Shown here: positions 1-64,000 of the stretch, piece after piece
Position numbering within the stretch: the first letter of the stretch is position 1
How the letters are laid out: the number at the start of each line of letters is the position of its first letter
From: Pectinatus frisingensis
GTDB lineage: Bacteria; Bacillota; Negativicutes; Selenomonadales; Selenomonadaceae
Reading direction: 5' to 3'
DNA length: 64,000 nt
NCBI RefSeq assembly: GCF_015732285.1
Contig: NZ_WIQU01000065.1
Span: 133,058 to 197,057 of the forward strand
Notes under the pieces: model-generated
What the model saw: only the letters and a program-made list of their open reading frames with translations
Databases searched by the model: none
Told to the model about the DNA's origin: nothing
Made by a program: the position numbers and the translations under genes

Positions 1-2
1 CA

Positions 3-761
3 ATAATCAGACTTATTTGCGGTGGGGCAGTTTTGCTGACGGTCGATAAGATGATTTATCATAGTCAGCTTTCGTCTATATGGTGGAGCCCATATAAAAA
101 GGATATAATTATTTTTAGTGCATTTGGAATGCTAATGACACAATATACATATATTTGTGCTATTAGCTATAGTAATGCGGCTACGGCAACAATTTTGCAG
201 TATCTTATGCCTATAGTTGTTTTATTGTATGTTTTAATAGTCGAACGGCGCAGGCCGATGATAAGAGAAAGTTTATGTCTGATTATGGCACTAGTGGGAA
301 CTTTTTTATTGGTTACGAAGGGAACTTTTAGTCGTTTAGCGATTTCGCAAACTGCACTGTTTTGGGGATTGATTTCAGCTTTTGCGGCTGCCATATATAC
401 GCTGCAGCCAAGAAAAATGCTGCAAAAGTACCACTCTTCATTGGTTGTTGGCTGGGGAATGTTCATAGGAGGAGTATTGCTGTCATTTTTTCAGTCACCA
501 TTCGCCTTTCAGGGGATTTTTGATTTTAAGGCGGCTGCAGGGGTGTTGTTTGTTGTAATTTGTGGTACGGTGATATCTTTTTGGTCATATATAGAAAGTA
601 CTAAATATTTATATCCCACAGAGGTCGCCGCGATGGCATCTATTGAGCCTTTTTCTTCTGTGGTATTGTCGGTTATATTTATGAATGTGATTTTTGGCTG
701 GCCGGAAATAATTGGCAGTATATTGATTGTTGGTACAGTATTTATATTAGCACAAAAATAA
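3..761 (+). CDS. EamA/DMT-family permease, 5' end outside window
   Basis: Integral membrane permease of the drug/metabolite transporter superfamily (EamA); substrate unknown. The reading frame is open to the left window edge, so the gene begins upstream; a TTG at 33 is only the first start-like codon inside the window. About 250 residues are visible, with repeated hydrophobic segments separated by short basic loops (for example RRRPM and QPRKML) and the typical late EamA stretch around YIESTKYLYPTEVAAMASIEP, followed by a last membrane helix. A full member has ten helices and about 300 residues, so perhaps one or two N-terminal helices are missing. It is followed by a strong terminator and is separate from the ilv genes. 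Confidence 0.85.
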   Translation: MIRLICGGAVLLTVDKMIYHSQLSSIWWSPYKKDIIIFSAFGMLMTQYTYICAISYSNAATATILQYLMPIVVLLYVLIVERRRPMIRESLCLIMALVGTFLLVTKGTFSRLAISQTALFWGLISAFAAAIYTLQPRKMLQKYHSSLVVGWGMFIGGVLLSFFQSPFAFQGIFDFKAAAGVLFVVICGTVISFWSYIESTKYLYPTEVAAMASIEPFSSVVLSVIFMNVIFGWPEIIGSILIVGTVFILAQK

Positions 762-780
762 TATTATAATAATTTTGATA

Positions 781-840
781 AAATAAATCCAGAAAAAAGA
801 CATTTTGTTTTAATTTATTGTCTTTTTTCTGGATTTATTT
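781..840. terminator. Strong bidirectional intrinsic terminator
   Basis: A perfect 21-bp inverted repeat (781-801 with 820-840) around an 18-nt loop, with A-rich and T-rich flanks. It lies 20 nt after the EamA stop and isolates that gene from the ilv cluster. Confidence 0.9.
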
Positions 841-909
841 TATTTTTTAATGTAAAATCATATATTAATATAAACTTATAGATTAAGTGAATTGGCAGGG
901 TGAATAATT

Positions 910-1440
910 ATGAAGCATGTGCTTTCAGTTCTAGTGAATAATCAGCCAGGTGTGTTGTTACGTGTAGTCGGTATGTTTTCACGACGTTCGTTTAATATCG
1001 ATAGTTTATCGGTAGGAGTTACACAGCCAAATAAGTATTCAAGGATTACAATTTTTTTCCAGGGAGAATCCTACATTGTTGATCAGATCATCAAACAGTT
1101 GGGCAAAATTCCTGATGTGGCAGCAGTACAATTACATAATCCTGAAACAGCTGTGTATCGGGGAATGACACTCATAAAAATAAGGGCTAATGATACTAAT
1201 CGGCTGGATGTATTAAAAATAGCCGAACTATTTCGTGCCCATGTAATTGATGTACAAAAAACAACGTTGATTTTTGAAATAACCGGACAGGACGAAAAAG
1301 TATCGGCATTGCTGCAATTGTTGACACCGTATGGGATTTTAGAGGTGATACGGACCGGACAAGTAGCATTAGAACGGGGAGAAAAGACTATTTTTAACTG
1401 TGCAGGGAAAACAGCCTTTTACAGCAAAAATTTGCTTTAA
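910..1440 (+). CDS. ilvN: Acetohydroxyacid synthase small (regulatory) subunit, copy 1
   Basis: Regulatory subunit of acetohydroxyacid synthase, which makes 2-acetolactate or 2-aceto-2-hydroxybutyrate in valine/leucine/isoleucine synthesis. It has an N-terminal ACT domain (residues about 3-75) and the C-terminal ALS_ss domain (about 85-160). Gly14 and Asn29, which bind the feedback valine in E. coli IlvH, are both present. At 176 residues it is slightly longer than usual, with a tail after the conserved GQVALERG. The start ATG follows AGGGTG. It precedes the catalytic gene, the reverse of the usual ilvB-ilvN order and of copy 2 in this window. Family assignment is certain; pairing with the next gene is inferred from position. 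Confidence 0.93.
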   Translation: MKHVLSVLVNNQPGVLLRVVGMFSRRSFNIDSLSVGVTQPNKYSRITIFFQGESYIVDQIIKQLGKIPDVAAVQLHNPETAVYRGMTLIKIRANDTNRLDVLKIAELFRAHVIDVQKTTLIFEITGQDEKVSALLQLLTPYGILEVIRTGQVALERGEKTIFNCAGKTAFYSKNLL

Positions 1441-1483
1441 TCAGGTTAATAATAATGTATTAAAAATATTGAGGTAGATATAT

Positions 1484-3139
1484 ATGGAAGGATCAGCAGC
1501 AATTATTAAATGTCTTAAAGAGAATAATGTAGATACAGTATTTGGATATCCGGGCGGGATGATATTACCGCTTTTTGATGCTTTGGGACGTGACGAAAGT
1601 ATTAAATTTATTTTATCTACACATGAACAATCAGCAGCTCATGCAGCTGATGGATACGCACGGGCCAGTGGTCTGCCAGGAGTATGTATAGCAACGTCGG
1701 GCCCGGGTGCAACTAATTTAGTAACGGGAATTGCTACGGCATTTATGGATTCGGTTCCTATGATAATAATAACCGGACAGGTAGACAGCGATTTACTGGG
1801 GAAAGATTCATTTCAGGAAACAGATATCTTTGGTATAACGATGCCGATTACAAAATATAGTTTTCGTCTTAGGAAGGCAGATGAACTAGTCGTTGTATTG
1901 AGAAAAGCATTTGAATTGGCCAATGCAGGACGCAAAGGCCCGGTATTAGTGGATATTCCTAAAAATTTATTTTTTTGCGATGTGCCATATCCAAAATATA
2001 ATTTACAAAAACGGGAAACAGACCGGCCGGATGCCGATTTTCTGATCTGTGCGGCAGAGGCACAAAAGAAGATATTGCAGTCACATAAACCTATTATAAT
2101 AGCAGGCGGTGGTGTAATATTTGGACAGGCGTCTGATGAATTGAGAAAATTTGCCGAAAAATATAATCTGCCGGTAGTGGTGACATTAATGGGAATAGGA
2201 TCATTCCCTGCTGATCATGAATTATACATGGGATTTGCCGGTTTGCACGGCAGAAAATCAGCTAATTGTGCAGTGGCTGAAGCTGATTTAGTAATTGCGA
2301 TAGGCAGTCGTTTTGGTGATCGGCAGACAGGAAATATTACTGAGTATGTAAATGACAAACATTTTATTCATATAGATATTGATCCTGCTGAAATAGATAA
2401 GAATGTACACAGTAGTATCGGACTAGCCGGGGATATTAAAATTATATTAGCATTGCTGATGCAGCAAAAAGCAGTGGATGATTTGGCAAAATGGTGGAAT
2501 AGGTTGAATGAGCTGCGGAAAGAAGATGACTTTGAATATACAGGAGCATACGATGTTCCAAATGTAATGCATCATATTTCACAAACAATAAATAGGGGAG
2601 ATTATGCGGTAGTTACCGATGTTGGACAGCATCAGATGTGGGCAGCGCAGCATATTGAAAGATTCAAACCGCGTACCTGGTTTACATCTGGTGGACTGGG
2701 TACTATGGGATTTGGTCTGCCGGCAGCTGTGGGAATTCAGATTTACTATAAACATGATAGGCGTGTTATACATATTGCAGGCGATGGTGGTATAAAGATG
2801 ACTGGTAGTGAGTACTACACAATTGCAGCATTAAATTTACCAATAATATCAGTTATTATTAATAATGAATCACTTGGTATGATTCGTCAACTGCAAAAAG
2901 TGTTTTATGGTACGAGATATTTTTCCAGTGAATTCAAATACAGAATGAATTACGCCGAGTATGTTAATAGCTTTGGAATTGATACTTATGATGTTCATAG
3001 TATGGATGAATTCGTTGAAGCGTTAAGTAATGCAATATCTGAGAATAGGCCGAAGGCAATAATTGTCAATATTGATAAAGAGTTTGTTGAACCAATGACG
3101 AAAATGGATTGTGGAATAAATACATTTATTAAATTTTAA
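1484..3139 (+). CDS. ilvB: Acetohydroxyacid synthase large (catalytic) subunit, copy 1, Trp-to-Leu variant
   Basis: Thiamine diphosphate and FAD enzyme that condenses pyruvate with pyruvate or 2-oxobutyrate. 551 residues with the three TPP-enzyme domains: the catalytic Glu in HEQSAAHAADGYA (near residue 48), the central FAD-binding domain, and GDGGIKMTGSEYY followed by the NN motif (INNESLGMI) in the C-terminal domain. The residue that is Trp in most of the family (Trp464 of E. coli AHAS II, Trp574 in plants) is Leu470 here, in IRQLQKVFY. That Trp favours 2-oxobutyrate as second substrate, so this enzyme may favour plain acetolactate (inference). 43 nt after ilvN with its own GAGGT site; same operon. 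Confidence 0.93.
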   Translation: MEGSAAIIKCLKENNVDTVFGYPGGMILPLFDALGRDESIKFILSTHEQSAAHAADGYARASGLPGVCIATSGPGATNLVTGIATAFMDSVPMIIITGQVDSDLLGKDSFQETDIFGITMPITKYSFRLRKADELVVVLRKAFELANAGRKGPVLVDIPKNLFFCDVPYPKYNLQKRETDRPDADFLICAAEAQKKILQSHKPIIIAGGGVIFGQASDELRKFAEKYNLPVVVTLMGIGSFPADHELYMGFAGLHGRKSANCAVAEADLVIAIGSRFGDRQTGNITEYVNDKHFIHIDIDPAEIDKNVHSSIGLAGDIKIILALLMQQKAVDDLAKWWNRLNELRKEDDFEYTGAYDVPNVMHHISQTINRGDYAVVTDVGQHQMWAAQHIERFKPRTWFTSGGLGTMGFGLPAAVGIQIYYKHDRRVIHIAGDGGIKMTGSEYYTIAALNLPIISVIINNESLGMIRQLQKVFYGTRYFSSEFKYRMNYAEYVNSFGIDTYDVHSMDEFVEALSNAISENRPKAIIVNIDKEFVEPMTKMDCGINTFIKF

Positions 3140-3175
3140 CAAATGTATTTATGTAAAATTTATTATAGATTAATA

Positions 3176-4290
<1,115 letters not shown>

Positions 4291-4315
4291 TAGTTTAACG
4301 ATAGATATATTTAGG

Positions 4316-4355
4316 AGCGGCAGGATGGACTAATTAGTCTGTCTTACCGCTTTTT
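4316..4355 (+). terminator. Intrinsic terminator after ilvC
   Basis: A long hairpin (4316-4351), AGCGG pairing with CCGCT and continuing inward with a few wobble pairs to a TAATTA loop, followed by TTTTT. It separates ilvC from the second ilvB, so that pair needs read-through or its own promoter. Confidence 0.75.
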
Positions 4356-4405
4356 CATACTAATTGATTATTTATTGTAAAACTTAAGTAAAGGAGGCAA
4401 ACTTT

Positions 4406-6103
4406 GTGCGTTTGAATGGAGCCGGAATTGTTATTGAAAGTCTTAAAAATGAAGGCGTGGAATTTGTTTTTGGTTATCCGGGCGGGGCAGTTTTAACCTT
4501 ATATGATGAAATTTATAAGACAAATTTTCCACATATATTGACTAAACACGAACAAGGTGCAGTACATGCAGCTGATGGGTATGCCAGGGCAACTGGTAAA
4601 GTTGGAGTATGCATCGCTACATCAGGGCCTGGTGCTACAAATTTGATAACGGGGATAGCTACAGCGAATATTGATTCGATACCATTGATATGCATTACCG
4701 GGCAAGTAGCTACACCGCTTATTGGGCGGGATTCTTTTCAAGAAGCGGATGTATGCGGTATAACAGCGCCGATAACAAAGCATAATTACCTTGTGCGGCA
4801 TATAAAAGATCTGCCGCGTGTGTTAAAGGAAGCTTTTTTTATTGCACGAACGGGGCGGCCGGGTCCTGTTGTGGTTGACATTGCCAAAGATGTTTTTGCC
4901 GCTGAAACAGAATATAAATATCCGGCTGAGATATGTCTGCGCGGCTACACTGGTAAGTATATAGGTGATGAGAAGAAAATAGACAGAGCTGTAGATATGT
5001 TGCGGACGGCTGAAAGGCCGATTATTTTTATCGGCGGAGGAGTGATCACGTCTGAGACCAGCCAACTTGTACGCGAAATGGTCCAAAAAATGAATATTCC
5101 CATGACCAGTACATTGATGGGATTAGGAGCAGCTGATGCTGATAGTGCCGGCTATTTGGGAATGGCTGGAATGCACGGCTCGTATGCGGCAAATATGGCT
5201 ATCATGAAATGTGATCTGTTGCTGGGAATAGGTGTGCGTTTTGATGATAGAGTCACCGGTGTGATCAGTGAATTTGCACCGAAAGCAAAAATAATTCATT
5301 TTGATATTGATTATGCGGAAATTAATAAGAATATTGCTGTAAATTTAAGTGTAGTCGGTGATTTGCGTTGGTCGTTACCGTTGTTTCAGGAAAAATTGTG
5401 CCCATATAATGATATAATAAAAGAAAACATACAAAAATGGTACGAAAATGTGGTAAAGATACATACAGCCAGGCCATTTAAGTATAAAAATGATAAGAAT
5501 AATATTTTAGCACAGGATGCTATAAAAAAATTATCAGATATAGTTACACATAATACTGCCATTGTAACCGATGTCGGACAGCATCAAATGTGGGCCGCGC
5601 AATTTTTTAAAGTATACGGACCGCGTAATTTTATAACTTCAGGCGGGCTGGGAACTATGGGATTTGGTCTTCCGGCAGCAATAGGTGTAAAATTAGGCCG
5701 GCCGGATAAGAATGTAATATTGCTTTCCGGTGACGGCAGTATTATGATGAATTGCCAGGAATTAGCTACACTGGCCGATTATAATATCAACATTAAAATA
5801 ATTGTAATTCATAATCATGTACTGGGAATGGTGACACAATGGCAAAGAATGTTTTACGGTGAACGTTACTCACAGTCGTTATTAAATAGTAAGGCTGATA
5901 TTGTTAAAATAGCACAAGCAATGGGAATTAAGGGGTTTCGCATAAAGGTGAAAGAGGAACTGATAAACGGTTTACAGCAACTCCTGCATGAACAAGGTCC
6001 TGTTTTGCTGGATATTATTGTTCCTGCCGAAGAAGATGTGTTCCCAATGGTTCCCGGCGGCAAGCGACTTGATCAGATGGTAATGGGAGAAGACGGCTTA
6101 TGA
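4406..6103 (+). CDS. ilvB: Acetohydroxyacid synthase large (catalytic) subunit, copy 2
   Basis: Second catalytic subunit, 565 residues, GTG start behind a strong AGGAGG (about 4393-4398). Domain order matches copy 1: catalytic Glu in HEQGAVHAADGYA, central FAD domain, TPP motif GDGSIMMNCQE. It keeps the specificity Trp (Trp479, in MVTQWQRMFY), so it resembles standard biosynthetic enzymes that also serve isoleucine synthesis. The usual Asn-Asn pair after GDG reads His-Asn (VIHNHVLGM); the second Asn, the likely metal ligand, remains. The stop overlaps the following ilvN start (ATGA), giving a translationally coupled pair. Confidence 0.93.
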   Translation: MRLNGAGIVIESLKNEGVEFVFGYPGGAVLTLYDEIYKTNFPHILTKHEQGAVHAADGYARATGKVGVCIATSGPGATNLITGIATANIDSIPLICITGQVATPLIGRDSFQEADVCGITAPITKHNYLVRHIKDLPRVLKEAFFIARTGRPGPVVVDIAKDVFAAETEYKYPAEICLRGYTGKYIGDEKKIDRAVDMLRTAERPIIFIGGGVITSETSQLVREMVQKMNIPMTSTLMGLGAADADSAGYLGMAGMHGSYAANMAIMKCDLLLGIGVRFDDRVTGVISEFAPKAKIIHFDIDYAEINKNIAVNLSVVGDLRWSLPLFQEKLCPYNDIIKENIQKWYENVVKIHTARPFKYKNDKNNILAQDAIKKLSDIVTHNTAIVTDVGQHQMWAAQFFKVYGPRNFITSGGLGTMGFGLPAAIGVKLGRPDKNVILLSGDGSIMMNCQELATLADYNINIKIIVIHNHVLGMVTQWQRMFYGERYSQSLLNSKADIVKIAQAMGIKGFRIKVKEELINGLQQLLHEQGPVLLDIIVPAEEDVFPMVPGGKRLDQMVMGEDGL

Positions 6104-6600
6104 AATATCAAATCGCCATTCTGGCAGAAAATAAACCAGGTGTATTGACGCATGTATCCGGACTTATAAGTCGCCGGGCTTTTAATATTGAAACAATAAA
6201 TGCGGGATATACTGAGGATGCCGATGTAACGCGGATAAATATTGTAGTAGATGCCAATGATGAAACGGAACTCAATAAAGTAATCCATCAAATGGCTAAA
6301 TTGATTGACGTAATAAAAATAGTTAATATAAGTGAACTGGCATCAATAAACAGAGAATTGGTTATGGTGAAAGTTAAGGTGACATCTTCTGCAATACGGG
6401 CTGATATTGTTAATATTGCCAGTATATTCAGAGCTCATATTGTCGATGTAGGGCACGAAAATGTGGTGATTGAACTGACAGGAGAGCAGGATAAACTGGC
6501 AGCACTGATCGATATGCTTAATTGTTATGAAATTTTAGAAATAGCACGTACCGGGCCAATCGCTTTATCACGCGGTATAATTCCTGTGAAAAATATGTAA
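6100..6600 (+). CDS. ilvN: Acetohydroxyacid synthase small (regulatory) subunit, copy 2
   Basis: 166 residues with an N-terminal ACT domain and an ALS_ss C-terminal domain, the standard size. Gly14 and Asn29 of the valine site are conserved (ENKPG and RRAFNIE), so valine feedback is expected. The ATG overlaps the ilvB stop by four bases. It differs clearly in sequence from copy 1, so the two are old paralogues rather than a recent duplication. Transcription probably ends in the palindromic repeat directly downstream. Confidence 0.93.
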   Translation: MKYQIAILAENKPGVLTHVSGLISRRAFNIETINAGYTEDADVTRINIVVDANDETELNKVIHQMAKLIDVIKIVNISELASINRELVMVKVKVTSSAIRADIVNIASIFRAHIVDVGHENVVIELTGEQDKLAALIDMLNCYEILEIARTGPIALSRGIIPVKNM

Positions 6601-6605
6601 AAAAA

Positions 6606-6739
6606 GGCTGCCGCACGCAACCATTTTCATTCATAAATATGCAATAATGCCATTTCCTTTGCTCACCCGCAGAAAAACGGGTAATACATAGTGGCGGTGA
6701 GTGCATTTTTAGGAGGTCAATGCTATTCGTGTGACAGCC
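6606..6739. repeat. Interspersed palindromic repeat, copy A
   Basis: About 134 bp, beginning GGCTGCCGCACGCAACC and ending GTGTGACAGCC, so the two ends are imperfect inverted repeats; A-runs and T-runs flank it. The inner part has CATAAATATGCA near the left end, GTGCATTTTTAGGAGGTCAATG near the right end, and a central ACCCG/CGGGT hairpin. Related copies are at 14913-15046, 40837-40968 and 55325-55450. It lies between the convergent ilvN and LptA-like genes and could serve both as terminator. Confidence 0.8.
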
Positions 6740-6761
6740 TTTATTGATTTTGTTGGATTTA

Positions 6762-7283
6762 TTATTGTGATGCGGAATTGCCGGTATCATTTATAAATTT
6801 TTTATCAATGACATTGTATTTTACATCACTATATTTTGTGGTTTTTCCATTTTGCTGAACTATTACATTGCCGGTAAAATCGACAATTTTGGTTTCCCAG
6901 TTAAAGGAAGCTTGATCTGAATCAATGGATAAATCACCGTAGGTAAAATGTGTGCCGCCTTTTACGGTTATGGTTTTATTGGACCATGACCCATAAAGAT
7001 CATCACCAGTAAAATTTATCGGTGTGGCGTTGTCATCCCCATTATAAATACAGGTTATATTTTTTTGTGCCCATACTTCCAAGGATGTAAGATTTACCTG
7101 AGCCCGATCAGCAGTTATATTATATCTGCCGGTTTCAACACGAACATTGCCATTTAGTTTATATGTTCCCGATAAAATATCGAATGTGGTGTTATCGGCT
7201 GTGACTTTGGGAGCAGCAAAGACAGTATATGTACTAAATAGCATTATTGCCAACAGAAACAGTGACGTTTTTAATATACGCAT
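6762..7283 (-). CDS. LptA/OstA-like periplasmic protein
   Basis: 173 residues with an N-terminal signal peptide (hydrophobic stretch about 5-20, cleavage near VFAAP) and an OstA-type beta-jellyroll: repeated short strands such as YKLNGNVRVETGRYNITADRA and GDLSIDSDQASFNWE. In lipopolysaccharide transport, LptA forms the periplasmic bridge between inner and outer membrane. Length fits LptA, but diderm Firmicutes carry several OstA paralogues and no other lpt gene is next to it, so the exact role is open. ATG behind GGAGG (7291-7295). Divergent from dgt. It supports an outer membrane in the host. Confidence 0.75.
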   Translation of the reverse strand: MRILKTSLFLLAIMLFSTYTVFAAPKVTADNTTFDILSGTYKLNGNVRVETGRYNITADRAQVNLTSLEVWAQKNITCIYNGDDNATPINFTGDDLYGSWSNKTITVKGGTHFTYGDLSIDSDQASFNWETKIVDFTGNVIVQQNGKTTKYSDVKYNVIDKKFINDTGNSASQ

Positions 7284-7326
7284 AGCAATCCTCCATCAAG
7301 TAAAAAATTAAATTTTATAACACATA

Positions 7327-7346
7327 TTATAACATATATGTTATAA
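7327..7346. promoter_or_regulatory. 20-bp perfect palindrome between divergent genes
   Basis: TTATAACATATATGTTATAA is a perfect 20-bp palindrome in the gap between the divergent LptA-like gene and dgt, 44 nt from the first and 137 nt from the second. It could be an operator for either; chance is possible in such AT-rich DNA. Confidence 0.35.
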
Positions 7347-7482
7347 AGATGACAAAGTGTCAATATAGATGGTATATGGTTTTAACTGGTGTATTTAATT
7401 AAAAATGCAGGAATTAACATAGATAAGTTTAATATAAAAGTTAGTAATAATGTTTTTGTGGATAGATTAAGGTGGTGCTGAC

Positions 7483-8490
7483 ATGAATGTCCGAGAACGG
7501 ACGGAAGAATTGGAATACAGGATATTATCGATTGATGCAGCAAAGAGCCGTGAGGCAAACCGTGCGAAAGAAGAGGCAAAATGTCCTTTTCGTACGGCTT
7601 ATCAAAGAGATCGTGACAGAATATTGCATTCTAAATCGTTTCGTCGTCTTAAACATAAAACTCAGGTATACATTACGGCAGGCGATCATTATCGAACACG
7701 CCTGACACACAGCTTAGAGGTAGCACAAATATCAAGGACTATTGCGCGGGGATTGCGATTAAATGAAGATTTGACAGAGGCGATAGCATTAGGACATGAT
7801 GTAGGACATACTCCATTTAGTCATGCGGGTGAAGCGACAATGAATTCGTTAGTAGGACATTTTTCTCATAACGAACAAAGTCTGCGAATGGTAAAATATT
7901 TGGAAAAAGATGGGCAGGGGTTAAATCTGACAGATGCCGTAGAAGATGGGATTTTGAATCACACCGGGAAAAAGGCACCGTGGACTCTGGAGGGGCGTAT
8001 CGTTAAAATAGCTGATAGGATAGCTTATTTATGTCATGATTTTGATGATAGCCTGCGTTCCGGATTGCTTCATAGGAATGATTTACCGCAGATAGTCGTT
8101 GATACATTGGGGGAAAATCATTCCAGCATGATAACCGGAATGGTTAGTGATATGATATTGTCATCCGAAGGTAAACATGATATTTTATTATCAGGTCATA
8201 TGCAAAACGTAATGCAGGCATTTCGGGATTTCATGTTCGAAAAAATTTATTATTCTAAAATATTGGCTAAAGAAAGAGAGCAGGCTTGTTTTATAATCGA
8301 ACAGTTGTTTAAATATTATACAGAGCATTTTGATAAGATGCCCTTGGAATTTAAACAAAGAGAAAAACGCTGGGGCAAACAGCAAACAATTGTTGATTAT
8401 ATTGCTGGATTAACGGATAGTTATGCAGTCGCTGAGTTTAATATGATTTTTGTCCCTCCAGTATGGAATCAGTGGATGGCAACGCATTAA
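7483..8490 (+). CDS. dgt: dGTPase-like HD-domain triphosphohydrolase
   Basis: HD-superfamily enzyme that hydrolyses deoxynucleoside triphosphates (classically dGTP to deoxyguanosine and triphosphate). Metal-binding residues are visible in the first His of RTRLTHSLEVAQ, the HD pair in GHDVGHTPFSHAGE, and a later Asp in KIADRIAYLCHDFDD. 335 residues, the shorter class common in Firmicutes and Negativicutes. ATG behind AAGGTGG. It is 31 nt before aroC on the same strand, so probably co-transcribed, although no functional link to shikimate synthesis is known. Confidence 0.9.
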   Translation: MNVRERTEELEYRILSIDAAKSREANRAKEEAKCPFRTAYQRDRDRILHSKSFRRLKHKTQVYITAGDHYRTRLTHSLEVAQISRTIARGLRLNEDLTEAIALGHDVGHTPFSHAGEATMNSLVGHFSHNEQSLRMVKYLEKDGQGLNLTDAVEDGILNHTGKKAPWTLEGRIVKIADRIAYLCHDFDDSLRSGLLHRNDLPQIVVDTLGENHSSMITGMVSDMILSSEGKHDILLSGHMQNVMQAFRDFMFEKIYYSKILAKEREQACFIIEQLFKYYTEHFDKMPLEFKQREKRWGKQQTIVDYIAGLTDSYAVAEFNMIFVPPVWNQWMATH

Positions 8491-8521
8491 ATAATAATAT
8501 AATGTAGAAGGGATTGTTTTT

Positions 8522-9670
8522 ATGTTACGGTTTTTAACGGCAGGAGAATCGCACGGACAATGTTTGACAGCTATTTTGGAAGGGATACCGGCTGGATTAA
8601 AGATAGATATCAATAAAATAAATAATAAACTGGCTCGTCGTCAAATGGGATATGGCCGCGGCGGACGTATGACGATTGAAACTGATAAAGTAGATATTTT
8701 ATCAGGAATTCGCTTTGGTGAAACTATGGGAGATCCGATTACTTTGCAGGTAAAAAATCGTGACTGGGGAAATTGGATTAAAGAGATGTCGGTAAACGGG
8801 CAGCCGTTTGGTGATAAAGTGACAGCAGCAAGGCCGGGACACGCGGATTTAGCAGGAGTACATAAATACGATAGGAAAGATATTCGTGATATTTTGGAAA
8901 GAGCCAGCGCACGGGAAACTGCTGCTAAGGTGGCTATGGGATCAGTATGCCAGCAATTTTTGGAAACTTTGGGAATGAGAGTCTATTCACATGTGGTAAA
9001 CATCGGCGGAATAAAAGCAGACAGAAATAAGATCGATTATACACAAATAGCAGTTAATGATTCGGATTTAAATTGCATGGATGGTGATGCTGCAATTAAA
9101 ATGCGGGAAAAAATACGTATTGCCGGACAGAATGGAGATACATTGGGCGGCATGTTTGAAATTATCGTAGAAGGGGCACCGGAAGGACTTGGGTCTCATA
9201 TTCAGTGGGATAAACGACTCGATGGCAAACTGGCACAGGCAATTATGTCAATTCAAGCTATAAAGGCAGTTGAAATAGGAGCAGGAATGGAATATGCCAA
9301 TAATCCAGGCAGTAAAATGCATGATGAATTATTTTATGATGATAAAAAACAAGTGTATCGTAAGACTAACCATGCCGGCGGTTTAGAAGGCGGTATGACA
9401 AATGGTGAAAATATCATTGTTCGTGCGGTTATGAAACCTATCCCAACGCTTATGATGCCGCTGCATTCTGTTGACATAGAAAGCAGACAGGAAGTTATGG
9501 CTTGTAAAGAACGCAGCGATGTATGTGCCGTGCCAGCAGCATCCATAGTAGGAGCGGCAATGACGGCAATAACCATAGCTGATGCGGTATTAGAGCAGTT
9601 CGGTGGTCATGCAATGACTGATATTAAAGCTGCGGTGGCAAGTTATAAAAGTAGATTGGCAAAACAATGA
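8522..9670 (+). CDS. aroC: Chorismate synthase
   Basis: Converts 5-enolpyruvylshikimate-3-phosphate to chorismate using reduced FMN, the last common step of aromatic amino-acid synthesis. Signatures: GESHGQ near the N-terminus, RRQMGYGRGGRM, ARPGHADLAGVHKY, ERASARETAA, and the C-terminal catalytic segment around CKERSDVCAVPAAS. 382 residues, as expected. The start follows AAGGGATTG. The 3' end overlaps aroK by four bases (ATGA), giving a tight aroC-aroK-aroB operon. Confidence 0.96.
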   Translation: MLRFLTAGESHGQCLTAILEGIPAGLKIDINKINNKLARRQMGYGRGGRMTIETDKVDILSGIRFGETMGDPITLQVKNRDWGNWIKEMSVNGQPFGDKVTAARPGHADLAGVHKYDRKDIRDILERASARETAAKVAMGSVCQQFLETLGMRVYSHVVNIGGIKADRNKIDYTQIAVNDSDLNCMDGDAAIKMREKIRIAGQNGDTLGGMFEIIVEGAPEGLGSHIQWDKRLDGKLAQAIMSIQAIKAVEIGAGMEYANNPGSKMHDELFYDDKKQVYRKTNHAGGLEGGMTNGENIIVRAVMKPIPTLMMPLHSVDIESRQEVMACKERSDVCAVPAASIVGAAMTAITIADAVLEQFGGHAMTDIKAAVASYKSRLAKQ

Positions 9671-10173
9671 AGAATATAGTTTTGATAGGTTTTATGGGAA
9701 CAGGGAAAAGCTGTGTTGGTAAATTGCTGGCGGAAAAACTTGGCTTTTCATTTATTGATACTGATTTGCTGGTCGAACAACAGGTTCAGATGACTATTCC
9801 ACAGATTTTTCAGCAGTATGGTGAAGCTTATTTTCGAGAATGTGAAAAAAAAGCGGTAAAACAAGCGGTAATGCAGTCCAGCACAGTTATAGCTACCGGT
9901 GGCGGTGTGCCATTGTTTGAGGAAAATCGTGATATTTTGCAAATAAATAGTGCTGTTATTTGTTTGCGTGCTGAGGTTAAAACGATAATGCACAGGACAA
10001 AAGGACGTAATAATCGACCACTGCTTAATTCACAAGAAGAAAAGATTCAATCACTGCTGGACGAACGGAAGCCTTTTTATGCTCAGGCGGATTTTTTAAT
10101 TGATACAGATGCTCTGTCACCATTACAAATAGTTAATGAGATAATACTATATCTGCGGAGGATGAAGAATTGA
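9667..10173 (+). CDS. aroK: Shikimate kinase
   Basis: Phosphorylates shikimate at the 3-hydroxyl with ATP. Walker A motif GFMGTGKSCVGK at residues 7-18, shikimate-binding Asp in FIDTD, the Arg of YFRECEKKA, GGGVP, and the lid Arg in GRNNRPLL. 168 residues, typical. ATG overlaps the aroC stop; the 3' end overlaps aroB. In E. coli aroK and aroB are also adjacent. Confidence 0.95.
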   Translation: MKNIVLIGFMGTGKSCVGKLLAEKLGFSFIDTDLLVEQQVQMTIPQIFQQYGEAYFRECEKKAVKQAVMQSSTVIATGGGVPLFEENRDILQINSAVICLRAEVKTIMHRTKGRNNRPLLNSQEEKIQSLLDERKPFYAQADFLIDTDALSPLQIVNEIILYLRRMKN

Positions 10174-11255
10174 AAACGGTGCGGGTTGAACTGGGAAAAA
10201 ATAGTTATGATATTCATATTGGTAATAATTTAAATAAAACGATAGAAAAATTTTTTTTACAAGGTAAATTTTCCCATATTGCGCTTTTGGTATCTGACAG
10301 TAATGTGGGTCCGCTATATGGTGATAAAATAAAAAGGGTGCTTGAAAAGGCCGGTTTTTGCGTGGTGATGTTTTTTATTAAAGCAGGAGAATCATCTAAG
10401 TCATGGGATGTAGCAAAGCAGCTTTACACTGAAGCAATTAAAAGTGGTTTAGATAGAAAATCTCCGATAGTTGCCCTTGGAGGCGGAGTCGTTGGGGATA
10501 TAACAGGATTTATTGCAGCTACTTATATGCGTGGAGTGCCATTTGTACAAATTCCGACAAGCTTATTGGCTTATGTTGATTCATCAGTAGGTGGAAAAGT
10601 TGCTATTAATCATTCAATGGGAAAAAATTTGATTGGTGCTTTTTATCAGCCTGAAGCTGTGTTTATAGATCTTGATATGATTAAAACCATGCCAAACAGG
10701 GAAATATCAACCGGATTGGCGGAAGTGATAAAATATGGATTAATTTATGATAAGGAATTTTTTGCATATATAGAAAGTCACGTTAAGGAAATTTTTGCTT
10801 TAAATAATGAGGTGCTCACATATATTACAGCCAAATCGTGCGAAATTAAGGCTGCTGTGGTAAGCAAGGATGAAAAGGAAATGGGATTGAGAGCAATCTT
10901 GAATTTCGGGCACACTATCGGACATGCTATTGAAAGGGAGACTAAATATGATGTTTATAATCATGGTGAAGCAATAGCTATTGGAATGGTAGGGGTATCA
11001 ATAATAAGCCGTGAATTAGGATTACTTGATCCGACAGTAGTACAGAAAATTCATCATATATTGGAAATATGCCATTTGCCGCAAACATGTCATGCGTGTA
11101 CTGAAGATGGGATTTATCAGGACCTTTTTCATGATAAGAAAACGATAGGAAAGAAAATAAACTGGGTATTATTGGATGAAATAGGTAAGGTACATCTGTC
11201 TGATAATGTCAGTGAACTAATAGTACGTAAAGCAATAAAATCTATATTGGCGTAA
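10170..11255 (+). CDS. aroB: 3-Dehydroquinate synthase
   Basis: NAD- and metal-dependent cyclisation of DAHP to 3-dehydroquinate. NAD-binding GGGVVGDITGFIAATYMRG, conserved PTSLLAYVDSSVGGK and GKNLIGAFYQP, and the metal ligands: Glu in AEVIKYGLI, His in NFGHTIGHA, and His in NHGEAIAIGM. 361 residues. TTG start overlapping the aroK TGA, with GCGGAGG about 10 nt upstream. Last gene of the aro operon, followed directly by a strong terminator. Confidence 0.95.
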   Translation: MKTVRVELGKNSYDIHIGNNLNKTIEKFFLQGKFSHIALLVSDSNVGPLYGDKIKRVLEKAGFCVVMFFIKAGESSKSWDVAKQLYTEAIKSGLDRKSPIVALGGGVVGDITGFIAATYMRGVPFVQIPTSLLAYVDSSVGGKVAINHSMGKNLIGAFYQPEAVFIDLDMIKTMPNREISTGLAEVIKYGLIYDKEFFAYIESHVKEIFALNNEVLTYITAKSCEIKAAVVSKDEKEMGLRAILNFGHTIGHAIERETKYDVYNHGEAIAIGMVGVSIISRELGLLDPTVVQKIHHILEICHLPQTCHACTEDGIYQDLFHDKKTIGKKINWVLLDEIGKVHLSDNVSELIVRKAIKSILA

Positions 11256-11256
11256 A

Positions 11257-11312
11257 AAAAGTGTCGTTTGAACATTAAAAAATATATTGGAATTTGTTCA
11301 AACGACACTTTT
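11257..11312. terminator. Bidirectional terminator between aroB and iadA
   Basis: Perfect 17-bp stem (11257-11273 with 11296-11312), arms containing GTGTCGTTTGAAC, with A-run and T-run on the outer sides. It serves the two convergent genes. Confidence 0.92.
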
Positions 11313-11335
11313 TATTTATAAAAATGGTTTTAGGA

Positions 11336-12526
11336 TTATAGACTATTTTGTTCAAATGTACCGAATACGATAGCTTGTCCGTTATCTACCATATGTTGGC
11401 CGCGAGCCCATACATGTTTCAGCTGAAAATCTTTGTCTACAACAGTGAAATCGGCATCAAACGATTCTTTTACCTGACCTTTTTGTGATAATTTAAGAAT
11501 ACCGGCGACATTGCTGGTGACAAATTTTATAGCGGTATCTGGAGCAATTTTTTCTGTTTTTATCATGTCACGAATTTCCTGCAGCATGGATTTTTGACTG
11601 GCTACGCCTACACCGATGGTATTGCCGGTGGCATCGAACAATGGTACACTGCCGTTGCCATCGGAACTCATAGTGATATTGGTAGTAGCAACGCCGTTTT
11701 CTAAAGCACGCTTAGCAGCTTGACTGGGTTTTACTGCCTGTACTGAACCGGATTCCGGACTTACGCCGGAAGTTATGTCCATAATACCACCTTGTTTTGC
11801 CCACTTAATACCTTCAATTAAAAGTTGTTGATTACGATTGATATGAGTAGGAATAAATTGTGATTTTGGTATTTCACTATTAGCCGTTATTTCAAAAAGC
11901 ATACTGAGCCCTGATTTACCGTCTCCTATATGCATATCTACAATACCGGCTTTGGAACTGAGCATACCGCCGACGCGTGCCTGTGCGGCCAGATTTTTAT
12001 ATTCCTGACAAGTCGGCTGCGCTGAACGATGATCGGACATGGCAATTTCACCAGTGCCGATTATTTTATCAATTATAATTATATCACTACGCACACTGCC
12101 GGTTATAGTGGGAGTAGGAAGTTCATAGGCACCGGTATACATATAGGCCGATATTCCTTCGGCACATAGGCCGCGTGTTTTGGCTAAAAGATTGATGACA
12201 CTGCGAGTTGTGCCGTCTGTACCGAGACAACCGACGACGGTAGTAACGCCGGATGTAGTGATTTGTGATAAAAGAATTTCCGGTGTTCTGGTTGCAAAAC
12301 CGCCTTCCCCGCCACCACCGGTTATATGTACATGACTGTCAATGAAGCCCGGCATGAGGATACAGTCTGTTAGATCAACTATTTGACAGGGATAATTAGT
12401 TGGTGCCGTAGCAGTAGGACAGACAGCAGCAATTTTATCGCCGGCAATAAGTATGTTTTGTATTCCTATATCCCGCGGGGCAAATACTCTGGCACCGCAT
12501 AATAGAGTAAAAAATGGTTTTGTCAT
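11336..12526 (-). CDS. iadA: Beta-aspartyl (isoaspartyl) dipeptidase
   Basis: Amidohydrolase-superfamily zinc enzyme that splits isoaspartyl dipeptides, salvaging damaged protein fragments. The HxH metal motif appears in PGFIDSHVHITGGGGEGG; further ligands are probably in DMHIGDGKSG and PTHINRN, and SSDGNGSVP matches the family's late Asp segment. 396 residues, standard. A glycine-rich GGGGEGG loop distinguishes this family from other amidohydrolases. ATG behind AAAGGAG. It appears monocistronic, with no related neighbour. Confidence 0.9.
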   Translation of the reverse strand: MTKPFFTLLCGARVFAPRDIGIQNILIAGDKIAAVCPTATAPTNYPCQIVDLTDCILMPGFIDSHVHITGGGGEGGFATRTPEILLSQITTSGVTTVVGCLGTDGTTRSVINLLAKTRGLCAEGISAYMYTGAYELPTPTITGSVRSDIIIIDKIIGTGEIAMSDHRSAQPTCQEYKNLAAQARVGGMLSSKAGIVDMHIGDGKSGLSMLFEITANSEIPKSQFIPTHINRNQQLLIEGIKWAKQGGIMDITSGVSPESGSVQAVKPSQAAKRALENGVATTNITMSSDGNGSVPLFDATGNTIGVGVASQKSMLQEIRDMIKTEKIAPDTAIKFVTSNVAGILKLSQKGQVKESFDADFTVVDKDFQLKHVWARGQHMVDNGQAIVFGTFEQNSL

Positions 12527-12736
12527 AATGAGACTCCTTTCAATTTAAAAAAATAGTAATATGAAATGCATTACCCATATTGAAGCTAATGCATTGATAA
12601 TACAGAGTTAGGTTTTTTATAATTATATGCAGATTTTTTGCTGGCAGACTATGTATGCGATGTTATCCGGTTTACGGAAGATAGTTACCATACAATGAAT
12701 AAAATTAGACAATTAAGGGAAATCGTTTATCAAATA

Positions 12737-12780
12737 AAAATACTCTTGCCATAGATTTTATATTACGGCAAGAGTATTTT
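12737..12780 (-). terminator. Intrinsic terminator of the DUF1858 gene
   Basis: 14-bp perfect stem (12737-12750 with 12767-12780; arms AAAATACTCTTGCC and its complement) just beyond the minus-strand gene ending at 12799. The rest of the 270-nt gap to iadA holds no gene; a 7-bp ATGCATT/AATGCAT repeat (about 12566-12594) is the only other structure seen. Confidence 0.85.
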
Positions 12781-12798
12781 TACGAATAACAGTACTAG

Positions 12799-13014
12799 TT
12801 AAGCTTGGGCATCGGCATCGGCAACTTCATTGAGATTTGCCATTAATTTTTCGATATCAATACCATGTGCCATGGCACCTTGTTCAATATTTTCAAAATG
12901 GGCGGCAGCGCAACCAATGCAGCCCATGCCGGACATAGCAAATACATCGACTGTTTCAGGATATTTTTGTACTACTTCCATAATGCTCATATCTTTAGTG
13001 ATAGTCACAATCAT
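12799..13014 (-). CDS. DUF1858 small redox-type protein
   Basis: 71 residues, DUF1858 domain. This family is found alone or fused to hybrid-cluster or iron-sulfur proteins in anaerobes and is thought to act in redox or metal chemistry; function is not established. The conserved centre is GMGCIGCAAAHFE with a CxxC pair (Cys32 and Cys35), followed by ENIEQGAMAHGID. Strong GGAGG upstream (on the minus strand, just right of 13014). Single-gene unit with its own terminator. Confidence 0.8.
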   Translation of the reverse strand: MIVTITKDMSIMEVVQKYPETVDVFAMSGMGCIGCAAAHFENIEQGAMAHGIDIEKLMANLNEVADADAQA

Positions 13015-13133
13015 TACCTCCCTAATAAGTAATAAACTACAATATTATTATACCACATTTCATATTTCGTTTGCCAAATTTTTCTATTCGAGTTAAAATA
13101 TTACAATAATAGTTTATAAAGTTTATCTATTTA

Positions 13134-13964
13134 ATGAGAAAGGCGGTATCAAGCTGTACTGCTATGTTTTTATTAGGACCTGTACATATATATTGGTATG
13201 GATTAACCATTAGCCTGGCTATAGTTATTGGATTATTGATAACATGGGGTAATGTCAAAAAACATCATGAGGATTTTTCTGTAGTTATTGATATACTGCT
13301 TTGGTGTATACCATTGGGGATAGTGTTTGGGCGTGGTCTGTATGTTATTTTTCATTGGCAGATATTTAGTGACAGGCTCTTGAACATTTTTTTGCTCAGT
13401 GGCGGTGGCTTATCAATATATGGAGCTTTTATCGGTTTTTTATGCGGCACGGTATTTTATTTATATCTGACGGGAAGAAATTTCTGGTACTGGATGGATA
13501 TATTTTTACCCGGGATGATTGCCTGCCTAATTGTTTATCAGATAGGTAATTTTTGTATGCAAAATACGATAGGGACACCTTTACCGGTAAGTTACGACAA
13601 TGATCATAGTATTGCAGAGTACATTGATTTTAAACAGAGGCCTACCGGTTTTGAGGGATATTTATATTTCAGGCCGGTGGCTTTATATCAGGCAGTGGTA
13701 TTGGGTGTTATATTTTTAGTGTCTTTATTACTTACTGCGGTGCAGTTGAAATATTCACGAATTCAGCAGGGAAATATATTTTTATCATGCATGGTGTTGA
13801 TTGCTCTATGCCGTTTTGTTTTCGGGTTTATGTATCTTTCAAGCAATACATCAGTAATTTTGCATTCGGGTCAATATTTTGCGCTGATATTAATAGCGTG
13901 CTGTCTTATTATTTATTGGTTGCGGCGGCGCGCTTTTCAAAGGGAAAAAACATATCATTATTAA
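13134..13964 (+). CDS. Degenerate Lgt-family membrane protein
   Basis: Resembles prolipoprotein diacylglyceryl transferase (Lgt): start FLLGPVHIYWYGL, about seven membrane segments, GRGLY, GGLSIYGAFIGF and IGNF in family order. Key residues are changed: His103 (E. coli numbering) is Tyr96, Arg143 of GRIGNF is Gln136 (YQIGNF), the Glu of the NGE segment is Asn, and the family HPxQLYE reads RPVALYQ. Asn139 (Asn146) remains. It is therefore probably not the housekeeping Lgt but a paralogue with altered or lost activity (inference). Homology begins at Met11 (13164); no good ribosome site is seen for either start. An ASCH gene follows 47 nt later. Confidence 0.7.
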   Translation: MRKAVSSCTAMFLLGPVHIYWYGLTISLAIVIGLLITWGNVKKHHEDFSVVIDILLWCIPLGIVFGRGLYVIFHWQIFSDRLLNIFLLSGGGLSIYGAFIGFLCGTVFYLYLTGRNFWYWMDIFLPGMIACLIVYQIGNFCMQNTIGTPLPVSYDNDHSIAEYIDFKQRPTGFEGYLYFRPVALYQAVVLGVIFLVSLLLTAVQLKYSRIQQGNIFLSCMVLIALCRFVFGFMYLSSNTSVILHSGQYFALILIACCLIIYWLRRRAFQREKTYHY

Positions 13965-14011
13965 ATATTATACATAGAGGATATTATTATCCTACGATAG
14001 GAGAGATAATT

Positions 14012-14356
14012 ATGATGGCATTAAATTTTCAAGCCCCCAAGCATGAAAAACTTTTAATGGCTAGAAAGAAAAATTGTACTATATGGTTGGGAGATGTAAG
14101 TAAACAATATCCGGAAAATTCATTGGTTTGGATAACTACCGGGGCAAAATTTCAATACAAAAAGAAATTATTTGTGGCTTTTTTAGATAAAGTCCAAGTT
14201 AAAAAAATGTCTGAATTGACATCAGAAGATCTTGATCACCAAAATCCGGAAATTGCGACACGTGAAGATTTGATTGCTGACTTTGAAGGTATTTATAAAA
14301 AAAGAATTACTATGGATGATACCGTTACCGTTATATATTTTTCAGAAGTATTATAA
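14012..14356 (+). CDS. ASCH-domain protein
   Basis: 114 residues resembling the ASCH (PUA-like) fold: early Gly/Asp strand CTIWLGDVSKQYPENSLVWITTG, a middle strand KLFVAFLDKVQVKKMSELT and a C-terminal DTVTVIYFSEVL. ASCH proteins are proposed RNA-binding or RNA-processing regulators; some hydrolyse N4-acetylcytidine. Specific function unknown. ATG at 14012 (MMALNF) behind TAGGAGAG; a longer open frame upstream overlaps the Lgt-like gene and is not used. Followed by a clear terminator. Confidence 0.65.
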   Translation: MMALNFQAPKHEKLLMARKKNCTIWLGDVSKQYPENSLVWITTGAKFQYKKKLFVAFLDKVQVKKMSELTSEDLDHQNPEIATREDLIADFEGIYKKRITMDDTVTVIYFSEVL

Positions 14357-14363
14357 TATGATA

Positions 14364-14400
14364 AATAGTGCCCTTGGTTATAAATACCAAGGGCACTATT
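14364..14400. terminator. Terminator between convergent ASCH and SHOCT genes
   Basis: 15-bp perfect stem (14364-14378 with 14386-14400; arm AATAGTGCCCTTGGT) around a 7-nt loop, with AT-rich flanks. Confidence 0.88.
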
Positions 14401-14436
14401 ATTGATATATTTGAACTAGTTATATAAAAACAACAT

Positions 14437-14691
14437 TTATTCCAGTTCTTTTTTCATCCGCTGGAACTCTTCACTGCTGATTTCACCTTTGGCATAACGT
14501 TGTTTTAATATTTCCATGGCATCATTTTGTTGGTTAAAGTTATGGTAATTGCCACGAAATGCAGCTTTGAAAAGCCAAATTGCTGCCATGATTATGAGAA
14601 TAGTGAATGCCAGGTGAGTTATCAGGCCGAAGCCTGCTCCCAGCCAGCCCATACCGCCGCCGAACGGTCCGCCAAAACCATATCCCATCAT
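14437..14691 (-). CDS. Small membrane protein with SHOCT domain
   Basis: 84 residues. The N-terminus is Gly/Phe-rich (GYGFGGPFGGGMGW), followed by one membrane helix (about 22-45, LITHLAFTILIIMAAIWLF) and a C-terminal SHOCT motif (DAMEILKQRYAKGEISSEEFQRMKKELE). SHOCT is a short oligomerisation module at protein ends. Many anaerobes carry such proteins; the function is unknown. Strong GAGGAGG upstream. Confidence 0.8.
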   Translation of the reverse strand: MMGYGFGGPFGGGMGWLGAGFGLITHLAFTILIIMAAIWLFKAAFRGNYHNFNQQNDAMEILKQRYAKGEISSEEFQRMKKELE

Positions 14692-14912
14692 GTTGATGCA
14701 CCTCCTCTTTCTTAGATGATATCATTATATAATGATATTGTGAAATTTTTGTGGAAAAAATATGGAAATTTGATGAGTAAAATAGTAAACAATAAATGTG
14801 CCATATTAATAATAAAAAATATCAAGAATTATCTTGAATCTGTTTTATAAATATAATTGTATAAAATATAGATGCAGTGGTACCTTTTATTATTTTTCAC
14901 TTTAGGGGAAGA
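14692..14912. other. AT-rich gap, no gene seen
   Basis: Leader and upstream region of the SHOCT gene. Very AT-rich, with only short broken frames. Together with repeat copy B to its right it forms a 404-nt stretch without a gene up to rodA. Confidence 0.6.
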
Positions 14913-15046
14913 TGTTGTCGCACGTAATCCATTTTTCATTCATAAATATGTAATATTTTGTTATTGTTGTCCGTTATTAGAAATGGTTGTAAATCATATA
15001 GTGATGGTGGGATGCATTTTCGAGGACAATGCCGTTCAGTAACAAA
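14913..15046. repeat. Interspersed palindromic repeat, copy B (decayed)
   Basis: Matches copy A in its left part (GTCGCACGTAATCC, then TTTTTCATTCATAAATATG) and right part (GATGCATTTTCGAGGACAATGCCGTTC), but the outermost bases no longer pair and the central hairpin has changed. It lies between the 3' end of rodA and the 5' side of the SHOCT gene, the only copy not between two convergent genes. Confidence 0.7.
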
Positions 15047-15095
15047 TAATATTTATAAATTGATAAGTGACACATGATGTGTAATTATTCTAATA

Positions 15096-16205
15096 TTAAA
15101 ACATGAGCTGTTGCCGATTGTTATAAATATTTAACAATAATCCCGCTGCCAGTACATTGGTTATCAGCGAGCTTACCCCGTAACTGATAAAAGGAAGCGG
15201 AATACCTGTGACAGGCATAATACCGATAGTCATACCTACATTTACTAATACATGGAAGGCCAGCATTGAGTTTATTCCAACGGCCAAAAGCATACCAAGA
15301 TTATCACTTGCCTCACGGGCAATTTTTATTCCGCGCCATAGGATAAATAGAAAAATCAGCAAGACTATCGCTGCTCCGATAAAACCAGTTTCCTCCCCGA
15401 TAACGGCAAAAATGAAATCAGTATGATTTTCTGGAAGAAAATTAAGCTGACTTTGTGTGCCATGGAAGAGCCCCTTTCCATATAAAAGACCTGACCCGAT
15501 AGCTATTTTTGATTGAATTATGTGATAGCCGGAGCCCAAAGGATCAATATTAGGATTTATAAATACCATAATGCGCATTTTTTGATACTCTTTTAAAAAA
15601 TGCCAGATAATTGGCAGACATGAAAGTCCGGCACCAAATATAACGCCGATTATTTTCATGTTGACACCGGCAGCAAATATCATTCCGAAAAAAATTGCCA
15701 AAAAAACTAATGCTGTTCCGAGGTCAGGCTGGGTGACGACAAGTGCAAATGGAATTACCATATATAAAGCAACTGGCAGTAATTCCTTAAAAGTATTTAG
15801 TTTGCCAACACGATTTTCAAGTAAAACAGCCAGAGAGATTATCATTATTAGTTTGGAAAATTCTGAAGGCTGAAAGCTGATCGGGCCAAGTTGAATCCAA
15901 CGTTGCGCTCCTAAGGCTGAATGTCCGGCAATATCAACGGCTAAAAGCAAAAGTGCATTGAAGATGTACAGCTTGTTGCCCAGTGGCTGCAGCATTCGAT
16001 AGTCAAATTTCATCATTAAAAAAACCAAAACTGCACCTACTAGTGCGAATATGCTTTGCCGCTGAACGTACCAATAACGTTCGCTGCTGGGGGTATTTAT
16101 GTGAGTGGCACTGCCTATAATGACGATGCCGATTAATATTAAAATAATGATTGCTATGATCAAAGGGACATCTATACGGCGGAAAAGTCTGCTGTTGGTA
16201 AACAT
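15096..16205 (-). CDS. rodA: Rod-shape SEDS glycosyltransferase RodA
   Basis: SEDS-family peptidoglycan polymerase of the elongation machinery, an inner-membrane protein with about ten helices. Hallmarks: FSKLIMIISLA, VVTQPDLGTALVFLAIFFG with the essential Asp, NFLPENHTDFIFAVIGEE and the C-terminal PFISYGVSSLITN. The early RRIDVPLIIAIIILILIGI and the length (369) fit RodA better than FtsW. It stands alone; no PBP2 or mre genes lie nearby. Confidence 0.88.
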   Translation of the reverse strand: MFTNSRLFRRIDVPLIIAIIILILIGIVIIGSATHINTPSSERYWYVQRQSIFALVGAVLVFLMMKFDYRMLQPLGNKLYIFNALLLLAVDIAGHSALGAQRWIQLGPISFQPSEFSKLIMIISLAVLLENRVGKLNTFKELLPVALYMVIPFALVVTQPDLGTALVFLAIFFGMIFAAGVNMKIIGVIFGAGLSCLPIIWHFLKEYQKMRIMVFINPNIDPLGSGYHIIQSKIAIGSGLLYGKGLFHGTQSQLNFLPENHTDFIFAVIGEETGFIGAAIVLLIFLFILWRGIKIAREASDNLGMLLAVGINSMLAFHVLVNVGMTIGIMPVTGIPLPFISYGVSSLITNVLAAGLLLNIYNNRQQLMF

Positions 16206-16293
16206 TGTGCCCTAATTGCCTCCTGTATATTGTTGTTTATGGTGGAATGTAAAATAAACTTGCTGAATTAAGTTTCGCTTTATATTCTAAGAC

Positions 16294-16327
16294 AAAAGCA
16301 GTGGAATGTAAATATCCCGCTGCTTTT
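16294..16327 (-). terminator. Terminator downstream of yfcE-type gene
   Basis: AAAAGCAG(TGG) pairs with (CCC)GCTGCTTTT across a short loop; the minus-strand transcript ends in TTTT. Placed 25 nt past the phosphodiesterase stop. Confidence 0.65.
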
Positions 16328-16351
16328 TATAATGCGTAGGTTTAGTAAATT

Positions 16352-16909
16352 TTATTTATCCAGTGAAAGTATGGTTTTACCGGTATCAATATCAACAATA
16401 TAAATTTTGGTGTCGGTTAGAATGGCGACAGTTTGACGATGATCAGTACGTTTACTTAAAGCGGGTGAACCGGGGTTAAGAAATATAGTATTTCCCCGTT
16501 TTTCCAATACGTTAATATGGACGTGACCGCTTATAAATAAATCGGCTTTGAAATGAGCTGCCATAGAATCCTTTTCTTGGTCACTCATTACATGATGACC
16601 GTGTGTAGTGACGATTTTAAAACCGTCGATTATGACATAAGTATATGGAGCTTGAATAGGACTATTCAAAACTAATGTATCAACTTCACTGTCACAATTG
16701 CCCTTGCAGATGATTGTTGGCATAGGCAGACTGTTTATTTTTTCGGCAAGTTTAGCCGGATTATAATCCGGTAATATAGGATTGCGTGGTCCATGATAAA
16801 GAACGTCACCGGCGTGAATTATCATGTCAGCATCTTTGAAAAATTTATCATAAGCAAGTGTGAAACGTTCGACGCAGCCATGTGTGTCGCTTATAATACC
16901 GATTTTCAA
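16352..16909 (-). CDS. yfcE: YfcE/MJ0936-family metallophosphoesterase
   Basis: Calcineurin-like phosphodiesterase, 185 residues. Two-metal ligands in order: ISDTHG (8-12), IIHAGDV, KGNCD, THGHH, and SGHVHIN. YfcE hydrolyses artificial bis-phosphodiesters; the natural substrate is unknown. TTG start with AAAGGGG upstream. 28 nt after ribH on the same strand, so possibly the last gene of the riboflavin transcript. Confidence 0.88.
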   Translation of the reverse strand: MKIGIISDTHGCVERFTLAYDKFFKDADMIIHAGDVLYHGPRNPILPDYNPAKLAEKINSLPMPTIICKGNCDSEVDTLVLNSPIQAPYTYVIIDGFKIVTTHGHHVMSDQEKDSMAAHFKADLFISGHVHINVLEKRGNTIFLNPGSPALSKRTDHRQTVAILTDTKIYIVDIDTGKTILSLDK

Positions 16910-16937
16910 AAGTATCAGCCCCTTTAAAGATAGTAGA

Positions 16938-17402
16938 TTATAATTTTTTCAATAGATCAGCCATTTCGATGGCACTCATGGCAGCATCAGAACCCTTGTT
17001 GCCAGCCTTGGTACCGGCACGTTCAACGGCTTGTTCAATATTTTCCGTGGTCAGCACGCCGAATATTGTCGGTACGCCGGTTGAGAGTCCAACTGCTGCG
17101 ACACCTTTAGAAACCTCATTACAGACGTAATCATAATGCGATGTCGAACCACGAATGACAGATCCCAGACAAATGACAGCGTCATATTTATTGCTTTGGG
17201 CCATTTTTTTGGCGATGAGAGGAATTTCAAATGCACCGGGAACCCACGCTACAGTAATAGCCGATTCATCACTATCATGACGTGTTAGTGTATCAAGTGC
17301 TCCAGAAAGTAATTTACTGGTTATAAATTCGTTGAAACGGGCGACAACGATGCCAAATTTTAACCCCTTTGCAGATAGATGACCTTCAATTATTTTTGCC
17401 AT
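16938..17402 (-). CDS. ribH: 6,7-Dimethyl-8-ribityllumazine synthase
   Basis: Condenses 5-amino-6-ribitylamino-uracil with 3,4-dihydroxy-2-butanone 4-phosphate, the penultimate riboflavin step; forms icosahedral or pentameric shells. Conserved [40 protein letters not shown] (with the catalytic His), [15 protein letters not shown] and GNKGSDAA. 154 residues, typical. 44 nt after ribBA in the rib operon. Confidence 0.96.
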
Positions 17403-17446
17403 ATCATTATTCCTCCAATATATTATAAATAATTATTTTATCGTTA

Positions 17447-18652
17447 TCAGGCATTTTTGAGAAGATGTCCCATTTTTTCCTTTTTAGTTTCCAGATATTT
17501 GGCGTCAAAAGCGTTGGCGGGAATTTCCAAAGGTACTCTTTCAACTATTTCCAAGCCGTATCCTTCAAGTCCTGCTCTTTTTTCAGGATTATTGGTCATC
17601 AATCTGATGCTGGTCAACCCGAGATCGGATAAAATCTGGGCTCCAATACCATAATCACGCATATCTGGTTCAAATCCTAATAAAACATTGGCTTCTACAG
17701 TGTCCTTACCTTTATCCTGCAAAGCATAAGCGCGTATTTTATTAGCAAGCCCGATACCGCGGCCTTCCTGACGCATATAAAGGACAACACCTTCACCCGT
17801 TTTTTCAATGCGGCGTAAGGCCGTTGCCAGTTGGTCACCGCAATCGCAGCGCATTGAACCAAGTACATCACCGGTAAGGCATTCGGAATGAACACGCACC
17901 AGAACATTTTTTTTGCCGCGCACATCACCCTTTATGATAGCGATATGGCATTTACCATCAAGCTGGCTTTCATAAGCAATTATTTTAAACATGCCGTATT
18001 TACTGGGAAAGTTAGCTTCAGCAGCTTTTTTTATAAAGCATTCGGTGTTTTTGCGATATTTTATTAGTTCGGCTACCGTGATGAAAGATAAATTATTTTC
18101 CCTGGCAAATTTGTATAGTTCAGGTGTACGAGCCATATGTCCGTCCGTACTCATTATTTCACAGCATATACCAGCTGGTTTCAAACCGGCAAGTCTGGCA
18201 AGATCAACAGTCGCTTCAGTGTGACCGGTACGGCGCATCACACCGCCTTCGACAGCACGCAGTGGGAAAATGTGGCCGGGACGGCGTAAATCGGTTGGTT
18301 TGGTATTTGACTCGACCATTTTGCGAACAGTTAGTGCTCGTTCAAAAGCCGAGATACCGGTGGTGGTGTCAACGTGATCAACAGTTACGGTGAAAGCTGT
18401 TTCGTGGTTATCTGTATTGTTGGCAACCATGGGGGTCAGTTCAAGCTTATCAGCAAGCGCTCCGTCCATAGGCATACAGATAAGTCCTTTGGCATGTGTG
18501 GCCATAAAATTCATTATTTCTGGTGTTACTTTTTCTGCCGGGGCAATCAAATCCCCCTCATTTTCCCGATCTTCATCGTCTACGACAAGAACCATTTTAC
18601 CATTTTTAAAATCATCTATTGCTTTTTCTATAGAATCAAATTTTATTTCCAC
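17447..18652 (-). CDS. ribBA: Bifunctional DHBP synthase / GTP cyclohydrolase II
   Basis: The N-terminal half (about 1-200) is 3,4-dihydroxy-2-butanone-4-phosphate synthase, with [22 protein letters not shown] and [16 protein letters not shown]. The C-terminal half (about 205-395) is GTP cyclohydrolase II, with the zinc site [20 protein letters not shown] and RQEGRGIGL. The two halves supply both precursors of riboflavin. The GTG at 18652 ([12 protein letters not shown]) is preferred: AGAGGG lies 7 nt upstream and homology begins there; an in-frame TTG at 18670 would add six residues. Confidence 0.95.
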
Positions 18653-18720
18653 AAAGAGCCCTCTTTTCAAGTTATTTTATTATAAAATAGTTTTTTATTG
18701 TAAATATTGGGCGTAACAAT

Positions 18721-19374
18721 TTAATAAAAACCATTTTTTTGTAAAAAATCAGTATTTAAGGCAGATATTGCTGGTGTTTTGTCGGTATCTACAGATAATA
18801 ATTTTTCTATGTATTTGCCTATTATATCTGTTTCAACATTAACTATTGCACCAATTTTTTTTTGCCCGATAGTGCTTACTGCTGCAGTATGAGGAATAAG
18901 TGAAACCACAAATTTATGTGCATCAACATCGACTACCGTTAAACTAATACCATCGATAGCAACCGAACCTTTTTTTACGATATAGCGCAGTAGCTGTGGG
19001 GTGGCAGACAGGGTGACTATTATAGCATTATCTTCAGATTTTTTCTGTATAATTTTACCAGTGCCGTCGATATGACCGCTCATAATGTGACCGCCTAAAC
19101 GGGAAGTTATTTGCAAGGCCCGTTCTAAGTTGACAGGACTGCCGGTTTTTAACTCGGATAGTGATGTTTTTCGCACTGATTCCGGCATGACGTCAGCTGA
19201 GAAAAAATGAGCGTTACAGTCAGTAACGGTAAGGCAAGTACCATTTACGGCAATACTGTCACCAATATTGACATCCGTTAAAATTTTTTTGGCATTGATG
19301 ACAAGTTGCACTGATGCAGTTCCAAAGTGCATTTGCCGGATGCTGCCGATTTCTTCAATTATTCCTGTGAACAA
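18721..19374 (-). CDS. ribE: Riboflavin synthase, alpha chain
   Basis: Dismutates two lumazine molecules into riboflavin. It has the two lumazine-binding repeats: the first begins MFTGIIEEIG with NGTCLTV, the second begins GHIMSGHIDGTGKI with DGISLTV. 217 residues. TTG start located inside the last codons of ribD (overlap 19359-19374), behind GGAGG. Second gene of the operon. Confidence 0.95.
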   Translation of the reverse strand: MFTGIIEEIGSIRQMHFGTASVQLVINAKKILTDVNIGDSIAVNGTCLTVTDCNAHFFSADVMPESVRKTSLSELKTGSPVNLERALQITSRLGGHIMSGHIDGTGKIIQKKSEDNAIIVTLSATPQLLRYIVKKGSVAIDGISLTVVDVDAHKFVVSLIPHTAAVSTIGQKKIGAIVNVETDIIGKYIEKLLSVDTDKTPAISALNTDFLQKNGFY

Positions 19375-20486
19375 TGTGGTGTGCCTCCCTTATTTAAATT
19401 ACCGCTTATGAGAAAATCACCGTCAAGGTTTTTTATCACGGGAGATGTGAGTGTGAGTGCGTCAGCAAGATTTTTGATACCGGGTCCCTCAACTGCCGAT
19501 TTGGCCGATTTGCCACCCACAATTTTAGGAGCGATGAAAAAATAAGCTTTATCGGCAAGTTTTTCTTCTACTATATTGCCTATTAAAGTCGCACCGCCTT
19601 CTATCAGGATACTGCAGATTTCTCTTTGTGCCAGTTGCTTAAAAAGATCAGTCAGATTAATTCCGGCAGTCTCAGCAGCATCTGCGATGATAACATCAAC
19701 GTTCTTTTTTGCTTTTAACGCGGCAATTTTAAGCGGTGAAGCCTTTGCGGTTACGACCACCAGCGTTAAGGCTGCATTATCATTTAATACTGCTGCATCC
19801 AGAGGGATACGTCCTGTGCTGTCGGCTATTATTCGGATTGGATTTTTACCGCCTGCTGCTAAACGGGTGGTTAATGTGGGATTATCTGCTATAATTGTGT
19901 TGATACCGACCATTATAGCATCATTTATATCGCGAAGGTGATGACCATAAGTACGTGATGCTTCGTTGGTTATCCACTTTGATTGACCGCTGGCGGTTGC
20001 TGTTTTACCGTCAAGACTCATAGCACTTTTAATGGTGATAAAAGGAACCCCTGTTTCTATCCATTTGAAAAATACTTCATTAAGTTTTGCTGCTTCGTTT
20101 TCTAAAACTCCGGTCACGACTTCTAAACCGGCATCGTGCATTTTTTTTATGCCACGGCCTGATACTTTAGGATTAGGATCAGTTATTGCTACAACGACGC
20201 GTTTAATACCGGCTTTTATCACAGCATCACAGCAAGGCGGTGTTCGCCCAAAGTGAGAACAGGGTTCTAAACTAACATAGAGTGTGGCACCTTGGGAAAG
20301 TTCACCGGCAGCTTGCAGGGCATGTATTTCAGCATGTGGTGTTCCGGCTTTTTTATGCCAGCCACAGCCGATAATACGATTATTCTTTACGATGACAGCG
20401 CCGACCATCGGATTAGGACTTGTCCGTCCAACAGCATTTTTAGCTAAATTGATTGCTGTTTGCATATATCGCTCGTCATCATTCAT
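19359..20486 (-). CDS. ribD: Riboflavin-specific deaminase/reductase
   Basis: Bifunctional pyrimidine deaminase (N-terminal, about 1-145) and 5-amino-6-ribosylamino-uracil reductase (C-terminal, about 150-365). The deaminase zinc site is seen as HAEIHAL and EPCSHFGRTPPCC. The reductase carries KSAMSLDGKTAT, SKWITNE, the NADPH-type strand IMVGINTIIADNP and the ILIEGGATL motif. 375 residues, standard. First gene of the operon, 75 nt from the riboswitch terminator, with GGAGG upstream. Confidence 0.95.
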   Translation of the reverse strand: MNDDERYMQTAINLAKNAVGRTSPNPMVGAVIVKNNRIIGCGWHKKAGTPHAEIHALQAAGELSQGATLYVSLEPCSHFGRTPPCCDAVIKAGIKRVVVAITDPNPKVSGRGIKKMHDAGLEVVTGVLENEAAKLNEVFFKWIETGVPFITIKSAMSLDGKTATASGQSKWITNEASRTYGHHLRDINDAIMVGINTIIADNPTLTTRLAAGGKNPIRIIADSTGRIPLDAAVLNDNAALTLVVVTAKASPLKIAALKAKKNVDVIIADAAETAGINLTDLFKQLAQREICSILIEGGATLIGNIVEEKLADKAYFFIAPKIVGGKSAKSAVEGPGIKNLADALTLTSPVIKNLDGDFLISGNLNKGGTPHCSQE

Positions 20487-20560
20487 TTTAAAACACCTCC
20501 ATTATATCTATTATACAAAGATTGACATCATTGAGATATTATTTATTCAACCGATTTGAC

Positions 20561-20601
20561 AAATAAAAAAGGCTGCCAAATACACTACGTATTCAACAGC
20601 C
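20561..20601 (-). terminator. Riboswitch-controlled transcription terminator
   Basis: On the minus strand GGCTGTTGAATAC pairs with GTATTTGGCAGCC (20571-20601, two interior mismatches) and is followed by TTTTTTATTT (20561-20570). It lies between the FMN aptamer and ribD, the place expected for an OFF-type expression platform. Confidence 0.88.
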
Positions 20602-20678
20602 CGTGTGGCGGAATAAAATATTTTAAAGGAATGAATTTTTGTGATAATTTTATTAAACCCACTTAAAATCACACAATC

Positions 20679-20784
20679 TTTTTCCATCCAGACTATAACT
20701 GTCGGCTTCGGAATTACACCGAATCTGCCAAAGGCTCGCGGGCTTTACCGCCGGTAGGGAATCTCACCCTGCCCCAAAGACTGC
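20679..20784 (-). ncRNA. FMN riboswitch (RFN element)
   Basis: The minus strand shows the conserved RFN core: GGGGCAGGGTGAGATTCCC, CCGGCGGTAAAGCCCGCGAG, the GATTCGGTG segment and a closing TCTGGATGG. These match the FMN aptamer almost base for base. When FMN is bound, the downstream terminator should form and shut off ribD-ribE-ribBA-ribH. The aptamer lies about 80 nt upstream of the terminator. Confidence 0.96.
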
Positions 20785-20803
20785 TAATCAATTGTCTGTT
20801 TAT

Positions 20804-20831
20804 ATTATACTAAAGTTGTTGAAAAAAGCAA
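20804..20831 (-). promoter_or_regulatory. Promoter of the riboflavin operon
   Basis: Minus strand: -35 TTGCTT (20826-20831), 16-bp spacer, -10 TATAAT (20804-20809). Transcription would start about 10-15 nt before the riboswitch aptamer. Confidence 0.75.
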
Positions 20832-20971
20832 TACAATTTTAGTATTGTTTAATTGATTACTTTAGCAGCCATAGATGATCAATATTGAAATATTGTGAAA
20901 ACAGCCATCAATGAAATATATTTGTTATTGCAGTAAATATTCAGAATCAGCGGAAAAGTCATTAATTATAG

Positions 20972-21211
20972 CTAAATATGTACGATACGGACAATTTTTT
21001 TATTGTCTAATATATAATAAATGAGATGGTGCTGCGAGCCAATGCGGAGTGAATAATAACCTGATAAATCACCCAAAAGACGTTCATATGATGCAGAGTC
21101 AGCAAATGGATCATTTCGTAGATTATCGATTATGGTTTGGATTTCTTTGTTGGATCCTTTTAGTTTATTGAATGCGGCAGAAATTTTTTTATAGCACTGT
21201 ATTTTATACAA
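20972..21211 (-). CDS. YoeB/Txe-type toxin (RelE superfamily)
   Basis: 79 residues, RelE-fold mRNA interferase-like. The conserved YoeB block is visible: DPFADSASYERLLGDLSGYYSLRIGSQ, which aligns with the PEPLKHNLSGFWSRRI region, with Glu and Arg at the catalytic positions. The normal C-terminus ends in a His-Tyr pair; here it ends RIVHI, so His is kept but the final Tyr is absent. TTG start immediately after the antitoxin stop. Expected to cut ribosome-bound mRNA when free of antitoxin; activity may be reduced (inference). Confidence 0.8.
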   Translation of the reverse strand: MYKIQCYKKISAAFNKLKGSNKEIQTIIDNLRNDPFADSASYERLLGDLSGYYSLRIGSQHHLIYYILDNKKIVRIVHI

Positions 21212-21442
21212 TTACCATTCCACCTCATTTTCATTAAAAAAATCTTTGTCAGAGGCCTTTTTGGCTTCCATCAAGTCTTTTTTTACATCTGGTGTGGAAA
21301 GAAGATATAATGTTTCCATCAGATCTTTGTAATCCTTGGCACTCATTACCACGACAGCACCATTTTTTGTTTTGAGTGTGGTAATTTTATTATGTCTGGC
21401 TATTTGTTCAAAAATATTTTTAATATTTGTTTTATCATTCAT
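21212..21442 (-). CDS. YefM/Phd-type antitoxin
   Basis: 76 residues, Phd/YefM fold. The N-terminal DNA-binding part has KNIFEQIARHNKITTLKTKNGAVVVMSAKDYKDLMETLYLLS, the usual YefM pattern. An acidic C-terminal tail (KKASDKDFFNENEVEW) would wrap the toxin. It directly precedes the toxin gene, as in yefM-yoeB, and probably represses the pair's own promoter. GAGGTG site upstream. Confidence 0.85.
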   Translation of the reverse strand: MNDKTNIKNIFEQIARHNKITTLKTKNGAVVVMSAKDYKDLMETLYLLSTPDVKKDLMEAKKASDKDFFNENEVEW

Positions 21443-21655
21443 AACCGTGTCACCTCTTATATTTATTTTAACGCACTAATATGCATACGTAAATGAAAAT
21501 TGACAATAATATATATAGAAAAACATATATTGGAAAATGTGAAAAACTGTCGGAGAAATATATAAATGTGCAATATAAAGTCAATAGTCTGGAAAGTATT
21601 AGTTTTCATCACATAATAAGCGTTTTTCTGTAATAAAAACTATAAGAACAGAAAG

Positions 21656-23689
21656 TTAGTTTTTATTGCGCAGACTTTCATTGATAGATATACCGTTGCT
21701 GTCTTTCCAATACAGCCAGCCGTTATTAGATCCGCCTAAGATGAAGTCGGCTGCAGCACTTGGGGTTTTGAAAGTAAAATCTTGTGAAAACAAATACTTG
21801 CCATCCTTGTTGATGAGAATTTCTTGTTCCAAATATTCATCACGTTTTTCTCTTAAGGCTTCGCTGCTGGGTTTTTTATCGAAACGTACCTGGCTGTCAG
21901 CATAAACAGTTATACTGTTATTTTTATTTAGATGACCACGGGCAATGATTCCCTTTGCCTTTAAAAATATATCACGTTTTTGTTCATTGATACCCAAAGT
22001 ATAGGTCGTTTTCACATATGGAAAAATCGTTATGATTTCATTTGTTATCTTTTGGGTTCGTTTATTGATATCTGTGGGGCGCCAGTTTTTTTTATTCAAA
22101 ATATCTTCGTTTAACCGGAGATGTTTTGTACTTTTTAAGACGTCTTTTTTTGCTTCGAAATCCTTGTTACCCATTTTGCTGTTATCTGTTATTGCCGCCA
22201 GAGTCAAATTACCTAAACGATTGGCTATATCGATATATTCGTCATCGTCCAAACCGGATACCTCTTTCCAATAGACATTCGGGGTTTGCGGCATTATGTG
22301 CTCGATATTCAGCATTTCTAAATCGACTGATACTGGGTTATTATGCGTTTCGATTTTGTCTAGTATCCAACGGATATTTGCCAAAGAATAGGCATTAGCT
22401 GTCAGAAGATAATCACGCAACTGTTTATCATCCGGCATAAAAGAAGCTTTGCCTTTATTTATATTTATGAGATAATATATACAAATATCCACTATTTTAT
22501 CATAATGCCCATTTTTAGCCAGTTGATTTTGTACATTTTTTAAAAATCCCGGGAAAAATCGTGAAATGGCGCTGGTATCCTGTCCATTTATATAGCGCCT
22601 TACCAGGTAAGTATTTATGATTTTCAGTACAGCTATAGTTTGTTCCTTGCTAATGCAGTTTTTCTGGTAATAATCCAATAAACACATGGTAAATGGTGCG
22701 GGCATGAGACTTTGCAGTTTACGATAGTCCTTTAGTACATCCCCTAACTCGTCAATAGTATTTTTTATGTATAAACGTTGAAAATATTTGGCATAATTAA
22801 GCATTTCTGCCAGGATGGCATTAAAGTCTGATGAGCTTAATCTTTCATTCCAATAATTTTTAAATTCTTCATATAAATCCCGTTCAGTGACAAGAATATA
22901 ACTTTTACTGGCAAGATAAAGCCGGATAAATTCAGCAAGTTTTCTTGACTGCGGGAAAATATGTTCCAATTTTAACCAGTATTTGCTGTAAATAATTTCT
23001 TGTACGTCATTAGTTTTGTTCATCATAATGTAGTTGCGGATTAAATCAGCTGCAGTTAATTTTTCACCGGTTGAATTTATGCTTTCAAATATCTGCTGGG
23101 CATCATCAGTTTCATCAAGCTCGATTCGAACAATATACAATTCGCGCAGTGCATTTATCACACGCATGGATGAATATTTATTTACTAAATAGATCAGACG
23201 ATTATAAATATATTTGTAGTTGTCCATGACGATGGATGAACCTTCATATTCATCCACCGTCCCTTCGGTGATATGTGAATAGGCATCATCGTCAGAAACT
23301 GCCGGTTGAAGACGATATTTGTATTTATCTTGGTTGGCATTTTCTAAATAATTAGTTACCAATATTTGGGAAAGCTCTGTTTCGCCTTTTTCTTCAGTAA
23401 TGTTTTTCAGGGCATAGGCGATTAAAAACATTGTAATAAGGCGCTGCTGTCCATCGACAACAACTCTTTCTCGCACAATAAAGTCTGTATTGGTAATGAC
23501 GTATACGATAGTACCAATAAAATGACGGTTGGTTTCACCCTTTAATATTCGTTCTATGTCAAATAATAATTGTTTGACCTGTTTGTTTTTTTTCCAGGTA
23601 TAATTCCTTTGATATACCGGAATCACGTATTGTGAGCCATAAGCCTCTTTTATAAATTTCTCAAATAGACTCATTGGACTTGCTTCCAT
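21656..23689 (-). CDS. DUF262-DUF1524-DUF4357 nuclease, GmrSD-like defence protein
   Basis: 677-residue single-chain relative of the GmrSD/BrxU/SspE group, which restrict modified phage DNA. DUF262 (ParB-like nucleotidase) at about 8-230 has IPVYQRNY (23-30), VVDGQQRL (77-84) and IFESINSTGEKLTAADLIRN. DUF1524 (HNH nuclease) at about 455-560 has IEHIMPQ (462-468) and RLGNLTL (491-497). A C-terminal DUF4357 (about 576-672; SAAADFILGGSNNGWLYWKD) is an added, poorly understood module. GGAG upstream supports the start. It sits 213 nt from a toxin-antitoxin pair, a small defence patch. The DNA modification targeted cannot be told from sequence. Confidence 0.85.
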   Translation of the reverse strand: MEASPMSLFEKFIKEAYGSQYVIPVYQRNYTWKKNKQVKQLLFDIERILKGETNRHFIGTIVYVITNTDFIVRERVVVDGQQRLITMFLIAYALKNITEEKGETELSQILVTNYLENANQDKYKYRLQPAVSDDDAYSHITEGTVDEYEGSSIVMDNYKYIYNRLIYLVNKYSSMRVINALRELYIVRIELDETDDAQQIFESINSTGEKLTAADLIRNYIMMNKTNDVQEIIYSKYWLKLEHIFPQSRKLAEFIRLYLASKSYILVTERDLYEEFKNYWNERLSSSDFNAILAEMLNYAKYFQRLYIKNTIDELGDVLKDYRKLQSLMPAPFTMCLLDYYQKNCISKEQTIAVLKIINTYLVRRYINGQDTSAISRFFPGFLKNVQNQLAKNGHYDKIVDICIYYLININKGKASFMPDDKQLRDYLLTANAYSLANIRWILDKIETHNNPVSVDLEMLNIEHIMPQTPNVYWKEVSGLDDDEYIDIANRLGNLTLAAITDNSKMGNKDFEAKKDVLKSTKHLRLNEDILNKKNWRPTDINKRTQKITNEIITIFPYVKTTYTLGINEQKRDIFLKAKGIIARGHLNKNNSITVYADSQVRFDKKPSSEALREKRDEYLEQEILINKDGKYLFSQDFTFKTPSAAADFILGGSNNGWLYWKDSNGISINESLRNKN

Positions 23690-23924
23690 AATTTAATCTC
23701 CTAACTTAAAATAGCATATATAATTACATAATAAATGATATATTGATCATTGTTAAAAATATGTAATAGATTAAAAGTTCGTTGCAGATAGCAAATTTCC
23801 TGCCTTTTAAGCTGATTATCAGTATATATTGATTAATCATAATTTGATCGGTTTTAGTTTACGATTAAAAAAACATATCTGAAGGTAAAAAATCAATTAT
23901 TGTAATTTCCTAAAAGGGGGCAGT

Positions 23925-24536
23925 GTGAATAAAATGATAACAAATCAAACAAAAGTTATAAAACAAAGATATAATCGTACAGCTCGTTTTTATAATTTTA
24001 TGGATAAAATGATTTCAAAGCGACTGCGCAGACAGATCGTGGAATTGGCAAGCGGTAATGTTTTGGAAATCGGTGTAGGAACAGGGAAAAATTTGTCATA
24101 TTATAAAAACTGTGTAGTGATTGGCATAGACTTTAGTTCTGGTATGCTGGCAAAAGCCCAAAAAGTGGTTAGACAGAGACAGATGCCGATAAAACTGTTG
24201 GAAATGGATGCGCAGAATATGATGTTTCCAGATAATAGCTTTGATACAGTGTTGGCAACCTGTGTGTTTTGTTCAGTGCCAAATCCTGTTAAGGGACTCG
24301 AAGAAGCACGGCGTGTTTGTAAACCTGATGGCAGAATAATTCTTTTGGAGCATGTACGAAGTGAAAATTTTTTTTTGGGCAGGTTGATGGATATGTTGAA
24401 TCCATTGTCGTTACATTTGATTGGATCAAATATCAATAGAAAAACAGTTGAAAATGTTGAAAAGGCGAATATTAAAATATTACAGGTGAAAAATGTAAAG
24501 GGAAATTTGGTAAAATTGATAATCGGTACACCTTAA
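23925..24536 (+). CDS. Class I SAM-dependent methyltransferase (UbiE-like)
   Basis: 203 residues. SAM-binding motif I VLEIGVGTGKNLSYY (near 46-60), motif II acidic VIGIDFSSGMLAKAQ, motif DAQNMMFPDNSFDTVLATCVFCSVPNP and the post-motif RIILLEHVRSE. This arrangement is like UbiE/COQ5 or phospholipid methyltransferases; the substrate is unknown. GTG start behind AAAGGGGG. Monocistronic, divergent from the DUF262 gene. Confidence 0.85.
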   Translation: MNKMITNQTKVIKQRYNRTARFYNFMDKMISKRLRRQIVELASGNVLEIGVGTGKNLSYYKNCVVIGIDFSSGMLAKAQKVVRQRQMPIKLLEMDAQNMMFPDNSFDTVLATCVFCSVPNPVKGLEEARRVCKPDGRIILLEHVRSENFFLGRLMDMLNPLSLHLIGSNINRKTVENVEKANIKILQVKNVKGNLVKLIIGTP

Positions 24537-24711
24537 AAGATTGGCATAAAATGCGGTTGATGTTTTGTTTTTGACCAAAAAAATGTTTTACAGAAAACCA
24601 GATAACACAAAATTTACATTATGGATAAAAATTTTTGAATATTCACAAGGATTTAGACAAATAGAGTAGAATTATCTCAGATAAAACTAAATCATAAAGG
24701 GGTGGAACAAC

Positions 24712-26433
24712 ATGGAGGGTTTTAATAATCTCAGGGTAAGTCGTAAACTTTATTTATTGATCGGCATTCTTAGTTTGGGTATCATTATAGTGGGCATAAT
24801 AGGCTATTTGAATTTAAAGGACAGCAGGCAGAAAGTTAATAAATTATATAATGAGGATGTTAAAATATCCGATATAGTTTATGAGAATCGCCTGGCCTTG
24901 AGACGGGCCCAGGCGGATATTTATCGACTGATGGTAACAAATGATGATAATGAAAATAAAATGCTGCGCAATGATATAGATAATCAAAGAAAAACCTTCG
25001 AAGATAATCTCGCTGTTTATGAAAATATGGATCTGAATCAGCAGGAGCGATCTGACCTTGATGAATTTAAGCAATTGGCGCAAAAATATAGTGATAGTAC
25101 CACTGATGTGATAAATCTGGCTACGCAGAATAAAAATGAAGAAGCATATGTTTTGTTTCAAAAAGAATCAGATTCGCTATTTACCCAGATGTTTGACAAA
25201 TTAATTGCAATTTCGAATAAAGCGAATGAAAGCGCTGATAAAACTAATCAATCAGTTGTAGAAATGATCCAAAGTGCTACAATAAAAGCATTGACAATTA
25301 CAGTAATCGCAGTTGTCGTGGGCATACTTCTCGGCATAATGATAGTCAAGCAGATAGACGGTCGTTTAAATGATTCAATCCAATTTTTGGGAAAAATTGC
25401 AGAAGGGGATTTTTCCAATAATGTAAATGAGAATCATTTGGCAGATCACAGTGAATTTGGTGATCTGGCCAGGTCGATTAATATAATGAATAAAAATATC
25501 CGCACATTGATTCAACATCTGACAAATACTTCGGAGCAAGTGGCAGCATCATCAGAACAATTAACAGCAAGTGCAGAACAGTCAGCCACTGCATCACAGC
25601 AGATTGCTGTATCGATTACTGAAGTGGCTCAGGGGGCTGGCAAAGAATTAGAAATGGCTACGGCGACTGACCATATAATCGAAGAAATGGCTAAGGGAAT
25701 ACAACAGGTTACGGAAAGCACCGTTGGTGTGGCGCGTAAGTCGGAGTCAACTGCCAATTCGGCGATAGAAGGCAGTAAGGCTATTGAAAATACTGTGGCT
25801 CAGATGGTAAAAATAGGAGAAAAAACGGAAAGTACATCTAATGTCATAGATGAATTGGAAAAGAAATCCAAAGACATAGATAGTATGGTAATGTTGATAT
25901 CGAGTATTGCAGATCAGACAAATCTTTTGGCGTTAAATGCTGCTATTGAGGCAGCCAGGGCCGGAGAGTATGGCAAGGGTTTTGCAGTGGTAGCTGAAGA
26001 AGTGAGAAAGCTTTCCGAACAATCGACCGCTGCTTCTAAAGATGTCCAGACGTTGATCCATGATGTACAAGTAAGAACACAAACGGCAGTTACATTTATG
26101 AAGGAAAGCAGGCATGAAGTTGGGCACGGTAAGGATTTAGTCGATATTGCAGGGCGAACTTTTACGGAAATTGTTGAAATGATAAAGAAAATTTCTGAAG
26201 AAATCACTACAATTTCTGCAACAGCAGAACAGTTGACAGCAGGAACTCAAGACGTTGTTAATACTGCTATGGATATAAAGGTGCAAAGTCAAAAGACATC
26301 GGAAGAAACTCAGACTATTTCGGCCGCTACGGAAGAACAGTCGGCTTCAATGGAGGAAATAGCTTCAGCCAGTACTCACTTAGCTAAGATGGCCGCTGGA
26401 CTGCAAAATGCTATTCAAAAATTTAAGATATAA
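24712..26433 (+). CDS. Methyl-accepting chemotaxis protein, four-helix-bundle sensor type
   Basis: 573 residues. Membrane helix 1 about 11-30, extracytoplasmic four-helix-bundle sensor about 31-188 ([12 protein letters not shown] is typical), helix 2 about 190-212, HAMP about 213-268, then the signalling hairpin with tip [41 protein letters not shown]. Glutamine/glutamate pairs ([11 protein letters not shown]) suit CheR/CheB methylation. There is no CheR-binding pentapeptide; it ends IQKFKI, like the receptor at 48815. Ligand unknown. Start behind AAAGGGGTGG. Confidence 0.93.
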
Positions 26434-26531
26434 AAGTTCTATAATGATTTTTGATAATAAATTAAGTACCATGTAAATTATAAAGCATTTGCAGCAATTA
26501 ATTAATAGGCAGTATAAAAATACGATAATAT

Positions 26532-26561
26532 AAGGTCTTGCATCAAATTGTGTAAGACCTT
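26532..26561 (+). terminator. Terminator after chemoreceptor
   Basis: AAGGTCTTGCA pairs with TGTAAGACCTT (one mismatch near the loop), followed by TATTATC; about 100 nt past the receptor stop. Confidence 0.7.
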
Positions 26562-26607
26562 TATTATCGATTATCAGGTAAAAACAATTATGACAGGAAT
26601 TCTAGTA

Positions 26608-26703
26608 ATGGCGAAATCAATTAACATTGATGTACAGTGTCGCGTCACCAAACTAAGAGAATTTATTTCTCAAGAAGAAATTGCCATTAAAATACTTCAG
26701 TGA
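26608..26703 (+). CDS. Possible 31-residue peptide upstream of diguanylate cyclase
   Basis: ATG with AGGA 9 nt upstream, reading MAKSINIDVQCRVTKLREFI and ending KILQ at TGA 26701-26703. The end lies 34 nt before the cyclase start. It might be a short upstream peptide, a remnant, or chance; no homology is recognised. Confidence 0.25.
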   Translation: MAKSINIDVQCRVTKLREFISQEEIAIKILQ

Positions 26704-26737
26704 ATTTAAGATCGTGCGTTGGGAGGGTATGGAAACC

Positions 26738-28549
26738 ATGTCCCATTTACTAAATCGATCAATAAAAAATCAAATAAGAAATTTGTTCATCTCTAGCTTG
26801 CTGGTGACAATGTGCATAATAAGTTTGATTATTTTTTATTATTGGAAAGTATCTATAGACGGAATTATGCAATATGCACAAGAAGAAACGGCGCAAGCTG
26901 TTTTACAGGGAATAAAAGATTTTGTCGATGTACCACTTAAGCTAAATGAAAATAACAGATATTTTTTGGAAAAAGGGTTGTTGGACACAAACAATGAAGA
27001 TAACACTGCCAAATTTTTTGGCGGTGTTATGCGCAGTGCTGATGAAAATGTATATAGTTTTAGCTTTGGAACAGAAGCCGGTGAATATTATGGGGTGCGA
27101 AAAAATACAGATAATCAGCTTGAATTCATGAAAAGCAACAAACAAACGGATGGTCGCTCTGTTTATTACTTGTTGGATGATAACTTTAAGTTAAGGAATC
27201 TAACACAACAATTAGGAAAATTTGATCCGCGTACGCGCGATTGGTATATTGTTGCAAAAGAGGAGCAATACCCTGCCTTTTCAGACATATATCAGCATTT
27301 TATCATGAAGGATCTGGCTATATCGGCATCTTATCCTGTCTTTGATGAAGACAAAAATTTTATTGGCGTTTTAGGAACACATATAACGTTAAACAAACTT
27401 AATGACGAATTAAAGGACATAGTAAAAAATCGTCGGGCGAAAGTCTATATATTTGAAGAAAAATCAGGAAAAATTGTGGCTAATACGGAAAATGCCGCCA
27501 ATTTTACAATCGACGAATCCGGGAATTTTCATCGAGATAGTATAGAAAATATAAAAGATGATATTATAAAAAAAGCATATTATCTTTATAAGGATTATAA
27601 AAAAAATAATACGAAAGAAGTTAAAAATGGAGAAAATTTTTATATAAAAATGACTGAATATAGAAATCATGGCATAAGGTGGATTATTGTGGTTGCAGTA
27701 CAAGAAAATTATTATGTAGCTGCTATAAAAAAGAGTATTTGGATATCGGTAGCATTGTCTACGATTATATTATTGATTTCAATATATATGTCGGCTAAGA
27801 AGATAGACCAATATCTGTTGCCAGTTTATGATCTGATCGGAATTACAAAAAAATTTTCTGCGGGTAATTTTAGGGCAAAAGCTGAAACTTCTCAAAAAAA
27901 TGAAATTGGAATTTTAGGTGAAGTATTTAATAATATGTCGGAACATTTGGCAATATTGATTAATAATTTGGAGCAAAAAGTGCAGGAGCGGACTAATGAA
28001 CTGGAGAAAAAAAATCAGATATTGTCGGAGACTAAGGAAAAACTGGAACATTCCCTGCAGATAGATTTTTTGACGGAATTATATAATAGACGTTTCTTGA
28101 TAGAAAATTTGGAAAAAATGATAAAAAATTATAATGGAAAAAGTGATGTGTTTTCCATTATAATGATGGATATTGATTTTTTTAAAAAAATCAATGATGA
28201 ATATGGACACGATTGTGGAGATTTTGTATTGCAGGAGGTGGCAAAGTGTTTTCAGGAATGTATAAGAGAATATGGGTATATTTCTCGCTGGGGAGGAGAA
28301 GAATTTCTCATCTTATTGCCATCATCCGATAAAAAAAGAGCTTTTGGTATAGCTGAAAAACTCAGACATAATATTGAAAATCATAATTTCCGATGTGGAA
28401 AAGTTGATATAAAGGTAACTTTAACTTTAGGAGTTGCTGCTTATGATGGAAAAATGACATTAGATTCATTGATTAAACGCGCTGATATTGCTGTTTATGA
28501 GGGCAAAAAAAATGGCCGGAATCAAACTCGGCTGTATGAAAATGGATAG
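26738..28549 (+). CDS. Membrane diguanylate cyclase (Cache-HAMP-GGDEF)
   Basis: Makes cyclic di-GMP from GTP. About 603 residues: membrane helix about 15-37, large extracytoplasmic Cache-type sensor about 38-325 (FDPRTRDWYIVAK and LGTHITLNKLN are typical), helix about 330-350, HAMP about 352-405, coiled coil, then GGDEF with DFLTELYNRRF and the active site WGGEEF. The inhibitory I-site (RxxD five residues before the signature) reads REYG, so product feedback is probably absent. ATG at 26738 is preferred because GGGAGGG lies 10 nt upstream; earlier in-frame starts lack a site. Confidence 0.9.
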   Translation: MSHLLNRSIKNQIRNLFISSLLVTMCIISLIIFYYWKVSIDGIMQYAQEETAQAVLQGIKDFVDVPLKLNENNRYFLEKGLLDTNNEDNTAKFFGGVMRSADENVYSFSFGTEAGEYYGVRKNTDNQLEFMKSNKQTDGRSVYYLLDDNFKLRNLTQQLGKFDPRTRDWYIVAKEEQYPAFSDIYQHFIMKDLAISASYPVFDEDKNFIGVLGTHITLNKLNDELKDIVKNRRAKVYIFEEKSGKIVANTENAANFTIDESGNFHRDSIENIKDDIIKKAYYLYKDYKKNNTKEVKNGENFYIKMTEYRNHGIRWIIVVAVQENYYVAAIKKSIWISVALSTIILLISIYMSAKKIDQYLLPVYDLIGITKKFSAGNFRAKAETSQKNEIGILGEVFNNMSEHLAILINNLEQKVQERTNELEKKNQILSETKEKLEHSLQIDFLTELYNRRFLIENLEKMIKNYNGKSDVFSIIMMDIDFFKKINDEYGHDCGDFVLQEVAKCFQECIREYGYISRWGGEEFLILLPSSDKKRAFGIAEKLRHNIENHNFRCGKVDIKVTLTLGVAAYDGKMTLDSLIKRADIAVYEGKKNGRNQTRLYENG

Positions 28550-28575
28550 TAGTTCGCAAAACGGTACTATTATTT

Positions 28576-28809
28576 TCATTCGGTATGTTTTTTTAACTGT
28601 TCAGCTTGCAGCAAAAGTTCTTCAATCTTTGGGGTACAGCGGCGGCCGTGGCAGGGACCTGAGCCGGCACCGGTTGCTTCCTTTACTTTTTCTACGGTAT
28701 CGGCACCAGCAGCAATAGCTTTTTTCATCGCAGCGCGGTTAATTACTTTGCAAAGACAGACCCTGGTCATTTTATCAAGAATTTTTTGTTTTAATGCATC
28801 ATCGTCCAT
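28576..28809 (-). CDS. BFD-like [2Fe-2S]-binding protein
   Basis: 77 residues with the bacterioferritin-associated-ferredoxin-type cluster motif: Cys18-x-Cys20 and Cys53-x4-Cys58 (TRVCLCKVI and GSGPCHGRRC). Such domains carry one [2Fe-2S] cluster and are found alone or in larger oxidoreductases. It may pass electrons for iron release or serve another redox partner. Encoded on the minus strand; its upstream region holds Fur-box-like sequences, which would fit iron control (inference). Confidence 0.82.
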   Translation of the reverse strand: MDDDALKQKILDKMTRVCLCKVINRAAMKKAIAAGADTVEKVKEATGAGSGPCHGRRCTPKIEELLLQAEQLKKHTE

Positions 28810-28931
28810 AAAAAATCTCCTTTGGAGAAACTTGTCGGTGTGAATAAATTTTTAAATATTGGCAGTATATATTAATATGCAGATTTTAGTTAAAATAAAA
28901 TTATAAGTATTTTGGTTTATTTTATAGTAAC

Positions 28932-29001
28932 TGAGAATCATTAGTCAAGTTTTATTGTTGGGATAGGTCACTTGATAATGATTCATGAATCATGTTACAC
29001 T
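28932..29001. promoter_or_regulatory. Fur-box-like sites and palindrome in a divergent promoter region
   Basis: Two imperfect matches to the TGATAATNATTATCA iron box: TGAGAATCATTAGTCA (28932-28947) and TGATAATGATTCATGA (28973-28988). The second runs into a perfect 16-bp palindrome ATGATTCATGAATCAT (28978-28993), which fills the spacer of a plus-strand promoter, TTGATA (28972-28977), 18 bp, TACACT (28996-29001). The region lies between the minus-strand BFD-like gene and the plus-strand SnoaL-like gene, so one regulator could control both. No other gene is seen in the 321-nt gap. Confidence 0.45.
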
Positions 29002-29041
29002 TTACTTAAGAAAATTTAAGGCACTGAATTTAGTAATAAGT

Positions 29042-29064
29042 CCTAGTCAATTATTTTGGCTGGG
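29042..29064 (+). promoter_or_regulatory. Leader hairpin before SnoaL-like gene
   Basis: CCTAGTCAA pairs with TTGGCTGGG (two G-U pairs) around a short loop, followed by TTTATTTTATTTG. It is terminator-like and lies in the untranslated leader of the next gene; possibly an attenuator. Confidence 0.4.
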
Positions 29065-29130
29065 GTTTATTTTATTTGTAAGCCTTGAGTATTTATTAAT
29101 AAAAATAATATAGGGGAGATATGTGTAATT

Positions 29131-29577
29131 ATGACTGTAACCAATGGTATTTTAAATTTTGTTAATAAGCGGGAGATCCAGGACTTAGTAAGCAGATATA
29201 TATTGGCATTAGATGAAAAATGTTTTAATAATAAAATATTTGAAACAATTTTTGCAGCTCAGGCCGGTGTAAAATTACCCTCGATTGATAGTGCTTGCGG
29301 TGATATCGATACAATAATGAATTTGCATAGGACTTTATTATCACAATTTGAATCTACACACCATATGAGCAGTGATTTACTAGTTGTTTTTATAACAAGT
29401 AAAGAAGCAGCTGTCAGATGTAATTTGTCTGTAATTCATCGATATAATAAAGTCGGTAAAGAAAAAAACGGAGAAGAATTTTTAATTGTCCGGGATGTTT
29501 TGGAGGGGAAGGTTAGACAAATAGGTAATAAATGGTATTTTTTCGATGTATGTATAAAAGTTATATATAGACAGTGA
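29131..29577 (+). CDS. SnoaL-like (NTF2-fold) protein
   Basis: 148 residues with the usual start KREIQDLVSRYILALDEKCFN, a middle THHMSSDLLVVF and a C-terminal sheet ending KWYFFDVCIKVIY. The family includes small cyclases, isomerases and proteins of unknown function; no catalytic set can be named here. AGGGGAG precedes the ATG closely. It is the only gene downstream of the palindrome-bearing promoter. Confidence 0.7.
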   Translation: MTVTNGILNFVNKREIQDLVSRYILALDEKCFNNKIFETIFAAQAGVKLPSIDSACGDIDTIMNLHRTLLSQFESTHHMSSDLLVVFITSKEAAVRCNLSVIHRYNKVGKEKNGEEFLIVRDVLEGKVRQIGNKWYFFDVCIKVIYRQ

Positions 29578-29947
29578 TGAGATCAATCACAAAAGTGGTA
29601 TAATTTTTATGTGACAAATAGATATTTCAAATACTTTTTGTAAATTGATTATATTGGGATTTTCAAGGGGAAATGGGATAGTAATGATAAAATGCCTCAA
29701 TTTTTGAAATTTACGGGGATGAGAAGATATCGTCCGGATGTGGCATTATGATTTCGTACACCTTCGATCTTAATATAAAATATTGAAAAAATTGCGATTT
29801 ATGACTGCCAGCTCACGAATGGCTTAGATGTATTTGATCCGCATCAGATTATTACTGGCAATAGGATGATAACCTGAACGGCTATGTGGCAGAAATTTGT
29901 TTTAGTTAGATAATTTTAGAATATAAATGATTCAGGTGATGGCATTA
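29578..29947. other. 370-nt gap without a recognised gene
   Basis: A mixed-composition stretch, less AT-rich than neighbouring gaps in its second half (29690-29900). All frames are broken by stops. It might hold a decayed gene or a small RNA, but nothing recognisable is seen. Confidence 0.4.
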
Positions 29948-30913
29948 ATGCGTATCTTTCATAAATATATAATTTTTTTTGTTGGTCTTATACTAGGGAT
30001 TTTCATAGCAATAAATATAATAGGAATAGCCATTGGTAATATGTTATACCTTATGCTTAATAAGCAGCGGCTGGATAATTTAGTACCGGCATTGGCTGAC
30101 TATTCCCAAAATGTCGCTCAAATCAAAGAATATGAGAATGAAAAAAAATGGAAACGGATTACTATAAATGCCGATGATGGTTCCAAGATGACTGGAACAT
30201 ACATAAAAAATGGTAAATCAGTCAATAAGGCTGTTATCATTTTACATGGATTATATCAAAATAGATCAATGTCGATAAATTATGTATCGCTTTATCAAAA
30301 ATTGGGATTTAATATTCTATTGGTAGATTTACGCGGGCACGGAGAAAGTCAGGGGCAAATGACTTGGGGCAAAAGTGAGACTGCTGATATCGATGAGTGG
30401 ATAGCATATCTCAAGAATCAGGAAAGCAATAGTATTATAGGAATACACGGCATATCACTGGGAGCCGCATATGCCGTGCTGCACAGCGGGGCATATGCAA
30501 CGACAAAAGCTGATTTTTATGTAGAGGACAGTGCGTATGCTGATTTGGCTAGTATATATCAAGAAAAACTGCAGTCATTTTTACAGTTGAACGATAACGA
30601 CGCTTTTGTTGTTAAAATATTGAGCTTTTATTGTCAGGTATCTATGTATTGGCATACTGGTGAAACGATGGCGGATCTGTCTCCGTTGAAAGCCATACGC
30701 AATGATAAGAAACCAATGTTGTTTTTGCACGGCGGGGCAGATATGCTGGTGCCGGCAGCTTCTATGCAAAAATTATATGATGCTTGCCCGGCATATAAAG
30801 AATTATATGTTTTCCCGGCCGCGCAACATGCTGTTTCCATTGCCAGTAATCCCGGTGAATATTACGATGCATTAAAAAAATTTCTGAATGATATCAAAGT
30901 AATTGATTTATGA
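29948..30913 (+). CDS. Membrane-anchored alpha/beta hydrolase
   Basis: About 321 residues. N-terminal membrane helix (about 6-30, IIFFVGLILGIFIAINIIGI), then an alpha/beta-hydrolase fold: oxyanion strand AVIILHGLYQN, DLRGHGESQG, nucleophile elbow GISLGAA (Ser), the Asp in FLHGGADMLVP and the His in AAQHAVS. Similar to the FrsA/YqiC-like hydrolases of Firmicutes; substrate unknown. The ATG at 29948 is preferred because AGGTG lies upstream; earlier ATGs at 29927 and 29939 are in frame but lack a site. Confidence 0.82.
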   Translation: MRIFHKYIIFFVGLILGIFIAINIIGIAIGNMLYLMLNKQRLDNLVPALADYSQNVAQIKEYENEKKWKRITINADDGSKMTGTYIKNGKSVNKAVIILHGLYQNRSMSINYVSLYQKLGFNILLVDLRGHGESQGQMTWGKSETADIDEWIAYLKNQESNSIIGIHGISLGAAYAVLHSGAYATTKADFYVEDSAYADLASIYQEKLQSFLQLNDNDAFVVKILSFYCQVSMYWHTGETMADLSPLKAIRNDKKPMLFLHGGADMLVPAASMQKLYDACPAYKELYVFPAAQHAVSIASNPGEYYDALKKFLNDIKVIDL

Positions 30914-30977
30914 TTAATTTTACATTATCGCGTTCAATTAAGAGGATAAATAATATGAAGTTAACTATAAAAGCAGT

Positions 30978-31496
30978 TTAATCAGTAGTTGTATCTGGAT
31001 GTATGGAAGATCCCTTGTCCGTATCTGATGTATCGGAACTGCCAGATGATGTTCCGGAAGAAGTATTTTCGGATGGAATTTGATCAGAAAATTGTTTGAT
31101 TATATTTTGAACTTTAGCATCTTGTCCATAAGTGAGTACACTGTAGAGCCCTGAATCAGAAGTGCTATTATCAGGTAAATAATTTGCCAGAGAATTATTT
31201 TGCATCTGTAGAGAAGATATATATTCATCTACAATTTGTGTTACCGAAGACGAATCATTGGCAGAAGAATCATCAGAAGAGGGATCATTAGTTGAGGGAG
31301 ATTTAGAGTCAGGCATTTTTCCTACTACAATATCATTGAGTGAATTTGTATCTTTGCCTGAAGAAGCAGAACTGCTTGTCGTATTTGCAGCTGCTGTAGT
31401 ATTTTTATCTGTAGTTCCTGACGAAGATGCTGAAGTGGTGTTATTTGAGAGCAAATTTGATAATATACTATTAGATAAACTATTGATAATAGACAT
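30978..31496 (-). CDS. Ser/Thr/Asn-rich low-complexity protein
   Basis: 172 residues; not recognised. The N-terminus SIINSLSNSILSNLLSNN is an amphipathic stretch without a signal peptide. It is followed by Ser/Thr/Asp-rich linkers on both sides of a short ordered segment (about 87-135: SVTQIVDEYISSLQMQNNSLANYL and VLTYGQDAKVQNIIKQFSDQI). The strong AGGAGG (right of 31496) supports translation. The pattern (short ordered core between flexible tails) is seen in some surface or secretion-related proteins, but function is unknown. Confidence 0.6.
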   Translation of the reverse strand: MSIINSLSNSILSNLLSNNTTSASSSGTTDKNTTAAANTTSSSASSGKDTNSLNDIVVGKMPDSKSPSTNDPSSDDSSANDSSSVTQIVDEYISSLQMQNNSLANYLPDNSTSDSGLYSVLTYGQDAKVQNIIKQFSDQIPSENTSSGTSSGSSDTSDTDKGSSIHPDTTTD

Positions 31497-31681
31497 AAAG
31501 AAACCTCCTTTTAAAAATAGAACATTAATATTTTATCCTGTATATATTATCGTCGATTTGAAATAAAAGTTAAGTAAATTTTGATATATTCATAGTTGTA
31601 ATGTAAAATAAAATTAAAATGATAAATTAATTTTTGGAAAATTGCTATTGTTTTTATATAAGTACATATGGAGGTGGCAAC

Positions 31682-31756
31682 ATGATCCTTTGTATTGCAA
31701 AAACTTCATACAAAGCAGGCACAGCGGCGATTGTATGGAGTGATGGAAGTCGCTGA
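31682..31756 (+). CDS. 24-residue leader peptide upstream of cat-like gene
   Basis: ATG with a perfect GGAGG (31670-31674) and 7-nt spacing; it encodes MILCIAKTSYKAGTAAIVWS and ends DGSR at TGA 31754-31756. The better ribosome site belongs to this short frame rather than to the enzyme gene that follows, and the stop lies 4 nt before a hairpin that covers the enzyme's ribosome site. This layout matches inducible cat and erm leaders. Confidence 0.55.
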   Translation: MILCIAKTSYKAGTAAIVWSDGSR

Positions 31757-31759
31757 TTG

Positions 31760-31800
31760 CCGGCTTTGCTGCATTTTAGCAGAAATTAAAGCAAAGAAGG
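31760..31800 (+). promoter_or_regulatory. Hairpin sequestering the cat-like ribosome site
   Basis: CCGGCTTTGCT (31760-31770) can pair with AGCAAAGAAGG (31790-31800): nine of eleven positions, seven contiguous. The right arm contains the Shine-Dalgarno GAAGG (31796-31800), 8 nt before the ATG at 31809. A ribosome paused at the end of the leader frame would open it. Confidence 0.5.
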
Positions 31801-31808
31801 CAAAATAT

Positions 31809-32456
31809 ATGAATTACAAAATTATTGATATAGACAAATATTATCGACGTGATGTATTCCGGCATTTTTCACAAGATTGCAAGTGTTCTATTTCAATGAC
31901 CAGTCATTTAGATGTTACAAACTTGGAAAGTTGTTCACGGAATACAGGAACAAAGTTTTATATTAATTTTCTGTATGTGTTGGCAAAAGCTTTAAATTCA
32001 AGGGAAGATTATCGTATGGGATACCTTTGGCGGACACAGCAGATTATTGTATATGACAAAATTAATCCAACACAATATATTTTTCATGAGGCGACAGAAA
32101 GCTGTACACCGGTCTATACGGAGTATCATAATAATTATGAATGCTTTTATAGTGGATGCGTAAAAGACATAGTAAAGGCAAAACAATCGCAAGAATACGC
32201 ACTGGATATGGAAAATCATCCAAATTGGTTTGACGCCTCATATATTTCTTGGTTATCCTATGATTCACTGCATATTGAACTGCCGGATGGTTATCTTTAT
32301 TTTATGCCAATTGTAAATTGGGGACGTTATCGTGAAGAGGACGGACGCTTGATAATGCCGGTGAGTGTGCGCTTAAACCACGCAGCAGCTGACGGTTACT
32401 TATTGGCAAAGGTATTTTTACTGCTGCAAGAAAAAATTGTGGAATTTACTCGGTAA
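31809..32456 (+). CDS. Chloramphenicol acetyltransferase-like enzyme (type A fold)
   Basis: 215 residues, the size of classical trimeric CAT. The catalytic site reads LNHAAADGYL, with catalytic His191 and Asp195 matching His195/Asp199 of CAT-III; the first His of the usual HHxxxDG is Asn. A YISWLSYD segment (145-152) fits the substrate-site Ser region. It would transfer acetyl from acetyl-CoA to chloramphenicol or a similar hydroxyl. Many chromosomal members are not tested. Start ATG 31809 by length and homology; an in-frame TTG at 31695 would add 38 unrelated residues. Upstream leader and hairpin suggest drug-inducible translation. Confidence 0.8.
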   Translation: MNYKIIDIDKYYRRDVFRHFSQDCKCSISMTSHLDVTNLESCSRNTGTKFYINFLYVLAKALNSREDYRMGYLWRTQQIIVYDKINPTQYIFHEATESCTPVYTEYHNNYECFYSGCVKDIVKAKQSQEYALDMENHPNWFDASYISWLSYDSLHIELPDGYLYFMPIVNWGRYREEDGRLIMPVSVRLNHAAADGYLLAKVFLLLQEKIVEFTR

Positions 32457-32498
32457 TAAAATTATGCAAAATTAATTATTGCTAAAAACATAACAAAA

Positions 32499-32537
32499 AG
32501 GAAGGGATCTGCTATGGATAAATGCAGACCCTTTCCT
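32499..32537 (+). terminator. Terminator-like hairpin after cat-like gene
   Basis: AGGAAGGGATCTGC pairs with GCAGACCCTTTCCT (13 of 14 positions, one G-U), 42 nt after the stop. A clear T-run is missing, so it may instead stabilise the 3' end. Confidence 0.5.
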
Positions 32538-32705
32538 ACAATTACATATATGCTGTATCAAAAATCGTACCGTGCCGACAGCAATTAGTCCCTTTACTCA
32601 TCCGCAACCAATAGTTGCGTAGATGCAAAGCAGTATATATGGTGCAACCACATAAAGTCGGTTAAACTCTAAGCAAGTTGAATTTTATAAAGAGGAGCTT
32701 AAAGT

Positions 32706-33521
32706 ATGAATATTGAATTAGCCAACAGATTTGTTGCATTACGCAGGGAAAAAGGATATTCTCAAGAGGTACTGGCCGAAAAAATGGGCGTAAGTCGTCA
32801 GGCAATCAGTAAATGGGAATGCGGTGAAGCGTCACCGGATACTGACAATCTCATATTGCTGGCTAAAATATACGATGTATCACTTGACTTTTTACTAATT
32901 GGCAACAGTAACACTGATAATAATAATAATACCGTTCCGCAGGGAAAAAATGAACCGTCAGATGATAATGATGCGTCATCTGTTTGTAAACACGCTGGTA
33001 TCCACATGGAAGGTAAAAATGGTGAAGGGCTGCATATTGATAAAACCGGTATCCGTATGGAAGGCAAAAATGGTGCAGCGCTGCATATCGATATAACCGG
33101 TATACATGCACAGAGCGAGAATAATAAAGAATCATTGCACATACAAAAAGATGGTTCATCCATAAATGTCGATGGAAAAAATTACACTTGGGCAGAAGCC
33201 AAAAAAAAATGGAAACACAACAGACATACTTTTCCACTTATGTCCATTGTTGCTATCATTTATATAATGCTGGGCACATTTTACCATCTGTGGCATCCGG
33301 CTTGGATAATATTTATAGCGGTTCCATTGCTTTGTAGAATAGTCAAAATGGTGCGGGAACGAGACTGGGCCAGTTTTCCATACACACTTTGTGTTGTATG
33401 TGTGTATTTAATAATAGGATTTTTTTATCATCTGTGGCATCCGGCATGGGTACTGTTTTTGACCATTCCAATGTTTAATTATATTAAACGATACATTACT
33501 GAAAAGAACGATGCTGAATAA
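32706..33521 (+). CDS. XRE-type regulator with repeat linker and membrane segments
   Basis: 271 residues in three parts. Residues 1-66 form a Cro/CI helix-turn-helix (KGYSQEVLAEKMGVSRQAISKWECG). Residues about 98-149 hold three copies of a 17-residue repeat (GIHMEGKNGEGLHIDKT and variants). Residues about 176-262 hold two copies of a hydrophobic unit, each with FYHLWHPAW (192-200 and 240-248). It is probably a membrane-tethered transcription regulator; similar HTH-plus-WHPAW proteins occur in Firmicutes with unknown signals. Strong AGAGGAG upstream; a small CGCAAC/GTTGCG hairpin (32603-32619) lies in the leader. No obvious target gene follows. Confidence 0.75.
   Translation: MNIELANRFVALRREKGYSQEVLAEKMGVSRQAISKWECGEASPDTDNLILLAKIYDVSLDFLLIGNSNTDNNNNTVPQGKNEPSDDNDASSVCKHAGIHMEGKNGEGLHIDKTGIRMEGKNGAALHIDITGIHAQSENNKESLHIQKDGSSINVDGKNYTWAEAKKKWKHNRHTFPLMSIVAIIYIMLGTFYHLWHPAWIIFIAVPLLCRIVKMVRERDWASFPYTLCVVCVYLIIGFFYHLWHPAWVLFLTIPMFNYIKRYITEKNDAE
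32997..33152 (+). repeat. Three in-frame 51-nt coding repeats
   Basis: Three consecutive units of about 51 nt encode GIHMEGKNGEGLHIDKT, GIRMEGKNGAALHIDIT and the diverged GIHAQSENNKESLHIQKD. The first two are close in DNA; the third has drifted. Confidence 0.75.
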
Positions 33522-33937
33522 TACAGCTATATAACTTTCCTGAGTATCAACTGTAAAATCTGAAAAATATTGATGCAGGGATAAAGCAATATTTACAGAC
33601 AAAACTTAAAGAATCTTCTTTTTTTACATGGTGGTTTTTCCTTTTCAGGATATTATCTATTACTTTTTATATTAAATTTGCCCTATATTAATAAAGAGCA
33701 TATACGCTTCATTTTTTTTAGCAATTTTATAAAAAAAAATAAAAAAATTTTCCACAATAAATAAAAATAGACAAACAGCAGCTAAAATGGCTCAATATTT
33801 CATAAAAGCAATAAATTTAATAGAATAAAATGTGGATTAGATTTATGGCAAGGAATAAAATAAAAAGGCTTCCAGGGGAAAAACTATGGAAGCCCTTTTG
33901 TTAGCGTTTTCTTATACCCAGCCATTTAAATAATATA
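33522..33937. other. AT-rich gap with a terminator
   Basis: No gene in 416 nt. Two structures are present: a hairpin at about 33549-33600 (CTGTA and AATATTG arms) after the XRE gene, and a terminator at 33864-33899 (AAAGGCTTCCA with TGGAAGCCCTTTT) just past the minus-strand DJ-1 gene, whose sequence resembles the tRNA terminator at 36091. Long A/T runs at 33700-33770. Confidence 0.65.
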
Positions 33938-34549
33938 TTATTTAAATGGTATTTTTATTCCTTGCTGGATAGATTTATATATCCCATTTTTCATAAAGTA
34001 ATAATAATCGTCAAGTTGTTTACCCTGCATAACACCCAATGCAGATAGCATTAATTTTGTAAATTCTAATGCTGCTGTCCCATTGGCAGTGATGATATTA
34101 TTGTCAACTACAGCTTGTTCATTTATGTAATTTTCTTTATTGGTATACTTGTCTTTAGCATATGATTTTAGTTCGGTCAAAGTATTGCTGGTATGTTTTA
34201 TATTGTTTAAAATTCCATTTATTCCTAAAAATACTGTAGCGTCACAAATTGCACCCATAGGAATTTTATTGGTTAAAGAGGTATTGACTAGTGCCATTAC
34301 TGCTTCGGACTCTTTGGTTCTCCAAGAAAGACCGCCAACTAACACTAAACCTGAGAATTCTTTCGGAGTATTCTGCACTGTGTAGTCAATGTTAACCCGC
34401 AATCCACCAATAGAAGTACATATTCCTTTTTCAATACTTACATATTTGACTTCATAATCAGGATCGATACTTTTTATTGTTGAAGTTAAAAAGGCAGTTT
34501 CCCAATCGGCAAATTTTGGTAATATGACTACCCAAAGAAGTTTTTTCAT
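33938..34549 (-). CDS. DJ-1/PfpI-family protein
   Basis: 203 residues, flavodoxin-like glutamine-amidotransferase-related fold. The nucleophile elbow is GAICDATVFLG with Cys; the acidic partner is likely the Glu of FADWETAF near residue 15. Such proteins include stress chaperones, deglycases and proteases; activity cannot be fixed. ATG at 34549 (MKKLLWVV) is chosen over an upstream ATG that would add 30 unrelated residues. It is part of a Lys/Asn-rich, very AT-rich group with the next two genes, perhaps acquired together. Confidence 0.8.
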   Translation of the reverse strand: MKKLLWVVILPKFADWETAFLTSTIKSIDPDYEVKYVSIEKGICTSIGGLRVNIDYTVQNTPKEFSGLVLVGGLSWRTKESEAVMALVNTSLTNKIPMGAICDATVFLGINGILNNIKHTSNTLTELKSYAKDKYTNKENYINEQAVVDNNIITANGTAALEFTKLMLSALGVMQGKQLDDYYYFMKNGIYKSIQQGIKIPFK

Positions 34550-34843
34550 AAATTTTCCGACTTTTCTTTTTGTTTTATGGCATGGACGTTTGCATAAATT
34601 AATTTTTAGATAGTGACAAGGGTAATAACTATAGGGCATCTTTGTAAAAAATGTATTTTATTTAACAAATTATCAATTAACGTTTTCCAAGAAGAATTGA
34701 AATAATTGGATAGCTATGCGGCCGGTTGATTTTCCTAGAGTAATATTTATTCTGACACCAATCCAGGAGTAATAGTTAATTTTTTGGTTACACATAATTG
34801 GTTATAGTTTCCTGCACATAATAATCTCATGTCTATTATACAA

Positions 34844-35392
34844 TCATATGTTTTTTGTATATAGATAATCAGTTGCTGTAACAACATCTGCAAAAACTCC
34901 ATTTAAAGAGGCCATTATACTATTATGGATAATTTTTGCAGCAATTTTTTCCCCCTTCCATTTTAAATCCATTGTTGTACAAGCGTCATCAACTACAATG
35001 ATTTTATAATTGTAGTTTTGAGCCGCACGGACCGTAGTATCGATACACATATGGCTCATCATTCCGATAATTACAAGGTTAGTTGCTTGAAGCCCATCTA
35101 GTACATTTTTTAAATCAGTTTTAAAAAAAGCATTGGGATAATTCTTTGTCAGTATTACCTCGTCTTTTTGCGGCATAACGGCCTCATTAAATTCCAAAAG
35201 ATAATCACCATTGGGATTTTCACTGATATTAAACATATGTTTTATATGAATTATTGGCTTATGGTCATTCCTGAATTTTTTTAATATTATAGCGGCTTTT
35301 TTTGCAGTTTTTTCAGGCTCGTGTAACCTATAAGCTCCTTTTGCAAAATACATATTCTGAATATCAATTAAAATCAATATTTCATTTTTCAT
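34844..35392 (-). CDS. Isochorismatase-family cysteine hydrolase
   Basis: 182 residues. Catalytic triad visible: Asp in ILIDIQNMYF (near 9), Lys in VILTKNYPNAFF (near 84), and Cys in IGMMSHMCIDTTVRAA (near 116) with the usual cis-peptide context. The family includes nicotinamidases, biuret hydrolases and isochorismatases; the substrate is not predictable. It lies 105 nt after the HxlR gene on the same strand and may be its target. Confidence 0.85.
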   Translation of the reverse strand: MKNEILILIDIQNMYFAKGAYRLHEPEKTAKKAAIILKKFRNDHKPIIHIKHMFNISENPNGDYLLEFNEAVMPQKDEVILTKNYPNAFFKTDLKNVLDGLQATNLVIIGMMSHMCIDTTVRAAQNYNYKIIVVDDACTTMDLKWKGEKIAAKIIHNSIMASLNGVFADVVTATDYLYTKNI

Positions 35393-35497
35393 TTCATAAC
35401 ATGCTCCTATTATTTCTAAGAATTATGTCCTCATTCCTTATATATACATGATATGAAATAAATGCGATGATGTAAATTACCCACTTTTTTGTGGGTA

Positions 35498-35890
35498 TTA
35501 TGACTTATTATAAATCTGATCAAGTATATCATTGGTAAATCCTTTTTCTATGAGTTCTTTTTTTTTACCATTTTCAAGCATGTAATCAATTCCAATGTCC
35601 TGCATTATTTCAAAAGCTTGTAAAAGTCTGGTTCCTTTGTTTTTAGTAAGAAAATATTCCACATGGAGAGGATAGCCTTTTGAACTTGACTTATCTACAA
35701 TTTTAAACTTTTGAAGCTCTTTTAGTTGTTCAAGCAACATTTTTTGGGATATTCCTGCAATACTTTTCTTTAGTTCTGAGAGGGATTTTGAATTGTTTTT
35801 TAGTTTAAAGATTATTATTGGTTTCCATTTTCCCTTTATAATATCATGAATAATTTCCAGAGGGCATGTATAATTTTTTCTTATTTTCAT
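35498..35890 (-). CDS. HxlR-family transcription regulator
   Basis: 130 residues, winged helix of the HxlR type: CPLEIIHDIIKGKWKPIIIFKL, SLSELKKSIAGISQKMLLEQLKELQKFKIV and the wing with YPLHVEYFLT. HxlR proteins often sense aldehydes, quinones or oxidants through a Cys near the N-terminus; Cys9 here is placed like that. It likely controls the downstream isochorismatase and DJ-1 genes, a combination seen in reactive-electrophile responses. Confidence 0.88.
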   Translation of the reverse strand: MKIRKNYTCPLEIIHDIIKGKWKPIIIFKLKNNSKSLSELKKSIAGISQKMLLEQLKELQKFKIVDKSSSKGYPLHVEYFLTKNKGTRLLQAFEIMQDIGIDYMLENGKKKELIEKGFTNDILDQIYNKS

Positions 35891-36090
35891 AGACTGTCAC
35901 CATACCGACCATATTTATGTGATTATTAAATGATAAACTATTTGGTAAATTTGGTATATGTTGTATTTTGTTATGTTTTTTAGTTAAAACTTTATTGTCA
36001 GAAACGGGTAATAAAGGATTAGAAGGTATAAAACATTAATCATATTAGGATAGTTTTGATTTAATACAAGATACAAAGATGGCAAAACAA

Positions 36091-36123
36091 AAAAGGCCTC
36101 CAAGGTTTTTCCCCGGAAGCCTT
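36091..36123 (-). terminator. Terminator of tRNA-Thr
   Basis: On the minus strand AAGGCTTCCGGGG pairs with CCTTGGAGGCCTT around AAAAA, followed by TTTTTTG. It lies 10 nt past the tRNA end. Confidence 0.85.
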
Positions 36124-36133
36124 GATATACATA

Positions 36134-36209
36134 TGGAGCTGGCAATAGGATTTGAACCTACGACCTGCTCATTACGAATGAGCTGCTCTACCAACTGAGC
36201 TATGCCAGC
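36134..36209 (-). tRNA. tRNA-Thr (anticodon CGT)
   Basis: Minus strand, 76 nt with encoded CCA. Acceptor GCTGGCA (36203-36209) pairs with TGCCAGC (36138-36144); D-arm AGCTCAGTTGGTAGAGC; anticodon stem GCTCA/TGAGC with loop TTCGTAA, anticodon CGT (reads ACG); T-arm with GGTTCAAATCC. All stems pair fully. Single gene. Confidence 0.97.
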
Positions 36210-36382
36210 AATAACGTATATTATGATACTGGAAAGGGCAATTTTTGTCAAGAAAATATTAAAACGGCAATTCATGAGAAAAGTAACTGCTCTGGCAGAA
36301 ACCTGTTTCAAGAACTGTCGTTTGTTGTCAAGTGATGTATTAATGAATATATCAGTGAGGTAAAAGTAATGATTTCATTTAA

Positions 36383-36811
36383 TTATTGCGCATTTACCTT
36401 GGCAATAACATCTTTAGTAATATCTTCTGCACCATATATAGCGACAGAAGCATCTATCACATAATCAAGACCTTTTTCCTTAGCTACGGCTTCAACTGCT
36501 TTTTGAATGTTATCACGAATCGGTTTAATAAGTTCATTCTGGCGATCAGAAAGCTTCTGGTTTAATTGGTCGAAAAGTTCTTTTTTACCCTTGTCATCAA
36601 GGGAAGCAGATTTTTTGTTGAATTCGTCCTGAGTCTTTTGGCGTTCAAGATCAATGGCAGCATTGGTTGTTTGCATATCGGGATAGCTGGAAAGTACTTC
36701 ACCAAGATTTATGGAACCTAACCCTGCAGCAGATGCCTGTGCCGGTGAATAGAAGGCATAAATGCTTATTGCAAAGACAGCCGCAAAAACAATGCTGAAA
36801 ATTTTGTTCAT
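36383..36811 (-). CDS. OmpH/Skp-family periplasmic chaperone
   Basis: 142 residues. Signal peptide about 1-26 (IFSIVFAAVFAISIYAF, cleavage near AQASA), a conserved start strand GSINLGEVLSSYPDMQ, a long charged coiled-coil (about 45-105) and a return strand GLDYVIDASVAIYGAEDIT. Skp escorts unfolded outer-membrane proteins, so this supports a diderm host. ATG at 36811 is chosen because GGAGG lies 8 nt upstream. Confidence 0.85.
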   Translation of the reverse strand: MNKIFSIVFAAVFAISIYAFYSPAQASAAGLGSINLGEVLSSYPDMQTTNAAIDLERQKTQDEFNKKSASLDDKGKKELFDQLNQKLSDRQNELIKPIRDNIQKAVEAVAKEKGLDYVIDASVAIYGAEDITKDVIAKVNAQ

Positions 36812-36952
36812 GATACTGACCTCCATTTGTCAAATTATTACTTTATGATAATGAAACTATTACAAGTGTACGTTATAAGAAGGAATTTAGCAAGTGTTTT
36901 TTGCTGGTAAATAATAGGAGAAATGTTAAACATTTTTCTGGTCAAGGACAAA

Positions 36953-36981
36953 ATGACAGGCAAAATAAAAAATGTTATAAT
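36953..36981 (+). promoter_or_regulatory. Promoter of the HAD phosphatase gene
   Basis: ATGACA (36953-36958), 17-bp spacer, TATAAT (36976-36981), 29 nt before the ATG. Confidence 0.65.
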
Positions 36982-37010
36982 ATCAGTATATTTTTTTGAG
37001 GATGATAAGA

Positions 37011-37673
37011 ATGAAAGCAGTAATATTTGATATGGACGGGGTAATTGTCGATAGCGAAGCCATCCATATTAAAACTAAGATGCAAACGCTGAGGGAATAT
37101 GGTATAAATTGTACTCGGCAGGATTGTTTACCTTACTTTGGCCGGTCATCAAGGGCTTTTTTTAGTGATTTTATCACCCGGGCAGCTTCCAGTATTTCTT
37201 TAGATGAAATTGTCGCACGCAAACATCAGTTGTTTTTAGAATATATTGCAGATAATGATGCTGTACATCCGGTTAAAGGGGCTATCGCTTTAATTAAGGA
37301 TTTTCATAATAGACAGGTGCCATTGGCATTGGCTTCTTCGTCGGTGCGGCGAAATATTGAAATGTTTCTTAAGAGATTTGGCATATACGATTGTTTTGAT
37401 GTAGTTATGAGCGGAGCAGAACTGCTGCACAGTAAGCCAAATCCTGAGATTTATTTATTGACGGCAAAAAAACTGGGTATTAAACCGCAGGAATGTGCTG
37501 TGATAGAAGATGCTGAAGCGGGTGTGACAGCAGCGAAAAGGGCCGGGAATTATTGTGTGGCATATTGTAATCCTGATTATAGGGATTGCGGTCAAAATGT
37601 TTCGGCAGCTGATGTGCAGGTAGACTCATTGAATGATATTGATATTGACAGGCTGCTGGTGCAGAGGTATTGA
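37011..37673 (+). CDS. HAD-family phosphatase / beta-phosphoglucomutase-like
   Basis: 220 residues, HAD subfamily IA. Motif I DMDGVIVDSEAIH (nucleophile Asp), motif II Ser in ALASSSVRRN, motif III Lys in HSKPNPEIY, motif IV EDAEAGVTAAKRAG. The DMDGV(I/V)xDSE form is shared by beta-phosphoglucomutase and small sugar phosphatases; the substrate is unknown. ATG at 37011 behind GAGGA; a TTG 15 nt earlier is unlikely. 21 nt before the alcohol dehydrogenase, same operon. Confidence 0.85.
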   Translation: MKAVIFDMDGVIVDSEAIHIKTKMQTLREYGINCTRQDCLPYFGRSSRAFFSDFITRAASSISLDEIVARKHQLFLEYIADNDAVHPVKGAIALIKDFHNRQVPLALASSSVRRNIEMFLKRFGIYDCFDVVMSGAELLHSKPNPEIYLLTAKKLGIKPQECAVIEDAEAGVTAAKRAGNYCVAYCNPDYRDCGQNVSAADVQVDSLNDIDIDRLLVQRY

Positions 37674-37694
37674 GTTTTGGGAGGTATAAATATA

Positions 37695-38879
37695 ATGAAT
37701 AGTTTTGAATATTGTTGTCCGACAGAGATCATTTTCGGCAAAGATGCAGAAAAAAAAGCAGGTAGTAAAATAAAGTCATATGGAACCGATAAGGTTTTGC
37801 TGGTTTATGGCGGAGGCAGCGTAAAAAAAACGGGATTACTTAATGCTGTTTGTACTGATTTAAAAGAGCAGGGACTGGAGTATGCTGTCATAGGTGGTGT
37901 TAAACCAAATCCAGTGGTTTCATTTGTCCGTGATGGAATTAAGCTGGCGCAGCGTGAAAAAGTGAATTTTGTACTGGCTGTGGGCGGAGGCAGTGTCATT
38001 GATACGGCTAAAGCGATCGCTATTGGTCTGGCTAATAATTCTTATGACATATGGGATGACATCTGGCAAAATAAGGTTAAACCTGTTAAGACTACACCTA
38101 TGGGGTGTATTCTTACTTTGGCTGCTGCGGGTAGTGAAACCAGCGATTCTGCTGTTCTTACCAATGAAGCCACAGGTCAGAAACGCGGCTTGGGTACTGT
38201 GCTGAACCGTCCTAAAGTTGCTTTTATGAATCCGGAATTGACCTATAGTGCGCCGAGGTTTCAGATAGCTTGTGGTATAGGGGATATACTTATGCATACT
38301 TTGGAACGTTATTTTGATAAAAACAGCGATAACTGTATGACAGATTTTATTGCGGAAGGATTGTTGAAGAATGTAATCCATTTCAGCAAGGATGCGTTGG
38401 CAAAAGATCATGATTATTTGTCAAGAAGTGAAATAATGTATTGCGGCAGTCTGTCACATTGCAATCTGACGGGATTAGGACGACGCAAGGATTTTAGTGT
38501 TCACAAGCTTGGACATGAACTCAGCGGAAAGTTCGATGTGGCACATGGAGCATCATTGACAACAATGTGGGCAGTGTGGGCGCGGTATAGTTATAAAACT
38601 GACGTGAAGCGATTTGCCCGGTTAGCGAAAGTATTGTGGGATATTAATGAAAGTGACGAGGTAAAGGCAGCGCTTGGCGGCATTGACAAAATGGAAGCAT
38701 ATTTTCATTCAATCGGGCTGCCGGTCAACTTCACGGAATTGGGTATCGGTGTACAATCAAATGAAATACTCGAATATTTGGCTGATATGTGCACTGACTA
38801 TGGCAAGAAAACCGTCGGTAATTTTAAACCAATAACCAGACAGGATGCCATTAATATGTATAAAATGGCCAATCATTAA
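37695..38879 (+). CDS. Iron-containing alcohol dehydrogenase (butanol dehydrogenase-like)
   Basis: 394 residues, group III ADH of the YqhD/BdhA type. NAD(P) strand VYGGGSVKKTGL, GGGSVIDTAKAIA, and TLAAAGSETSDSAVLTNEATGQKRG. Expected metal ligands: Asp and His in IGDILMHTLERYF, then His in HKLGHELSGKFDVAHGASL. It reduces aldehydes or ketones in fermentation or detoxification. ATG at 37695 behind GGGAGG; the TTG at 37677 overlaps that site. Confidence 0.9.
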   Translation: MNSFEYCCPTEIIFGKDAEKKAGSKIKSYGTDKVLLVYGGGSVKKTGLLNAVCTDLKEQGLEYAVIGGVKPNPVVSFVRDGIKLAQREKVNFVLAVGGGSVIDTAKAIAIGLANNSYDIWDDIWQNKVKPVKTTPMGCILTLAAAGSETSDSAVLTNEATGQKRGLGTVLNRPKVAFMNPELTYSAPRFQIACGIGDILMHTLERYFDKNSDNCMTDFIAEGLLKNVIHFSKDALAKDHDYLSRSEIMYCGSLSHCNLTGLGRRKDFSVHKLGHELSGKFDVAHGASLTTMWAVWARYSYKTDVKRFARLAKVLWDINESDEVKAALGGIDKMEAYFHSIGLPVNFTELGIGVQSNEILEYLADMCTDYGKKTVGNFKPITRQDAINMYKMANH

Positions 38880-38929
38880 AAATATTGAATAAAGCTATAG
38901 GATAATTTGTATTATAGGGCGTGAGATAA

Positions 38930-39841
38930 ATTATCGTAGAAGATAATAAGTGTTCATTGTGTCCGCGGCAATGTAAAGTTAAGCGAGAAAATGGTGAAAC
39001 GGGTTTTTGTCGGGCCGGTAATGAGGCAAAAGTGGCATTGGTCAGTGTTCATAAGTGGGAGGAACCTTGTATATCGGGGAAGAATGGCGCTGGAACAGTG
39101 TTTTTTTCTAATTGCAATATGCGGTGTATATTTTGCCAGAATTATGCAATAAGTGCTCTGGGATATGGGATTACCGTTGATACGGGACGTTTGGCCGAAA
39201 TATTTTTAGAGCAGCAGGCAAGGGGCGTGGAATGCCTTGAGCTTGTGACACCAACACAGTACGCGGCCGTGATAGCTGCAGCGTTGAAGACGGCCCGGAC
39301 AGCAGGATTGAAATTGACTGTCGTTTGTAATACAAATGCTTATGAGACAATTGAAACGATAAAGATGCTGGCACCATATGTCGACGTATTTTTGCCGGAT
39401 ATGAAGTATTGGGATGAAACGATAGCACGAAAATATTCGCAGGCGCCAAACTATGCGGCAACGGCAACGGCAGCAATAAGGGCAATGTATGAAGCAGCGG
39501 GACCAGCAGTTATGGCAGGTAATATGCTGAAAAAGGGAGTACTGGTGAGACACCTGATTTTACCATGGCAGTATAAGGATAGCATAAAAATAGTGGAATG
39601 GCTGTGGAAGACATTTGGTGATAATATTTATTTAAGTTTGATGAATCAATATACTCCGGCATACAAAGCTGCGGAAATTCCTCAGCTGAATAGAAAATTG
39701 ACTACATTTGAATATCAAAAAGTTATTGATGCGGCTTTGGACTTGGGAATAAAAAATTGTTTTGTACAAGAACGGGCCAGTTCTTCGAAAAGATTTATCC
39801 CTGAGTTTAATGGTGATAATGTTTTACCAACCGGTCATTGA
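38930..39841 (+). CDS. Radical SAM protein, PflA-like (4Fe-4S), start uncertain
   Basis: About 303 residues. The radical SAM triad is CNMRCIFCQN; the N-terminus has an extra Cys set (CSLCPRQCKVKR and CRAG). Similar proteins are annotated as pyruvate-formate-lyase-activating-like, but their target is unknown. The frame opens after TAA at 38927-38929, and the conserved IIVEDNKCSLCPRQC precedes the first ordinary start-like codon, a TTG at 38957 that would remove the first Cys. The true start is therefore probably the ATT or ATC at 38930/38933, with GGGCGTGAG just upstream. Confidence 0.8.
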   Translation: MIVEDNKCSLCPRQCKVKRENGETGFCRAGNEAKVALVSVHKWEEPCISGKNGAGTVFFSNCNMRCIFCQNYAISALGYGITVDTGRLAEIFLEQQARGVECLELVTPTQYAAVIAAALKTARTAGLKLTVVCNTNAYETIETIKMLAPYVDVFLPDMKYWDETIARKYSQAPNYAATATAAIRAMYEAAGPAVMAGNMLKKGVLVRHLILPWQYKDSIKIVEWLWKTFGDNIYLSLMNQYTPAYKAAEIPQLNRKLTTFEYQKVIDAALDLGIKNCFVQERASSSKRFIPEFNGDNVLPTGH

Positions 39842-39872
39842 TATAATATAACTAAATTTTGGAAGTGAAGAT

Positions 39873-40832
39873 ATGCCGATAAAAATTCCTAATAATTTGC
39901 CGGCAGCGCAAATACTTGATAAAGAAAATATATTTGTAATGGATACAGATCGTGCGTATAAGCAGGATATACGTCCGCTGCATATTCTCATACTGAACCT
40001 TATGCCGTTGAAAACGGTAACGGAAACACAATTGCTGCGTTTGCTGGGAAATACTCCGCTGCAGGTCGAAGTTGATTTTATTTATACGCAGTCTTATACA
40101 CCGGCACACACTTCCATGGATTACCTGACTGAATTTTATGGTACTTTTGCGGATGTCAAAAATAATATATATGATGGTTTTATCATGACGGGAGCTCCGG
40201 TGGAACAGCTGGAATATGAAGATGTAGCCTACTGGGATGAAGTCTGCCAAATAATGGAATGGACAAAGACTCATGTGTTTTCGTCATTTTATATCTGCTG
40301 GGGAGCTCAGGCCGGGCTTTATTATCATTATGGAGTGCCTAAATATGCAGTGGAACCAAAGATTTTTGGCGTATATAAACATCGTCTGCTGGTAGAACAT
40401 GAAAAATTGTTCAGAGGGTTTGATGATGAATTTTATGTACCGCATTCACGTCATACTGAAGTGCGGCGCAGTGACGTTGAAAAAGTCCCGGAATTGACGA
40501 TTATGGCTGAATCGGATAGTCGCTGCGGAGTCTATGCCATTGCCAATTTGAAGCATCGTCAGTTTTTTATTACCGGACATGCGGAATACGACCCGTTATC
40601 ATTGAAATGGGAGTATGACCGCGACGTAAAAGCAGGATTGGATATTCAAATACCCTGTAATTATTATCCTAATGATGATCCTAAAAGACAGCCTGTTGTG
40701 AAATGGCGCAGTGTAGCTAACCTGCTTTTTGCTAATTGGCTGAACTATTATGTATATCAGGAAACACCATATGATCTGGCAAATTTAAAAAATACTTCGA
40801 CACCATGGCGAAATGGTATCAGAGAAATATAA
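39873..40832 (+). CDS. metA: Homoserine O-acyltransferase MetA, acetyl-type
   Basis: Activates homoserine for methionine synthesis. 319 residues, MetA fold with nucleophile Cys142 in [14 protein letters not shown], and the late His and Glu in TGHAEYDP. Residue 111 is Glu ([13 protein letters not shown]). In this family Glu111 gives acetyl-CoA preference and Gly111 succinyl-CoA preference, so it should be a homoserine O-acetyltransferase despite being MetA-like. No SAM riboswitch or S-box is seen in the 31-nt gap upstream, so it is probably co-transcribed with the radical SAM gene. Confidence 0.93.
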
Positions 40833-40836
40833 TAAA

Positions 40837-40968
40837 GGGGTGTCACATGAAAGGCATTGACCTCATAAAGATGCAATTGACCGCTTGCGGCCTTCCGCCG
40901 TTTTGAAAGTGGATAAAAAGAACAAAACATTGCAATTTATGAATGAAAATGATTATGTGTGATACCCC
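40837..40968. repeat. Interspersed palindromic repeat, copy C (inverted)
   Basis: Reverse orientation relative to copy A. Ends GGGGTGTCACATGAAAGGC and GATTATGTGTGATACCCC pair as terminal inverted repeats. Shared blocks on the minus strand are CATTTTCATTCATAAATTGCA and TTTATGAGGTCAATG. The centre has a GCGG/CCGC hairpin unlike copy A. It fills the gap between the convergent metA and polA genes. Confidence 0.8.
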
Positions 40969-40991
40969 TTTTTATTATTTATAGCAGACAG

Positions 40992-43622
40992 CTATTTAGT
41001 TGCAGCCCAATTGATACCAGTGTTTATGTCTATGGTCAGGGGAACTTTTAATTTGACGATATCCTGCATTGTTCTATGTAAAATATCCTTTAGGACAGGT
41101 ATTTCAGAATTGATGCATTCAATGACCAGTTCGTCATGAACTTGTAGTAAAATGCGGCTTTTAAGGTTTTGCTTGTTTAATTCCTGCCAAGTGGCAATCA
41201 TAGCCATTTTAATGATATCGGCAGCGGTGCCTTGTATAGGTGTATTCATTGCCATTCGTTCATTTTGTGAGCGAATGTTATGATTGCTGCTTTTTATGCC
41301 GGGCAGATAGCGGCGGCGTCCGAATAAAGTAGTAGTATAGCCTTTTTCATGTGCCTGGTCAACGATGTTGTCCAGGTATTTTTTTACTCCTTCATATTTA
41401 GCAAAATAATTGCTGATATAGTCGGCGGCTTCCTGGCGGGAAATGTGCAGCTCTTGTGCCAGGCCATAGTCGCTTTTACCGTATACAAGGCCAAAATTAA
41501 TTGCCTTGGCATGGCGGCGCAGTTCCGGTGTTATTTCATCAAGCGGTACGTTGAAAACTTCTGAGGCAGTGCGGGAATGGATGTCTTGTTCCAGCTGAAA
41601 AGCTTCAATAAAATTTTTATCATCGGACATATGTGCTAAAATGCGCAATTCTATTTGAGAATAATCGGCTGATAAAAATAGATCATACCCCTTGCCTGGT
41701 TCAAAAAGGCTGCGAATTTTTTTACCGGCATCGGTTCGTACAGGAATATTTTGCAGATTGGGGTCAGAGCTGCTTAATCTGCCTGTGGCAGTAACTGTCT
41801 GGTTGAAAGTAGTATGTATGCGATGTGTTGTTGTATCAATCAGTTCATGCATCGCATCTAAATAAGTACTTTTCAGTTTATTCCACATACGATAATCAAG
41901 GATCTTCTCAATAATGGGGTGATAGGGGCGTAAGGATTCCAATACTTCGGCATTGGTGGAATAACCGGTTTTAGTCTTTTTTTGCACAGGTAATTTTAGA
42001 TGCTCAAATAATACTTCACCAAGTTGTTTAGGAGAATTGACATTGAATTCTGTTTCAGCCAGCTGATATATTTCAGTGAGTAGTTTGTAGATGGTGCCGC
42101 CGATTTCGTCGGACATATTTTTTAATTTGGTGTCGTTTATATATACGCCGTATTCTTCCATCGATACAAGAACATCTTCCAAAGGCAATTCGGTTTTTTC
42201 ATATAAATTGTAAAGATCTTTGTTTTGCAGGGCATCTGTTAAGATGTCGGCCAATTTTTTTAATGAAATGGTATTTATGTAATAAACGGCTTCAGATTGC
42301 AGGCTGTCACTTGAATCAGGCTTGTAGGCAGGCGGTTCTTCAATAAGATATTTAGCAGCTAAACTGGTCATATTATAATCGCCGGCTGCCGGATCAAGCA
42401 TATAAGCGGCAAGCAACAAGTCGATGATTTTACCTTGCGGTTTAAACGCGCAGTGCAAAGTGTTTTTTAAATCATAGGTTATTACGGTCAGATTTTTATC
42501 CTGAAAAAGAGACTTGATGAAGTTCTCAAATTCGGGTTGATTGGGCAGATATAAAGCCGGTTGTTTTTCGACCATTGTTTTGAGAACAAAGCCATTACAT
42601 GTCATATGGGGAACTTTGCCGGAGATTATCGGCAGGTAAATAAAATATTTATCAGTTTTGATTTGCCGGGCAAGTTTGGCAATATTGTCTGGCACCAGCG
42701 TAATATACTCATTGGCGGCAGCGGGAACAGCAGTGGGAGCATCACTGCCGCAGAGCCGATTCAAAGCCGGCCAGACGCTTTTAAGCTCATTGACGGTGCA
42801 AAAAGATTTTATTAAGTTTGCATCTGGTGCAATAGTGAAATCTGTTGTGTTGAAAGATAATGGCATATCACATTTTATCGTAGCTAATTTATAGGAAAGA
42901 AAGGCCATTTCTTTGTCATTAATTAATTTTTCCTGCAATTTTTTACCGGAAATAGCGGTAATATTTTCATATATACCAACTAAGGTTTGATATTGGGTCA
43001 GTAATTTCAAGGCAGTTTTTTCACCAATACCATATACACCGGGAATATTATCCGATTTATCACCCATTAATGCCTTAAGATCGATCAATCGTTGTGGTAC
43101 GATACCGTATTTCGCCATAAAAGCTGTTTCATCAAAAATGTCGGTTTCACTGATACCTTTTTTTGTCATCATTACTTTTAGATTAGGACGGATAAGCTGT
43201 AAGGCGTCACGGTCACCGGTAACTATTATTGTTTCATAATTGTTGGCAGCGGCACTAGTGGCAAGTGTTCCTATAATATCATCGGCCTCATAGTTATCCA
43301 TTTCAATAAATTTTATGCCCATGGCATTACTGAAATCGTGTAATAAGGGAATTTGGCTTTTGAGTTCATCAGGAGTTTTTTCTCGGGTCCCCTTGTAGTC
43401 TTTATACATTTCTGTACGGAATGTTTGGCGGCTTTTATCAAAAGCTATTGCTGCATATTGTGGCTGCAGTTCTTCAAGCAGCTTTACGAGCATTCTGACA
43501 AAACCAAAAATGGCATTGGTGTATTTCCCGGATTCAGTTGTTAAGAGTGGCAGAGCAAAAAAAGCCCGATACATTAAACTACTGCCGTCGATTATAACAA
43601 ACTTATTATTTTTTTGATTCAT
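40992..43622 (-). CDS. polA: DNA polymerase I, proofreading residues lost
   Basis: Repair and Okazaki-fragment polymerase, 876 residues. 5'-3' flap nuclease domain (1-290): DGSSLMYRAFFALP, EADDIIGTLA, TGDRDALQL, LMGDKSDNIPGVYGIGEKTA. The middle 3'-5' exonuclease-like domain (about 310-470) lacks the catalytic Asp-x-Glu (the strand reads YFIYLPI), so no proofreading is expected, as in Bacillus polymerases. Polymerase motifs A SADYSQIELRILAHMSDD, B RRHAKAINFGLVYG and C LLQVHDELVIE are intact. ATG at 43622 (MNQKNNKFV) behind TAGGAG; the longer open frame is not used. Confidence 0.95.
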   Translation of the reverse strand: MNQKNNKFVIIDGSSLMYRAFFALPLLTTESGKYTNAIFGFVRMLVKLLEELQPQYAAIAFDKSRQTFRTEMYKDYKGTREKTPDELKSQIPLLHDFSNAMGIKFIEMDNYEADDIIGTLATSAAANNYETIIVTGDRDALQLIRPNLKVMMTKKGISETDIFDETAFMAKYGIVPQRLIDLKALMGDKSDNIPGVYGIGEKTALKLLTQYQTLVGIYENITAISGKKLQEKLINDKEMAFLSYKLATIKCDMPLSFNTTDFTIAPDANLIKSFCTVNELKSVWPALNRLCGSDAPTAVPAAANEYITLVPDNIAKLARQIKTDKYFIYLPIISGKVPHMTCNGFVLKTMVEKQPALYLPNQPEFENFIKSLFQDKNLTVITYDLKNTLHCAFKPQGKIIDLLLAAYMLDPAAGDYNMTSLAAKYLIEEPPAYKPDSSDSLQSEAVYYINTISLKKLADILTDALQNKDLYNLYEKTELPLEDVLVSMEEYGVYINDTKLKNMSDEIGGTIYKLLTEIYQLAETEFNVNSPKQLGEVLFEHLKLPVQKKTKTGYSTNAEVLESLRPYHPIIEKILDYRMWNKLKSTYLDAMHELIDTTTHRIHTTFNQTVTATGRLSSSDPNLQNIPVRTDAGKKIRSLFEPGKGYDLFLSADYSQIELRILAHMSDDKNFIEAFQLEQDIHSRTASEVFNVPLDEITPELRRHAKAINFGLVYGKSDYGLAQELHISRQEAADYISNYFAKYEGVKKYLDNIVDQAHEKGYTTTLFGRRRYLPGIKSSNHNIRSQNERMAMNTPIQGTAADIIKMAMIATWQELNKQNLKSRILLQVHDELVIECINSEIPVLKDILHRTMQDIVKLKVPLTIDINTGINWAATK

Positions 43623-43904
43623 AGTGATAATACTCCTAAAATTGTTATTTACTATAAAATATAACATAATTAAATGTTTCTTCCAACATTGAATATACTC
43701 AGAAAAAGCTTGCAATGTGCTTGTCAGTAGACAATACAGCTTAAAAATATTATAATAAACGCAAGTTTTATTATAAGGTTATAGTATGTGGTAAAGCAGG
43801 GTGTCTTATTTATATATTATATGGCCCGGCGTATTTTTATTAATTTGTCGGCTGAGTATAATAAGAGAAACTGAATAGATACCATAAATCTAGGAGGATG
43901 TCTG

Positions 43905-44960
43905 ATGAAAAAGAGATTGGATCCGGATTCATTCGATTTTCCGGTGGAAAAAATAGAAAAGGGATTTTATAGTGATATTTATTTTTTGCGGACGCAGGCA
44001 ATTTTAGAACAAGCTGATATGGCACCTCACGTTACTGTACAAATTTTTCAACGTGATTACGCAATGCTTTGCGGTATAGATGAGGTCATTGCTCTGATCA
44101 AGAAATGTTCGCGTAATCCTAAAAAATTGAAAATTATGGCACTTCACGACGGCGATAAAGTGGCACCCTGGGAAACAGTGATGACGATAGAAGGCAATCT
44201 GGCTGATTTTATTCATTTGGAAACGGTATACCTGGGCATATTGGCCAGAAGAACAAAGATAGCCACGAATTGCAGCAGGGCAGTTGAAGCAGCCAATGGC
44301 AAACCGGTGCTGTTTTTCCCATCACGTTTTGATGAATACACTGTTCAGGAGGGCGATGGTTATGCGGCTAAAGTGGGCGGTATGGACAATGTATCAACTC
44401 CGGCTAATGCTATGTGTTGGGGAGTAGAGGCGGCTGGAACGATACCGCATGCTCTGATAGCAGCATTTAACGGAGATACTTTAGCAGCGACAAGGGCTTT
44501 TGATAAATATATGGATCCCAAAATAAGCCGGATAGCATTAGTTGATTTTAATAATGACTGTGTCAATACCAGCTTGGCAATTGCACGGGAACTCGGTGAT
44601 AAGCTTGAAGGTGTGCGGCTTGACACTTCGGATAAGATGGTCGATGTATCATTGATCGGGCAGATGGGGCATTTTAAACCTACAGGGGTAAATGAGCAGC
44701 TGGTGCGCAATGTCAGAGCGGCACTTGATAATGAAGGGTTTAATCATGTGAAGATTATTGTATCAGGCGGATTCAATCCTGACAGGATTCGTTTGTTTGA
44801 ACAAAATAAAGTTCCGGTTAATGTATATGCTGTGGGCAGCAGTATTTTTGCCACTAATGTTGATTTTACTGCGGACGTGGTATTGCTTGACGGAAAACCG
44901 TGTGCCAAAACAGGGCGTCATTATTTACCTAATGAACGACTGGAAAATGTAGAAATGTAG
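43905..44960 (+). CDS. pncB: Nicotinate phosphoribosyltransferase-family protein
   Basis: NAD salvage: joins nicotinate to PRPP. 351 residues, a short member. Typical blocks: GFYSDIYFLRTQAIL near the N-terminus, IHLETVYLGILARRT, the FPSRFDEYTVQEGDGYAAKVGG stretch with the expected His replaced by Asp, EGVRLDTSDKMV, and KIIVSGGFNPDRI with the phosphate-binding turn. Short homologues of this kind exist in Clostridia; activity as a true NAPRTase is likely but not certain. Start behind AGGAGG. A 27-residue membrane peptide follows after 10 nt. Confidence 0.82.
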   Translation: MKKRLDPDSFDFPVEKIEKGFYSDIYFLRTQAILEQADMAPHVTVQIFQRDYAMLCGIDEVIALIKKCSRNPKKLKIMALHDGDKVAPWETVMTIEGNLADFIHLETVYLGILARRTKIATNCSRAVEAANGKPVLFFPSRFDEYTVQEGDGYAAKVGGMDNVSTPANAMCWGVEAAGTIPHALIAAFNGDTLAATRAFDKYMDPKISRIALVDFNNDCVNTSLAIARELGDKLEGVRLDTSDKMVDVSLIGQMGHFKPTGVNEQLVRNVRAALDNEGFNHVKIIVSGGFNPDRIRLFEQNKVPVNVYAVGSSIFATNVDFTADVVLLDGKPCAKTGRHYLPNERLENVEM

Positions 44961-44970
44961 GTTATGAATT

Positions 44971-45054
44971 ATGGGATTTGGTGATATTCTCATTTTTATT
45001 TTATTGGGTGCAATGATTGTATATACATTTTGGGACGATATATTTGATCGTTGA
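44971..45054 (+). CDS. 27-residue membrane peptide
   Basis: Reads MGFGDILIFILLGAMIVYTF then WDDIFDR, with one membrane helix (about 4-20) and an acidic tail. It lies 10 nt after pncB and 22 nt before a strong terminator, so it is the last frame of that transcript. The ribosome site is weak (AGGTT), suggesting coupling to pncB. No family is recognised; the compact placement and clear single-helix pattern favour a real small protein. Confidence 0.5.
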   Translation: MGFGDILIFILLGAMIVYTFWDDIFDR

Positions 45055-45076
45055 TAATTCTGGAATTTACCATACT

Positions 45077-45118
45077 ATAGATAAAAAGCTGTTGCTACAG
45101 TGACAGCTTTTTATCTAT
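45077..45118 (+). terminator. Terminator after pncB and small peptide
   Basis: 16-bp perfect stem (45077-45092 with 45103-45118; arm ATAGATAAAAAGCTGT) and a 10-nt loop, with a T-rich right arm. Confidence 0.85.
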
Positions 45119-45290
45119 GCAGTGAATACATAAATTGTTTGTGTTATTAACCTGATAAGTAATATATTATGCTTGACTATAAAAAATAATAATGATATTA
45201 TGAAAAAAGTATATCAATAATTATAGATAGAAAGAAGATTTCCATTATTTGGAAAAATAAATTAATATTATTATAAGAGGATGAAATAAA

Positions 45291-47201
45291 ATGAATTGTA
45301 AAGTATGGCAAACTATTTTTTATAGTATTGGTGTCATATTGACAGGTGTTATTTATGCCGCAGAACAAAACATATTTTTAGCATTAGCCGGTGGGATATT
45401 GGTAAATATAATTATTAGTGTCATATTGGTAAAGCGCGATAACTGCCGGGAGAAAAATCAACCGGTTGCTGAAGTGACAAAGACTCAGGAGGCAAATAAT
45501 GACTTTGGTAAAGATGTTAATCTATTGAAAGTTGCTGAAGAATTGGGATTTACAGCGCAGCAGATTCGCTGGGGAGTATCGGAATATCAGGAGGTTTTGC
45601 ACAGACTGCAAAAACTTTCTGAGGAAATAAATTTGCATAGCGGTACAAATGCAGCTCAGACTGAGGAAGCCACAGCTTCAATTGAGGAAATAGCATCTTC
45701 AGCCAGTGATGTTTATAAAGCTTCCGAAAATAGTTTTACCCAGTGTGCAAAATCTTCAAAAATCGCCTTGGAGCATCATCAGCAGATTGAAAGTATGAGC
45801 ACATCTATGTTGAATATAGTCAATACGGTGCAGGATGCTATCAATCAATTGAATAATTTGAACGCGGCTTCTGATAAAATAAAGGATTTTGTTGGGAAAA
45901 TTAGAAATATTGCCAGTCAGACTAATCTTTTGGCACTTAATGCTGCTATTGAATCAGCCCGGGCTGGTGAAAATGGAAGGGGATTTGCTGTTGTCGCTAA
46001 AGAAGTAAGAAAACTGGCAATAGAAAGCGAAACAACTACGAAGGAAGTAGAAGATATAGTCCTGGATATCACCAATAATATAACTGGTGTGACAACTACG
46101 ATAGAAAAAGGCAGTAAAAAATTACAGAATATGGAAGTGCTTGCCAAGGAATCAGCGGAGGCAATCAATGGCATAGTAAATGATGTAAAGGACATAGAAA
46201 CAAATGCGCATAATTTGTGCTCACTGTCGGATAGCCAGCGAAGCTCCACTGAACAAATTGCTAACGTTATAGAACAAATCAGCGGGTCAACTGTTAATAT
46301 TGCAGCGAATACACAGACTTCATTAGATAGTGTAACTAAACAAGAAAAGAATGTTCAAGAACTTTTTGAATATACAAAGTCTATGCTGGCTATTGCTTCA
46401 CAAGTGCAAAAAGTGGCCAGTCGTTATAAAAAACCGGATGAAATAATTTTTGGAGTCAATCCGTTCGTGTCACCTTTTGTCATTAAGGAAACATATTTGC
46501 CAATATTGGAAGAAGTTGCACACGATATCGGTTATAAGGCGAGAGTGATAATTGTTTCAAATTATGATGCACTGGGAAAGGCTATAATGGAAAATATTAT
46601 TGATGTCGGCTGGTTTTCTCCGTTTGCGTATGTTTCTACTAAGCAAAATGCTGATGTGATACCTATGGTGACGCCTGTAGTAAATAAAGCTACATCTTAT
46701 TTGGGATTCATAATCAGCAAAAAAGACAGTGGAATAAGATCAATGGATGATTTACAGGGGAAAAAGTTTGGGTTTGTTGATGAAAAATCAGCATCAGGTT
46801 ATATTTATCCTAAGGCGTTATTGATTAAAAAAGGTAAGGATCCAGACAAATTTTTGGGCGAAATTCATTTTCTTGGCAGCCATAATAAGGTCATTGAAGC
46901 AGTGCAAAATGGTATAATAGATGCGGGGGCCACTTATTCAGAAGCACTGGATCTGGCTAAAAAAAATGGTACTTTGTCTGATGCAGATATCTATCAAGTG
47001 GCACAGACAGAACCCATTCCTAAGGATGTTATCGCTGCGTCGGCTGTATTAGATAAAACTTTGGTAAAAAAATTAACGGAAGCATTTACTAAACTGAATG
47101 AGGAGCAGACACGATGCAATAAGACACATATCAATGGATTCGTAAGGTCGGACGATAGTAAGTATGACATAGTAAGAGAGGCTGCTGCTTTAGTAAAATA
47201 A
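45291..47201 (+). CDS. Chemoreceptor fused to a C-terminal PhnD-like binding domain
   Basis: 636 residues. Two close membrane helices (about 6-24 and 28-47) with almost no loop between them, then an MCP signalling domain (about 110-375; tip [38 protein letters not shown] at 206-243). Residues 385-636 form a PhnD/transferrin-type substrate-binding domain ([51 protein letters not shown]). PhnD proteins bind phosphonate or phosphite in the periplasm. With two N-terminal helices the fused domain should be cytoplasmic, suggesting sensing of an internal ligand (inference). No transport genes adjoin. ATG behind AGAGGATG. Confidence 0.85.
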
Positions 47202-47249
47202 ACGGCAGTTTCAAATAAATCAGAAATTATATATAGCATTTATGTAATA

Positions 47250-47284
47250 AAAGCTGCTCTGCGTGAGATGCAGGGCAGTTTTTA
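47250..47284 (+). terminator. Terminator after the fused chemoreceptor
   Basis: CTGCTCTGC pairs with GCAGGGCAG (one G-U), followed by TTTTTATT. Confidence 0.8.
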
Positions 47285-47332
47285 TTCAAGCTGATATTTA
47301 TGAATATAAAACATAAAATTGATAAATTGGCA

Positions 47333-47375
47333 TTGATATTTTAATAACTAAGTAATATAATAATAATTAGTTATT
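47333..47375 (+). promoter_or_regulatory. Nitroreductase promoter with palindromic operator
   Basis: TTGATA (47333-47338), 17-bp spacer, TATAAT (47356-47361). An inverted repeat AATAACTAA (47343-47351) and TTAGTTATT (47367-47375) brackets the -10 box, as for a repressor site. No regulator gene is adjacent. Confidence 0.6.
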
Positions 47376-47422
47376 GAGAACGTTTTTCATATAATAGATA
47401 TGTATAAGGGGAGTTGATTGTA

Positions 47423-48019
47423 ATGAGATGTTTTCAAGAAGCGGTGAGTAACCGCCGTACTAATTACGAACTGGGAAAAAATATTGATGTTCTGCCGTCG
47501 CAGATAGTGGCAGTAGTGGAAAAAATGACACGGGAAGTGCCATCGGCTTTTAATATGCAGTCAGCGCGAGTCATAGTAGCTATGGGGGATAAGCATGATA
47601 CTATTTGGCAGGATACCAAAGATGCATTAAAAAAAGTTGTGCCTGCTGATAAATTTGCTCCTACAGAAAAAAAACTGGCTGGTTTTGCAGCGGCATATGG
47701 TACTATTTTATATTTTGATGAAACTGAAACGGTCAAGGCAATGCAAAAGCAGTTTGCCCTTTATGCTGATAATTTTCCGATATGGGCGCAGCAGGCAAAT
47801 GGTATGTTGCAGTTTGCCATCTGGACAGCGCTCACCAATATGGGATTGGGTGTTAATCTGCAACATTACAACCCCTTGATTGACGATAAAATAAAGGCAG
47901 ACTTCAGTGTTCCGGACAGTTGGAAATTGATTGCTCAGATGCCTTTCGGACAGCCATTGCAGGCACCAGCACCAATTGAAAAAATGACTATAGGCAGTCG
48001 GGTAAGGATATATGCCTGA
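47423..48019 (+). CDS. Nitroreductase-family oxidoreductase
   Basis: 198 residues, FMN-binding nitroreductase fold of the Frm2/HBN1-like group: an early RRTNYELGK segment that contacts the FMN phosphate, PSAFNMQSARVIVAMG, and QQANGMLQFAIWTALTNMGLGVNLQHYNPL. It probably reduces nitro compounds, quinones or lipid-derived electrophiles with NAD(P)H. ATG at 47423 behind GGGGAG. 67 nt before a glutathione peroxidase gene; together they look like a redox-stress pair. Confidence 0.85.
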   Translation: MRCFQEAVSNRRTNYELGKNIDVLPSQIVAVVEKMTREVPSAFNMQSARVIVAMGDKHDTIWQDTKDALKKVVPADKFAPTEKKLAGFAAAYGTILYFDETETVKAMQKQFALYADNFPIWAQQANGMLQFAIWTALTNMGLGVNLQHYNPLIDDKIKADFSVPDSWKLIAQMPFGQPLQAPAPIEKMTIGSRVRIYA

Positions 48020-48086
48020 GCTGTATATATAGCAATAATTAATGGTAATAATTATTGGCAATAATCGAATATAGGAGGATGATAAA

Positions 48087-48635
48087 ATGTCTATTTATGA
48101 TTTTACAGTAAAAACAAATCACGGTGAAGAAAAATCATTGGCTGATTATAAGGGTAAAGTGTTAATTATTGTTAATACCGCCAGTAAATGCGGATTTACA
48201 CCACAGTATGAAGAACTGGAAAAAGTTTATCTAAAATATAAGGATAAGGGATTTGAAATATTAGCCTTCCCCAGTAATCAGTTTGCTCAGCAGGAACCGG
48301 GCAGCGCTAAGGAAATTGAACAATTTTGCAAGCTTAATTATGGCGTTACCTTTCCTATTTTTGAAAAGAATGATGTTCGCGGTGAAACGGCACAGCCATT
48401 ATTTAAGTATCTGATTTCACAGCAGGCTTTTAAAGGTTTCGATCAAAATCATCCTAATGCCAAAGGACTGCAGAATGCAATTAATACAAAATTTCCTTCA
48501 TTTATGGAAGGAGATTCAATAAAATGGAATTTTACTAAGTTCCTGGTTGATAAGCAGGGTAATGTCGTTGGACGTTATGAACCAACAACTACACCACTTC
48601 AAATGACGACGGCAATCGAAAAATTGTTAGGTTGA
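48087..48635 (+). CDS. Glutathione peroxidase-like thiol peroxidase
   Basis: 182 residues. Peroxidatic Cys35 in [19 protein letters not shown], in place of selenocysteine; Gln in [13 protein letters not shown] and Trp/Asn in [11 protein letters not shown] complete the catalytic tetrad. Cys-type bacterial members usually take electrons from thioredoxin rather than glutathione. AGGAGG upstream. Ends before an excellent terminator, in the same transcript as the nitroreductase. Confidence 0.92.
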
Positions 48636-48650
48636 TTTTAGCTTGTAAAA

Positions 48651-48692
48651 TAATCCCCTATACAAAACATTTGTGTTTTGTATAGGGGATTA
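48651..48692 (+). terminator. Terminator after glutathione peroxidase
   Basis: Perfect 18-bp stem (48651-48668 with 48675-48692; arm TAATCCCCTATACAAAAC), 6-nt loop, then TTATTATC. Confidence 0.92.
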
Positions 48693-48814
48693 TTATTATC
48701 ATTACAATAATTATTATAAAAATAGAGGATAATTAAATAAAATATTGAATTATAAGAATATACCAAATAATACATATGATATATGTACGACTACAGAAAG
48801 GAAGGCTTTATTCT

Positions 48815-50635
48815 ATGAAAACATTACAATCTATAACGGCACTCAATTCAGTAAAGACGCTGCATTCTATAAAGGGCAAGCTTATTATGACGATAGTATC
48901 AGCATCGGTTATCAGTGTCCTTTGTGTAGGAGGATTTTTTATCTATACTATTTTGGCCAACAGTGCCGCGCAGATAAAAGAGTATCGACAATCTCTGCAG
49001 GATAGTGTTGATCGAGAGCTAAAAACAGAAACGGAAGTGGCGCTGGGGGCCGTTCAGACAATATATGCCAAGCAGCAGGCGGGTATTTTGACGGAAGAAC
49101 AGGCAAAAATGCAGGCTGCCGAATTGGTGCGTAATATGCGTTATGATGATGGCAAGGGTTATTTTTGGATTGACACATATGATGGGATAAATGTAGTTTT
49201 ATTAGGGCGGGATACAGAAGGAAAATCCCGGATAGATGCAGTTGATCCAAATGGAAGACATTACATAAAGGAAATGATTGAAAATGGACGCAAAGCCGGC
49301 GGCGGATATACTGATCTGATGTTTCCTAAGCCCAATGAACAGGAACCATTACCAAAACGTAACTATACAATGAATTTTGAACCATATAAATGGGTTATAG
49401 GTACTGGCATATGGATAGATTATATTGATGGTAAAGTAGCTCAGCAGGAAGTTTATCAAAATCAAATGCTTAAAAGCAGTATTATAAAAATATTGTTATA
49501 TATGGTACTTTTACAGATAGTATTAATTGTTGGTGCAGTGTATATCAGCAGGACATTGGCAAATCCAATCAGATTTGTCACGCAAAAAATGGACATACTT
49601 GCGGGCGGTGATTTTGGCGAAGATATAGATGGGGACATTTTGGAACGTAAGGATGAAATCGGGATAATGGGCCGTTCATTAAAGAAACTACGTGATAATA
49701 TGAGAACTCTTCTGCAGAAAATTGCTGAATCAGCAGAGTATTTGGCGGCATCTTCTGAGCAGCTGACATCAAGTTCAGAACAATCGGCTACAGCCAGTCA
49801 TCAAGTGGCTGATTCAATGGTCAATGTGGCTAATTTGTGTAGTGATCAATTTACTGCAGTTGAAGGAGCGGGTAAACGAACAAGCGAATTATCAACACAT
49901 ATGCAGGACTTTATGAATGCTATCGAAGAATCAGGGCGCAATATAAAAAATACTAATGATACAGCTAAAGCGGGGAATGAAAAAGTTGCCGCTGCCATTG
50001 AAAAAATGAGTCTGATAAAAGAATCGGTAGGTCAATCAGCTGAAGTGATTAAAGGACTTGGTGAAGAATCGAAAAAAATAGGTGTTATTGTTGATACAAT
50101 TGGTAATATAGCCGGTCAGACCAACCTTTTGGCATTGAATGCAGCAATTGAGGCAGCACGTGCCGGAGAACATGGAAAAGGTTTTGCCGTTGTTGCTGAA
50201 GAGGTTAGAAAATTAGCTGAACAATCACAAACAGCAGCTGCTGAAATAGCAGGATTGATTGGTTCTATACAAAAAGAATCACAAAATGCTGTTGATGTGA
50301 TGCAAAGCGGTGTCAGTCAAGTTGAGGATGGTGTGGGAGCAGTGGATAACGCCGGTAATAGTTTTGCCGATATTGTGAATATGGTGAAACAGGTGGCGGA
50401 AAAATCTAGTGCTATGGAAAAGATTGTCAATGGACTGGCTGAAGGGGCAGGTGAAATCTCAACAGAAGTTAAGAAAATAGATACTATGAGCCGTAGTGTT
50501 TCTTCCGAGGCAGAAACAGTTTCAGCAGCGACTGAAGAACAGACGGCTTCGATGAATGAAATAGCCGATTCCAGTAAATCCTTGGCTGAAATGGCACAGG
50601 ATTTGCAAAATGCCGTAAATAAATTTAAAATTTAA
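48815..50635 (+). CDS. Methyl-accepting chemotaxis protein with sCache sensor
   Basis: 606 residues. Membrane helix about 22-45, single Cache (sCache_2) sensor about 50-200 ([50 protein letters not shown]), second helix about 213-235, HAMP about 236-290 and MCP hairpin with tip [41 protein letters not shown]. sCache_2 receptors usually bind small carboxylates such as propionate or pyruvate. It ends VNKFKI like the receptor at 24712. ATG at 48815 behind AAGGAAGG. Confidence 0.93.
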
Positions 50636-50661
50636 AAATAGCAGAGATAATGATTGAGAAT

Positions 50662-50709
50662 AAAAGGGTACTTCAAATGCAGATATCATTGCATTTGAAG
50701 TACCCTTTT
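50662..50709 (+). terminator. Terminator after sCache receptor
   Basis: Perfect 20-bp stem (50662-50681 with 50690-50709) with arms AAAAGGGTACTTCAAATGCA and its complement, 8-nt loop. Confidence 0.92.
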
Positions 50710-50787
50710 GTCGTATATTGAAAATAAAACAAATATTTAACCGATAATATGGTAAAAATTGCATTTATGACATAATTTTGTAACAAA

Positions 50788-50816
50788 TTGTAGTAGAATC
50801 AGTAATATAATATAAA
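50788..50816 (+). promoter_or_regulatory. Candidate promoter of the RND pump operon
   Basis: TTGTAG (50788-50793), 17-bp spacer, TATAAA (50811-50816), about 110 nt before the adaptor start. Confidence 0.45.
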
Positions 50817-50924
50817 ATTAAATGTTGTCATTTTTATCGATATTTTAGGAGTTTATCGTGCCGTGAGGATAAGATAATTGGCATACATTGTTGATACACC
50901 AATAAAAATTAAAAGGTGAAAATT

Positions 50925-52181
50925 GTGATAAAAATATTGGACAATGTGTTAAAAACTAAACGTAAGCGGCTGTTATTTATCGGAATTATCATGATTATAT
51001 GTATATTGGCAATAGGCATATACAGGCTGGTTTATCAAAAAGGAGTAGTATCAGATAAAAAACTGGTCACTGCGATACATGCTATAGATGTAAAAAAAGA
51101 AGATATTGTAAAGAATATATCTTTAGTGGGGCAGACCATACCAAAAGAACAGGTGGATGTCGCAGCCAAATATGCGGGAAGAATAGATAGTGTAGATGCC
51201 GAACTTGGGCAAAAAGTTACAGCCGGACAGGTGTTGATTAGAGAAGACAGTAATGATGCTGCATTATCAGTAGATGTAAACAGACATGCATATAATCAGG
51301 CAGCAGCAGACGAACAAACAGCACAGGCACAATTGGATGCCAATTATAATAAGGCCAAAGCAGATTATGATAAGGCTTTGGCAACATATCAGCGTAATAG
51401 CCAGGTATATGCCGTAGGCGGGATTTCAGCTGATGATATGGATGCGGCCAGACAGCAAATGCAGGATGCTGAGGCAGCATTGTCTGCTATAGAAAACCAG
51501 ATGAATGCAGGAACAGCTTCGTCAGTATTATCTGCACAGGAAAATATGGCGAAAGCAAGAAGTTCATTGACGGCAGCACAAAGGCAGGAAAATGATATGA
51601 CGCTGATATCTTCAATTGATGGAACAGTAGGGTATAGGCAGGTTGAAGCGGGTGATATGGTAACGGTGGGACAAAAACTCATGAGTATATATGATAATAG
51701 TTCCATATATGTTGATTATCAGGTTTCTGAAGAAGATTTACCGGCGTTTTCAGTTGGAATGTCACTTCCGGTAAATATTGAATCGTTGCATGACACATTC
51801 AATGGCAGTGTAATATACATAAGTCCCACTATTGATGCGACTTCAATGACTTATATACTAAGAGTATCATTGGATAATGCCAATGAAGCATTAAAGGGAG
51901 GAATGTTTGCCCGTGCCGCATTGAAGAGCGTATTGCGGAGTGATGTATTGGCTGTGCCCAAAGCAGCAGTATTGGCTAAAAATGGGAAAAATTATGTTTT
52001 TGTAATTAAAGCGGATAATACGGCAGAACGAAGGGAAGTCACCGTTGGCACCGCCGGTGATGATGCTGTTGAGATACTCGGCGGATTATCGGGCGGAGAA
52101 AATATTGCTGTTGATAATTTGTCACGTTTGCGCGATGGATTAAAAGTAGATGTACTGACTGACGGGAGTGATGCGGCATGA
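50925..52181 (+). CDS. RND efflux periplasmic adaptor (membrane fusion protein)
   Basis: 418 residues. N-terminal membrane anchor (about 12-34, LLFIGIIMIICILAIGIY), lipoyl half-motif AAKYAGRIDSVDAELGQKVTAGQVL, coiled-coil hairpin (about 110-215, Ala/Gln-rich), second lipoyl half TLISSIDGTVGYRQVEAGDMVTVGQ, and beta-barrel with membrane-proximal domain. It links the pump to the outer-membrane channel; no TolC-like gene is in the window. The GTG at 50925 is preferred, with AAAGG 8 nt upstream, over the GTG at 50916. It overlaps the pump gene by four bases. Confidence 0.9.
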   Translation: MIKILDNVLKTKRKRLLFIGIIMIICILAIGIYRLVYQKGVVSDKKLVTAIHAIDVKKEDIVKNISLVGQTIPKEQVDVAAKYAGRIDSVDAELGQKVTAGQVLIREDSNDAALSVDVNRHAYNQAAADEQTAQAQLDANYNKAKADYDKALATYQRNSQVYAVGGISADDMDAARQQMQDAEAALSAIENQMNAGTASSVLSAQENMAKARSSLTAAQRQENDMTLISSIDGTVGYRQVEAGDMVTVGQKLMSIYDNSSIYVDYQVSEEDLPAFSVGMSLPVNIESLHDTFNGSVIYISPTIDATSMTYILRVSLDNANEALKGGMFARAALKSVLRSDVLAVPKAAVLAKNGKNYVFVIKADNTAERREVTVGTAGDDAVEILGGLSGGENIAVDNLSRLRDGLKVDVLTDGSDAA

Positions 52182-55100
52182 ACATCACCCGCTATTGTAT
52201 AAAAAAACCTATTGGTATATCGATGATAGTTTTATTTTTTGTTGTACTGGGACTGTTTAGTTTTTATAAAATAGGAGTGGAATTACTGCCGGCGATAAAT
52301 ATTCCCTATGTCACAGTGACTGTTAATTATCCGGGGGCTGATTCAGAGGAAATAGAACAAGACGTAATTAAACCGTTAGAAAATTCACTTTCTTCTTTGA
52401 CAAACTTGAAACACATGACAGCTGTTGCCAGACCAGAAAAAGCGCAGATCACTTTGGAATTTCAATTTTGGACCAATATTGATACGGCTGCTATTGATAC
52501 CAGTCAATATGTTAATGCTGTTTTAAATAAACTGCCAAATGGAATACAAACACCTACTGTTTTAAAAAGAGATGTAGATGCACTGCCAATTTTAGAAATA
52601 TCGGTGTTGTCTAATAAGCCGCTGGGTGATGTTTATACTGTGGCTAATGATACTTTTGTTGAAAGACTACAGCGGGCGGGCGGTGTTTCTGACGTACAGA
52701 TTGGCGGCGGCCGGGATAAGGAAGTTGCAGTCAATGTGGATAAAGATAAACTGGCATATTTTGGATTATCCTTGTCGCAGATTGTATCACGCATTGAACA
52801 GGAAAACATATTGACACCGGCCGGTTCTGTTTACGGACCGCAATCGGAAACGAATGTACGGCTGACAGCTCAGTATAAATCACCTGAGGAACTGGCCTCC
52901 ATACATATAAATAACAGCAAGGGGACAGCTATTCCACTGTCGAGCATAGCAGATGTGCAAGAGCAGGATCAGCGTGTTACACGCTATGCAAGGACAGACG
53001 GTCAGGATACAGTATCTTTATCTGTATATAAAAACAGTGATGCAAATCTTGTTGATACCACTAAAGCTGTGATGGAGCAGCTGGAATTGCTGCGCAAGGA
53101 CTATCCAGATTATCAGTTTGTAGTAATTACCAATTCTTCTACATATGTGGAAGATGCCTTGCATAATACGCTGGAAGCATTAATTGAAGGGCTGTTTACC
53201 ACAGGACTGGTTTTGTTTCTGTTTTTGCGCGGCTGGCGCTCTACTGTAGCTGTTCTTATCGCTATACCTACTTCTCTGATAACGACATTTTTTATGATGT
53301 ATACGGCAGGATTTACGTTTAATATGCTGTCTTTAATGGGGATGTCATTATGTGTTGGTATACTGGTAGATGACTCAATTGTAGTATTGGAAAATATTAA
53401 CAGGCATTTGAGACGAGGAAAACCGGCGGATCAGGCTGCAGAAGATGGACGTAATGAAATAGGTACGGCGGCTATAGCAATTACTTTGTGTGATGTTGTT
53501 GTATTTATGCCGATTGCTTTTATGAACGGCATGACGGGGCAGTTTTTCCGGCAGTTTGGTCTTACAATAGTGTTTGCAACACTTTGTTCACTTGCAGTAT
53601 CTTTTACGCTGACACCTATGCTGGCATCACGATTTTATAAAAATGGATTAGGAAATCCCCCCAAGGGGAAATTATGGGATTTTTTTGACTCTGTGGGGGA
53701 TAAGACATTAGTATATTACGAAAAATTATTACATTGGAGTTTTTTTCATACTAAAAAAATTACAATGTCCGTGGCAATTATGCTGTTGGCAGCCATAAGT
53801 TTGTATTATCCGCTGGGGATTATCGGCGGAGAATATATGCCAAAAACTGATGAAGGTTCGTTTAGGATAATGATGCAGTTTCCGGTAGGACAGAATATTG
53901 ATGCGACAAACGATAAGGTCAGGCAGGTAGAAGAATATTTAATGCAGCAGCCGGAGATTAAAACTTATTTATCGAGCGTGGGGCAGCCGGCAGGAAATTA
54001 TGGATCAGTGAGTGTACAATTGATTGATAAGAGTAAACGTGAAAATATCTGGCAGTTTACCGATAAAGTGCGGGGTTATTTAAGAAAGCAATTTCCTGAG
54101 GCTTCTGTCCAGGTGAATCCGTCGGCCAGCTCTATGCCGGGAGTTTCCGGAGGAACAGGTACGGGAAATTCAGCCGGAAATACAGCACCGGTGCAAATAG
54201 AAATAAGTGGGAATGATTTAAAGAATACAGTTGCAGCATCATATAAGGTGCAGGATATTTTGAATCAAACTGATGGCTTGAAGGATGTGCGCAGTTCATA
54301 TACTGAAGGGGCACCGGAATTGCGCTTGGTAGTTGACCGGGAAAGGTTGCGGTATTTCAATACTACAGCTAATAATATTCAAAATGTTTTTTCCGGTGCT
54401 ATAGCAGGATCACTGGCAGGATACATGATGAATGATCCGAATAATGATAATCAGGATACAGATATCTATGTACGGTTAAAAGGCAGTGATGGGTTTAAGG
54501 TATCCGATATCCGTTCCATACCGGTAAGTACTAATACCGGGTTGATTAGATTGGAGGATGTCGCAGATATAAAATATGATGCGGGACCGGTTATGCTGAG
54601 GCGGGTTGATAAGCGGGAGGCAATAAACATTTCTGCCAATATTGATGATGGGCGTTCACTACAGGATATGATCGCAAAAATTTCCCGGAATCTGTCGAAA
54701 GAAAATTTGGGAGATAATGTAACCTATAGATTTACCGGACAGGCTGATAATATGCATGACACTTTTACCGAAATGGGACAGGCCATAGCACTTTCACTTC
54801 TCCTGGTATATATTTTATTGGCAGTTTTGTATGAATCATTGTCAACTCCTGTAATACGAATGCTTTCGTTACCATTTGGACTGATAGGAGCGTTTGCATT
54901 TTTGGCTCTGACAAGAAATACAATCAATTTATATTCATTGCTGGGAATTTTGGTAATGGATGGACTGGTGGCTAAAAATGGTACATTGTTGCTTGATTAT
55001 ACGTTAACTCTCATGCATCGTGGAAAAGATGCCAAAGTGGCAGTGGTCGAAGCTGCAAAAACAAGAATAAAACCTATATTTATGACATCTATAACGATGG

Positions 55101-55312
55101 TCACGGGTATGCTGCCTACGGCATTAGCGGTGACACCGGGTTCTGAAAGCAGAGTGAGTATGGCTTGGGTCGTAATTGGCGGACTGTTGTCTTCTACTTT
55201 TTTCACTTTGATTGTGATACCATTGGTGTTTGTTTACTTTGCCCAGACAAAATTTTCATTGAAAAATATGTTGGCACCAATTAGGAAAATTGCCGGTATA
55301 TGGAGGCATTAA
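52178..55312 (+). CDS. RND multidrug efflux pump (AcrB/HAE1 family)
   Basis: 1044 residues, twelve membrane helices with two large periplasmic loops (after TM1 and TM7). Proton-relay Asp pair in TM4: GILVDDSIVVLENINRHLRRGK. Other hallmarks: PAINIPYVTVTVNYPGADSEEIE, the FFRQFGLTIVFATLCSL segment and ILLAVLYES in TM8. A Gly/Ser/Ala-rich insert (SMPGVSGGTGTGNSAG, about 650-668) in the second loop is an unusual flexible stretch. ATG overlaps the adaptor stop, giving coupled translation. Drug or metabolite range unknown. Confidence 0.94.
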   Translation: MNITRYCIKKPIGISMIVLFFVVLGLFSFYKIGVELLPAINIPYVTVTVNYPGADSEEIEQDVIKPLENSLSSLTNLKHMTAVARPEKAQITLEFQFWTNIDTAAIDTSQYVNAVLNKLPNGIQTPTVLKRDVDALPILEISVLSNKPLGDVYTVANDTFVERLQRAGGVSDVQIGGGRDKEVAVNVDKDKLAYFGLSLSQIVSRIEQENILTPAGSVYGPQSETNVRLTAQYKSPEELASIHINNSKGTAIPLSSIADVQEQDQRVTRYARTDGQDTVSLSVYKNSDANLVDTTKAVMEQLELLRKDYPDYQFVVITNSSTYVEDALHNTLEALIEGLFTTGLVLFLFLRGWRSTVAVLIAIPTSLITTFFMMYTAGFTFNMLSLMGMSLCVGILVDDSIVVLENINRHLRRGKPADQAAEDGRNEIGTAAIAITLCDVVVFMPIAFMNGMTGQFFRQFGLTIVFATLCSLAVSFTLTPMLASRFYKNGLGNPPKGKLWDFFDSVGDKTLVYYEKLLHWSFFHTKKITMSVAIMLLAAISLYYPLGIIGGEYMPKTDEGSFRIMMQFPVGQNIDATNDKVRQVEEYLMQQPEIKTYLSSVGQPAGNYGSVSVQLIDKSKRENIWQFTDKVRGYLRKQFPEASVQVNPSASSMPGVSGGTGTGNSAGNTAPVQIEISGNDLKNTVAASYKVQDILNQTDGLKDVRSSYTEGAPELRLVVDRERLRYFNTTANNIQNVFSGAIAGSLAGYMMNDPNNDNQDTDIYVRLKGSDGFKVSDIRSIPVSTNTGLIRLEDVADIKYDAGPVMLRRVDKREAINISANIDDGRSLQDMIAKISRNLSKENLGDNVTYRFTGQADNMHDTFTEMGQAIALSLLLVYILLAVLYESLSTPVIRMLSLPFGLIGAFAFLALTRNTINLYSLLGILVMDGLVAKNGTLLLDYTLTLMHRGKDAKVAVVEAAKTRIKPIFMTSITMVTGMLPTALAVTPGSESRVSMAWVVIGGLLSSTFFTLIVIPLVFVYFAQTKFSLKNMLAPIRKIAGIWRH

Positions 55313-55324
55313 TAAGATAAATAG

Positions 55325-55450
55325 GGGCTGCCGCGCAAATAGTATTGACATCATAAAAATGAAATTTCGTAGTTTTTCTGTCTCTTAAAGACGGGTAAAA
55401 ATAGTGAGATTTGCATATTTATGAGGGAAAGTAGTTGCGTGCGACAGCCC
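55325..55450. repeat. Interspersed palindromic repeat, copy D (inverted)
   Basis: 126 bp. Left end GGGCTGCCGCGCAAATAG and right end GTTGCGTGCGACAGCCC form terminal inverted repeats. On the minus strand it reads CGCACGCAACT, CATAAATATGCA, TACCCGTC and GACAGAAAAAC, close to copy A. It fills the gap between the convergent RND and MFS genes. Confidence 0.8.
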
Positions 55451-55464
55451 TGTCCAGTTTGATA

Positions 55465-56679
55465 TTAGTGTGAGTAAATATTGTGGGAGAATTTTTGGTC
55501 GGCTTTTTTATAGATGAATTCACGGACACCGATAACATTTATAAATAACAGTAAACTGGTGGAGAAAAATAAATTTCTGATGCCAAAATATGCGGCGATT
55601 TGGCCGCCAAAAACGGAACCACAGAATACACCGAGAAATTGTGCAGTCTGATTGTAACTAAAAATACGTCCGGCGATTTCCGAGGGAATATTTTGCCGCA
55701 GAATGGTATTTATTGACGGCAGCATTGCACCGGTGGCAATACCGACGAGAAAACGCAGTCCCATGAGCTGCCACTCATTTTGTACAAAAGCCTGGGGGAT
55801 AAATAATATTGCGGCACAGATAAGAGCAGCCAAAATTACTTTATGGGCACCAATATGATCAGACAGTTTGCCCAGCCAGGGGGCAGCCAGTATGCTTGAT
55901 AGTCCCGAAGAGGCAAAAACCATGCCGGAAATGAATGCCAAATGTTCAGTATGCGGAGTCAAAGTACCAATATATACAGTAATAACGGGTTCAATGGAGA
56001 ATAAGGCCACCTGTACGATGAATGTCGTTATAAACATGCTGATGATCAAAGATTTGTTGGCGAGTGACCGCCAGATAGCGGAAAAAGATAAAAGGTTTTT
56101 TCTGGTCGGGATAAAATCTTCCCTGACAAAAAATAGTGTTAATAAAAAAGCAATCAGCAATAACAGGCCCATTACAATAAAAACCTTACGTATACCTAAA
56201 ATTTCTACGAGATAGCCACCAATAAGGGGGCCTAAAAGCATACCACTGACAGAACCGGTAGATAACGTTCCCAATGCCCAGCCGGCTTTATTTTCAGGTG
56301 TTTGTGTGGCAATCAGCGTTATGGCGCCGGAGTTAAAACCTGAAATGGTTCCCATAAGCATGCGCAGTCCTACTAATTGGTATACAGAACTGACAAGACT
56401 AATGCTGCCTACTACTATTGACATACCCAAACTGGCACGCAGCAGCATAGGTTTTCTGCCATATTTGTCGGCTAGTTTTCCCCAGAAAGGTGAGAAAAAA
56501 GCCATAATGAATGTAGTACTGCCAAATGCTATACCAGACCATGTTTCGATGTCGGGCAGTGAGTGTACGCCTAGTTTTTGAATAAATAATGGTAATATTG
56601 GCGCTACTTGGCTTAATGCTGACGAGGTGGCAAAAGAACCAAGCCAGCAGATAATTAAATTTCTTTTCCAATTTTCCAT
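55465..56679 (-). CDS. MFS multidrug transporter (MdtG/TetA-like)
   Basis: 404 residues, twelve-helix major facilitator. Motif A GKLADKYGRKPMLLRA between helices 2 and 3, repeated weakly as GKLSDHIGAHKVIL in the second half; motif C-like GPLIGGYLVEILG marks a drug/proton antiporter. It follows the TetR gene by 18 nt on the same strand, so its expression should be released when TetR leaves its operator. Confidence 0.88.
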   Translation of the reverse strand: MENWKRNLIICWLGSFATSSALSQVAPILPLFIQKLGVHSLPDIETWSGIAFGSTTFIMAFFSPFWGKLADKYGRKPMLLRASLGMSIVVGSISLVSSVYQLVGLRMLMGTISGFNSGAITLIATQTPENKAGWALGTLSTGSVSGMLLGPLIGGYLVEILGIRKVFIVMGLLLLIAFLLTLFFVREDFIPTRKNLLSFSAIWRSLANKSLIISMFITTFIVQVALFSIEPVITVYIGTLTPHTEHLAFISGMVFASSGLSSILAAPWLGKLSDHIGAHKVILAALICAAILFIPQAFVQNEWQLMGLRFLVGIATGAMLPSINTILRQNIPSEIAGRIFSYNQTAQFLGVFCGSVFGGQIAAYFGIRNLFFSTSLLLFINVIGVREFIYKKADQKFSHNIYSH

Positions 56680-56697
56680 AGAAGCACCTGCTTAAAA

Positions 56698-57270
56698 TTA
56701 TTTTTTTTCGATTGATTTTATGCCATTGATAAATGTCTGCAGCAATAAACGGTAACTTTCGTCTTTATCAATAGGCTGATGAAACCACCCCGAATTTTCC
56801 AGAGAAATAAAACCGTGCATTATACTGCGGAGTCCCCGTACAGCATGGGTCAGGTAATCTTCATGCAGTTGATAGGCAGATAAAATTTTAAACAAGATTT
56901 CCATGAGTGCATGGGTAGAAGCTTGGAATTTTTCATCGTCTTTAAATTCCCAGGATAATGAAATAATTGCTTGATATTGGCCTGGATGATCATGGGCAAA
57001 ATTACGGTAAGACTCGGCAGCTCCTAAAATAGCTTCTTCTCTGGCTTTTCCGATGACTGCTTGTATCAGATGCTGTCTTAGCTGGGCATTTGCGTAAATA
57101 ATTAGTTCGCATTTCAAATGGGCTAAATTTTTAATATGATTATATAAAGACTGTTTTTTTATGTTTAACTTTTCGGCAGTGCGGGTCAGGGTAACTGCGT
57201 CGAGACCCTCCGTATCAGCAATATTGGCTGCAGTCATGATAATAGTTGAAAGATTAATAATTGAACGCAT
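56698..57270 (-). CDS. TetR-family regulator with WHG-type ligand domain
   Basis: 190 residues. Helix-turn-helix about 20-48 (EGLDAVTLTRTAEKLNIKKQSLYNHIKNLAHLK), C-terminal ligand domain of the TetR_C_33/WHG type. It likely represses itself and the downstream MFS pump through the operator described next. ATG at 57270 (MRSIINL) with AAGGAG upstream; the longer open frame would read through the promoter. Confidence 0.9.
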   Translation of the reverse strand: MRSIINLSTIIMTAANIADTEGLDAVTLTRTAEKLNIKKQSLYNHIKNLAHLKCELIIYANAQLRQHLIQAVIGKAREEAILGAAESYRNFAHDHPGQYQAIISLSWEFKDDEKFQASTHALMEILFKILSAYQLHEDYLTHAVRGLRSIMHGFISLENSGWFHQPIDKDESYRLLLQTFINGIKSIEKK

Positions 57271-57298
57271 TATATCACTCCTTAAACTGACAGTGTAC

Positions 57299-57327
57299 AT
57301 TATAAAACTTACATAGTAAGTTGTCAA
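57299..57327 (-). promoter_or_regulatory. TetR-MFS promoter with operator in the spacer
   Basis: Minus strand: perfect TTGACA (57322-57327), 17-bp spacer, perfect TATAAT (57299-57304). The spacer and its edge hold a palindrome AACTTAC-ATA-GTAAGTT (57306-57322), so a bound TetR would block polymerase. Confidence 0.85.
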
Positions 57328-57341
57328 CGCATAGAATTTAG

Positions 57342-57370
57342 TTGACAGTCACAATAAAATTTGTTATAAC
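57342..57370 (+). promoter_or_regulatory. Promoter of the MarR-Fsr genes
   Basis: TTGACA (57342-57347), 17-bp spacer, TATAAC (57365-57370), 46 nt before the MarR start. An imperfect palindrome around AGGTACCT (about 57374-57391) just after it could be a MarR site. Confidence 0.7.
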
Positions 57371-57415
57371 ATAATAATTAGGTACCTTAATAAAATAATA
57401 TGAGGATATGTTTTT

Positions 57416-57853
57416 ATGCGCGAAAAAGAAATTAGCGAATTGCATAATTTATTCCATAAAATGGGAAATTTGCGGGAAAGATTTTTTCATCAGTTTAGTG
57501 AAGGTTCAGTTATGCCATTGGGGCAGTGCAGAGTAGTGCATTGTTTAATTCAAAGTGGAGAAATAGCGCAAAATGAATTAATTAAAAAGATGACTATACG
57601 ACCGGGATCATTAAGTGAGCTATTGGGAAAATTAAAAAAGAATGGTTATGTAGAAAGAATAAAAGATGATAAAGACAGACGGAGAATGTTGATAAGATTG
57701 ACAGAAAAAGGACGGACAGCGGCGGTGATGCATCATCAGATACATGTGAGAATTTTTGATAAGATGTTTAGTGCATTATCTGATGAGGAGCTGACGGATT
57801 TACATAGAATATTGGAAAAACTTGTCCATTCCTGGGATGATATAAATAAATAA
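57416..57853 (+). CDS. MarR-family regulator
   Basis: 145 residues, winged helix: LGQCRVVHCLIQSGEIAQNELIKKMTIRPGSLSELLGKLKKNGYVERIKDDKDRRRMLIRLTEKGR, with the DxRxR wing. Helices at both ends form the dimer. It is followed after 40 nt by an Fsr-type exporter, its likely target. Confidence 0.92.
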   Translation: MREKEISELHNLFHKMGNLRERFFHQFSEGSVMPLGQCRVVHCLIQSGEIAQNELIKKMTIRPGSLSELLGKLKKNGYVERIKDDKDRRRMLIRLTEKGRTAAVMHHQIHVRIFDKMFSALSDEELTDLHRILEKLVHSWDDINK

Positions 57854-57893
57854 AAATAAAGTTGTTGAAAAAACATATAAGGGAAGTGTTCTC

Positions 57894-59078
57894 TTGAAAA
57901 ATAAGTATTTGTATTTTATGGCGGCAGCACATTTATGTAATGATATAAATTCAGGTGCTTTACCAGCACTACTGCCATTTTTCGTGACTTTTTACGGCAT
58001 GGATTATAAGGCTGTGGGCGGGCTTATGTTTGCCGGCAGTTTTCTGTCTTCAATAGTGCAGCCAATTTTTGGCTATCTGGCTGATCGGGTATCGAGACCA
58101 TGGTTTATGTCATTTGGGGTATTATTGTGCGGTGTATCTTTGGGAGCTACCAGTTTATTTACAAACTATTGGGCAATATTCGCAGCGGTTACTTTTATGG
58201 GAATAGGCAGTTCGATTTTTCATCCTGAGGCCGCCCGATTGGTAAATCGTATTTCAGGCGGTAAAAAAGGCCTGGGTATGAGTATATTTTCCGTTGGCGG
58301 TAATGGCGGATTCGGAGTAGGGCCTTTATTGGCGGTGGCATTGGTTACTGCTTTTGGCATGAAGGGGATAATTTCCTTTGCTGCTATTGCAATATTGATG
58401 AGCGGAGCACTTTTTTTCCTGGTACCGCGGATAAAAAAAGCAGCGGATAGAATGGAAAAATATGCTGTAAAAATCTCGAGTAATCAGGAAACAGTACAAG
58501 GTGAAAATAATTGGCATGCTTTTTCTCGGTTGACAGTGGTTATTGTCTGCCGTTCCATAGCCTTTTGTGCAGTGGAAAGTTTTTTACCATTGTTTTGTGT
58601 ACATGTATTGCTTCAATCAAATGGCGTCGGCAGTTCAACGCTGACAATATTATCATTGATCGGGGTGGTAACGACACTTATTGGCGGAGTACTGGCGGAT
58701 AGGTTTGGTTATATCAAAGTTATAAAATATTGCATGGCAGGATTGGTAATTTCATTGGTAGCAGTGGTAATGACAAGAAATATTATCGTACTGTATATGT
58801 TATTGATACCACTCGGATTTGCGGCATTTGCTTCATATAGTTCCTATGTGGTATTGGGACAGAGTTATTTGGCAAAAAATATTGGTTTTGCTTCCGGTGT
58901 AACATTGGGATTATCGTTCAGTGTCGGTGGTATAGTGGTTCCGTCTTTGGGCTGGTTCGCTGATAGTTATGGATTGCCGGCTGTAATGAAATTAATTGTT
59001 TTAATTGCAGGAGTAGGTGCGCTGGGAACGTTTTTCCTGCCGCCGATATCTAAGAAAAAACTCAATAAATCGATGTGA
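57894..59078 (+). CDS. MFS exporter, fosmidomycin-resistance (Fsr) type
   Basis: 394 residues, twelve helices. The start KYLYFMAAAHLCNDINSGALPALLPFF is the Fsr signature, with FGYLADRVSRPW as motif A and SIFHPEAARLVNRISGGKKG after helix 4. E. coli Fsr exports fosmidomycin; natural substrates are unknown. TTG start with GGGAAG upstream. Controlled, by position, by the MarR protein. Confidence 0.88.
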   Translation: MKNKYLYFMAAAHLCNDINSGALPALLPFFVTFYGMDYKAVGGLMFAGSFLSSIVQPIFGYLADRVSRPWFMSFGVLLCGVSLGATSLFTNYWAIFAAVTFMGIGSSIFHPEAARLVNRISGGKKGLGMSIFSVGGNGGFGVGPLLAVALVTAFGMKGIISFAAIAILMSGALFFLVPRIKKAADRMEKYAVKISSNQETVQGENNWHAFSRLTVVIVCRSIAFCAVESFLPLFCVHVLLQSNGVGSSTLTILSLIGVVTTLIGGVLADRFGYIKVIKYCMAGLVISLVAVVMTRNIIVLYMLLIPLGFAAFASYSSYVVLGQSYLAKNIGFASGVTLGLSFSVGGIVVPSLGWFADSYGLPAVMKLIVLIAGVGALGTFFLPPISKKKLNKSM

Positions 59079-59102
59079 ATACAGCATATTGCCATATAAT
59101 AA

Positions 59103-59137
59103 ACGAGTGGGGAGCTAAATGCCCTGCCCGTTTTTTT
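59103..59137 (+). terminator. Terminator after Fsr gene
   Basis: ACGAGTGGGG pairs with CCCTGCCCGT (one mismatch, two G-U), then TTTTTTT. Confidence 0.75.
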
Positions 59138-59255
59138 ATTATGAATGGATTAAAGGTAAATTTGGGAAATGCTGATAAGTGTGGTAAAATTTTGATGATA
59201 TTAGTTTATATAGATAAAATTTATAGAGAGAAATCATTCCTGCGGGAGAATTTAT

Positions 59256-60830
59256 ATGAAAGAAACATATTTATCAAAAGCTGTGACTGCTTTTGGTGAG
59301 GATAAAGCCAGGTATTTCCGTCTGCAGTTATGTCTGGAGGGAATTTTAATTGGTGTTGCAACCGGGCTGGTAGTATCGGCTTACAGAGGCCTTTTAGAAG
59401 GTTCAGAAGAACTGCGTCCTTGGGTATATAAACATTTTTCATGGGATAATTGGACAATATTTTTATTATATTGTTTGTTGATGCTGCTGTTTGCATTTTT
59501 ATTGTATCGGATTGTAAAGAAAGAACCGATGGCATCTGGTAGTGGGATACCGCAGATTAAGGGAATATTGCTGGGAAAAATGCATATGAATTGGTTCAGC
59601 GTTTTATTTTACAAGTTTGTCGGAGGGGTAATTGCTATCGGTTCGGGACTTTCGCTGGGGCGTGAAGGACCAAGTGTTCAGCTGGGGGCGGCTTTGGCAC
59701 AAGGTATAAGCCGTAGCAGGAGACGCTCACGTATGGAGGAAAGGTTTTTACTTACCAGCGGAGCCTGTGCCGGTCTGGCAGCTGCTTTTAATGCACCGCT
59801 GGCAGGAATTATTTTTGGGTTTGAAGAATTATACCGCAATTTTTCTCCTGTTGTGCTGATGGCAACAGCAACGGCTTCAGTGACAGCAACGGCTGTTACG
59901 GCCATCTTTTTTGGTGAAATACCGGTGTTTCATATCGGTAATCTGCCGGTGTTGCCGATGAAAATGTATGGCTTGTTGATTTTATTGGGATTGTTTGTTG
60001 GTTTTTTAGGTTTGGGATTTAATCGTTTATTATTTAAAGCAATGGATTGGTTTGACGGGCAAAAAATTTTAAAAAAAATGTGGAAACCGGCATTGCCATT
60101 AGCAGTAGCAGTTATTTTGGGATTTGTTTTACCGCAAGTTTTAGGCGGTGGTAATCGTCTGGTTGATATATTAGTGAAAGAACATTATGGATTAGCTTTT
60201 TTGTGCATATTATATCTGGGGAAAATATTTTTTACAGCGTTATCATTTGGTTCAGGTGTTCCGGGAGGTATATTTTTACCGATGCTGGTTTTGGGAGCAT
60301 TGGCTGGTGGTGTATTCAGCCATATTGTTATAGCTGTTGGTGTGGACATTTCTGCTTATGAGGTCAATTTTATCGTTTTTGCGATGGCGGCATATTTTTC
60401 AGCGGTAGTTAAGGCACCGATTACCGGCAGTATTTTGATTATGGAAATGACTGGGTCATTTCAGCATATGATGGCCTTGATATGTGTATCAATGGCAGCA
60501 TATGTTGCAGTTGATATGGCTAAAGGAAGAGCTGTGTATGATGCATTATTATGTCGTTCTTTAAATAAGCATGCACGGATAAAAAAAGTTTTGCGTTATA
60601 AACGTGTAATAATAGAACGGGTAGTGGGCAATGGCAGTAATGCTGATGACAAATGCATTAAATCCATTGAATGGCCGAAGCATATTCTGATTATAGATAT
60701 CAGGCGCGGTGAAGAAGAAATTGTTCCAGACGGAGAGACACGCCTGCAGGTCGGTGATTATTTGTATATTTTGGCATATGAAGACCAAATTGAAATACTG
60801 CAGGGTATATTATCAGAGGAAAATAATTAA
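59256..60830 (+). CDS. ClC chloride/proton antiporter with TrkA-C-like tail
   Basis: 524 residues. Selectivity-filter motifs GSGIPQIKG, GREGPSVQLGA (gating Glu) and GSGVPGGIFLPML, and the second Glu region GFEELYRNF, which suits a Cl-/H+ exchanger rather than a channel. A soluble C-terminal domain (about 445-515, ILIIDIRRGEEEIVPDGETRLQVGDYLYILA) resembles TrkA-C, a ligand or nucleotide-binding regulatory module. Likely role in acid or ion stress. Start ATG behind GGGAG. Stands alone. Confidence 0.92.
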   Translation: MKETYLSKAVTAFGEDKARYFRLQLCLEGILIGVATGLVVSAYRGLLEGSEELRPWVYKHFSWDNWTIFLLYCLLMLLFAFLLYRIVKKEPMASGSGIPQIKGILLGKMHMNWFSVLFYKFVGGVIAIGSGLSLGREGPSVQLGAALAQGISRSRRRSRMEERFLLTSGACAGLAAAFNAPLAGIIFGFEELYRNFSPVVLMATATASVTATAVTAIFFGEIPVFHIGNLPVLPMKMYGLLILLGLFVGFLGLGFNRLLFKAMDWFDGQKILKKMWKPALPLAVAVILGFVLPQVLGGGNRLVDILVKEHYGLAFLCILYLGKIFFTALSFGSGVPGGIFLPMLVLGALAGGVFSHIVIAVGVDISAYEVNFIVFAMAAYFSAVVKAPITGSILIMEMTGSFQHMMALICVSMAAYVAVDMAKGRAVYDALLCRSLNKHARIKKVLRYKRVIIERVVGNGSNADDKCIKSIEWPKHILIIDIRRGEEEIVPDGETRLQVGDYLYILAYEDQIEILQGILSEENN

Positions 60831-60906
60831 GAGGATATTGTCAAGTTTCTTAATTTTATTCGTGCGACTTTTGTTCATAGATACGTTATGTTGACTTTTA
60901 TAAAAG

Positions 60907-60951
60907 GCTGTTTTCATTGACTGCTGTGTTGATGAAGGCAGCTGATTTTTT
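60907..60951 (+). terminator. Terminator after ClC gene
   Basis: GCTG-TT-TTCAT pairs with ATGAA-GG-CAGC, followed by TGATTTTTT. Confidence 0.65.
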
Positions 60952-60967
60952 AACAATGATGTTTTGT

Positions 60968-61025
60968 TTGACAAAATTTCCTGCCGGTGTGATAATTATG
61001 TTAGTTAGTATAACTAACATAATTA
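60968..61025 (+). promoter_or_regulatory. TetR-EmrAB promoter with 33-bp palindromic operator
   Basis: TTGACA (60968-60973), 17-bp spacer, GATAAT (60991-60996). A palindrome with perfect 15-bp arms (60993-61007 and 61011-61025; left arm TAATTATGTTAGTTA) starts inside the -10 and covers the transcription start. It is 34 nt before the TetR gene it probably serves. Confidence 0.85.
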
Positions 61026-61059
61026 ATGATTATATATTGCGTAGAAATGAGGTTAAAGC

Positions 61060-61665
61060 ATGGAAGATAATCTGAGCACTGCGGATAGGATCATTCAGGC
61101 GGCTTTGAAGTTAATGATTGAAAAAGGATTTGCGGCAGTGTCGATGAAAGATATAGCAGCTGCCGCCAAAACATGTGAAATGACTGTTTTTAGACATTTT
61201 TCCAGTAAGCAGGGAGTATTGGAAGCAGTTATAGAAAGATGCTCTTTTGTTCCTTCTTTAAAAGAAATATTCGAAAATAAATTAACTGGAAATCTGCGGA
61301 CAGATTTATTGATGATAAGCAGTACTTATCATCAAATAATGGAAAAAAATAAAAATGCTGTAATATTGCTGATAAAGGAAAAAACTTTTCTTGCAGCAAA
61401 AGACTGGGAGAAATTACCACCATATCATTTTAAGAGATTTATGGTAGCATATTTGAAGGATTTGGAATCACAGGGGAAATTGTCAGCAGACGTTAATATA
61501 GAAGTAGCTGCTTTATCATTTATTACTATGAATTTCGGTTTTTTTTATTCGAAAATAACTTTGGATAGGAGATTTGTTGATATATCTACAAAAACTTATA
61601 TTGAAAATTCTACACAGCTGTTTGCCAAAGCGTTGTTAAAATGTGAAATTAAAAATAATGTCTGA
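61060..61665 (+). CDS. TetR-family regulator of EmrAB-type pump
   Basis: 201 residues. HTH about 10-55: ADRIIQAALKLMIEKGFAAVSMKDIAAAAKTCEMTVFRHFSSKQGVLEAVI. The C-terminal helical ligand domain is typical of the AcrR-like group. First gene of the operon with the adaptor and pump genes that follow; it should bind the long palindrome overlapping its own promoter and sense a pump substrate. Confidence 0.92.
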   Translation: MEDNLSTADRIIQAALKLMIEKGFAAVSMKDIAAAAKTCEMTVFRHFSSKQGVLEAVIERCSFVPSLKEIFENKLTGNLRTDLLMISSTYHQIMEKNKNAVILLIKEKTFLAAKDWEKLPPYHFKRFMVAYLKDLESQGKLSADVNIEVAALSFITMNFGFFYSKITLDRRFVDISTKTYIENSTQLFAKALLKCEIKNNV

Positions 61666-61727
61666 AGGATTGTGACAAACAACGTTTTTTTATTATGCGG
61701 GAGCAGTTAAAAATAAAAGGTGATGAA

Positions 61728-62777
61728 ATGAAAATTAATGCAAAGATGAAAAAAGCGGCTGCAGTTGTTCTTATTTTATTAGCTGGGGCAGGTATTTATT
61801 ATTTTTTATACCGTGGTGAAGTATCCACAGATGATGCAGCGATTGACGGGCATGTAGTAGAAATAAGCCCGAAAGTAGCGGGATATATAAAAACCGTATA
61901 TGTAAAAGATAACCAAATAGTTAAAGCTGGTGATGTCATTATGGAAATTGACAGTCGGGACTATGATTTGCAGGTTAAAAATGCCCAAGCGGCTTTGCAG
62001 GCTGCTCAATCAGCATTGGCGGCGGAAAAAGATGATGCTGAGACTACTTTAATAACAGCTCCGGCGGGAGTAGAGGCATCACAGGAAAAAGTTAATGCTG
62101 CCCGGGCGGCGTGGGAAAAAACTGCGTCTGATAAGCAGCGTATGCAGATGCTGATAGAAAATGGTGCATGTTCGCAGCAGGAGTATGATCAGGCGGTCGA
62201 ATCAGAAAAGTCAGCACGGGCGGCATTGCAGCAAATGCAGGCGGAGCTGAACTCTGCTAATTCTGCACCAAGTGTGATTGCCAAAAGCAATGATAGTGTA
62301 AAACAGCTTGAAGCACAGGTAGAAAAAGCTGCGGCGGAACTTGAACAGGCCCGGACTAATTTACAATATACAAAAATAACTGCACCAATAGATGGACGGA
62401 TAACGAAAAAGAGTGTTGAAGCCGGAGCTTATGTCCAGTCTGGAACGCAATTGTGTTCTCTGGTTAGTTCAAACTTATGGGTGACAGCAAATTTTAAGGA
62501 AAATCAGCTTAAGGGTATGCGCCCGGGAGATAAGGTGGATATATCTGTGGATGCGTTTCCCAATATGAAATTGACCGGAGTCGTTGATAGTTTTCAGGCG
62601 GGAACAGGTTCGTATTTTTCATTATTTCCAGCAGAAAATGCCACAGGTAATTTTGTTAAAACGGTTCAGCGAATTCCGGTAAAAATAGTATTTAATGACA
62701 TAAATAATGAGCAATTATCTGTGCTGGGTCTGGGAATGTCGGTTATTCCTACTGTACATTTATTTGGGGCAAAATGA
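61728..62777 (+). CDS. emrA: EmrA-type membrane fusion protein
   Basis: 349 residues. One N-terminal membrane helix (about 8-27, AAAVVLILLAGAGIYYFLY), STDDAAIDGHVVEISPKVAGYIKTVYVKDNQ as the first lipoyl half, an Ala/Gln/Glu-rich coiled coil (about 80-215), and KITAPIDGRITKKSVEAGAYVQSG as the second half. Periplasmic partner of an MFS pump reaching toward an outer-membrane channel. ATG at 61728 behind AAGGTGATG; an earlier start (61695) would add 11 residues. Its stop overlaps emrB. Confidence 0.9.
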   Translation: MKINAKMKKAAAVVLILLAGAGIYYFLYRGEVSTDDAAIDGHVVEISPKVAGYIKTVYVKDNQIVKAGDVIMEIDSRDYDLQVKNAQAALQAAQSALAAEKDDAETTLITAPAGVEASQEKVNAARAAWEKTASDKQRMQMLIENGACSQQEYDQAVESEKSARAALQQMQAELNSANSAPSVIAKSNDSVKQLEAQVEKAAAELEQARTNLQYTKITAPIDGRITKKSVEAGAYVQSGTQLCSLVSSNLWVTANFKENQLKGMRPGDKVDISVDAFPNMKLTGVVDSFQAGTGSYFSLFPAENATGNFVKTVQRIPVKIVFNDINNEQLSVLGLGMSVIPTVHLFGAK

Positions 62778-64000
62778 TTATGGCAGGGAAGGTGGTAAAT
62801 CCATTTTTGATATCTACTGCAGTTAGTCTGGCCGCTTTTATGGAAATTTTGGATACGACGATAGTGACTGTGGCATTATCACATATTGCCGGCTCGTTGG
62901 GATCCGGTACAGATGAAAGTACGTGGGTACTTACGTCTTATTTAGTGTCAAATGGGATTATATTGCCGTTGTCCGGCTGGCTGGCAGCATTTATGGGACG
63001 CAAAAGGTTTTTTATATTCTGTATTTTAGGATTTACGGGGGCATCTTTTTTATGCGGTATAGCTACATCACTGCCGATGCTGATTATTTGCCGATTGTTG
63101 CAAGGATTGGCAGGCGGTGGACTTCAACCAAGCCAACAAGCGATAATAAAGGATAGTTTTCCTCCGGAAAAGTTGGGAATGGCATTTGCCATTACAGGAA
63201 TTACTACGGTAATAGCACCAATACTTGGACCGACTTTGGGTGGATATATAACGGACAGTTATAGCTGGCGCTGGATTTTTTTTATTAATGTACCAATAGG
63301 TTTTTTGGCAGTGTTTTTAGTAAAGGTATTGGTAAGTGATCCGCCAAGTGCACAAAAGAGACAAGTCGCTTCAATAGACTATATTGGACTGGGATTGGTG
63401 GCCTTGGGATTGGGGGCATTGCAGATCGTCCTTGATAAAGGACAACAGGAAGACTGGTTTGACAGTACCTTTATTATGCTATTTGCCGGCATAGCTGCCT
63501 GCGGCATTATAACTGCCATCTGTTGGATTATTCGTCAGAAGAATCCGATAGTAAAACTGAGTTTATTCAGGCTGCCAAGTTTTTCCATGCCATGCATTAT
63601 GCTGTTTTTTGTTGGATTTGCGCTTTATTCCAGCTCTGCGCTTTTACCGATGCTGGTACAGACAAATTTTGGTTATGATGCTACTTTAGCAGGATTAGTA
63701 CTTTCGCCTGCCGGAGTAATTGTAATGCTGATGATGCCGATAGTGGGTAAATTGGTGACTAAAGTTCAGGCAAAATATTTAATTGCCATCGGTATGCTGC
63801 TGAATGCTTTTGGCATGTGGTTGACAGGAATGGTAACACCGCAGACTGATTATGAAACTTTTGTCATAATGCGAGTGTTTCAGACAATAGGATTGCCATT
63901 TTTATTTATTCCAGCCAGTACGCTTGCTTTTTCTAAAATAGCACCAGCGGACAGCAGCAATGCCTCGGCTATTGTTTCATTGATGCGGAACCTGGGAGGC
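62774..64000 (+). CDS. emrB: EmrB/QacA-type MFS drug transporter (14-helix), 3' end outside window
   Basis: Open for 409 codons to the window edge without a stop. DHA2-family signatures: FMEILDTTIVTVALSHIAGSLG (helix 1), LTSYLVSNGIILPLSGWLAAFMGRKRFF as motif A, GGGLQPSQQAIIKDSFP and PILGPTLGGYITDSYSWRWIFFINVPIG as motif C and beyond. About 100 residues (the last helices) are missing. ATG at 62774 overlaps the emrA TGA (ATGA); a second ATG at 62780 is also possible. Confidence 0.93.
   Translation, partial: MIMAGKVVNPFLISTAVSLAAFMEILDTTIVTVALSHIAGSLGSGTDESTWVLTSYLVSNGIILPLSGWLAAFMGRKRFFIFCILGFTGASFLCGIATSLPMLIICRLLQGLAGGGLQPSQQAIIKDSFPPEKLGMAFAITGITTVIAPILGPTLGGYITDSYSWRWIFFINVPIGFLAVFLVKVLVSDPPSAQKRQVASIDYIGLGLVALGLGALQIVLDKGQQEDWFDSTFIMLFAGIAACGIITAICWIIRQKNPIVKLSLFRLPSFSMPCIMLFFVGFALYSSSALLPMLVQTNFGYDATLAGLVLSPAGVIVMLMMPIVGKLVTKVQAKYLIAIGMLLNAFGMWLTGMVTPQTDYETFVIMRVFQTIGLPFLFIPASTLAFSKIAPADSSNASAIVSLMRNLGG

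Follow-up and report, generated by a model that had tools for sequence, protein, structure and literature searches.

Chemoreceptors with cytoplasmic sensors are known in several forms, among them Aer (PAS), TlpD (CZB) and HemAT (globin), and taxis that depends on metabolism is usually attributed to redox or PTS sensing. To our knowledge, none of these three receptors has a periplasmic-binding-protein fold as its sensor. ArrX and AioX, the arsenate/arsenite sensors, use a PhnD-type domain for signalling, not transport; they are separate binding proteins serving two-component systems. The PacP / sCache_PC3 chemoreceptors carry their sCache domain outside the membrane. They bind the phosphorylated C3 compounds glycerol-3-phosphate (G3P), DHAP, GAP and 3PG and are found mainly in plant-associated bacteria (PMC12395807, Genome Biol 2025), and the chemotactic response of E. 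coli to glycerol requires glpK and proceeds via the PTS (PMC4996493).

The window, that is, the whole stretch of 64,000 nucleotides from Pectinatus frisingensis that we analysed, contains at 45291-47201 (+ strand, as for all features below) an open reading frame of 636 aa with an ATG start, which encodes an MCP-PhnD fusion chemoreceptor. Like the PacP / sCache_PC3 proteins, it would be a receptor for phosphorylated C3 compounds, if our guess at its ligand is right; it differs in having a C-terminal, predicted intracellular PhnD-type domain where they have an sCache ligand-binding domain. With Aer, TlpD and HemAT it has in common an MCP with a putative intracellular sensor, in anchored or soluble forms. 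E. coli PhnD, PtxB, HtxB and GpxB share its fold family and oxyanion head pocket, and its Glu/Asp tail pair is PhnD-like; however, they are exported parts of ABC transporters, whereas the fusion lacks an export signal, has no ABC genes alongside it in the window and is joined to an MCP. ArrX and AioX, PhnD-type proteins that appear among the solved-structure matches of the window domain, are neither fused to a receptor nor cytoplasmic, while the window domain is fused and probably cytoplasmic. Glycerol taxis in E. coli is comparable in its dependence on GlpK, but there the signal is relayed through the PTS (PMC4996493), whereas the fusion would read the metabolite directly.

The protein consists of an MCP signalling domain (PF00015; 45822..46286, residues 178-332; E 6.6e-38, 130.7 bits against a cut-off of 34.6) followed by a PhnD-type substrate-binding domain (PF12974, Phosphonate-bd; 46449..47165, residues 387-625; E 5.1e-56, 190.2 bits against 27), whose match spans the full length of the model. 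Both exceed the curated cut-offs and bear out the domain order read in an earlier note on this DNA. The same note had described two tight N-terminal helices. Two hydrophobic stretches are indeed present, separated by a turn of three residues (45306..45428, residues 6-24 and 28-46), but the first is weak by hydropathy (mean Kyte-Doolittle 1.4, versus 2.73 for the second), and an automatic scan at a threshold of 1.5 counts one transmembrane segment. Among the 12 Pfam families listed for the protein at E up to 1 there is no HAMP, PAS or Cache domain, and the lack of a Cache domain led us to reject an identity as sCache_PC3 receptor. The MCP methylation-site consensus is matched twice, in overlapping positions, at 45651..45701 (residues 121-137). 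The 16-residue hairpin tip (45924..45971, residues 212-227) is presumably the region contacting CheA and CheW, as in the family; its core motif NLL[AS]LN occurs in 35 of 36 class proteins, the window's included, and the remaining one is cut by a contig end.

Hydropathy scanning of the fusion family (61 sequences, reduced to 60 by leaving out the fragment L070) found two N-terminal hydrophobic segments in 42 proteins, one in 6 (the window's among these, by threshold) and none in 12, the last having a full stop-to-stop frame without a 19-residue stretch above 1.34 in the first 170 residues. After residue 130, no transmembrane segment exceeds the threshold of 1.5 in any of the 60. CheA can be reached only by an MCP hairpin in the cytoplasm, and no transmembrane segment follows that hairpin; the PhnD domain is therefore predicted to lie inside the cell, in agreement with the cytoplasmic placement proposed previously. 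The spacing between hairpin tip and PhnD domain is constant in 47 of 60 fusions by a motif measure; the other 13 values comprise seven motif misses and six that differ by at most seven residues. By sequence, the nearest solved structures of the window domain are PtxB, ArrX and HtxB, with AioX also among the best, and single-sequence structure prediction of the isolated domain gave a mean pLDDT of 37.8, too low for reading a closed ligand pocket. An ordinary ABC-transporter substrate-binding protein was rejected as an explanation, since the domain is C-terminal to the MCP hairpin, no transmembrane segment lies between them and no transporter pair is nearby (none among the six neighbours of the window fusion scanned with Pfam). 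Judged by eye, several stand-alone relatives (e.g., L134, L137, L139) do have both an export signal (signal peptide or lipobox) and permease and ATPase genes nearby.

Using the PhnD domain alone as query, we searched 380 genomes of the class and then 398 genomes drawn from the phylum for the MCP-PhnD order, as the earlier note had proposed. Fusions were found in 45 class genomes at 43-66% identity (the two Pectinatus copies apart), the next PF12974 matches reaching 31% or less, and in 22 phylum genomes at 44-54%, the next matches reaching 37% or less. Two of the latter genomes were already counted, which leaves 20 new ones and a total of 65 carriers, and a clean identity gap separates the fusions (43-66% beyond the genus) from other PF12974 matches (37% or less). 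A contig of Pectinatus brassicae bears a 99% identical copy; given this copy and the 65 carriers, the window fusion is neither a chance product nor an artefact of the window. The window's genome has eight PF12974 matches, of which the fusion is by far the strongest. Fusion frames measure 565-696 aa, apart from incomplete ones (G016 is cut by a contig end, G281 is split, and the G709 match ends at position 211 of 257), and G258 has two copies. Evidence for their MCP part comes from the tip motif in the 35 class proteins and from PF00015 over cut-off (Pfam) in the proteins of the window, L112, L121 and L128; in the rest it is deduced from frame length and alignment. The architecture is therefore a family spread over the phylum and not a one-off. 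In a tree of 60 fusion PhnD domains and 18 stand-alone proteins all fusions lie on one side of a branch with support 99/96, and the fusion state requires one change in 98% of bootstrap trees; the PhnD domains of the fusions form one group.

Among the stand-alone proteins, the nearest to the fusions in the midpoint-rooted tree are L150, L035 and L037 (90/83, on long branches). L150:5894-6826 adjoins what appear by eye to be two-component and molybdopterin oxidoreductase genes, a setting that hints at a signalling ancestor. In the G281 fusion (L070, about 9703-11327) the reading frame breaks off within the PhnD domain and a second, overlapping frame takes over, the sign of either a broken gene or a sequencing error. 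The fusion copy of G022 (L033 / L069) is divergent, with an identity of 43% and a branch length of 1.38; it carries Phe at position 551 and Glu at position 579 and may have another ligand or be decaying. A match was present in 785 plasmid records, none reaching 60% identity; the 15 listed have identities of 27-32%, and most carry an annotation as binding protein. Two scans of viral contigs found no relatives. Among the papers listed by our search of the open-access literature, none dealt with a PhnD domain at the C-terminus of an MCP; the architecture may well be present in domain databases already.

Pocket positions were assigned by alignment to E. coli PhnD and counted over the 60 fusions, with roles taken from PMC5700983 and PMC12718374. 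Y425 (46563..46565; PhnD Y47) is Tyr in 59 of 60, with one gap, and Y470 (46698..46700; PhnD Y93 and the hinge Tyr of PtxB) in all. The STS oxyanion motif (PhnD S127-T128-S129) corresponds to S500-A501-S502 (46788..46796), with both Ser in 60/60 and the central Ala in 57 (Thr in three). H531 (46881..46883), the His of the STS-H motif, is kept in all 60; it falls on the PtxB His and, in a larger alignment, on the PhnD His, being one column off in the pairwise PhnD alignment. Both the profile match and the oxyanion pocket (Tyr, S-x-S and His, at 60/60 or 59/60) thus agree with PF12974, and with the exception of Ala for Thr at 501 these head residues speak for the phosphorus-type ligand suggested before. 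As to the tail, E551 (46941..46943; PhnD E177) is Glu in 51 fusions, Asp in four, Thr in four and Phe in one, and D579 (47025..47027; PhnD D205, the tail-binding or cap position) is Asp in 59 and Glu in one. The head residues are largely shared by 16 stand-alone proteins, in which positions 549, 551 and 579 vary widely, whereas these are nearly fixed in the fusions. A single kind of tail pocket is thus maintained across the fusions, and this speaks for binding of one particular ligand, probably with a phosphorus oxyanion head.

The tail pair is PhnD-like, neither GpxB-like (Arg/Thr) nor PtxB-like (Tyr cap). A PtxB-type phosphite binder was rejected on the Asp (D579, 59/60) in place of the capping Tyr (Y203 in Ps_PtxB, Y208 in Te_PtxB) that makes PtxB phosphite-specific (PMC5700983). 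GpxB is a G3P-binding protein of the PhnD type; at the positions equated with PhnD E177/D205 in PMC12718374 it has Arg and Thr (R223 and T247), the fusions Glu and Asp, and an identity as GpxB-type glycerol-phosphate binder was likewise rejected. With two acids in the tail pocket, hydroxyls or an amine would probably be better accommodated than a carboxylate.

Gene neighbourhoods were compared over 60 loci (60 stretches from 59 genomes plus the window, L070 left out) with genes called as longest ORFs; the carriers G006, G008, G013, G016 and G043 lie outside this set. A glp, dha or lower-glycolysis gene stands within seven genes of the fusion in 27/60 loci and 12/21 families: f8 (9/10 loci), f9, f11, f14, f19, f25 (2/3), f71 (1/2, glpP only), f84 (2), f96 (2), f106, f124 (5) and f148. 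The linked loci show at least five layouts: glpP-glpF-glpK-glpA-glpB-glpC-[fusion]-pyk-cggR-gap-pgk-tpi-gpmI-eno; gap-pgk-tpi-gpmI-eno-[fusion]-glpA-glpB-glpC-pyk; glpP-[fusion]-glpF-glpK-glpA-glpB-glpC-pyk; glpC-pyk...eno-[fusion]; and glpK, a G3P-oxidase-like gene, a second flavoprotein and DUF1667 followed by [fusion] and dhaK-dhaL. In the last, a sigma-54 activator precedes the fusion in 6/8 loci, dhaM is present in 5/8 and glpP lies between in one. Names come from NCBIfam and Pfam for samples (L060, L053 eno, L112; glpP of L060, L112, L113, L128) and elsewhere from similarity or clustering, with pgk, tpi and gpmI named by eye. GlpF falls into the MIP channel family but short of the subfamily cut-off, and the G3P-oxidase-like protein likewise does not reach its own. 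The profile-tested GlpP of four linked loci is annotated as a glycerol-3-phosphate-responsive antiterminator. The remaining 33 loci, the window's included, have no glp, dha or glycolysis neighbour, and nine families are unlinked (f1, f6, f17, f28, f56, f79, f86, f112 and f119; some contigs are short). In f1, the window's family, no locus examined has a glycerol-type neighbour. The window's genome does hold a glpF-glpK-glpA-glpB-glpC-dhaK-dhaL-dhaM cluster on another stretch (L151), not beside the fusion (GlpB, GlpK and GlpA over cut-off, the rest named by eye); in other genomes, genes of this sort stand around the fusion.

In a parsimony analysis on a quick fusion tree, the linkage requires 8 changes (shuffled mean 20) and the Fitch root is 'absent', which gives no support for an ancestral glp linkage; it must have arisen repeatedly or been lost many times. 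As a control, the places of MCPs were compared by eye with those of above-cut-off glpK genes in eight genomes that consist of one or two contigs. In seven of them a glpK stands at most 15 kb from the fusion, and among the MCPs listed none but the fusion is that near to one (the fusion places in G709 and G645 come from the phylum search); in the eighth, G270, the fusion is beside glpABC instead. GlpA (TIGR03377) exceeds its cut-off in 131/380 class genomes, comprising 42/45 carriers versus 89/335 non-carriers (Fisher odds ratio 38.7, p 1.4e-18, a value that overstates the case as kinship is ignored), and the three carriers without GlpA (G178, G302 and G314) have GlpK. CheA (PF02895 over cut-off) is present in 24/25 carriers tested, the window's genome included, so that a chemotaxis output of the fusion is plausible. 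The gene directly upstream of the fusion at L112:11464-13185 codes for a sigma-54 activator in which Pfam finds PAS and, at the N-terminus, PTS-HPr; it is perhaps a DhaR-like regulator, and clustering places similar genes upstream in L114, L117, L118, L119 and L125.

In many families the genes around the fusion suggest a tie to the metabolism of glycerol and triose phosphates, not to phosphonate, phosphite or phosphate. We therefore suggest, as a reading with the balance only just on its side, that the fusion is an intracellular sensor of a phosphorylated C3 intermediate, most likely G3P and next DHAP, which feeds CheA and so mediates metabolism-dependent glycerol taxis. The receptor would be anchored in the membrane with its sensor domain inside the cell, where the PhnD-type domain would close around G3P or DHAP. 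The domain follows on the end of the MCP coiled coil without a break, so that its closure would alter the packing of the membrane-near helices and thereby CheA activity, and the cell would steer by the amount of glycerol being phosphorylated. The architecture, the cytoplasmic position, the conserved pocket, the single fusion group, the glp/dha linkage in other families and the presence of CheA are the sequence-based parts of this model; the ligand, the helix-packing step, the response as attractant and not repellent, and the sharing of the ligand by the window copy despite its lack of glp neighbours are conjectural. G3P is favoured because GlpP, which is annotated as responding to it, occurs in several clusters, and DHAP because the GlpABC and DhaKLM pathways converge on it. 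Of the earlier proposal that an intracellular phosphorus compound or related anion is relayed to chemotaxis, the phosphorus-type ligand is supported and the chemotactic output plausible, but the neighbourhoods favour a glycerol or triose phosphate over phosphonate, phosphite and phosphate.

Against a C3 phosphate it must be held that 33 of the 60 loci, including that of the window, lack the linkage, that GlpA also occurs in 89 class genomes without a fusion, and that the tail pair of the fusions is not that of the G3P binder GpxB but the one, E177/D205 in PhnD, that holds the amine of 2-aminoethylphosphonate (2-AEP) according to PMC12718374. The pair expected of a PhnD-type 2-AEP binder is thus found at E551 and D579, and the ligand might be an intracellular (amino)phosphonate or a phosphoethanolamine-like compound, with incidental glycerol neighbours. 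We regard this as unlikely, given the glycerol linkage in 12/21 families and a Glu at 551 that is not strictly kept (51/60); moreover, inspection of fusion neighbours by eye, most of them unannotated, revealed no genes for phosphonate use. Right next to the fusion one often finds eno, pyk or dhaK, the last with a PEP-dependent product, which could suggest a lower-glycolytic intermediate (PEP or 3-phosphoglycerate) that reports carbon flux or PTS state rather than glycerol; but its carboxylate would have to face the acid pair, and glp genes are present too in most linked loci, which makes such a ligand rather unlikely as well.

The probability that the ligand is inorganic phosphate, phosphite or a related oxyanion, as formerly proposed, appears low. 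The best solved-structure relatives do include phosphite and hypophosphite carriers besides ArrX and AioX, and yet the capping Tyr that would make the pocket phosphite-specific is replaced by Asp (PMC5700983), an argument tempered by HtxB, which also has Asp there (PMC6629693); no phosphate-starvation genes were noticed beside the fusions, most of whose neighbours are unannotated. Phosphite, phosphate and GpxB-like readings were ranked below a C3 phosphate. The near-invariance of the head pocket in 60 sequences from 21 families is hard to reconcile with a PhnD domain that has lost its ligand and now serves to dock an enzyme or a transporter, or to drive a Che pathway not concerned with motility. 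The C-terminal portion of an MCP can act as a regulatory docking site, one of the 25 carriers has no CheA match, and the divergent G022 copy has altered tail residues, but we consider this equally improbable.

If G3P or DHAP sensing by the fusion holds, the phylum would possess receptors with an inward-turned, transporter-type binding protein that steer directly by cytoplasmic G3P or DHAP, a broader claim that we put forward tentatively, at somewhat under an even chance. It would mean a receptor-based, ligand-specific metabolic taxis in place of redox or PTS sensing, and a periplasmic-binding-protein fold acting as an intracellular chemotaxis sensor. With a receptor that binds one named cytoplasmic intermediate, metabolism-dependent taxis could be put to a direct test on a single purified domain and a single mutant, and the receptor's domain would be a ready protein scaffold for measuring triose phosphate in cells.

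In the window, the gene before the fusion is of the phosphoribosyltransferase type, and the gene after it belongs to the nitroreductase family (Pfam). From the flanking gaps of 330 and 212 bases the fusion gene is perhaps its own transcription unit; a promoter and terminator scan around it gave a number of sites not above that of shuffles. The third gene downstream (48776-50635) encodes an ordinary sCache_2 chemoreceptor. In other loci of the window's family (L067-L069, L071, L072, L103-L110), two related genes of ~400 aa precede the fusion, mostly accompanied, where the contig reaches, by a ~1400-aa gene that we take, from its start, to be of the dehydratase-activator type.
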